Shown: positions 1 to 34,400 of the stretch, piece after piece
Layout of the letters: each line of letters opens with the position of its first letter
Numbering within the stretch: the stretch's first letter is position 1
DNA from: Fidelibacterota bacterium
GTDB taxonomy: Bacteria > Fidelibacterota > Marinisomatia > Marinisomatales > TCS55
Length of the DNA stretch: 34,400 bases
Assembly (NCBI GenBank): GCA_012964665.1
Contig: DTTO01000036.1
Span: 1-34,400 of the forward strand
Reading direction: 5' to 3'
The notes under the pieces: generated by a model
The model's database searches: none
The model's input: the letters and a program-made list of their open reading frames with translations, nothing else
What the model was told of the DNA's origin: nothing
Made by a program: the position numbers and the translations under genes

Positions 1-90
1 GCGGAGAGGGTGGGATTCGAACCCACGTTAGGATATTTCACCTAAAACACCTTAGCAGGGTGCCGCCTTAAGCCGCTCGGCCACCTCTCC
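1..90 (-). tRNA. tRNA-Ser (anticodon GCU)
   Basis: Read on the minus strand this folds as a class II tRNA. The 7-bp acceptor stem starts GGAGAGG at position 90 and pairs with CCTCTCC. The D arm begins GCCGAGCGG, and the anticodon stem GCACC/GGTGT encloses loop CTGCTAA with anticodon GCT at 54-56. A long variable arm has its own stem (TAGG/CCTA), and the T arm is GTGGG-TTCGAAT-CCCAC. The long variable arm, G discriminator (position 2) and GCU anticodon identify serine, reading AGC/AGU codons. Position 1 would be the first C of the CCA end, so the window edge falls just there and I cannot tell whether CCA is encoded. Confidence 0.97.
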
Positions 91-107
91 AAATATGTGA
101 AATTCAG

Positions 108-125
108 TATAATAACTGAGCAAAA
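108..125 (-). promoter_or_regulatory. possible -10 region and small inverted repeat before tRNA-Ser
   Basis: The minus strand upstream of the tRNA reads TCAGT-TATTAT-ACTGA, a 5-bp inverted repeat enclosing a -10-like TATTAT/TATACT about 20 nt before the tRNA 5' end. I see no convincing -35 hexamer at 16-18 nt. The element could be the tRNA promoter or a weak hairpin after obgE. Evidence is motif match only. Confidence 0.25.
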
Positions 126-188
126 AACTACTTTATTTAATAAGTCGTAAACAAAGGATTCTATGCACGGGAAAATATTTCAATTGAA

Positions 189-1163
189 TTATGTTTCTTC
201 TAATTTATTAGATATTTCTTGGATTAATTTTTGAATTCCATCACCGCTTACCGCGGAAATTTCCATTAGATATTCTGGAATATTCTCCCATTTTTCATGA
301 TCGATATCTATAACGATATCCCCTTTTGTACGCACCAAAACCAATGGCTTCATTAATAGGGACACATTATATGATTTGAGTTCTTTTTTAAGGCTTTCAA
401 AGGCAGTTAACGGATTTTGTTCAGTACCATCAATCAAAAACAATAAAAGTCTATTTCTTTCAACATGACGCAGAAATTGATGGCCCAATCCCTTTCCTTT
501 GCTTGCGCCTTCAATTAATCCAGGTATATCCGCCATAAGAAAAGATTTATATTCACCTGATTTGACAATGCCTAAATGGGGTTCCAATGTTGTGAATGGA
601 TAATTAGCTATTTTTGGTTTGGCTTTGGATACGACGGACAAGAGGGTTGATTTTCCCGCATTGGGAAATCCAACTAAACCTACATCAGCTAAAATTTTCA
701 GCTCAAATTCAAAATGTCCTGATTCTCCCGAAACGCCTGGTTGCGCATATCGAGGTGTTTGATGGGTGGATGATTTGAAATTCACATTACCTTTACCGCC
801 AATTCCCCCTTTACAAATAATAAACTCTTGGTCTGATTCAACAAGATCAGCTACAATCTCACTTGTATTAATATTACGGATTATTGTACCAATAGGGACT
901 TCGATACGAATATCTTTACCATTTTTACCCGTTTTTAAACTAGATGAACCTGCGGTACCATTTTTTGCCCTATAAATTCTTGAATAACGAATATCCTGCA
1001 AAGTATGAAGATTAGGGTTCGTTATCGCTCTAATATTGCCGCCATTTCCCCCATTACCGCCATCTGGACCACCTTTTGGAACAAACTTCTCTCTATGGAA
1101 AGAAACGCATCCTGCCCCACCTTTTCCAGCGTATAGTTCTACTTTTGTATAATCAATGAACAT
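189..1163 (-). CDS. obgE: Obg family GTPase (ribosome assembly)
   Basis: This is an Obg/CgtA GTPase that acts in 50S subunit assembly and stress control. The N-terminal glycine-rich Obg domain spans about residues 1-156 (KGGAG near 14, GGPDGGNGGNGG at 31-42). The G domain shows G1 GFPNAGKST at 165-173, a switch TT near 191-192, G3 DIPG at 212-215 and G5 SAV at 303-305. G4 reads TKGD (279-282) instead of the usual NKxD. At 324 aa it lacks the extra C-terminal OCT domain found in Bacillus-type Obg, as is common in FCB bacteria. It is the last protein gene before tRNA-Ser and follows icd after a short gap. Confidence 0.97.
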   Translation of the reverse strand: MFIDYTKVELYAGKGGAGCVSFHREKFVPKGGPDGGNGGNGGNIRAITNPNLHTLQDIRYSRIYRAKNGTAGSSSLKTGKNGKDIRIEVPIGTIIRNINTSEIVADLVESDQEFIICKGGIGGKGNVNFKSSTHQTPRYAQPGVSGESGHFEFELKILADVGLVGFPNAGKSTLLSVVSKAKPKIANYPFTTLEPHLGIVKSGEYKSFLMADIPGLIEGASKGKGLGHQFLRHVERNRLLLFLIDGTEQNPLTAFESLKKELKSYNVSLLMKPLVLVRTKGDIVIDIDHEKWENIPEYLMEISAVSGDGIQKLIQEISNKLEET

Positions 1164-1184
1164 AATAGAAAATAAAATTATCTG

Positions 1185-2417
1185 TTACATATGTTTAATG
1201 ATTGCCTCACCAAACCCTGAGCACGAAACTTTCGTGGCATCATTCATTAACCTGTGAAAATCATAGGTAACAGTTTTTGATTTTATTGCACCCTGAATCC
1301 CTTTATTAATCAAATCTGCTGCTGATTGCCACCCCATATATTCAAGCATCATCACACCTGAGAGGATTAATGAAGATGGATTCACCATATCCTTACCCGC
1401 ATATTTTGGGGCTGTACCATGAGTTGCTTCAAACAAAGCATGTCCTGTTGTATAGTTAATATTTGCACCGGGAGCAATGCCGATGCCACCTACAATAGCA
1501 GCAAGCGCATCAGAAATATAGTCCCCGTTTAAATTCAGTGTAACAATTACATCATATTCGGAGGGGCGCAATAAAATTTGTTGCAAAAATGCATCTGCGA
1601 TCACGTCCTTGATTATAAGCTGCGTACCATTATTGGTAACAACTTGCCAAGGGCCACCATTATAATCTTTTGCACCATATTCACGCTTCACCAACTCGTA
1701 ACCCCAATCCTTGAACTTACCTTCGGTATATTTCATAATATTTCCTTTATGAACTATGGTGAGACTTTTTCGTTTATTGGCAATAGCATAGTCCATGGAA
1801 GCACGGACGATGCGCTCAGTACCTTCAATTGAAACAGGTTTTATCCCGATAGATGATGTATCAGGAAAGCGGATATTCTTAACAAGCATTTTATCTTGTA
1901 AGAATGATATTACTCTTTCCACTTCCTTTGTACCTTGCATCCATTCAATTCCAGCATAGATATCTTCTGTATTTTCACGAAAAATGATCATATCTACCAG
2001 ATCTGGTTTTTTCACTGGCGATGGCACCCCTTCAAACCATCTTATGGGACGCACACACGAATACAAATCAAGGATTTGCCTCAAAGATACATTAAGGGAA
2101 CGCATTCCTCCCCCAACTGGTGTAGTTAAAGGTCCCTTAATGGCAATTAAGTATTCCCGAATGCTATCCAGCGTTTCATCAGGCAGCCAGGAACCAACTT
2201 TTTCATTCGCTTTTCTTCCAGCTAAAACTTCTTTCCATACAATAATTTTTTCTCCGTCATATGCTTTTGCTACGGCTTCATTAAACACCTTTTGAGATGC
2301 ATGCCAAATATCAGGACCAATCCCATCACCTTCGATGTATGGTATAATAGGATTTTTAGGAACATCCAATTGTTCTTTAAAAAATGTAATTTTTTCACCG
2401 TTTTCCATTTTACTCAA
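1185..2417 (-). CDS. icd: NADP-dependent isocitrate dehydrogenase
   Basis: This is isocitrate dehydrogenase of the TCA cycle, oxidising isocitrate to 2-oxoglutarate and CO2. It is close to the E. coli Icd type throughout its 410 aa. The isocitrate-binding segment [13 protein letters not shown] lies at 102-114, with S107 matching the serine phosphorylated by AceK in E. coli. NADP specificity is supported by K338-Y339 in HGTAPKY and by Y385 and R389 in VTYDFHR, the positions that contact the 2'-phosphate in E. coli. No AceK gene is visible here. The listed start is a TTG that overlaps the fmdB-like stop (TTGA). An ATG at 2408, three codons in, is an equally plausible start. Confidence 0.97.
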
Positions 2418-2689
2418 GATTTAGCACTTTCTTTCTTTTGTTCTTTTTTCTGTTCTTTCTTACTATTTTTATTATCTGTTGATTTTTCCTTCTTTTCTGA
2501 TGAATCTTTTTTTACATAGTCAGTGTAATAAAATCCACTTCCTTTAAAAATAAGCCCAGATCCTCCACTGACTAATCGACGTACTTTCCCTTGACATTCT
2601 GGACAATTTTCAAGCGGCGTATCAGACATGGCTTGAAAATATTCAAATGTTTGGTTACATTTTTTACAGATATAGTCATATGTAGGCAT
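2414..2689 (-). CDS. FmdB-family zinc-ribbon protein
   Basis: This small protein opens [11 protein letters not shown], the hallmark of the FmdB/CxxC_CXXC_SSSS putative regulatory family. One zinc ribbon is formed by CKKC (8-11) and CPEC (29-32), followed by the GSGFYYTDY segment usual in this family. The tail from about residue 60 is very rich in Lys, Glu and Ser and is probably disordered. The molecular role of the family is not established, although the name comes from a formamidase operon regulator. Its stop overlaps the TTG start of icd, suggesting translational coupling. Confidence 0.9.
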
Positions 2690-2744
2690 AAGCGTTGATA
2701 ATTTCTAAAAAATAGAAATAGAATTTAAAAATTTAAAAAATTAT

Positions 2745-2766
2745 TACCTTCGGTAAAGTTACCGAA
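2745..2766 (-). terminator. candidate hairpin/terminator after coaD
   Basis: An inverted repeat TTCGGTAA (2749-2756) and TTACCGAA (2759-2766) lies 11 nt after the coaD stop. A second overlapping pairing, TTACC-TTC-GGTAA (2745-2756), uses the same bases. On the minus strand the hairpin is followed after a few bases by runs of T (TAATAATTTTTT). It may end part of the rsmD-coaD transcript before the fmdB-like gene. The stem is short and the T-run is not immediately adjacent, so this is tentative. Confidence 0.4.
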
Positions 2767-2777
2767 CTAAAAGAAAA

Positions 2778-3260
2778 TCAATTATGATGAAATTTTTCGT
2801 TCAATTTTTCTAATACATTTACAGGGACAAAAGATGATATATCGCCTTTGTGTTTGGCAATATCTTTAACCATACTTGAATTTAAATGTATAAAATTTTC
2901 CTTGGTAACCATCAATAAAGTAGACACTTCCGAATTAAGATGATAATTCATGGTTGCCATCTGGAATTCAAATTCAAAATCGGATACATGTCTTAATCCG
3001 CGTATTAGCGCTACAGCTTTATGTTCTTTTGCAAAATCTGCTACCAATCCATCGGTTGAATATGTCTCAGTATTGTCAATATGTTTTGTTGCATTCAAAA
3101 TCAAATCGATTCTCTCAAGAGTGGTAAATAAGGTATTCTTTTCTGCATTATCCGCGACTACAAAAATAAGTTTATCGAATAATTTTGATGCTCGTTCAGC
3201 GATATCAATGTGGCCACAGTGTATCGGATCAAATGTACCAGGATATATTATGGTTCTCAT
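2778..3260 (-). CDS. coaD: phosphopantetheine adenylyltransferase
   Basis: This is the CoaD enzyme, transferring AMP from ATP to 4'-phosphopantetheine to make dephospho-CoA, the penultimate step of coenzyme A synthesis. The nucleotidylyltransferase signature GTFDPIHCGH is at 8-17, RGLRHVSDFEFEFQM is the conserved CoaD block, and the C-terminal SSMVKDIA matches the SSxxVKE signature. The 160-aa length is typical. Its start overlaps the rsmD stop by 4 nt (ATGA), the widespread rsmD-coaD arrangement. Confidence 0.97.
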   Translation of the reverse strand: MRTIIYPGTFDPIHCGHIDIAERASKLFDKLIFVVADNAEKNTLFTTLERIDLILNATKHIDNTETYSTDGLVADFAKEHKAVALIRGLRHVSDFEFEFQMATMNYHLNSEVSTLLMVTKENFIHLNSSMVKDIAKHKGDISSFVPVNVLEKLNEKFHHN

Positions 3261-3769
3261 ATTTCTTTTTTCCAGAAAGTCAGTTGTGTGTCGCCGTATT
3301 GCTTCACACGTGTTGGCGAAATTGAGAATTCCCTAGGTGAAGATTCAAGGACTAAAAACCCATTACGATTAATTCGGTTTATAGCTTTTTTTGCTACTAA
3401 TTCTGTTTCGGCAAATTGATAAGGTGGATCAGCAAGTATTAAATCATAACTTTTGTATTTATTCAAAAATTTTAACGCGTCTGTTCTGTAATAATGAAAC
3501 TCCGTATTCTTAAAAAATGATCCGTTTATTTTTAACAGAGATATTACACGCATACTCAATTCAACAAAAGTAACCGATTCGGCACCTCTACTAGCCGCTT
3601 CAAATCCAAGTATTCCTGAACCTGCAAACAGATCTAGGACATTTTTCCCTGATAAATCACCAAGAATCTCAAAGAGGCTTTTCCGAACGACTGATGTTGA
3701 CGGACGGTATGGCGCATTCGCAACTGTTTTAATTCGACGGCCTTTATATTGCCCAGCCTGAATTTGCAT
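3257..3769 (-). CDS. rsmD: 16S rRNA (guanine966-N2)-methyltransferase
   Basis: This is RsmD, a SAM-dependent Rossmann-fold methyltransferase that modifies G966 of 16S rRNA. The N-terminal motif (I/Q)AGxYKGRRI and RPSTSVVRKSLFEIL are typical of the family. SAM motif I DLFAGSG lies at 46-52 and the catalytic DPPY at 114-117, followed by the usual Y-to-KA spacing. The length of 170 aa is slightly short but complete. It starts 3 nt after the stop of the upstream membrane protein gene and overlaps coaD. Confidence 0.96.
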   Translation of the reverse strand: MQIQAGQYKGRRIKTVANAPYRPSTSVVRKSLFEILGDLSGKNVLDLFAGSGILGFEAASRGAESVTFVELSMRVISLLKINGSFFKNTEFHYYRTDALKFLNKYKSYDLILADPPYQFAETELVAKKAINRINRNGFLVLESSPREFSISPTRVKQYGDTQLTFWKKEI

Positions 3770-3772
3770 ATA

Positions 3773-5491
3773 CTATCCTGGTTCAGTATTGAGAAAATAA
3801 AGGGATATATAAAAAACGGATGTTGGGTTCGCATCGTCCAAATTATTGGTATATACAAATTTTTCCAAAGCCACATTATTACCAACAGTATATAATTCAG
3901 ATAACATCTGCTTTATCTTATTTACACCACTAATTCGGACAATAATTGGATTCTGGATATTATTACCCCGTTCAATCGGGTCGAGTACTTTTATGAATGA
4001 ATCTTTCATTTCTAAAACGAAAGATTGAAATTTTCCAAGAGTTAATTCAGATTGATTATTTATAATATCGACAGGTCGATAATTTACAAGATAACCATGT
4101 TTAAACTGTTTATCTCCATTTACTTGCCGTAGTGAATAATTCAATACATCTCCCAAAGTATCAATAGGCGTATCCATTGTTTTATTACCAATCAATTCCA
4201 AATCCATCTGGCCATCGCTTATAGATAATAAAAGTATTTGATGATCCTGTAATATATCAAGTGTATGGATTACAGTCGAAATCAAACTTTGAGATTCAAT
4301 TAAATATTTGGGACCTTCAACAGGTGGCTTCTCAATTTCAACTTCGACTTGAGACACAATCTCATCCTTTATCTCTTGGTCTACAATTGGGAACTTTTCC
4401 AAATTAGACATTGAAAGAAAATCAAATAACTCCGGCCTTTGATCATAGGTTAGCATGATACCTATTGTCATAAAGAAAAACATATATAATATTGGCTTAA
4501 GAATATTTATTTTTTTCTTTTTTCGCTTGACTTTTGGTTTCACTTTTTTTGTTTTCTTTTTTTCTTTTTTTGCTGATGCAGCTTTTGGTTTTTCAGAAAT
4601 TACAGGTTTTTCATATCGATATTGTTGAAGTCCGGGATTGTCAAAATAATTGAGTGCAACACCTTCTATTGTTCCGGTAGCAATAGCTGTTGTGGTATAA
4701 AGATCATCTTCTTTTACTTTGTTCGGAATAATGTTACCCTCGACTGAAATACCTTCCAAAGCAATCATTTGTTTAATTCTATGTCCTTTGAAATTAGCTT
4801 TTCTTTTATCGGACAATTTTCCCGCAACGATTAAACGTCCTTTGAAAACTTCTTTATTAGAAGTAGAACCAACAATGGGATTGAGCTTCCATTTCCCATT
4901 AATGTATCGGGCTTTTCCATTTTGAAAACTTTCTTTAGAAAAGTGAAAATATCTATAGCCATTTTTTTCGAGGTGAAATACTGTACATCCTTTGTCAGGG
5001 TTTAAAGCAAAAAATACGCTGGATTCAGTACCCATCCATACTGGCTCTCCGCCCAATTCCTGAATGGCGAGTTTTATAGTTTCACTATAAATAGTCGAAA
5101 CACGAGTTGCAAAAACAGATTTTGTTTTGCCTTCAAATGATCTGCCAAAATATTCACATGGCTTTTCAAAATGCCAGCGCTGTTTTAAACTCCACAGAGA
5201 TAATTCCCACCCATCATTTTCTGTCATATCCGCTTCAATCGGAACAATGACGGACTTACAATATTCATTCGGAATGGTTACATATACTTTTTCGCCCTCA
5301 AAAGGTATATCTTCACGAATTAAATGCAATCCGGCATTTAAAACTGAAATAATTTCAGATTCAGAGTTTTGTAATAATCGTAATGATCTTGGAAGTGTTT
5401 TATAAGAGAAAGAAGTCAGTAATGGCCGACCACCTTTTTGTGTCCATTGAGCACATAATAGATGGCTATCCGATATGGAGAGATGGATCAC
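3773..5491 (-). CDS. single-pass membrane protein, GspL/PilM-PilN-like layout
   Basis: I do not recognise a named family with confidence. Residues 1-290 look like a cytoplasmic alpha/beta domain. The opening IHLSISDSHLLCAQW and the late ATGTIEGVAL are loosely like the phosphate-binding turns of actin-like PilM/GspL proteins. Residues 300-330 are extremely lysine-rich, followed by one membrane segment at about 331-349. The C-terminal 220 residues are probably periplasmic and contain a PilN/GspL-like alpha-beta pattern. Cytoplasmic actin-like domain, one helix and a periplasmic domain is the layout of GspL or a fused PilM-PilN. That function is inference, since no other pilus or type II secretion gene is visible. 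The start lies 10 nt after the partner gene at 5502-6368. Confidence 0.8.
   Translation of the reverse strand: MIHLSISDSHLLCAQWTQKGGRPLLTSFSYKTLPRSLRLLQNSESEIISVLNAGLHLIREDIPFEGEKVYVTIPNEYCKSVIVPIEADMTENDGWELSLWSLKQRWHFEKPCEYFGRSFEGKTKSVFATRVSTIYSETIKLAIQELGGEPVWMGTESSVFFALNPDKGCTVFHLEKNGYRYFHFSKESFQNGKARYINGKWKLNPIVGSTSNKEVFKGRLIVAGKLSDKRKANFKGHRIKQMIALEGISVEGNIIPNKVKEDDLYTTTAIATGTIEGVALNYFDNPGLQQYRYEKPVISEKPKAASAKKEKKKTKKVKPKVKRKKKKINILKPILYMFFFMTIGIMLTYDQRPELFDFLSMSNLEKFPIVDQEIKDEIVSQVEVEIEKPPVEGPKYLIESQSLISTVIHTLDILQDHQILLLSISDGQMDLELIGNKTMDTPIDTLGDVLNYSLRQVNGDKQFKHGYLVNYRPVDIINNQSELTLGKFQSFVLEMKDSFIKVLDPIERGNNIQNPIIVRISGVNKIKQMLSELYTVGNNVALEKFVYTNNLDDANPTSVFYISLYFLNTEPG
4508..4592 (-). 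repeat. lysine-rich coding repeat, copy 2
   Basis: This stretch encodes KPKAASAKKEKKKTKKVK and the basic residues after it, just before the membrane helix of the 3773-5491 gene. It aligns without gaps over most of its length, at both DNA and protein level, with 6261-6347 in the adjacent gene. This suggests duplication or gene conversion rather than independent Lys-rich drift. Confidence 0.6.
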
Positions 5492-5501
5492 TTATAAGTA
5501 A

Positions 5502-6368
5502 TTACCTGTCCCAACTTTTTGTACCATCATCAACGAAACCATGGTTGTCGGCTTTAAACGCGAATATAGCATATCGCTTTCGCACAACTGTTTCTTCGAT
5601 AGGGCTATCTACCCTTACCACATTCCCCTCATCTTTGATTGAAATTAAATATGCTTTCTGTGTAACCGGACAGAAATACATAGAAGAATCCGGCATATAA
5701 GAATTGTAATAGTTCACAACTTCGACACGCTCAGAAGCTACTTCTTCTAGCACAGCAACAAAGTTCGAATCGGTAGTAAATTTTTTCAGGCGTTTTTTCT
5801 GAACATAAGATGTGTCATTACGTGATAAATCCTCTGAATACATGACAATGGTTGCTGTTGTATCCATAATAGTATCCCGACGCATCATCGGAAAACCAAA
5901 TGTTGTGTCAAAATCAACATCGTAGCCTTTAGGAACATTAACACTAAACTCCTGATTATTTAATTGAATTGATTGTTCACCTAAATATGTTGAATCGCCA
6001 GTAAGTGAATCACGAACTGAATTCACAACTTGCATCACCCAAAGTCCATCTGGATTATATTCACCTGTAAGGGATTTGTAAAAGTTTTGTATATCATACA
6101 TGTTTTCCATATAAAAACGGCTTTGATCTTCAAAAATTTCTTCTTCATCCCAAATAGCTCTAGGAACATAAATACTTATTATTAAAAATAAAAAAGCAAC
6201 CACAAAACCTATTTCCAACACGTCGGAATATATTTTTCTTTTTCTTACTATTTCTGAAGGTATTTTTTTCTTTTTTTGTTTGGCTTTTAATTCCACTTTC
6301 TTTGTTATCTTTTTATCTTTCTTTACTGCGGCAGATTTAGGTTTTTTTGAACGTTTTTTTTCAGACAT
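5502..6368 (-). CDS. single-pass membrane protein with lysine-rich N-terminus, unknown function
   Basis: I do not recognise this 288-aa protein. Residues 1-45 are almost entirely Lys, Ser and Ala, followed by a membrane segment at about 52-70 (VLEIGFVVAFLFLIISIYV). A soluble domain follows, which by the positive-inside rule is extracytoplasmic. That domain has repeated Asp/Ser/Thr-rich strands and one cysteine. The basic segment is nearly the same as the one in the downstream gene, and the pair is probably co-transcribed (10 nt gap). The ATG at 6368 has a GAGGA Shine-Dalgarno sequence 9 nt upstream. The two proteins may form one envelope complex, which is inference from adjacency and the shared segment. 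Confidence 0.8.
   Translation of the reverse strand: MSEKKRSKKPKSAAVKKDKKITKKVELKAKQKKKKIPSEIVRKRKIYSDVLEIGFVVAFLFLIISIYVPRAIWDEEEIFEDQSRFYMENMYDIQNFYKSLTGEYNPDGLWVMQVVNSVRDSLTGDSTYLGEQSIQLNNQEFSVNVPKGYDVDFDTTFGFPMMRRDTIMDTTATIVMYSEDLSRNDTSYVQKKRLKKFTTDSNFVAVLEEVASERVEVVNYYNSYMPDSSMYFCPVTQKAYLISIKDEGNVVRVDSPIEETVVRKRYAIFAFKADNHGFVDDGTKSWDR
6261..6347 (-). repeat. lysine-rich coding repeat, copy 1
   Basis: It encodes KPKSAAVKKDKKITKKVE and the basic residues after it, ahead of the membrane helix of the 5502-6368 gene. It aligns with 4508-4592: the pattern KPK-x-A-x-x-KK-x-KK-x-TKKV-x-x-K-x-K-x-KKKKI is shared, and most bases match by eye. Confidence 0.6.
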
Positions 6369-6399
6369 TTCCTTTAGTCCTCTATTCTAAAATACACAC

Positions 6400-6486
6400 T
6401 TATTTTTCAACAGAATTAAATAATCCATAGTCTTCTCTGAAAAATTTTCTTTTCGAATTAACAGGTGCATCATTGAGAATTGACAT
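6400..6486 (-). CDS. possible 28-residue small protein
   Basis: The 219-nt gap between dnaJ and the 5502-6368 gene, the longest in the window, holds an ATG-to-TAA frame on the minus strand. It encodes a 28-residue peptide starting MSILNDAPVNSKRKFF. The peptide is polar and basic with an FFREDYG core. There is no good Shine-Dalgarno sequence, and the ATG overlaps a TATAAT that could be the promoter of the downstream genes, in which case the ATG would not be transcribed. Chance is a reasonable explanation. Confidence 0.2.
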   Translation of the reverse strand: MSILNDAPVNSKRKFFREDYGLFNSVEK

Positions 6487-6490
6487 TATA
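6485..6490 (-). promoter_or_regulatory. candidate -10 box for the 5502-6368 / rsmD / coaD run
   Basis: The minus strand shows an exact TATAAT about 117 nt before the ATG of the 5502-6368 gene, in the longest intergenic gap of the window, directly after the hrcA-grpE-dnaJ operon. A -35 at the usual distance is poor. Position and the perfect -10 match are the only support. Confidence 0.35.
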
Positions 6491-6587
6491 TCAACTTTAT
6501 TCTAATTGAAGATATTAATACTTTTTTGGAATTGATTCTCGCTGTTTTCACCAAGATTTTACTAAACAAAAATTTTATAATCAATTT

Positions 6588-7712
6588 TCAATCCAGTTCA
6601 ACCCGTTTAAATACTGGTTCCGATTGTCCATTCAATGATAATAATTCTTCAAGTAATTTTTTCTGCTTTCGAGAAAGTGATTGGGGTGTTTGCACATGCA
6701 CTCTTACTAATTGATCACCTCGAGAAGATCCTCTTACTTTAGGGAATCCTTTTCCTCTCATTCGCAAAACTTGTCCAGCTTGAATCCCAGCAGGAATTTT
6801 TAGTTTTGCTTTGCCTTCTAATGTGGGCATTTCAATGGTTAATCCTAAAGCCGCTTGATAAAATTGGATTTGAACTTCCGTTATTAAATCCTCGCCATTT
6901 CTGGTAAAAACAGGATGATCTTTTTCCTCAAAAAACATAATTAAATCACCAGATTCATATCCTTTGGGACCTTTGTTTCCTTGCCTATTGAGTGTCATGT
7001 AATTTCCTTCTGCAACACCAGCCGGGACCTTAACCTTTATTTCAACGGTTTTCCGCTGAATACCATTACCACCACAAGTTTTACACGGATTTTCAATCAT
7101 ATCGCCAGACCCATTACATACTGGACATTCTTTTACGACTACCGATTGGCCAAAAAAGGATTGTGACATTTGACGAAGTTGACCTGTTCCACCACAATGT
7201 CTACAGGAAGTCGGCATTGTACCTGACTGAGCACCACTTCCTGAACATGTGTCACATGTTTCATGCCGTTTAATTTTGATTGTTTTGTCAGTACCTTTAA
7301 CGATATCCACATAATCCAATTTCAAAGTGACTTTCAGGTCACGAGCTTTTTTAACACGTTTTCTTCTACTTCTATTACCAAATATTCCACCAAATGGATC
7401 GAAATCACCGCCGAAAATATCCCCAAAACTGCTAAAAATATCTTCCATGGACATATTGCCATGAAATCCAGCGCCACCTGGTGCATCGCCGAGACCAACA
7501 CCAGAATGTCCAAACTGATCATACTGCCTTCTTTTGTTGTCATCCGATAGAACTGAGTAAGCTTCTGCTGCTTCTTTAAACTTACGTTCTGCTTCGGTAT
7601 CCTCTGGATTTTTATCTGGATGATATTTCATAGCAATCTTTCGATACGCTTTTTTTATCTCACTATCTGTTGCGCCTTTATCGACGCCTATGATTTCGTA
7701 TAAATCTCTCAT
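6588..7712 (-). CDS. dnaJ: chaperone DnaJ (Hsp40)
   Basis: This is the co-chaperone that delivers substrates to DnaK and stimulates its ATPase. The J domain is at 1-66 with HPD at 31-33, and a Gly/Phe-rich linker covers about 67-112. The zinc-binding region has four CxxCxGxG repeats: CDTCSGSG, CRHCGGTG, CPVCNGSG and CKTCGGNG (about 153-217). Two beta-barrel substrate-binding domains follow. At 374 aa it is a complete type I DnaJ. Its start overlaps the grpE stop by 4 nt, so it is translationally coupled in the hrcA-grpE-dnaJ operon. The DnaK gene is not in the window. Confidence 0.98.
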   Translation of the reverse strand: MRDLYEIIGVDKGATDSEIKKAYRKIAMKYHPDKNPEDTEAERKFKEAAEAYSVLSDDNKRRQYDQFGHSGVGLGDAPGGAGFHGNMSMEDIFSSFGDIFGGDFDPFGGIFGNRSRRKRVKKARDLKVTLKLDYVDIVKGTDKTIKIKRHETCDTCSGSGAQSGTMPTSCRHCGGTGQLRQMSQSFFGQSVVVKECPVCNGSGDMIENPCKTCGGNGIQRKTVEIKVKVPAGVAEGNYMTLNRQGNKGPKGYESGDLIMFFEEKDHPVFTRNGEDLITEVQIQFYQAALGLTIEMPTLEGKAKLKIPAGIQAGQVLRMRGKGFPKVRGSSRGDQLVRVHVQTPQSLSRKQKKLLEELLSLNGQSEPVFKRVELD

Positions 7713-8248
7713 GAAGGTGTTTGGTTTACAACAACTTTAGCATGTCGGATTACCCTGTCTTTATAACGATATCCCTTTTCAAAAACCTCTAGTATTTCAT
7801 TCTCATCTTTTCCATCTTCGGTACGCATCATAAGTGCATCATGTAGTTCAGGATTTACGATATCACCTGGTTTTGTAAAAGATACCACTTCGAGTTCCTC
7901 GAATCGCTTATTAATCTTATTTAAAATGAGATCAATACCTTCTTTGATTTTTTCATTATTATTACTTCCATTTTTTTCAGAAGCTTTTGCCAATCGATCT
8001 AAATCATCCAAAACAGATAAAAATTGTTTAATCACTAATTCTCCGTCATATTTTAAAAAATCGATTAGTTCTTTTTCTTTTCTCCTTCGGTAATTATCAA
8101 ATTCAGCTTTTAATCTCAAATATTTATCCTTTTGATCTTCAAGATCGTTCTTTTGCGAATTTATCTGTTCTTTAAGTTTGGTTGCTTTTGATTCTTTCTT
8201 CGATTTCTTTATAGTTTCGGAGATATTTTTCTTCTTTTTAGAGGGCAC
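7709..8248 (-). CDS. grpE: nucleotide exchange factor GrpE
   Basis: GrpE releases ADP from DnaK. A basic, lysine-rich N-terminus is followed by the long dimerising coiled coil with the family block YLRLKAEFDNYRRR. The C-terminal beta domain includes VVSFTKPGDIVNPELHDALM and the ending YRYKDRVIRHAKVVV. I place the start at the GTG at 8248 because GGAGA lies 9 nt upstream (8258-8262). A longer frame from a TTG at 8266 adds six residues but has no Shine-Dalgarno sequence. The gene overlaps hrcA by 11 nt and dnaJ by 4 nt. Confidence 0.95.
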   Translation of the reverse strand: MPSKKKKNISETIKKSKKESKATKLKEQINSQKNDLEDQKDKYLRLKAEFDNYRRRKEKELIDFLKYDGELVIKQFLSVLDDLDRLAKASEKNGSNNNEKIKEGIDLILNKINKRFEELEVVSFTKPGDIVNPELHDALMMRTEDGKDENEILEVFEKGYRYKDRVIRHAKVVVNQTPS

Positions 8249-9269
8249 TTTGTATAATCTCCGCAAATTTTTCTACAATCGATTGAACAGTCAAATATGG
8301 TATTCGTTTTGGTCCTAATACACCGATTCTCCCTTTGATTATATCGCTGTTAAACTCTGTTGTAATAATTGAACAATCATTTAATAGTTCATCTTCATTT
8401 TCTTTTCCAATTAATGTATGGCCTGAATGGGCATTGAAATTTTCTTGAAAATGTTGATTTAAATAAGCTTTATCCAGTGCCGGTAAAAGACGCTGGAAAC
8501 TGGTTAAATTTTGAAATTCAGGCTGTTCAAGCAATATATCGTATGATGAAGTATATATTGATTTATTTTTATTAAGATCAAAATATTTTTCACAGTCATT
8601 CACCAAAACTTGTACCAGTTCATGTGAATACATCTCTATATCATTCAACCTAACTCTAATTGTGGACTGGATTTCCTTTAATGAATAACCAATTAATCTG
8701 TCTTTTAAAACTTGTGTAATTTTCGCTACTAAATTCGGTTGAATATCTAAATCTAGATTGAGAACAATTGATTTCACTAATCCAGTATCAAGTGCTAATA
8801 CAAGCATCATACGATTCCCTTCAAGTGAAACCAATTCAATATCAGTAAGGATACTTCTTTGGTAACCAGATACCGATATAACTCCAAACATACGGCTAAC
8901 TTTAGCAAGCATTAATACAGTTGCATTTAGTAATTCATCCACATTATTTACAATAGTTAACAACTCTTGTTTAATATTATCTGAAAAAGGATCATACGAT
9001 GCAATAATCTCATGAGTAGCATTGACATAAAAGCGATATCCAACATCTGTTGGCACACGACCACCGGATGTATGAAAATGGGTTAATAATCCTTTTTGCT
9101 CAAGAGCAGCCATTACGGCCCGAATAGTCGCTGGTGATAAATTCAATCCACAATATTTCCTAATATATCCGGAAGATACAGGGATACCGGATTCAATATA
9201 CTTCTCAATAATTGCAGTGAGAATAGTGGCTTCCCGATTGTTCAAAGTTGGCAATTTAATCGTTGACAT
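8238..9269 (-). CDS. hrcA: heat-inducible transcription repressor HrcA
   Basis: HrcA is the DNA-binding repressor of class I heat-shock genes, which usually binds the CIRCE inverted repeat. The N-terminal winged helix (about 1-75) carries SPATIRAVMAALEQKGLL, then the family motif GGRVPTDVGYRFYV at 69-82. A GAF-like and inserted domain follow, ending in RIGVLGPKRIPY. The length of 343 aa is typical. It heads the hrcA-grpE-dnaJ operon. I looked for a CIRCE-like repeat (TTAGCACTC-N9-GAGTGCTAA) in the 58 nt before the start and found none, so its targets may be elsewhere or its operator divergent. Confidence 0.96.
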   Translation of the reverse strand: MSTIKLPTLNNREATILTAIIEKYIESGIPVSSGYIRKYCGLNLSPATIRAVMAALEQKGLLTHFHTSGGRVPTDVGYRFYVNATHEIIASYDPFSDNIKQELLTIVNNVDELLNATVLMLAKVSRMFGVISVSGYQRSILTDIELVSLEGNRMMLVLALDTGLVKSIVLNLDLDIQPNLVAKITQVLKDRLIGYSLKEIQSTIRVRLNDIEMYSHELVQVLVNDCEKYFDLNKNKSIYTSSYDILLEQPEFQNLTSFQRLLPALDKAYLNQHFQENFNAHSGHTLIGKENEDELLNDCSIITTEFNSDIIKGRIGVLGPKRIPYLTVQSIVEKFAEIIQSAL

Positions 9270-9327
9270 AGACCAGAAAATTAGATGGTTTGTTTTTCAG
9301 TAGTCAAGTAGGGAATTAAATGAAAAA

Positions 9328-10197
9328 TTACTTTATAAATTTTGAAATTGCCCTGCTACTTCCCATATAGCTTATCACAATACTAATGGAAGAAAGGATT
9401 CCAATTAGTATGAACGGATTATATTGAATTTTTATACTGGTTACCGAAAAAATAATTTCAGATCCAAACTCCATCCCAGCTATTAGTAATATTGATGCAA
9501 AAAGTGCCCCAATTAGCCCATGAAAAATACCTTCAATGATGAAAGGCATTTTTATAAATAATCGTGTCGCTCCGATTAAGTACAGTGATTTAATCAAATC
9601 TTTTTTGGCATATATAGTTAAACGAACTGTATTAGAAATAATAAATACTGAAATTCCTAACACGAAAATTAAAACAGCGGTCATAATCTTTACGAATTTT
9701 TGATAATATGATTCAATTTGGTAAATCAATCTACCTTGATAATTAACTTCATCCACTTCGGGATAATTTTTAATTCGATTAATAATCGGATTTACATTCA
9801 ATTTTGAAGTTTGATACCTGACTAGATTCACAACACAGCTTGCTGGTAATGGGTTATATCCGACAAGATCTAAAATATTTTCACCAAATTGAGACTTAAA
9901 TATTTTTTCTGCATCCAATTTCGAAATTAGGGTAGTTGACCGTACACCATTAATTTTTTTGAATTCTTCCACTACTTCAACAATTCGGTCATCTTTCACA
10001 CTATCATTAAAAAATACTTCTATTTTATATTTACCTCTAAAATATTCTATCACCCTATTTGTATTTTGACTCACAATAATCAAAGATCCTGTAACAGCTA
10101 ATGTCAAAAATGTAGAAAAAATAGCTGTGAAGGCAGTTAGTTTATGACGCCAAAGATTTTTCATACCCTCGGATAAAAGAAACATCATTTTATCCAT
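9328..10197 (-). CDS. ftsX: cell division ABC transporter permease FtsX
   Basis: FtsX is the membrane partner of FtsE. The complex regulates peptidoglycan hydrolases at the division site. Four membrane segments are seen at about 21-42, 170-189, 218-241 and 262-280. Between the first two lies the extracytoplasmic domain (about 45-165) with the family features YKIEVFFND and GVRSTTLISKLDAEKIF. The 289-aa length is normal. The start overlaps the ftsE stop by one base (TAATG), giving the standard ftsE-ftsX coupling. Confidence 0.95.
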   Translation of the reverse strand: MDKMMFLLSEGMKNLWRHKLTAFTAIFSTFLTLAVTGSLIIVSQNTNRVIEYFRGKYKIEVFFNDSVKDDRIVEVVEEFKKINGVRSTTLISKLDAEKIFKSQFGENILDLVGYNPLPASCVVNLVRYQTSKLNVNPIINRIKNYPEVDEVNYQGRLIYQIESYYQKFVKIMTAVLIFVLGISVFIISNTVRLTIYAKKDLIKSLYLIGATRLFIKMPFIIEGIFHGLIGALFASILLIAGMEFGSEIIFSVTSIKIQYNPFILIGILSSISIVISYMGSSRAISKFIK

Positions 10198-10850
10198 TAA
10201 GATTGCCTCACAGTTCCATTTTGAATCTCTATAATGCGATGCCCTCGGCCCTTAATTAAATTATAGTTATGAGAAGCCATCAAGATGGTCGTTCCTTCTC
10301 GATTAATTTCTTCCAGTAATTTAATAAGCTCAAATGAAGTCACAGGATCAAGATTACCAGTCGGTTCATCAGCTAAGACAATTTCTGGATCCTTAACAAG
10401 TGCTCGAGCAACACAGGCCCGCTGTTGCTCTCCACCGGACAACTCTTGTGGATAATGATCGGCTTTTCCCTCTAATCCAACCTCTTCTATTGATTCAGTT
10501 ACCCGGTCAACAATTTCATCTTTTGAGAATCCTATGACATGTAGAGCTAATGCAATATTATCAAATAGGTTTCGATCATTCAGTAAATGATAATCCTGAA
10601 AAACCATACCAATTTTTCTTCTTAAATATGGAATTTTTCGAGGTTTAATATTTTTTGAATTATATTTATCAACCATAACTTTTCCTACCTGAGGAAATAA
10701 TTCCATATAGATTAGACGCAAGAGTGTAGTTTTTCCTGAGCCTGTTGGTCCTATGAGAAACGCATACTCACTATCATTGAGTCTCAAATTCACATTTGAA
10801 ATACCACCGCCCTTATCGTATGAATAGGAAACGTTATCAAGTTGAATCAT
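10197..10850 (-). CDS. ftsE: cell division ATP-binding protein FtsE
   Basis: This is an ABC-type ATPase that works with FtsX in cell division. Walker A GPTGSGKT is at 34-41, the Q-loop in GMVFQDYHLL near 82-90, the signature LSGGEQQ at 137-143, Walker B IVLADEP at 157-163 and the switch histidine in MASHNYN. The MVFQDYHLL segment is characteristic of FtsE among ABC proteins. It is 217 aa, the usual length, and lies directly upstream of ftsX. Confidence 0.96.
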   Translation of the reverse strand: MIQLDNVSYSYDKGGGISNVNLRLNDSEYAFLIGPTGSGKTTLLRLIYMELFPQVGKVMVDKYNSKNIKPRKIPYLRRKIGMVFQDYHLLNDRNLFDNIALALHVIGFSKDEIVDRVTESIEEVGLEGKADHYPQELSGGEQQRACVARALVKDPEIVLADEPTGNLDPVTSFELIKLLEEINREGTTILMASHNYNLIKGRGHRIIEIQNGTVRQS

Positions 10851-10865
10851 AGGAATAATCTAATC

Positions 10866-10887
10866 TGTTTTAATCGAGGTTAAAACA
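10866..10887. repeat. 8-bp inverted repeat in the ftsE leader
   Basis: TGTTTTAA and TTAAAACA are a perfect inverted repeat separated by 6 nt, 16 nt before the ftsE start in the 83-nt gap after the exchanger gene. It could be an operator, an RNA hairpin in the leader or a weak terminator. It lacks a following T-run on the minus strand, and AT-rich repeats of this size can occur by chance. Confidence 0.3.
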
Positions 10888-10933
10888 ATAGATAAATAAA
10901 ATACACCGTGATAATTATGGCACAAGATTTCTA

Positions 10934-11854
10934 TTAGGAAAAACTATAAATCCACCGCAACAAACCAATCATCACTAATATAATTCCTTCCTTACGAGAA
11001 ACAACCCAACCTGTACGCATGAATATTAAAACAACAGCAATCATGAAAGATAATATAATCAAATTTATGTGGGCATCGTGACCTACTGAAAGATTCCTCA
11101 TAATTCCTGCTATCCCTAGAACACCAAACAGGTTAAAAATATCACTGCCAATCAGATTCCCAACCGACATCCCATAACGGGACTTCATTGCAGCTGTTAA
11201 GGATGTAGCAAACTCAGGTGCAGAAGTACCCGCTGCAATTATGGTAGCTCCGATTACCCAATCTGAAACACCCATAAACCTTGCAATGTTAACTGCGGAT
11301 TCAACTAAAAAGTGGGAGCCAACAATGACCAATCCAATTCCCACAAATAACAATATTGGATCCCATCTATACATTGCGTGGGTTGGCTCCTCTGTTTCAA
11401 TAGTTTCTTTATTAAAATATAAATAAAGCAAATAAAGTATAAGTAAAGTAAAAAGAATAATACCTTCAATTTTACTAAGGGTCAAGTCCCATAGAAAAAC
11501 GGATAGTAAAATTCCACCAAAAAGCAAAAAAATACCGTCTCTAAAAACAATTGTTCGGTTTGTTTTTAAACTATGAATAATTGCCGTTCCACCAAGGATA
11601 AATCCCAAATTGAAAATATTTGACCCTACAATATTACCAACAGAAATATCACCCATTCCCCGAATCGCCGCCAAAATTGTAACACCGAATTCTGGGGCCG
11701 AAGTTCCAAAAGCAACTACGGTCAAACCAATTACCAATTCTGAAATTCCAAAATGTTTTGCTACTCTAGCAGCTGCATCAACAAGCCAAACTGCTCCTTT
11801 CCCAATTACAATAATAGAAACTAAAAGAATCACTATATCTTTTATGATTATCAT
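10934..11854 (-). CDS. Na+/Ca2+ exchanger family (CaCA) membrane protein
   Basis: This is a cation exchanger of the CaCA superfamily, YrbG-like, probably exporting Ca2+ in exchange for Na+ or H+. The internally duplicated alpha-repeats are clear: GTSAPE at 50-55 with GNIVGSNIFN at 73-82, and again GTSAPE at 209-214 with GNLIGSDIFN at 232-241. About ten hydrophobic segments are present. An acidic loop (about 150-160) separates the two halves. Length (306 aa) matches bacterial members. Ion specificity cannot be read from sequence alone. Confidence 0.93.
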   Translation of the reverse strand: MIIIKDIVILLVSIIVIGKGAVWLVDAAARVAKHFGISELVIGLTVVAFGTSAPEFGVTILAAIRGMGDISVGNIVGSNIFNLGFILGGTAIIHSLKTNRTIVFRDGIFLLFGGILLSVFLWDLTLSKIEGIILFTLLILYLLYLYFNKETIETEEPTHAMYRWDPILLFVGIGLVIVGSHFLVESAVNIARFMGVSDWVIGATIIAAGTSAPEFATSLTAAMKSRYGMSVGNLIGSDIFNLFGVLGIAGIMRNLSVGHDAHINLIILSFMIAVVLIFMRTGWVVSRKEGIILVMIGLLRWIYSFS

Positions 11855-11948
11855 GTTTTTCTAATCTCTATCGGGTCATTCAGTATAATACGTCGATAAT
11901 TTGATAAAAATAGTGGACCACCTGATTGTAAAACATTATTATAATAAA

Positions 11949-12530
11949 TCAATATATATTATTCTCATTAATAAATTTCCAAACAGGTTGTGTTACCATA
12001 TATCGAATCGTTTTATCTTCAATCCATCGAGTACGGATTTGACTTGAGGAAATTTCAATTCGAGGAATATTGGCAAATTGGACTTTAGCTAGAATCCAAT
12101 TTGGAATATCGCTAGGACGAAATCCAGGACGAATAGCCACAATTAATTGACACTCCTTTAATATAGCTTCTGGATTTTCCCACGCATGGAATTGTTTCAG
12201 GGAATCACTTCCAATTAAATAAAACAATTCATCCCGTGACAATTTTGTTTGTTCTTTATAGTCACGAACAGTTTCTAAGGAGTAGGATACCCCTCCGCGC
12301 TTGATTTCAATATCTGATATTTCAAAATTAGGATTATCCTTTATCGCAATTTTTAACATTTCTAATCGAAGTTCTAACGATGATATTTTTTTACCTTTTT
12401 TGTGTGGAGGTGTATGAGCAGGGATAAAAACAATCTTGTCAAAATGTTCTGCTTCAAAAATAGTTTGTGCGACAATTAAATGCCCAAAATGTGGTGGATC
12501 AAATGTGCCGCCAAATAGACAAGTTTTCAT
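11949..12530 (-). CDS. nadD: nicotinate-mononucleotide adenylyltransferase
   Basis: NadD joins AMP to nicotinate mononucleotide to form deamido-NAD in NAD synthesis. The signature GGTFDPPHFGH spans about 8-18. PAHTPPHK is the family block near 38, and LIGSDSLKQFHAWENPE is typical of NadD. The SSSQIR motif near the C-terminus is the nucleotidylyltransferase SxxxR signature. The length of 193 aa is usual. Its start overlaps the stop of the bamD-like gene by 4 nt. Confidence 0.95.
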   Translation of the reverse strand: MKTCLFGGTFDPPHFGHLIVAQTIFEAEHFDKIVFIPAHTPPHKKGKKISSLELRLEMLKIAIKDNPNFEISDIEIKRGGVSYSLETVRDYKEQTKLSRDELFYLIGSDSLKQFHAWENPEAILKECQLIVAIRPGFRPSDIPNWILAKVQFANIPRIEISSSQIRTRWIEDKTIRYMVTQPVWKFINENNIY

Positions 12531-13291
12531 TTCATTTCAATCCTATCAAAAACACGGCCTTGATCAAACCAAGCATTTACTAGATCCGCCATGTTTAGAT
12601 TTTCAATATTTTTCCGCTTTGACTCAAAGTGATTACGAGCTTCTTCAAATTCTCCCCTGTGAATATAAATTTCTATTATTTTTAAATGAGTTTGATCAAT
12701 GTAATCTGTATCATAATACAGATCTGTGACTAGTTTAAAAGCTAATAAGGCAGCTTTATATTCTTCCATTTTCATATATAAAACTCCTGATTCAAAAGAT
12801 TTATGGGATAGTTTATTCCTCAATATTTTAATGTCATCTTGGGCAGCAACAATATGTTTTGAATTGGGATAATCATCAATGAATTCTTGAAGTTTTTCCA
12901 AAGCTTTTTCAGAATGGGTTTGGTCTCGGAAAAATTTTGGAGAAAGGGTAACATACGACTGACAAATACGATATCTGGCGATTTCTACATATGGGCTGAA
13001 AGGCATCCTTCTCGTCAAGCGATCATATTCAGCAACAGCCAATAAATAATCCTTTGCATAATAATATGATTCTCCAAGGTAAAAGAGTGCGTCATCCCCC
13101 AATTCAGTATGTGATGCACCTACAACTACGGTATTAAATTTTTCTTGTGCCCTGATATATTTTTTTTTATTTAATGCAGCTTTACCATTCTCAAACTCTG
13201 CATTATAATCGATTTCCCGAACTGGTTTATTGCTGGCACATCCCGAAATCAGCAAACCTGTATACAATAAAATACTTGTTGCAACACGCAT
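12527..13291 (-). CDS. bamD: outer membrane assembly lipoprotein BamD
   Basis: This is a BamD/YfiO-type lipoprotein of the BAM complex that inserts beta-barrels into the outer membrane. From the ATG at 13291 the signal peptide reads MRVATSILLYTGLLISGC, with a good lipobox ending at Cys18. A GGAAAGA about 10 nt before this ATG supports it over the ATG at 13309, which has no Shine-Dalgarno sequence. TPR units follow (DALFYLGESYYYAKDYLLAV; ALEKLQEFIDDYPNSKHI), including the Y-x-x-A-x-x-x-F pattern of BamD. The gene lies in a block of outer membrane proteins, which fits the role. Confidence 0.88.
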   Translation of the reverse strand: MRVATSILLYTGLLISGCASNKPVREIDYNAEFENGKAALNKKKYIRAQEKFNTVVVGASHTELGDDALFYLGESYYYAKDYLLAVAEYDRLTRRMPFSPYVEIARYRICQSYVTLSPKFFRDQTHSEKALEKLQEFIDDYPNSKHIVAAQDDIKILRNKLSHKSFESGVLYMKMEEYKAALLAFKLVTDLYYDTDYIDQTHLKIIEIYIHRGEFEEARNHFESKRKNIENLNMADLVNAWFDQGRVFDRIEMK

Positions 13292-13327
13292 CAAATGAGT
13301 TCTTTCCATCAGTTTTGAGCGGTGAAT

Positions 13328-14155
13328 TTACCACCCATAGTTGATTTGAACACCTCCAACTCCCCACTTATTTACCGGATTATAATACAAACTGATTTCT
13401 GGAATTTTTTTTGCTTTTTTATTTGCTGTCCATGCTGCTTCGAATCCACTGGTAATGTGGTTTATCATCACCACCGTTACCGCATACTTAGAATAATGTT
13501 TCAGTAAATTGCTATCATGACGAAGGCTTCGATAATAGTCTTTTCTTTTCGTAAGCATTATCGACTCAACATTTCCTTTTTTTTCAGTAAACCAATTCCC
13601 ATTGGTATCAAATGGATCGTCATACTCGTCATCCCAACCGCCTACAAATTGATCATACTTACCAATATTTTCATAAAAATCCCTATCCCGAATTACAGCA
13701 ATTTCTGACCAACCATAATTGTTAACTAATTCGGCCAATCGATCCGTATGGTAATAATTCCCAGCGATCTTTAATCCAAGTTTATGTGTTCCAACGATAA
13801 TTTCTTTCCAACGATCTGGAAATATTCTCTGTGTATTTATATACCACCGTTCTAAGGCCCAATGATTATCACCGTATGCCTCAAAATCTAAACGAATATT
13901 TTCTGCACGATTTTCATAACGAAAAGATGAAAATATCCCTAATACTTCTACACCGGCAAACAACAATGGTTTCCATAATGGATCTTTATTTTGAACCTGA
14001 CCCCATCCTGGTAATATTAATGATTTGAACATTGCTTTGGTAGAAACTGGCATCTCAATCGCATTCCTTTGTATAGGATAATTTGCCAAATTATATTGGT
14101 CAAATTGACCAAGACTTATAGAAATAATAATCAGGTATGCAGAAACCCACTTCAT
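13328..14155 (-). CDS. DUF5683-like membrane/envelope protein
   Basis: After a signal peptide (about 1-17), the segment FKSLILPGWGQVQNKDPLWK at about 43-62 matches the LPGWGQ motif of DUF5683-like proteins found across FCB bacteria. A hydrophobic segment (LLFAGVEVLGIFSSF) follows. The middle is charged and Tyr/Trp-rich, with a hydrophobic stretch near 226-242, and the end (ISLYYNPVNKWGVGGVQINYGW) looks like a terminal beta-strand. The function of the family is not established. The gene abuts the upstream peptidase-barrel gene with no gap and precedes bamD by 18 nt, suggesting an outer-envelope role. Confidence 0.75.
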   Translation of the reverse strand: MKWVSAYLIIISISLGQFDQYNLANYPIQRNAIEMPVSTKAMFKSLILPGWGQVQNKDPLWKPLLFAGVEVLGIFSSFRYENRAENIRLDFEAYGDNHWALERWYINTQRIFPDRWKEIIVGTHKLGLKIAGNYYHTDRLAELVNNYGWSEIAVIRDRDFYENIGKYDQFVGGWDDEYDDPFDTNGNWFTEKKGNVESIMLTKRKDYYRSLRHDSNLLKHYSKYAVTVVMINHITSGFEAAWTANKKAKKIPEISLYYNPVNKWGVGGVQINYGW

Positions 14156-17086
14156 CTAAAATCCGAACAATATTGTGAAATAAAGACGATTTTCGCCACC
14201 ATATTGGATAGTGTTAATTTCATCCATAGAAATTTTAAACATATCAAGTCCTCGATGTAACTCCATACCGATCGATGTTGGATAATTATAAAATGAATAT
14301 CCTTGTAATCTGAGTTCAACACCAACGGACCTTTTGTAATCTAATTTTGATTCTACTCTATTCCATGCATCACCAATTTGACCAAAGAATCCAATGGTAC
14401 TATGCTGGAGGGTAAACCATCCTAAGGAAAAATGTTTTTCCCTAAAAAGAGGAATGCGAATTCCCGCATCACCTATAACCATATTTGTCCCCGCTAGACT
14501 GTAAAATGGATATCCCTTTATTCCAGGTATTCCCCCGGCAAAAAAGTAAAAAAAAGAATCGACAGATGCATTGTCAATCCACCCTATTTTTCCACCGATA
14601 GTGAACGTCCATCTATTTGTTTTCGGAATCTCCCATAAATATCGTCCACTAAGTTCATTACGAACAAGATTGTGATTATTGAAATTGGAGATCAAAGTTC
14701 CTGATTCGGATAGATCCAATCCGTCAATGAATTGGTTCCATTCTTTCCCAATATTCACATCTAACTCATATCCAACGGGGTTGATATTCTGGTCAATCCG
14801 ACGTTTATACTGTTCTAACGACCAATTTATTCCTGTTTCTTTTCCACGGAAATAATCATATCCGATTCCTGATTGTAATTTTGGTTTACCGATAACGTTT
14901 TCTTTGATTGATGCACGATACTGTGACCAGCTTCCATATAATTCAAACTTTGACCCATAAAATGGAATCCGAACACCCCCATGAAATTCAATTATTCTAA
15001 ATTTCAAATTATTATCAAGATTATAAACTGAATAAGAAGTTCTCTCTTCAATATTTCTACTGAGGTAGAATGTTTCGAAAAATATAGTGGGATACAGATG
15101 CCTATACTCAAACAAGAAAAATAAATCCAAATCGTGTGAGCTATTGATAGATGCACCACCAATAAGAGACGCTTTATCCAATATTTCAGAAGAATAAAAG
15201 TATATACCTGGCTTAAAGGTGCCATAATCCATGGTCATCCTTGGCATCGTAAACATGGGTGGAAAATGATCCTGATATTTTTTGGATATTGATTGTTTTT
15301 TTTGTGTGATGACAGGAGAAAGATCTTTATTTCGCTGAAAATACAAGGGTGTATATCCTACATGGGTATCTTCCATGATTTCAAGAGAATCTAGGATAGC
15401 AATTTTATATCCGCCATTTTCATATAACGCATAAGCAATCTTCCCACTCTCATGGATATCTGGCATAAATGCACCTCCAATGACGTTAGTCACATATCCC
15501 TGTTTCTCTTTACCGATATAATACAGATTAAAAATACCGGAACGATCATCACTGTAAATTATTCCTTCTGAGTTAAAATCCGCTTGACGTTCATCCCATA
15601 ATGCATTATTTGTAACACTGCCACTGGTACTATCTGACAGATTCAAATAATGAATATCCTTAAAATGGTTGATTGTAATATCATAGATCAACCGTTTATT
15701 CATGGTATCATAGTTCAAACCACCAATGATTTCACGATCTTTAAATTTTGTCAATTGCTCCGTTGAATTAGTTTTAAGATCAATCTTAAAAATATTTTGA
15801 GTGCCATCATCAGTGGCTAAATAATAAATAGTACTGTCCGAACCAACTACTGGTGAGAAAGCCCGTGCATCCTCGGTGATTCGATATTCTTTTTGTGTTG
15901 AAAAATCCATTTCGAAGAGGTCATAATACTTTGATCCTACTTTGTTAGGTGTTTTCGCCTTTTTCGAATAGATAATATTTTCCCCATGCCAGGTTGGCTT
16001 TGAATATACTCCTTCAACGATATTATTTACTGATCCATCCGTCATATCATAAATGAATAAATCTGTGCTACCAAAATAATCGTGATCTTGATTGGAAATA
16101 TAAGCGATCTTTGTCCCATCTTCATTCCAAGTTGGAAATAGATTTGCTGAACCTTTGTGCTCAATGATCTGCCTTTTTTCTTCATGATCCATGATCGATT
16201 GGCTTAATGTTTCATAACGAATGTTCAAGACGTTCACAAACTCATTATAGATGGTTCGGCCATCCTTTCCTGTGACATTTTGGATGGCAGTGTTGATTGA
16301 ATAATTCATTGGCTTACTAAGGGATGCCATGATACCCTCCAGAGACTCTGGACCATATTTCAGTGAGAGGTACCGGGAAAGGGCAAATCCAGCATTGTAA
16401 ACCGATTCATTCCCTATTCCGCTTTTGCCAAATGTGTTCATTTCCGTCCATGAAAGCATATTCCCTTTTAGAATGCGATCTCGTAAGATCATATCACGGA
16501 TGGAATCCCAATTATCCCAGTCAGCACCGGGATACATGAATTGACCCACGCCCTCTGCAAGCCAAGGTGGTATTGAAGTTCCCGGAATTGGATAACTTAC
16601 AAGTGTATTAGGATAGCCATAGAGTACGTCAGGGCGTTTTTCTTTTTCATATCCGATCCATTGTAAATACCCGCCGGGTATGGATTTTCCAAACTTTTGG
16701 GCACGCTGGATTGATACTATATGGGTGAACTCATGTGTAACCACATTCTGAAGCCATCGATGAGACCCGCGCAGTTCATAGTCCAAAGGGCTTGTCCAGA
16801 TGATAATCTTATTATCATAGAAATAGGCAGATCCGTTGGATATATCATCTGTATCGGTAAAAACGATGTCTGTTTTATCAAAAGGTTCATATTGATAAAA
16901 ATTTGTAACAAAGGGATAAATAAGCTCTGCCACATAGGCCCCTTCTCGGGCAGATTGTTCAGTCTGTGAATAATAATGGATCCGAAAATGGTCAGTCTCA
17001 ATAGACTGCCAATCCAGTTCTGGATGGTTATATTGCACTTGCCCAACAATGAAGGATATCCATAAAACGAAATGAATTACTCTCAT
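14156..17086 (-). CDS. HExxH peptidase - TolB-like propeller - Omp85-like barrel fusion
   Basis: This 976-aa protein has a signal peptide (about 1-15). A peptidase-MA-like domain follows, with HEFTH at 118-122 and the likely third zinc ligand in WLAEGVGQ (E178). From about 300 to 600 there are PD40/TolB-type propeller repeats (for example NLFPTWNEDGTKIAYISN). From about 620 to the end the sequence is beta-barrel-like and ends in Phe. Near the end, GGIPGIKGYPF (GIKGY at 855-859) resembles the (V/I)RGY loop-6 motif of Omp85 proteins, with Lys for Arg. No POTRA domain is evident. The parts suggest a surface or periplasmic metallopeptidase carried by its own barrel. It overlaps the upstream gene by 4 nt. 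Confidence 0.85.
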   Translation of the reverse strand: MRVIHFVLWISFIVGQVQYNHPELDWQSIETDHFRIHYYSQTEQSAREGAYVAELIYPFVTNFYQYEPFDKTDIVFTDTDDISNGSAYFYDNKIIIWTSPLDYELRGSHRWLQNVVTHEFTHIVSIQRAQKFGKSIPGGYLQWIGYEKEKRPDVLYGYPNTLVSYPIPGTSIPPWLAEGVGQFMYPGADWDNWDSIRDMILRDRILKGNMLSWTEMNTFGKSGIGNESVYNAGFALSRYLSLKYGPESLEGIMASLSKPMNYSINTAIQNVTGKDGRTIYNEFVNVLNIRYETLSQSIMDHEEKRQIIEHKGSANLFPTWNEDGTKIAYISNQDHDYFGSTDLFIYDMTDGSVNNIVEGVYSKPTWHGENIIYSKKAKTPNKVGSKYYDLFEMDFSTQKEYRITEDARAFSPVVGSDSTIYYLATDDGTQNIFKIDLKTNSTEQLTKFKDREIIGGLNYDTMNKRLIYDITINHFKDIHYLNLSDSTSGSVTNNALWDERQADFNSEGIIYSDDRSGIFNLYYIGKEKQGYVTNVIGGAFMPDIHESGKIAYALYENGGYKIAILDSLEIMEDTHVGYTPLYFQRNKDLSPVITQKKQSISKKYQDHFPPMFTMPRMTMDYGTFKPGIYFYSSEILDKASLIGGASINSSHDLDLFFLFEYRHLYPTIFFETFYLSRNIEERTSYSVYNLDNNLKFRIIEFHGGVRIPFYGSKFELYGSWSQYRASIKENVIGKPKLQSGIGYDYFRGKETGINWSLEQYKRRIDQNINPVGYELDVNIGKEWNQFIDGLDLSESGTLISNFNNHNLVRNELSGRYLWEIPKTNRWTFTIGGKIGWIDNASVDSFFYFFAGGIPGIKGYPFYSLAGTNMVIGDAGIRIPLFREKHFSLGWFTLQHSTIGFFGQIGDAWNRVESKLDYKRSVGVELRLQGYSFYNYPTSIGMELHRGLDMFKISMDEINTIQYGGENRLYFTILFGF

Positions 17087-19881
17087 TTGATAACAGCCAC
17101 CTTGATGATTTCTTCTTCGGATTTTCCTTCATTGCTTACGACCACTCTCGCAAAGTAAACACCAGATTCAATATTAGATAAATCCCAAGGCATTTCAAAA
17201 ACACTCGTAAATGGGTCGTTGTCATCCTGTATAGAAAACTTTTCTTTTATTCTCATACTTCTTGATTCAATTGGAAATCCTGCAATATCAAAAATATTAA
17301 TATCTATTGATTCCGCCACACCAACTTGAATTCTAAAAATTATCTTTTTCCCGTAACTCGGATTGGGGTAAGCGTAAGACAATTCATTATTAAGTAGATA
17401 GGGGTTGTATTTAGAAGATACTTCTGGAACTGAAGTGTATCGAGAATAATCAGGAGACGAGTATACATATTTCCAATCATTCTCTAAACCGTACGTATCT
17501 TTTTTATATTTAATAACTTGGTTGGTTGTAATGATTGCATGACTACCCCCATAAGTCCCCAAACCCGTCAATTTATTACCTGTAGAAATACGATCTTTCT
17601 CAATACCTTGATGGTCTAAAATTCTAATATTCCCATCTGATGTTTGATAAACCAATTCTGGTTTATCATCTTCTATTAAATCAATACCTAATACCGACCC
17701 AATTGCATCGGCTTCAATTGGAAAACCATTTTTATAATAAAAATTCAGATCAAATGCATGGATCGTACCATTTTGATCAGTTGCTAGGATATCAATAAAA
17801 CCGTCACTTTCAATATCGATAAGTGAAACAGATTCAAATTCTCCATAATGATTACGTGTTGGTCCTTGGGTTATACGATCAGGATATAAAAACACATTTC
17901 CCATTTGGTTAGACGAATAGGAAAACTGGTCCATATCGCCCTCAAAGGGATTGAGAGAATTTTCATCTATTTGTAAGAAAAGTGAATCATCATTAAAAAC
18001 AATTCTTTTCTCTGCCCCATCCGCTTTAAGTAAGTTTACATATAAGGTATTCTTTTTTACGTTTTCCCACTCTCTTATAAAACTTCCTTGAGTTCTATCA
18101 TATTCAAACCATTCAAAAATCTGATTATCGCCAACTTTTCTTACAGTGGCTAAAGCAGTTGGATTTGCATTCTGTGCCACGCAGACTTGCAGATTATCAC
18201 CCATATTTTTGTAGAATGCGGTCACCTTCTCCAGGTCATCTCCCCACCAAAGGGAATCGCCTTCACCTACAAAGTCTAAATCACCATCTCCATCCACGTC
18301 CCACTGAAAGAGAATGGATTTATTTTCATCCATGAAAAATGCTATATCATAGCCGGAAGAAAGTGTAAAGGACATGGTTTTGCCAGATTGGGAAATATTA
18401 TTGATATTAATACCTGTATTGGCGCCACTATTGGATTTTGTATTGGGATAGGTAAAAGATGAAAAATTCATATTTCCCTCTGCGTTGGCCCGGTAGTATT
18501 CCTGGTTTTCAGCAAACCACATATCTCCCCAATATCCGGATGAAGGGTCTGTTAATAAATTCGATATATACCCAATATCCTGGGCCCCATCAGCTTCCTC
18601 AAGGTCCACTCCACGGTGCTTTCGATTGGCATTAATAGAAAATGAATCCATCCCTTCACGAATTTTCTTTTCATTAATATGCCAGATTAGCAATCCAGAT
18701 CCAGGCAAGCCCAGATCATAATTGGGAATTTCCGTAATAACACCATATTCATTTTTTTTCACACCTACAGAATCCATAAGGACATTAATTAATGGTGGAT
18801 ATTCATCAGTTTTTTCCCAAACAGTGTATCGGGCCGAATCCATGCTAACACCATCCCGAATCCAGTTATTTCGATTTTCCACTAAAAAATATTCATCTTC
18901 ACCTATGAAAATTTTTGCAATCTGGTTGGCACTTCGATCATCGAGCTGAACAAGTTCATTATAATTGATATCAGTTGGTAATTCCCAGCCAGCATTAATT
19001 CTTGTCCATGCATCTGGCGGTGCGGGGATGATGCCGCGTCCATTGTTTGATCCTTGATCCATCAGACTAAAAATACCTACACCTGATTGACCTGATTCCA
19101 AATCCCATAATGGCGGTAGACCTACAGCAAATCCGATCATCATGGCCATGGTGCCAGTCAAACTGTATTGAATATCACATGGGTTTGACAATTGATTAAA
19201 AAGGGATTCATCGTAAAAAAGATGGTTTTGCGTTTCTGGAAGAATAATCCCATGGGAAATGGTGGTGCCGCCTATAAATATTGGTCCGCCTAGGTGAGTA
19301 TTTACCATATCTTTATCCACATAGGTCGATGGAATATCTTCTGGTGTTGGATCTAAAAAAGGTAATTTAAAATCTTGACCTACACCCGGGTGGACAACAG
19401 CTACCAAATCATAAATACTGAAATCAATCTGATCAATGTCATATGCCGTTAACAAAGCTTCATTTAAAAGTTCAGTGATTCGTTTTTCATGCACATCCTC
19501 TTCGCCTAATTCATGGTAATAATTCATGGGCTTTTGGATTACATAACTTGACTGATTTTTTTGCGGATATACAGTTGAGTTTATTATATCCAACCTAAAT
19601 TTTTCATAGGAAACGCTTCGGAAATAATTATTAACTGCTGCAAGGTGAGATTCGAAATAGTTTTTATCATGAGGAGGTCCATCAATTGTATAATTACCAC
19701 ACTCAATAGTTTGTTTCGCATATAAATAATCGCCATTACCAGTTACACCAGGATATATATCCGATGGAAAAGAAATACGAATGACAGCAACCTTCAGGTT
19801 ACCTAAGACATTCGCGCTGAGAGATAAAAATGCGGAAAGCAGAAAGGCAACTGCCCATCTGCAAATGATGGCTCTATTCAT
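17083..19881 (-). CDS. M6-like surface protein without HExxH, with T9SS C-terminal domain
   Basis: The fold of an M6 (immune inhibitor A-like) protease is recognisable from GLPPLWDLESG (254-264), GLLIWHINE near 396-404 and RGVDLEEADG near 423-432. The zinc motif HExGH is replaced by MMIGF at 247-251, so no peptidase activity is expected. FG-GAP-like Asp-rich repeats follow (DVDGDGDLDFVGEGD near 528; another near 690-760). The C-terminal domain begins with AYPNPSYGKK and ends IIKVAVIK, like type A sorting domains of type IX secretion. A signal peptide is at about 1-24. It starts 12 nt after the PorV-like gene, its likely exporter or anchor partner. It may bind rather than cut polymers. Confidence 0.88.
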   Translation of the reverse strand: MNRAIICRWAVAFLLSAFLSLSANVLGNLKVAVIRISFPSDIYPGVTGNGDYLYAKQTIECGNYTIDGPPHDKNYFESHLAAVNNYFRSVSYEKFRLDIINSTVYPQKNQSSYVIQKPMNYYHELGEEDVHEKRITELLNEALLTAYDIDQIDFSIYDLVAVVHPGVGQDFKLPFLDPTPEDIPSTYVDKDMVNTHLGGPIFIGGTTISHGIILPETQNHLFYDESLFNQLSNPCDIQYSLTGTMAMMIGFAVGLPPLWDLESGQSGVGIFSLMDQGSNNGRGIIPAPPDAWTRINAGWELPTDINYNELVQLDDRSANQIAKIFIGEDEYFLVENRNNWIRDGVSMDSARYTVWEKTDEYPPLINVLMDSVGVKKNEYGVITEIPNYDLGLPGSGLLIWHINEKKIREGMDSFSINANRKHRGVDLEEADGAQDIGYISNLLTDPSSGYWGDMWFAENQEYYRANAEGNMNFSSFTYPNTKSNSGANTGININNISQSGKTMSFTLSSGYDIAFFMDENKSILFQWDVDGDGDLDFVGEGDSLWWGDDLEKVTAFYKNMGDNLQVCVAQNANPTALATVRKVGDNQIFEWFEYDRTQGSFIREWENVKKNTLYVNLLKADGAEKRIVFNDDSLFLQIDENSLNPFEGDMDQFSYSSNQMGNVFLYPDRITQGPTRNHYGEFESVSLIDIESDGFIDILATDQNGTIHAFDLNFYYKNGFPIEADAIGSVLGIDLIEDDKPELVYQTSDGNIRILDHQGIEKDRISTGNKLTGLGTYGGSHAIITTNQVIKYKKDTYGLENDWKYVYSSPDYSRYTSVPEVSSKYNPYLLNNELSYAYPNPSYGKKIIFRIQVGVAESIDINIFDIAGFPIESRSMRIKEKFSIQDDNDPFTSVFEMPWDLSNIESGVYFARVVVSNEGKSEEEIIKVAVIK

Positions 19882-19893
19882 ATGAAATTCAGA

Positions 19894-21246
19894 TTAAAAC
19901 TGAACATTTATGGAGAACCGCATCGTATTGGTCAAAGGGTGACCAGGTTCTCCAGATGTATACCCAAAATCAAATCCGTAGTTAGAAAAACGTAAACCCA
20001 CACCAAAGGTTGGATTAGAAATTTTACCCGTTTTATCATAATAATAACCAGTTCTTAATGCAAAATAGGTTGAATACCAATATTCCATACCAAAATTATG
20101 AACTAACTTATCCAATTCATCCTGAATTGTACGGTCATCAGCAGAACCTACTTCTTTTTGTCCCCACTCATTGTAAATACCCCAATGATCACCACCGAAT
20201 ACAGCATTTTCTGTCTTAACCATTTCTTCTGCATCTCGCTTACCATTAGCGTTGGCATCACCAGCCCATTCCCAACCTCCGATCTTTCGATCCGTTTCCT
20301 CTCCTGCCGGCGCACGATCAATATCACCACCGAGTAGCCAATCATCTACCCAAGAGGTAAAAATTGCCTTAAAAAGACGGTCTTTATGTGCGACTTCTAA
20401 CTTGCCATTTCGATTATAATCAGAATTTTTTGTACTTTCTTTTCCATTTTTATTATACCCGCCAACAATTCCATCTCCATCCCAATCCATATCAGGATAG
20501 GAAGCCACTAATAGTTTATCAACATCATAGACTACTTTTATGCTGTTATAATCATTTTTAAATACCTCATATCCCAAACCAAGGGTCAAGTTTGTAGGTT
20601 GCGGATCCGCCTGATCAGGATCAATGAATGAAACTTTTGGACCAATATTCGTCATCGTGACTCCTACATCCAACCTTGGTGTCAAAAATCCTTTATTCAT
20701 ATATCCAAGATCAAAACCAAAATCCGTTGAAGTTCCCTTACCTTTTTCAGAGCCAGTTCCTATCTCAACTAAATGTTGATAGGATATTTTGGCATTCATT
20801 CCAAAGGATGAGGTTGATGAAAGTTTTGTACTGTAAGAAAATGCCGTTGCCATCATATAAGAAGTGAATTTCCCCTGGTATTGAGCGTATTCGTCCATCC
20901 GAACCTGCTCACCAAGATTAAGGTATATCAAATGGCCGCCAAGCGTACCTAAATTGGGAAAATGTCGTCGAAATCCTAAAAATTCATAGTAGAGGTCGTC
21001 GGCTAAATTTGGAAGCCAATTTACATGCATGAAGGCAATTTCAGAACCATCCTGGAAAGCGAGTCCCGCCGGATTCCAATAACTGGCAAAAGCATCATCG
21101 GCTACAGCAACCTGTGCCTCTCCCATGCCGCCGGCACGTGCGCCAGGCGATATCAACAGGAATATTGCACCTGCTTCACTTTGTGCATTGAGGGACGGAC
21201 CGCTAATAAGCAGAAGCGCCACCACAATTGAATATATCCGTTTCAT
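19894..21246 (-). CDS. PorV/PorQ-family outer membrane barrel with EF-hand-like loops
   Basis: This 14-strand-type barrel belongs to the PorV/PorQ group, which in type IX secretion takes cargo with C-terminal sorting domains to the cell surface. The signal peptide ends near SLNAQ (about 22). The family opening FLLISPGARAGGMGEAQVAVADDAFASYWNPAG is clear at about 29-61, and the ending is RFSINVQF. Unusual is an insert at about 250-345 carrying three Asp/Asn loops (252-258, 276-284, 330-341). The last fits the 12-residue EF-hand pattern exactly. An AAGGA Shine-Dalgarno sequence lies 7 nt before the ATG. It heads a run of envelope genes after a 144-nt gap. Confidence 0.9.
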   Translation of the reverse strand: MKRIYSIVVALLLISGPSLNAQSEAGAIFLLISPGARAGGMGEAQVAVADDAFASYWNPAGLAFQDGSEIAFMHVNWLPNLADDLYYEFLGFRRHFPNLGTLGGHLIYLNLGEQVRMDEYAQYQGKFTSYMMATAFSYSTKLSSTSSFGMNAKISYQHLVEIGTGSEKGKGTSTDFGFDLGYMNKGFLTPRLDVGVTMTNIGPKVSFIDPDQADPQPTNLTLGLGYEVFKNDYNSIKVVYDVDKLLVASYPDMDWDGDGIVGGYNKNGKESTKNSDYNRNGKLEVAHKDRLFKAIFTSWVDDWLLGGDIDRAPAGEETDRKIGGWEWAGDANANGKRDAEEMVKTENAVFGGDHWGIYNEWGQKEVGSADDRTIQDELDKLVHNFGMEYWYSTYFALRTGYYYDKTGKISNPTFGVGLRFSNYGFDFGYTSGEPGHPLTNTMRFSINVQF

Positions 21247-21390
21247 ATTGAAGTCCTTTACCCCGATCTAGGGCATAATGTTTAATAATGTGTGAAACGA
21301 TTCAACCGTTAGCGATGTTTTATGTGCGCTCCTGTTATTTTAGTGAAATTACCCTGTTACTAACGAATCAGGCAAGAACTTGTCATATTA
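21247..21390 (-). promoter_or_regulatory. leader of the PorV-like gene, probable promoter region
   Basis: This 144-nt gap is one of the two largest in the window and separates the TRAP genes from the envelope block. It holds a good Shine-Dalgarno sequence (AAGGA at 21254-21258) and AT-rich stretches (ACACATTATTAAACATTATG) that could hold a -10. I cannot pick a single -35/-10 pair with confidence, and I see no strong terminator hairpin. Confidence 0.35.
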
Positions 21391-23184
21391 TTAATTTCCT
21401 GGCCATGTGGATAAAATTGGGATATATGTTATGGCGAAAACACTAAGAAGCATTACCAAAAAAAATGGAAGCGTAGATTTATAAATCGTTGGCATATTTT
21501 CTTCGAAACGATAGGCAGATAGAAACAGATTCATTCCCACCGGGGGAGTTAAAAATCCTAATTCAAGATTTGCAATAAAAATAATTGCTAGATGAACAGG
21601 GTCAATTCCAAAATAAGCACCTAGTGGTGTGATTAATGGAACTACAATAATAATTGCCGAAAAAATATCCATCATACAGCCTACTGCCAGAAGGAACAAA
21701 TTTAATAATAATAGAAAAACAATTTTTGAGTCAATGGCTGTTTTGACCCACGCCAGAAGTTTTAACGGAATTTGGGCATCTACTAAATAGCTTGTAAGCC
21801 CCATGGCAACACCTAAAATGATTAATACTCCGCCGATCAAGGTGGAACAATCCAGAATCACCTTTCTCATATCTTGCCAATTCAAGTCTTTATAGATAAA
21901 AACTTCTACGATAAATACATAAACCACTGTCATTGCTGCTGTCTCAACGAGTGTCGTAAATCCGCCAAAGATGCCAAATAAAATAAAAAACGGAATTACG
22001 AACTCCCACTTTGAATCCAGAATTGATTTAATACATTCCTTAAAATCCAGTTTATGACGTTTTACATTTTGCACCTTCCCTTGCCAAACCGCCCAGCCAC
22101 CAACCATGGCCACTCTTATAAACCCAGGGATAATTCCTCCTAAAAAAATAGCTTTGACTGAGACAGCAGCAGTAACACCATAAATAATCAAAGGCAGACT
22201 GGGCGGAAATAATAATCCTAATGAACCGGATACGGTAATTAAGCCAAGCGAAAAATGTTTCGAATAGCCCTCTTTGATTAATAGTGGAAACAAAAGACCG
22301 CCTAAAGCTAGGATTGTTACACCTGATCCGCCAGTCAAGGCTGTAAAAAAACCACACAACAAGACTAGCACAACCGGCGTTCCCCCTGGAATCCAACCGA
22401 AAAGTGAGCGAAATAATTTAACGAGTCTTTCAGAGGCTTTACTTTCAGCTAATATATAGCCTGCCAGTGTGAATAGCGGAATCGTTGGTAATGTAGGTGA
22501 AACAACAATTCGATATGTTTCGGCCGAGATGGCAGAAAGCGGTGTCCAGTCACGCCAGAAAAAGAGAATAGCCAAACCACCTAACCCTATAAAAATTGGT
22601 GCGCCTTTGACCAGTGAAAAGAAAATGAAAAAAATAACAATCCACATAAAAAACATTGATTCTTGTAAAGGCTCAAAATAACGAGTTAAAAGAATAATGG
22701 AAGTGATTCCAAATAACATAATGCTACGATTTTTCCAACTTGCATAACCATTGATCAAAAGGTGAATCGCAATAAGAAAAAATCCTACCGGCATAACAAA
22801 TTGTGCAGCCCATCGCGGTAACAGAGGAGCAATATCTACAGGGTAATCCATTTCTATTTTGACCAATTCCCAACTACCATAGGCCAGTGCCAAAACAATA
22901 AAAATGGTGGTTACTTTTCCAATAAAATTGAACCAGTTTATGCTTAATTCTGTTTTAAATAGGGGTTCTGTTGTGAGAGATAATAGTTTGTTTCTCCGGG
23001 CAGCGATAACGGCACCGGCAAAACCAATCCATAATGTTAAATGCTGGACAAGAACCGAAGAAGCTATAACACCGGTTGTACCAAAAAACCGTGCAATTAC
23101 TTCAACAGCCGGCAGGAGTACGAGAGAAATAAAGACAAATAAAGTAAAATATTTTTCAATAGTTCTGATGTTAAAATATGTCAA
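21391..23184 (-). CDS. TRAP transporter fused small and large permease (DctQM/TatQM)
   Basis: This inner-membrane permease uses a Na+ gradient to import solute delivered by a binding protein. Residues 1 to about 165 form the DctQ-like small subunit with about four helices. A linker helix follows, then the DctM-like large subunit from about 195 with ten or more helices. DctM-type motifs include TIPLFTLAGYILAESKASERLV, GGSGVTILALGG, LLFPPSLPLIIYGV and LTPPVGMNLFLSAYRF. The fusion into one 597-aa chain is known in many TRAP systems. The gene starts 17 nt after the binding protein gene, with tatT before that. Confidence 0.93.
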   Translation of the reverse strand: MTYFNIRTIEKYFTLFVFISLVLLPAVEVIARFFGTTGVIASSVLVQHLTLWIGFAGAVIAARRNKLLSLTTEPLFKTELSINWFNFIGKVTTIFIVLALAYGSWELVKIEMDYPVDIAPLLPRWAAQFVMPVGFFLIAIHLLINGYASWKNRSIMLFGITSIILLTRYFEPLQESMFFMWIVIFFIFFSLVKGAPIFIGLGGLAILFFWRDWTPLSAISAETYRIVVSPTLPTIPLFTLAGYILAESKASERLVKLFRSLFGWIPGGTPVVLVLLCGFFTALTGGSGVTILALGGLLFPLLIKEGYSKHFSLGLITVSGSLGLLFPPSLPLIIYGVTAAVSVKAIFLGGIIPGFIRVAMVGGWAVWQGKVQNVKRHKLDFKECIKSILDSKWEFVIPFFILFGIFGGFTTLVETAAMTVVYVFIVEVFIYKDLNWQDMRKVILDCSTLIGGVLIILGVAMGLTSYLVDAQIPLKLLAWVKTAIDSKIVFLLLLNLFLLAVGCMMDIFSAIIIVVPLITPLGAYFGIDPVHLAIIFIANLELGFLTPPVGMNLFLSAYRFEENMPTIYKSTLPFFLVMLLSVFAITYIPILSTWPGN

Positions 23185-23201
23185 GGGAAGAAAAAATCGT
23201 T

Positions 23202-24191
23202 TTAACGGGATTCCATTTCTTTTTTGATTTCCATCAGTCTGTCATAAGTTTTTTCATCAATAAGTGATCCTCTGATATCTGGGTACATTCCTTGGATAAG
23301 CGCTTCCCATTCATCGACCTGTTCGGCCGTTGGTGTATTTACTTTTAGACCGTATTGTTGCATCACTTCTACCGCCTTATCTGTTTCATGCCTGTTCTTA
23401 TTTTGAAAGCTATTACCAATTTTTTTAGCAATTTTTTCCATGGCCTCCTGGTGATTGGGTTTAATACGTTTCCAGGTTCGTAGATCGATAATTATAGCGG
23501 CGGTCAAATTTCCCCATTTCATATCTAGCATATTATCAGCTATTCCAAATATTTGTTGGGATAAGGTATACATGGGATTAAACCCAATGGATGTAATCAA
23601 TCCTGTCTGCAGGCCAGACAGAACATCAGTCATTGCCAATGGTACAGGCTGATATCCGTGCTTTTCATAAAGAAGAGTGGATTTGTAATCCCCTGCCCAT
23701 ATAAAAATTTTTGTGTTTTTAAGATCCTCAGGGGTATATATCGGCTCGGTTGAAAACCAATAAGCCCATCCTACATCAACCATGGTCAGTATTTTAAATC
23801 CATTTTCTTCCGTAATGGAAAATAATTCATCGTTCAGTCGTTCACGAACAAAATCGACTTCCTCATACGATTGGTACAGCATAGGCATATAGAATGCGGT
23901 AAAATATGGATTTAACTCGGTCATCCCTTCATTGGTAATAGCAGCTCCATGAATTTGGCCAATTCGCATTTTGCGAATCATGTCAGATTCATCACCAACG
24001 ATACCTCCGGGATAAATTCGTAAACGGATTTCACCATTGGTGGCCTCAGTCCACTGCTGTCCTAAATCCACCAATATTCCATGCCATTCAGTTCCTTCAG
24101 GAGCCAAAGTCGCCATTTTGATAACAATTTTTTTTGCCCATAAGAATTGAACGGACAAACAAATTAGCAATATGGTAATAAGTCGTTTCAT
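23202..24191 (-). CDS. TRAP substrate-binding protein, TatP type
   Basis: This is a periplasmic DctP-family solute receptor. A signal peptide (about 1-19, ending LWA) precedes the mature KKIVIKMATLAPEGTEWH. The family blocks YPGGIVGDESDMIRKMRIGQ and PLAMTDVLSGLQTGLI are clear. The two arginines that normally hold a substrate carboxylate are absent: GFR is replaced by GWAYWF (141-146) and KxR by KIFIW (161-165). Both sites are aromatic instead. Together with tatT next door, this fits the TPR-associated TRAP systems of Treponema pallidum (Tp0956-Tp0958), which are thought to carry hydrophobic ligands. The substrate here is not known. Confidence 0.93.
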   Translation of the reverse strand: MKRLITILLICLSVQFLWAKKIVIKMATLAPEGTEWHGILVDLGQQWTEATNGEIRLRIYPGGIVGDESDMIRKMRIGQIHGAAITNEGMTELNPYFTAFYMPMLYQSYEEVDFVRERLNDELFSITEENGFKILTMVDVGWAYWFSTEPIYTPEDLKNTKIFIWAGDYKSTLLYEKHGYQPVPLAMTDVLSGLQTGLITSIGFNPMYTLSQQIFGIADNMLDMKWGNLTAAIIIDLRTWKRIKPNHQEAMEKIAKKIGNSFQNKNRHETDKAVEVMQQYGLKVNTPTAEQVDEWEALIQGMYPDIRGSLIDEKTYDRLMEIKKEMESR

Positions 24192-24203
24192 GCGCGTTTC
24201 GGA

Positions 24204-25112
24204 TTAATAAAAAAATTCATCAATGTTATCTAAGAGCCACTGTGCTCGATTTCGGTTGATATGATTCGTCAAACGTAAATCATCGTCAGCCTTAGTATCA
24301 ATATTTAATGCTTTATATAGTAAATTGGTGAATTCATTCCTGTTTTGCGTAGAAATTGATACACTTTCTGCCATGGTTACATATGGTCCTAAGTCTAGCC
24401 CATTAGATGATTTAACCGCTTTTTCAAAATAATCACGGGCAATTGCTTCTTTATTAACCGGTGCATCATGCCGACTAATGGTATAGGATATCATAGCACT
24501 ATACAAAGCGCCCTTATTCCATTCGGGATCGATAGCCAATGCCGCTTCAAGCAAATATCCAATCCTGGGTAATAGGATAACCCATTCAGGATTTCCACGA
24601 CTGGATTTAATAGCACCGCCATAGGCAGCGGCTGTCCAGAATAGCTTTGGAATATCCACTTCTTCAAATTTTACCTGCTTGTCCGATTTTCCAGAAATCC
24701 AATTTTGATATTGATCGATTTTTAGGGTCAAAGATTGATTTCCATATTCAACCGCTTTTGAAAAATTCAGGTGTGCCTCTCCATAAAGTTCTTTCCCACC
24801 ATTATAGTCTTCCATAATAAGCCGATCTGCTTCTTCCATGATAAACCCATAAGTATACATTGTCCAGACCTCGCAGCCTTTCTGAAGTAATTCAGGATTA
24901 TTGGGATTCTTCGCAAGTTTTTTTTCTATTCCCTGCACATAATAATTGAATCCGCCTTTGGCCCATTCAGGTTTTTGCTGAAGTACTAGAAGTTGAGGAC
25001 TGCATCCCAGTCCAGCGAACAAAATTAGGCTAAATAGTAATTTGGGGAGAAAATTCGGAGATAGATACGAAATATTAATCGTGTAGTTCACGATATAATG
25101 GGAAAGATTCAC
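24204..25112 (-). CDS. TRAP-associated TPR lipoprotein TatT
   Basis: This belongs to the TAtT family, the tetratricopeptide protein that docks with a TRAP binding protein. Tell-tale blocks are [49 protein letters not shown] and the ending [15 protein letters not shown] hydrophobic segment ends LFAGLGC (Cys37), a relaxed lipobox that would anchor it in the membrane. The start is uncertain. The GTG at 25112 overlaps glyA by 38 nt and gives an overlong signal peptide. A GTG at 25091 or an ATT near 25079 would give a better one, but none has a strong Shine-Dalgarno sequence. It lies 12 nt before the binding protein gene. Confidence 0.88.
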
Positions 25113-26394
25113 AAAGAGATTTGACTTCCATTTTCACCCGATTGATAGTGATATCATTATCAATATCTGAGATAACTTGATCAATTTTATCCACAATTTG
25201 ATTCATTTCATTTTCAGCCATGCCACGTGTCGTAATAGCGGGTGTCCCAACACGTATACCACTGGTGATAAAAGGACTTCGCTGATCAAATGGAACCATA
25301 TTTTTATTAACTGTAATACCTGCTCTTTCAAGAGCGTTTTCCGCTGCTTTTCCGCTAACACCTTTGTTCGTTAAATCAATAAGAATCACGTGCGTATCCG
25401 TTCCCCCGGAAACAAGTTTATAATCTCTAGTCAATAACTTATTTGCCATCGCTTTGGCATTATTTACAATTTGTTGTGCATAAGAGTTGAATTCCGGTTT
25501 CAAGGCCTCACCAAATGCTACTGCTTTGGCAGCAATGATATGCATTAGAGGCCCACCTTGTATCCCAGGCATCACCATAGAATTTAATAATTCCGAAACC
25601 ATTTTTATTCGACCAGACTTGGGTGCTTTAATATTCCAGGGATTCTCCACATCTTTACCCAACATAATCATGCCACCCCTTGGACCTCTCAGTGTTTTGT
25701 GGGTAGTTGTTGTAATAACATCGCAGTATGACATTGGAGAAGGATGAATACCAGTGGCCACTAATCCAGCTGGATGTGCAATATCAGCCATCAGGTAGGC
25801 ACCATTTTCACTAGCAATTTCATGAAATTGTTCAAATTCAATAAATCTTGGATATGCACTACCACCACAAATAATGAGTTTCGGCTTATGTTCTTTAGCG
25901 AGTTTTTGAACTTCGTCAAAATTAACCCTGCCAGTATCCTTGCTGACATGATAAGATACTACATTATATAGTTTACCAGAAAAATTTACAGGGCTACCGT
26001 GAGTTAAATGTCCACCATGCGCGAGATCTAGCCCCATAATGGTATCTCCTACATTGACAAAGGTCATTAATGCCGCCATATTCGCTTGTGATCCTGAGTG
26101 TGGCTGCACATTGGCGTATTCACAATTAAATAATTTTTTTGCACGTTCTCGAGCCAAGTTCTCAGCTTCATCCACGTGCTCACAACCACCATAATATCGT
26201 GCACCGGGATATCCTTCAGCATACTTATTCGTCATGACGCCACCAGCCATTTCAAGGACAGGATAACTAACAAAATTTTCCGATGCGATCAACTCCAAGG
26301 TATTAGATTCCCTGGAAATTTCACGCATCAAGGTTTGATATAATTCAGAATCAGCGTTTTGTAAAAAGGTAAAAGCCGTTTTGTTGGATGGCAC
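25075..26394 (-). CDS. glyA: serine hydroxymethyltransferase
   Basis: GlyA is a PLP enzyme that interconverts serine and glycine and loads one-carbon units on tetrahydrofolate. The N-terminal blocks [11 protein letters not shown] and [17 protein letters not shown] are diagnostic. The PLP-binding lysine is K233 in [14 protein letters not shown], and [13 protein letters not shown] is the conserved PLP-contact block. The 439-aa length is normal. It lies 8 nt after the stop of a TPR gene and overlaps tatT. Confidence 0.98.
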
Positions 26395-26402
26395 TTTTTA
26401 CT

Positions 26403-27668
26403 TTACCATCCCTTTCCCTTATCTAGCCGCTCAGATACCCATTTATAACATTCGCCATCAGCTTTAACAAAACCACGGTTCTTAACATCTGCATCCATCA
26501 TAAACCACTGAGCTTTCCCAAAAAGAACTTCATTTTCTTTCAGCCATTCTTTTGAACGACTGTATCTTGAATATCCTTTTAACTCAGCATCATCAAATAA
26601 TTGATATGCTAATGTTGCTACAACGCGGTCATCGGTTGAAATATCAATTGAACGGCAGGATTGAAAACCTTTATAATAAACATTTCCCTTTGCTCCTATA
26701 GCCTCACCTTCACCAGATATATTCACAGCTTTATCTGCCCAATCATATGCCGAACTATAATCTTGATTCTCCAGATATACTTCTGCAATTTTCACAGCAA
26801 CGCGAAAATCTCTTGGGTCAAGACGAAATAATCGTTCATAAGTCTTCGCAGCAGCAAATAATTTATCCGCTATGTCATAGGCATTACCTAGTTTCCGTAA
26901 GGCAATTTTGCTACTAGGATCCGCATCGACAACTTGTTTTAATACATCTGCGGCTTCATCAGGTCGGTCTGCAGCAATTAATTTATCAGCGTAATCTAAT
27001 CCGTATGATATATTATCGGGATTTTTGTCAAATCTATTTTTATAAACATCCAGTGGATCACGCCCACTTAATTCGTAAGCGTAGGCCAAATCGCTTTGAG
27101 CACCCTCATTATTAGGCTGCAGTTCTAATAGATCTTTCAAAACCGCGATTTGATCATCGTATCTTTTCTGTTCAAAGTAAAGTTTTGCTAGTTCACTTTT
27201 TATGCCCACATCTTCTGGCGCTAAAAATGATAAACGATCTAATTCATCCATTCGTAAGTCTGTTTTGCCTTGTTTATCATAAGCAAAAGCAAGGCGCTTT
27301 CTTAAATCAATATTATTTGGAAGATAGGTTAGTCCTTTTAAAAGAACTAACTCAGAGCTGTCATATTGACCCATATACTCATAAGCAATTGCATAATACA
27401 GATATACTTCTTGTGGTTCTTCTCTATCACACCCTAAATCTGTTAATTCATCATAGGCACGTACTGTAGCTTCCCAATCCCGATTTTTATAGAATTCAGC
27501 CGCGCTACTAAATATTCGAGGACAGCGGACATTACGGATTGAATCAAGGCGTGAAAGTTCAGCGGCATTCGCATCGGCGTCAGATTGTTCTGGCGGAACA
27601 CACATGGTCATAAAAACTGCCGCAACCCCCAAGAATAATAATTTTTGAATAAAAATCCTTTGAATCAT
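26403..27668 (-). CDS. TPR-repeat envelope protein, probable lipoprotein
   Basis: A signal-like N-terminus (about 1-22) ends in FMTMC, a non-canonical lipobox with Met before Cys23, so lipidation is uncertain. Several TPR units follow (for example VYLYYAIAYEYMGQYDSSELVLLKGLTYLPNN, KSELAKLYFEQKRYDDQIAVLKDLLELQPNN, AAKTYERLFRLDPRDFRVAVKIAEVYLENQDY). The C-terminal 100 residues hold conserved-looking Cys and Trp and do not match TPR. The exact function is unknown, but such proteins scaffold envelope complexes. It overlaps the upstream barrel gene by 4 nt, so the two are probably coupled. Confidence 0.8.
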   Translation of the reverse strand: MIQRIFIQKLLFLGVAAVFMTMCVPPEQSDADANAAELSRLDSIRNVRCPRIFSSAAEFYKNRDWEATVRAYDELTDLGCDREEPQEVYLYYAIAYEYMGQYDSSELVLLKGLTYLPNNIDLRKRLAFAYDKQGKTDLRMDELDRLSFLAPEDVGIKSELAKLYFEQKRYDDQIAVLKDLLELQPNNEGAQSDLAYAYELSGRDPLDVYKNRFDKNPDNISYGLDYADKLIAADRPDEAADVLKQVVDADPSSKIALRKLGNAYDIADKLFAAAKTYERLFRLDPRDFRVAVKIAEVYLENQDYSSAYDWADKAVNISGEGEAIGAKGNVYYKGFQSCRSIDISTDDRVVATLAYQLFDDAELKGYSRYSRSKEWLKENEVLFGKAQWFMMDADVKNRGFVKADGECYKWVSERLDKGKGW

Positions 27669-28921
27669 TGTTTTGCTCTCCTTCTAAGAAACCAAACGTC
27701 CCCCAAGCTAAGTCCTATTTTAAATTCTTTAACTAATTCCTTATAACCACCATTAATAAATCTGGATCCAGTACGATAAGAAAAATCTAACTGATTTCCG
27801 GTGACTGCAAATTTAAATCCAATTCCCATTGCAATTCCATTTTCATTGATTGTTTTTCCACTATATTTTAAACTGTAACTCTCCTTAAAAGTACCTAATC
27901 GAAATGTCAATTTGTCTTGCCATGCTCTAGCGTTAATATCTCCAAATTTAACAATCCCACCTCCAAAATGAGTTTTTGATCCTATTTGATCCATGTATAT
28001 ACTTTCATAATTTGCACTTGAGGCCTCATCATTCCATATTTGAAATTCTCCGAACATGTTTAAATCATTTCTAAATCCTGCATTTATTCCAAAACTAAAA
28101 CTGTTGGGAGCATAAATGTCAGATACCTCAATAGTGTCAACATTTACCGTGGCAGGGTAATCATCTGTATCAAAGGTATAATTATCATTTCTATCTTCAA
28201 ATAAATCAAATTGATATAGTGTCCCTGAAACAGGTTTACCGGTCATACTGATACGCGCAAAACCCAACACTATTAAATTATTATCATTATAAAAGTTACC
28301 AGCAAAATTTATATTCATTACAGTTCCACTATAAGTACGAATATTAAATAGACGATAATGAATAGCGTTTAACACTAATGAATGTTCATCCCTCGAAGAA
28401 CCAAATAAACGGTCTACAGAAAAACCCAAACCCATTTTTTCATTCATAGGAAAAGAAAACCCAAATGACCCAGCTAATAAACCTCCACCAGAACGAAATT
28501 CTTTATTTGTAATCAAATTTTTTCCCTGAAAATCAAAACTGGACGAATCAGTTTTAAAATATGAATTATGGTTATTGACTAGCTTGAGTGAAAACCCCAC
28601 AGCATAACGGTCCATTATTGGAATGACAAACTGCATTTTGTCCAATCCATTCCCGTAGGTAATATTGTTACTGTTTTCTAAACCTACGCTACGATTATTA
28701 TAAGAACCGCTTATATATGTAAATTTTAACCCTGGCCACGTTGCAGAATTATCCAATGAAACACCTGGATGAAAAGTCGGCACCAAACCGATACTGCCCA
28801 CGCCAGAAGTTGCCGTGTGATACGCGCTTCTTGATAATCCCAATCCGTATGCATTAAAAACGGATTGAGCATGGTGATAATTAAGTAATAATAGAGATAT
28901 TAATATATTACGGTAAGACAT
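27665..28921 (-). CDS. outer membrane beta-barrel protein, PorV/FadL-like
   Basis: After a short signal peptide (about 1-18, ending HHA), the protein is built of alternating hydrophobic strands with Gly and aromatic residues. It has the opening YGLGLSRSA, TWPGLKFTYISGSY and GFGFSF-like strands, as seen in FCB outer-membrane barrels. Residues 243-254 (DRNDNYTFDTDD) form an Asp/Asn-rich loop close to the EF-hand pattern. The end (KEFKIGLSLGDVWFLRRRAKQ) adds a basic tail instead of the usual terminal Phe. No precise family can be named. It overlaps the upstream lipoprotein by 14 nt and the TPR gene by 4 nt. Confidence 0.78.
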   Translation of the reverse strand: MSYRNILISLLLLNYHHAQSVFNAYGLGLSRSAYHTATSGVGSIGLVPTFHPGVSLDNSATWPGLKFTYISGSYNNRSVGLENSNNITYGNGLDKMQFVIPIMDRYAVGFSLKLVNNHNSYFKTDSSSFDFQGKNLITNKEFRSGGGLLAGSFGFSFPMNEKMGLGFSVDRLFGSSRDEHSLVLNAIHYRLFNIRTYSGTVMNINFAGNFYNDNNLIVLGFARISMTGKPVSGTLYQFDLFEDRNDNYTFDTDDYPATVNVDTIEVSDIYAPNSFSFGINAGFRNDLNMFGEFQIWNDEASSANYESIYMDQIGSKTHFGGGIVKFGDINARAWQDKLTFRLGTFKESYSLKYSGKTINENGIAMGIGFKFAVTGNQLDFSYRTGSRFINGGYKELVKEFKIGLSLGDVWFLRRRAKQ

Positions 28922-30140
28922 AAATCACTCGCATTACAGGGAATAAATCAGAACTATTTAGGCTATAAAACAACAATGTTTTAAAAGGATCGTTATATAA
29001 GCTGGTTTCCAACTTAAAACCATAATTAATATACTTTTGATGACCAATTTCAGTGGTTACTTTTCGATGATTAATTTTCAATTTATCATCAATAATCGAA
29101 GTTGAAGTATAATAATTTAAATCTTCATCATATGGATCCTTGTCAAATAAGGAAAACTGTAAAAAGTCACCTTCATTTATTATTGGATAAGAAATCACCG
29201 TAAAATTTTGCAAAGTATCATTTGGGGCAGAATTAAATATTAATTCAGCAGAACTGACAATAGCCTTAGGATCCAATGTCCAATCTCCCATGTCAACAAG
29301 TACAATTGACTTCAGTCCCATTGCCATTCCGACCGATAAATACGATGAATCATCGCTTGAAATAGGCGGAGGAATTATAACCGACAAGTCTTCTATTGCT
29401 CCATAAGTCCTGTATGTTGTGTCGAGTACCACAGAATCTGAAACAAATTGACGATAGTACACTTTGAGTTGTGGACCATCTCCGCCCACTTTATCAGTGC
29501 TGTGAAAAATAAACGATTCCGACTCTTCATTTTTTAGTTCCACTAAAAATGATCGGTTAAAATCTGTAATGTTCGTATCCTTAAATGCGTTCACAATAGA
29601 AGAATCCAGTAAAAAATTTAAAAATACTTTTGTTTGATTAGTATCAGTTGTATCTGATTCTAACTGACCAGTACTAATGAAAGTAGATGCAATGGATTTA
29701 TCAAAATTTATATAATTTGATTCTAGTTCATTAAATACAGAATCCCCTCCATCAGGAAAATAGCGTAATTGAAATTCGGCATTATTTTCAATAGAATCGG
29801 AATCAAAACGTAATGAGAATTTTAAACTATCAACGATAATCAAAGAATCGTTGTAAAATGAAAATGGAGTCCCTGCTGTTACACTGCTGCTATCCAATTT
29901 GATAAGATTATAAGAAAAATTGTATCCATCTTTTTTTCCAAAATATAATAAATCTGTTAAACCCATTTCTGGTGGAACCTGATATGACATTGCTTTTATA
30001 ACTGGAAATGAAATCGTGTCTAATTTCATCGGTATACCATCATCTTTAACTGGAATGGCAGCTTCTTCGCAGGAGAAGAAGGTAATCAAACCGATTAGGC
30101 AAAATCCAATAATTCGATTTTTCAAAAGAAACAAATTCAT
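28908..30140 (-). CDS. lipoprotein, possibly DUF4270-like, beta-rich
   Basis: A signal peptide ends ITFFSC with Cys24 as the probable lipidation site, just before acidic residues. The rest is beta-rich, Asp/Ser-rich and apparently repeated. One unit ends PQLKVYYRQF (about 225-235) and another ends PVMRVIYVLP at the C-terminus, both like the last strand of DNRLRE-type domains. In Bacteroidota, as I recall, a DUF4270 lipoprotein sits beside the same short GT5-like gene found here at 30177-31004, so this may be its counterpart. Function is unknown. It overlaps the downstream barrel gene by 14 nt. Confidence 0.75.
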   Translation of the reverse strand: MNLFLLKNRIIGFCLIGLITFFSCEEAAIPVKDDGIPMKLDTISFPVIKAMSYQVPPEMGLTDLLYFGKKDGYNFSYNLIKLDSSSVTAGTPFSFYNDSLIIVDSLKFSLRFDSDSIENNAEFQLRYFPDGGDSVFNELESNYINFDKSIASTFISTGQLESDTTDTNQTKVFLNFLLDSSIVNAFKDTNITDFNRSFLVELKNEESESFIFHSTDKVGGDGPQLKVYYRQFVSDSVVLDTTYRTYGAIEDLSVIIPPPISSDDSSYLSVGMAMGLKSIVLVDMGDWTLDPKAIVSSAELIFNSAPNDTLQNFTVISYPIINEGDFLQFSLFDKDPYDEDLNYYTSTSIIDDKLKINHRKVTTEIGHQKYINYGFKLETSLYNDPFKTLLFYSLNSSDLFPVMRVIYVLP

Positions 30141-30176
30141 GAATGATTATTTTGGAATTGCTGCTGTTACGATGAA

Positions 30177-31004
30177 TTATACGAAATGTTTCGTCAATTC
30201 TTCATTCAACGCATTAGCAGTAGCATTAAAATCCGGGGATTCATCATCATTGAGTAAAATAGATACTAGTTTCTTTTTGTTGGCTTTAACCCCAGGCAAT
30301 TTCATAAGCTTTTTTGTTACATCATTAGACGGCGTATCAATAGCAATAATCAAATCCGCAAATGGTGCAGCAGCCTCATAACAGTTTACCTTATTCCCTT
30401 TAATACTATCAGGCAGTGTAACACCAGCTTTAGCATAAACATCACGAGAAAAATTACAATATTCGTCAACAGAATGAACTGTTAAGACAGTTTTAATATT
30501 ACCATAAAATTCTTTTGAATCATAAATTTGCTGATAAATCATAGGCACATATGCGCATTGCCAGCCATTAGCGATCAATACATCCGGTTTCCAAAACAGG
30601 TGCGGTAAGGTAGCAATCGCCGCTTTTGAAAAATAGGCATAGCGTTCATCATTATCGGGCAAAACACGACCATTTTTTGCTTTATAAAGCAAATTTGTTA
30701 ATGGTTTAAACCAATCCACATTTTCGAGAAAATACACTTGCACTCTTGTTTTTGGGATAAAAGCACTTTTGGCTGATGTAATTACCTCATCACCATCGAA
30801 TTGAAATGAAATTTCACGTAAACGAATAACTTCACGTAGAATATATTTTCTTTCACTTACAAACCCATATTTTGGAATCATTGTCCTAATGTCATGTCCC
30901 ATTGTTTGTAGCGCCAATGGGACAACGACTGAGTATTGTCCTAAATGAGATGTATGTGCAAAAGGGGTAATTTCAGTTGTGAGGAAAAAAAGTTTTAAAG
31001 GCAT
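30177..31004 (-). CDS. short GT5 (starch-synthase-like) N-terminal domain protein
   Basis: It matches only the N-terminal Rossmann domain of glycogen/starch synthases, at 275 aa against about 480 for the full enzyme. Family features are FFLTTEITPFA, RTMIPKYGFVSER, VYFLENVDWF, NDERYAYFSKAA and a VLTVHS strand. The substrate loop KTGGLGDV is changed to HTSHLGQY (about 17-24), and HDW is changed to NGW near 147. The C-terminal half is absent, and the gene ends before an unrelated lipoprotein, so it is not a frameshift. Bacteroidota carry similar short forms. Glycogen synthesis is therefore doubtful, and a regulatory or altered glycosyltransferase role is possible. Confidence 0.85.
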   Translation of the reverse strand: MPLKLFFLTTEITPFAHTSHLGQYSVVVPLALQTMGHDIRTMIPKYGFVSERKYILREVIRLREISFQFDGDEVITSAKSAFIPKTRVQVYFLENVDWFKPLTNLLYKAKNGRVLPDNDERYAYFSKAAIATLPHLFWKPDVLIANGWQCAYVPMIYQQIYDSKEFYGNIKTVLTVHSVDEYCNFSRDVYAKAGVTLPDSIKGNKVNCYEAAAPFADLIIAIDTPSNDVTKKLMKLPGVKANKKKLVSILLNDDESPDFNATANALNEELTKHFV

Positions 31005-31012
31005 TTTTTTAT

Positions 31013-31840
31013 TTATCGTATATTAATTCCCTTGATCGATTCCCTAGCTTTTTCAAAAAATTCCGAGCCGGGAAAATAATCAATCAATCTCTGGTATTCT
31101 TCAAGTGCTTTATCGATATTCCCCATACTGCGATGACAATGGCCTAACTTAAGTTGCGCATCATCATCTTTGTCCGTTCCGGCAAAAGTGAATACTTTTT
31201 CAAATTCAATAACGGCACGCTTATAATTCTTCATAGTGTAATAACATTCTGCCAGCCAATATTGACTATTGTCTGCCAAGTCATTCATCGGGTCGCCCAT
31301 CACCAATCCGGCAAAGCCTGTTATTGCCCTTTCAAATTCCCCATTCTGAAATGAAGAAAGTGCATCAATATAAGTCTTTTTATATTCCCTGGGACTTATG
31401 TTCGTACTAACCTTATTGCCTACTTTATCATTTTTCAAGTTATACATTTCAGTAAAACTGTTTGTCAATGTCACAATTTTATTTTCAATCATGACTAATT
31501 GGGCTAATATTGCAAAATTTATACTATCGATATAAGCGGCTTTATCTTCTAACAAACGCATTTTATTTTGGATTGTGTTGATTCGATTAATCAGAAGAAT
31601 GGCAACTGAATCCGTTTGCTCTTTTGCTTTTAAATTAGCTTTTAACGCATTCTGAAGTTCAGGAAGCAACAATCGGATCTGGGTACCTAAAGAATCTACT
31701 CTCTCATTCTCACGATTGATTTTTGCATTAAGCTGGTTTAACTCACGTCTTGTTGCAGTGTTTTGACCAATTAAATTCGTGAATGTTGAGATAACTATAA
31801 AAGCTGCTATGGCTCTGAACAATCGATTCATCATAAACAA
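31013..31840 (-). CDS. CpoB/YbgF-like periplasmic coiled-coil TPR protein
   Basis: A signal peptide (about 1-25, ending LIGQ) is followed by a coiled coil (about 28-130, heptads of Leu/Ile/Asn) and then three TPR units ending SEFFEKARESIKGI. Coiled coil plus TPR is the layout of CpoB/YbgF, which in E. coli links the Tol-Pal system to peptidoglycan synthesis. Key blocks are YIDALSSFQNGEFERAITGF and NSQYWLAECYYTMKNYKRAVIEF. The listed start is TTG, with GAGG 7 nt upstream. ATG codons two and three codons later are alternatives. It lies near rodA-mrdA, but no tol or pal gene is visible. Confidence 0.83.
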   Translation of the reverse strand: MFMMNRLFRAIAAFIVISTFTNLIGQNTATRRELNQLNAKINRENERVDSLGTQIRLLLPELQNALKANLKAKEQTDSVAILLINRINTIQNKMRLLEDKAAYIDSINFAILAQLVMIENKIVTLTNSFTEMYNLKNDKVGNKVSTNISPREYKKTYIDALSSFQNGEFERAITGFAGLVMGDPMNDLADNSQYWLAECYYTMKNYKRAVIEFEKVFTFAGTDKDDDAQLKLGHCHRSMGNIDKALEEYQRLIDYFPGSEFFEKARESIKGINIR

Positions 31841-31926
31841 ATATCCGCCTCGGATTAAATAATCAAATTACAGGAGAGAATTTACCGCTGATGATCCCAA
31901 CACGGCATTATCTTTTTCATCGAGAT

Positions 31927-33153
31927 TCAATCCAATTCTTCCCTTCCAAAATTCATGATTAAACCTATCATCATGAAACTCGATAATAAAAAGGATCCTC
32001 CATAGGAAATAAAAGGTAATGGAAGTCCTTTAACGGGAATCATTCCAGAAGTCATAGCGCAATTCACAAAAACATGAGTTAAAAATATTATCGATATTCC
32101 GACTAATATTAGTCCTGAAAAACGATCAGTGGCATTCAATGCTAATCGGATTATTTTAATAATGAGAAATGAAAATAAAATCATAATAATCAGTAAAGCA
32201 AAAAATCCCAATTCCTCACCTATGACGCTTACAATAAAATCCGATTCTTGAACAGGGAGAAATTTTAAATGGGTTTGGGTACCTTGTCCCCAACCTTTTC
32301 CAAACAGACCACCCGACCCCAATGCTGTTTTGCTTTGAATGATTTGATAACCGGAACCAAGAGGATCTAATTCTGGATTAATTAATGTTAACACACGATT
32401 TTGCTGATATGGCCTGAGCGAGTTCCAGAACCATGGGAAAATTAATCCTAAGAAAATATTTCCAAAATACAGCCCTACCGCATGCCATAATTGGGGACGG
32501 CTAAAGAAAATAACCACTGCCAAAACACCTGCCCAAACAGAAAATACTATTACATTAGATGCCGCAAGTATACTAAATACAGGTGCCACAAATAAAAACA
32601 AATGGTATGGACGAGATCCTACCCAATATAGCATGGGAATTACCGGCATCATCATTACAAAAGCTGTCCCTAAATCTGGTTGACTTAGAACGATAATCGC
32701 AGGTATCAAAGCAATCAAAATGGGGACAATATTTGATCCAAAGTTTTTCATTTGCAAATTATGATCAGATAAATATTTTGCAAGTGTGATTACAATAACA
32801 CATTTAGCGATTTCGGATGGTTGCAGTCCAAATGGTAAGCCAAAATTTAACCACCGATATGTACCGGCTATTTTTTGCCCAAAAAACGGAAGCATTACAG
32901 CAATTAAAATAATTCCATAAACAAAATAAATATATTTGTGAATTATACGTTTCGAGATAAGTAACATTGTTATCATTAATAGAAATGCAGGTATAAGAAA
33001 AATCAGCTGTTTACTTAATGCATTTGGCGGTTCCTGTCCTTGCGTTACGGTAATACTATATAAGGTCAAAATACCCAGTGATAGTAATACGATAACAGCT
33101 ACGAGTATGCTGAGGGGCGATTCAATTATTTTTTTTTGAAAATCAAGTAACAT
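31927..33153 (-). CDS. rodA: peptidoglycan glycosyltransferase RodA
   Basis: This is a SEDS-family glycan polymerase of the elongation machinery. About ten membrane helices are present. Family blocks are TYRWLNFGLPFGLQPSEIAK near 95-114, LSQPDLGTAF, and GYQIIQSKTALGSGGLFGKGWGQGTQTHLKFLPVQESDFI. The end has GLPLPFISYGGSFLLSSF. At 408 aa and next to a class B PBP it is RodA rather than FtsW. It overlaps the upstream PBP2 gene by one base (TAATG). Confidence 0.96.
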   Translation of the reverse strand: MLLDFQKKIIESPLSILVAVIVLLSLGILTLYSITVTQGQEPPNALSKQLIFLIPAFLLMITMLLISKRIIHKYIYFVYGIILIAVMLPFFGQKIAGTYRWLNFGLPFGLQPSEIAKCVIVITLAKYLSDHNLQMKNFGSNIVPILIALIPAIIVLSQPDLGTAFVMMMPVIPMLYWVGSRPYHLFLFVAPVFSILAASNVIVFSVWAGVLAVVIFFSRPQLWHAVGLYFGNIFLGLIFPWFWNSLRPYQQNRVLTLINPELDPLGSGYQIIQSKTALGSGGLFGKGWGQGTQTHLKFLPVQESDFIVSVIGEELGFFALLIIMILFSFLIIKIIRLALNATDRFSGLILVGISIIFLTHVFVNCAMTSGMIPVKGLPLPFISYGGSFLLSSFMMIGLIMNFGREELD

Positions 33154-34400
33154 TAGAAATTTGCCAATTTTGACTTTACTGAATTAAAATAATGATGAAA
33201 TACTTTTTTGGCTATGGGTGCTGATACTTCACTTCCATTGCCGCTATTTTCTACCATAACGACAACTGAAATCATTTCATCATCTTTTTCTCCATAAGCG
33301 ATATACCACGCATGGGGGTCGCCATGTGGATTTTCGGCTGTGCTTGTTTTCCCTGAAATTTTTAAACCAGAAATTCTCGGATCTGAGCGCCAACCGGTTC
33401 CTTTAGAATCTGTAACAACTTTATGCATAGATAACTGTATCACATCCCAAGTTTGTTGGCTTATATTTTGTTTCTGTATTTCTATATTTTTGGATTTTAC
33501 TAAATGAAGAGGTCTGGTTTTACCTCGAGTGGCTAAAACATTAATATATGAAACCATTTGTAGCGGCGTTACCAATATTTCCCCTTGACCAATAGAGATA
33601 TTCAATAACGCTCCTAACGACCACCCCCACCTGCCATGGATTTTATTCATGAATTGCCTATTTGGCATGCGACCTTTCATCTCTGCTGGTAGGTCAATAT
33701 TGGTTACCAACCCAAATCCAAATCTTTTTGCATATTCTGCTAAATCATTCAAATTAATTTTTTGAATGACATTATAAAAATATACATCGCAAGATTGAAC
33801 AATGGCTTGCTCCAGATTTATTTTTCCATGCCCATATTCATTCCAACAATGAAAGGTTCGTTCATAAAATTCATAGGAACCGGAACATGAAATTTCTAGC
33901 TGGGGTGTAATCAATTTTTCTTCTAAAAGTGCGATGGCCACTACCATCTTAAAAATTGATCCCGGTGGATATGTCCCATTAGCTACACGATTTAATAATG
34001 GCCGGTTTGTATCCGCAATAATTGATTCCCAATCCATATTCGATACTAAGCCTGTGAAGAGATCCGGTGTATAGTCCGGTGAACTTACGTAGGCCAATAT
34101 GCCACCCGTTTTAGGACTGGATACAATACCAACACCACGTTTACCTTTCAATTCATTTTCTAACAATTCCTGAAGAGAAACATCAAGCGTAGTCGAAATA
34201 TTGTCTCCGGGGTATGCTAGAATGCCATCTTGACCATCGAGCTTGCCGGTTTCTCGACCGTATGCATCCACTTGATAATATGTAACTCCCTTTTTTCCTC
34301 TGAGAGTTGATTCATATTCCTGCTCGAGTCCAGACCATCCAATTAAATCACTAAACTCATATTTTCCTTTCAAAGCCATTTCCTGGACCATATTTTGGTC
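33153..34400 (-). CDS. mrdA: penicillin-binding protein 2 (PBP2), N-terminus beyond window
   Basis: This is a class B transpeptidase of cell elongation that works with RodA. The frame stays open through 34400 (DQN before the Met at 34391), so the true start and the membrane anchor lie outside the window. The visible part begins in the dimerisation domain (GWSGLEQEYESTLRG, VDAYGRETG). The transpeptidase domain carries SxxK as PPGSIFKM and SxD as QSCDVYFYN. The third motif reads KTS (33342-33350) instead of KTG or KSG, in GKTSTAENPHGDPHAW. The other motifs are intact. The 1-nt overlap with rodA is standard for the mrdA-rodA pair. Confidence 0.95.
   Translation of the reverse strand, partial: DQNMVQEMALKGKYEFSDLIGWSGLEQEYESTLRGKKGVTYYQVDAYGRETGKLDGQDGILAYPGDNISTTLDVSLQELLENELKGKRGVGIVSSPKTGGILAYVSSPDYTPDLFTGLVSNMDWESIIADTNRPLLNRVANGTYPPGSIFKMVVAIALLEEKLITPQLEISCSGSYEFYERTFHCWNEYGHGKINLEQAIVQSCDVYFYNVIQKINLNDLAEYAKRFGFGLVTNIDLPAEMKGRMPNRQFMNKIHGRWGWSLGALLNISIGQGEILVTPLQMVSYINVLATRGKTRPLHLVKSKNIEIQKQNISQQTWDVIQLSMHKVVTDSKGTGWRSDPRISGLKISGKTSTAENPHGDPHAWYIAYGEKDDEMISVVVMVENSGNGSEVSAPIAKKVFHHYFNSVKSKLANF

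Follow-up and report, generated by a model that had tools for sequence, protein, structure and literature searches.

The DNA described here raises the question of what is accomplished by a protein in which a peptidase, a β-propeller and an outer membrane barrel are joined in one chain, and on which side of the outer membrane its peptidase works. The window, i.e. the whole stretch of 34,400 nucleotides that was analysed, is contig C36; the assembly to which it belongs has 1.59 Mb and is 75.6% complete. The open reading frame of 976 residues at positions 14156-17086, to which an earlier note had drawn attention without giving its strand, is real and is read on the minus strand from 17086 to 14156. 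The protein is called P0001 below. Its orthologues are mostly titled Candidatus Neomarinimicrobiota or Marinimicrobia.

Domain structure of P0001

The earlier note had placed a peptidase, a propeller and an Omp85-like barrel with no POTRA domain in a single chain, and this layout is supported by profile matches, by an AlphaFold2 model and by Foldseek searches. The model was built on 62 aligned sequences and has a mean pLDDT of 89.7 and a pTM of 0.88, with residues 1-17 falling below a pLDDT of 50. The signal peptide is followed by a domain of mixed helices and strands, which extends to about residue 302, and then by the propeller, the linker and the barrel (Table 1). The mean column identity of the 62-row alignment is 71% in the peptidase domain as compared to 57% in both the propeller and the barrel.

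Table 1. Features of the P0001 gene and of the neighbouring genes in the window
Feature	Positions	Strand	Remarks
P0001, whole gene	14156..17086	-	976 aa; signal peptide, gluzincin-type peptidase, six-bladed propeller, 16-strand Omp85-type barrel
Signal peptide, residues 1-16	17039..17086	-	Hydrophobic N-terminus ending at conserved Q16; putative cleavage site
Peptidase domain, residues 17-302	16181..17038	-	Gluzincin type; most conserved part of P0001
HEFTH, residues 118-122	16721..16735	-	Helix 111-129; H118, E119 and H122 invariant in 62/62
E178 in PPWLAEG	16553..16555	-	Helix 174-183; predicted third zinc ligand; invariant in 62/62
TolB-like β-propeller, residues 303-566	15389..16180	-	24 strands, six blades
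Linker, residues 567-611	15254..15388	-	AlphaFold2 secondary structure; too short for a POTRA domain
16-strand Omp85-type barrel, residues 612-976	14159..15253	-	C-terminal F; AlphaFold2, Foldseek, PF01103 matches of orthologues
Loop-6 motif GGIPGIKGY, residues 851-859	14510..14536	-	Between barrel strands 11 and 12, a position worked out from the C-terminal end
PorV/PorQ-family outer membrane protein	19894..21246	-	Long acidic insert; PorV_fam 4e-74, above cut-off
M6-like inactivated metalloprotease, type IX sorting tail	17083..19881	-	NF052323 4.2e-111; upstream, 4-nt overlap with P0001 gene
DUF5683 protein	13328..14155	-	PF18935 9.5e-9; downstream of P0001 gene, 0 nt gap
BamD/YfiO lipoprotein	12527..13309	-	TIGR03302 3.9e-38; only one above cut-off in assembly
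NadD	11949..12530	-	CTP_transf_like 3.8e-28; last gene of run, 4-nt overlap with BamD

The HEFTH sequence at residues 118-122 and the distal E178, which had been proposed as a zinc site, are both present: H118, E119, H122 and E178 are unchanged in all 62 rows, and the model places HEFTH and E178 in two separate helices. The Pfam model Peptidase_MA_2 gives 23.3 bits for P0001 and 28.3 bits for the isolated domain, with the cut-off being 32.4 bits, and matches every one of the 62 aligned sequences at E ≤ 0.01 (best 3.5e-14). Folded alone, the domain has a pLDDT of 87.2, and its best matches among solved folds are gluzincins, namely lugdulysin (M30), M1 aminopeptidases, collagenase G (M9) and an M61 peptidase. 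Judged by its sequence, which has the conserved HExxH and distal glutamate of this group, the N-terminal domain is probably a gluzincin of clan MA. P0001 shares with the Peptidase MA gluzincins (M1, M9, M30, M61) the HExxH and the position of the distal glutamate in a W-x-x-E-G helix, but differs from them in the 55-residue spacing between these two elements, which contains an insertion, and in the propeller and barrel fused to it. P0001 would be expected to bind zinc and to cleave proteins.

The PD40/TolB-like propeller of the earlier description is borne out by matches to PD40 (E = 0.008), to the NCBIfam TolB propeller model (5.7e-11) and to TolB in the PDB (1.9e-6). Its fold matches TolB at 2.7e-10 in Foldseek, and a search of the PDB sequences with the 62-row profile matched only TolB and one TolB-like protein. 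In the model, 24 short strands (306-565) form the six blades. A stretch of some 46 residues, in which one short helix is predicted, separates the propeller from the barrel and is insufficient for a POTRA domain.

The C-terminus is predicted to be a barrel of 16 strands (612-974) with the loop-6 motif present, as had been anticipated; a short strand at 798-804, taken as part of a hairpin, is left out of this count. In Foldseek, the full P0001 model matches TamA at 3.9e-8 and Bacteroides BamA at 9.1e-7. The Pfam Omp85 model, PF01103, does not match P0001 itself. It matches nine of the 62 aligned barrels (best 3.1e-11), and two paralogues of P0001 exceed its cut-off. The assignment of P0001 to the Omp85 proteins is therefore based on its orthologues, its paralogues and its fold.

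In known Omp85 proteins, the loop-6 arginine of the (V/I/L)RG(F/Y) motif forms a salt bridge with an acidic partner. The position of loop 6 and its G-Y are retained in all 62 aligned sequences; the arginine is replaced in 49 of them (by lysine in 42 and by glutamine in seven), and the usual acidic partner is a glutamine in 51. P0001 resembles BamA and TamA in its 16 strands and in the location of the loop-6 motif, which follows strand 11 and precedes strand 12. It differs from them in that it has no POTRA domain and in that, among the 62 sequences, the loop-6 arginine is mostly lysine and the partner mostly glutamine instead of aspartate. Omp85 proteins of the BamA/TamA/FhaC type are defined by at least one POTRA domain, and P0001 has none.

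The two paralogues, G000:C10 (980 aa) and G000:C53 (1056 aa), are encoded in the same genome and have the domain order for which the earlier note had proposed to search, together with the HExxH and W-x-x-E-G motifs. They are 22-24% identical to P0001 and, unlike P0001, have the canonical loop-6 arginine. An hhalign comparison of the P0001-family barrel with the paralogue barrels gave weak matches, with probabilities of 58.9% and 11.6%. The genome has three such proteins in all, the two besides P0001 being located at 6792-9731 (-) of L010 and at 3882-7049 (+) of L011.

Relation to known Omp85 proteins

Fusions of a propeller to an Omp85 barrel are already known. In the sections of PMC4104836 that deal with it, the WD40-Omp85 subfamily, defined in 2014 by Heinz and Lithgow, is likened to a BamA-BamB fusion, and TolB is named as its closest propeller structure. 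Like the proteins described there, P0001 has a propeller N-terminal to an Omp85-type barrel and no POTRA domain, and would accordingly be placed in this subfamily. It differs in the conserved gluzincin that precedes the propeller, as those sections mention no peptidase domain. The gluzincin is the new part of the architecture.

PF00149 is presumably a metallophosphoesterase and not the peptidase of P0001. In the same sections of PMC4104836, it defines the 'Metallo' Omp85 subfamily. The BAM of Bacteroidota has extra subunits, including the propeller protein BamI, and the parts of PMC12611786 and PMC12578637 that concern them describe no such fusion. Neither the architecture nor the operon of P0001 was found in open-licence papers on Omp85 proteins with a peptidase, a propeller or type IX secretion, and on type IX secretion in Marinimicrobia.

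The Omp85 proteins studied before PlpD promote the assembly or the translocation of outer membrane proteins (PMC11116518). PlpD and related patatin-like Omp85 proteins have an N-terminal enzyme fused to the barrel, and the analogy to PlpD made in the earlier note holds to this extent. It does not extend to surface display: contrary to the original proposal, the patatin domain of PlpD has turned out to stay in the periplasm (PMC11116518). Furthermore, PlpD combines a patatin lipase with a POTRA domain, whereas P0001 has a zinc-peptidase-like domain, a propeller and no POTRA. Pfam and NCBIfam scans found no patatin family in P0001.

The operon and its conservation

P0001 belongs to an operon with the order PorV, M6-like, P0001, DUF5683, BamD and NadD, in which the successive genes are spaced by +12, -4, 0, +18 and -4 nt. 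The M6-like protein scores 372.6 bits with NF052323, the 'T9SS-dependent M6-like inactivated metalloprotease' model, which is under the 600-bit equivalog cut-off, and its sorting tail (TIGR04183) is borderline, with 23.8 bits in one search and 20.1 in another at a cut-off of 23. In all 56 M6-like sequences of an alignment, HExxH is absent from the place of the active site; this conserved pseudopeptidase is, nevertheless, retained across the phylum. Type IX secretion is represented in the source genome by SprA (2.2e-178), a C25 peptidase and 12 sorting tails.

Among 80 related loci, the M6-like gene is a neighbour of the P0001 relative in 72, DUF5683 in 71, BamD in 66, NadD in 65 and PorV in 54, absences falling mostly where contigs end. 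The order PorV, M6-like, P0001, DUF5683, BamD recurs throughout loci L042-L121 as well as in distant members of the phylum. In distant Neomarinimicrobiota, the run from PorV to BamD stays while the flanking genes differ. Within the taxonomic order, gene order by itself is weaker evidence than in these distant members, as much of the surrounding region is conserved there as well. Conserved gene order can reflect expression rather than contact. One locus (L118) has a P0001 relative without the usual neighbours, and its flanks include masked stretches.

Loss of a three-gene block

Of 140 genomes that do not belong to one neomarinimicrobial family, called f15 here, about 133 have a full or partial P0001 orthologue, as compared to none of the 11 that do. 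The 11 f15 genomes, which are reduced (0.8-1.0 Mb), contain no full orthologue. The M6-like core is absent from all 11, its model giving weak, tail-level matches only (best 1.3e-11), and DUF5683 has no match in any of them. SprA is above its cut-off in all 11. As SprA persists without P0001, P0001 is not a core part of the translocon; a requirement for P0001 in the type IX translocon as such is ruled out by these genomes.

In five f15 loci (G066, G067, G064, G038 and G063), PorV adjoins BamD and NadD, the flanking genes are intact, and the three-gene block is gone. PorV is 311-314 residues long in four f15 genomes as compared to 450 in the window. Its long acidic, aspartate-rich insert is present in genomes that have the three-gene block (G113, G042, G145 and G124) and missing in the four f15 genomes that were aligned.

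Outside Neomarinimicrobiota, the block is known from a single contig of Ignavibacteriota (L120, titled Ignavibacteriales), where a long tree branch carries the P0001 homologue and the order is M6-like, P0001 homologue and DUF5683, with no BamD after them. The triple is followed there by unrelated genes resembling respiratory-complex subunits, and the contig may be misbinned. The M6-like, P0001 and DUF5683 genes so behave as a unit, the support being one loss event and one outgroup case. The loss in f15 happened only once in evolution, in a family with reduced genomes, and could be simple streamlining.

Possible function of P0001

By combining these observations, it is possible to propose how P0001 may work. 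The explanation to which we give an even chance is that P0001 is a zinc peptidase anchored in the outer membrane and facing the periplasm, which serves the M6-like type IX cargo and forms a module with DUF5683 beside PorV and BAM. The barrel would reside in the outer membrane, with the propeller and the peptidase hanging in the periplasm. The propeller would recruit or hold a client, and the peptidase would cut it. The likeliest client or partner would be the M6-like protein, which would cross the periplasm before its export by SprA and PorV. The three proteins would then constitute an accessory module that operates alongside PorV and the BAM machinery. The periplasmic topology, the identity of the client and a physical contact with PorV or BAM are what we infer. 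A periplasmic orientation is favoured because the N-terminal domains of a 16-strand barrel are expected on that side and because the enzyme of PlpD stays there (PMC11116518).

A further-reaching proposal, which we consider rather unlikely, is that the three proteins are a previously undescribed outer membrane module. An Omp85 barrel with no POTRA domain would bring along its own protease for the maturation or assembly of a single dedicated type IX cargo, and the coupling to PorV would be via the lineage-specific insert of the latter.

BepA provides a comparison for a protease at the BAM complex. The main rival to a dedicated client, of similarly low probability to the further-reaching proposal, is that P0001 is a general quality-control protease of the BepA kind, which degrades or rescues stalled barrel proteins at BAM with its propeller acting like BamB, and to which the M6-like protein is a mere neighbour. 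The presence of BamD in the same operon, the two further paralogues in the genome and the likening of propeller-Omp85 proteins to a BamA-BamB fusion in the sections of PMC4104836 cited above are all consistent with such a role. It fits poorly with f15, which keeps SprA (11 of 11) and BamD (in the five loci read) yet loses P0001 together with the M6-like protein and DUF5683, and with the Ignavibacteriota contig, where the triple is found with no BamD after it.

Quite improbable is an active peptidase with a receptor-like or metabolic role, such as the import of peptides via the barrel, with no relation to secretion or BAM: the propeller family does include the peptide-binding TolB and the propellers of S9 peptidases, but no gene for a transporter or a periplasmic binding protein is kept alongside P0001 throughout the phylum, the conserved neighbours being PorV, a type IX cargo, DUF5683 and BamD. 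Least probable of all is a self-displaying protease whose barrel moves the peptidase and the propeller to the cell surface, as was first proposed for PlpD; the enzyme is N-terminal to an Omp85-type barrel, and the surface is where both PorV and the M6-like partner should act, but N-terminal domains joined to the first strand of a 16-strand barrel are to be expected on the periplasmic side, the six-bladed propeller would need to cross in folded form, and PlpD's own enzyme remains periplasmic (PMC11116518).

As one lineage has lost the block as a unit, the role of the three genes can be tested. An Omp85 protein whose peptidase is conserved, which nearly all of a marine phylum retains and which has disappeared in one block with a dead, exported protease, makes a defined three-gene unit, which allows links among proteolysis, outer membrane assembly and type IX secretion to be asked about outside Bacteroidota.
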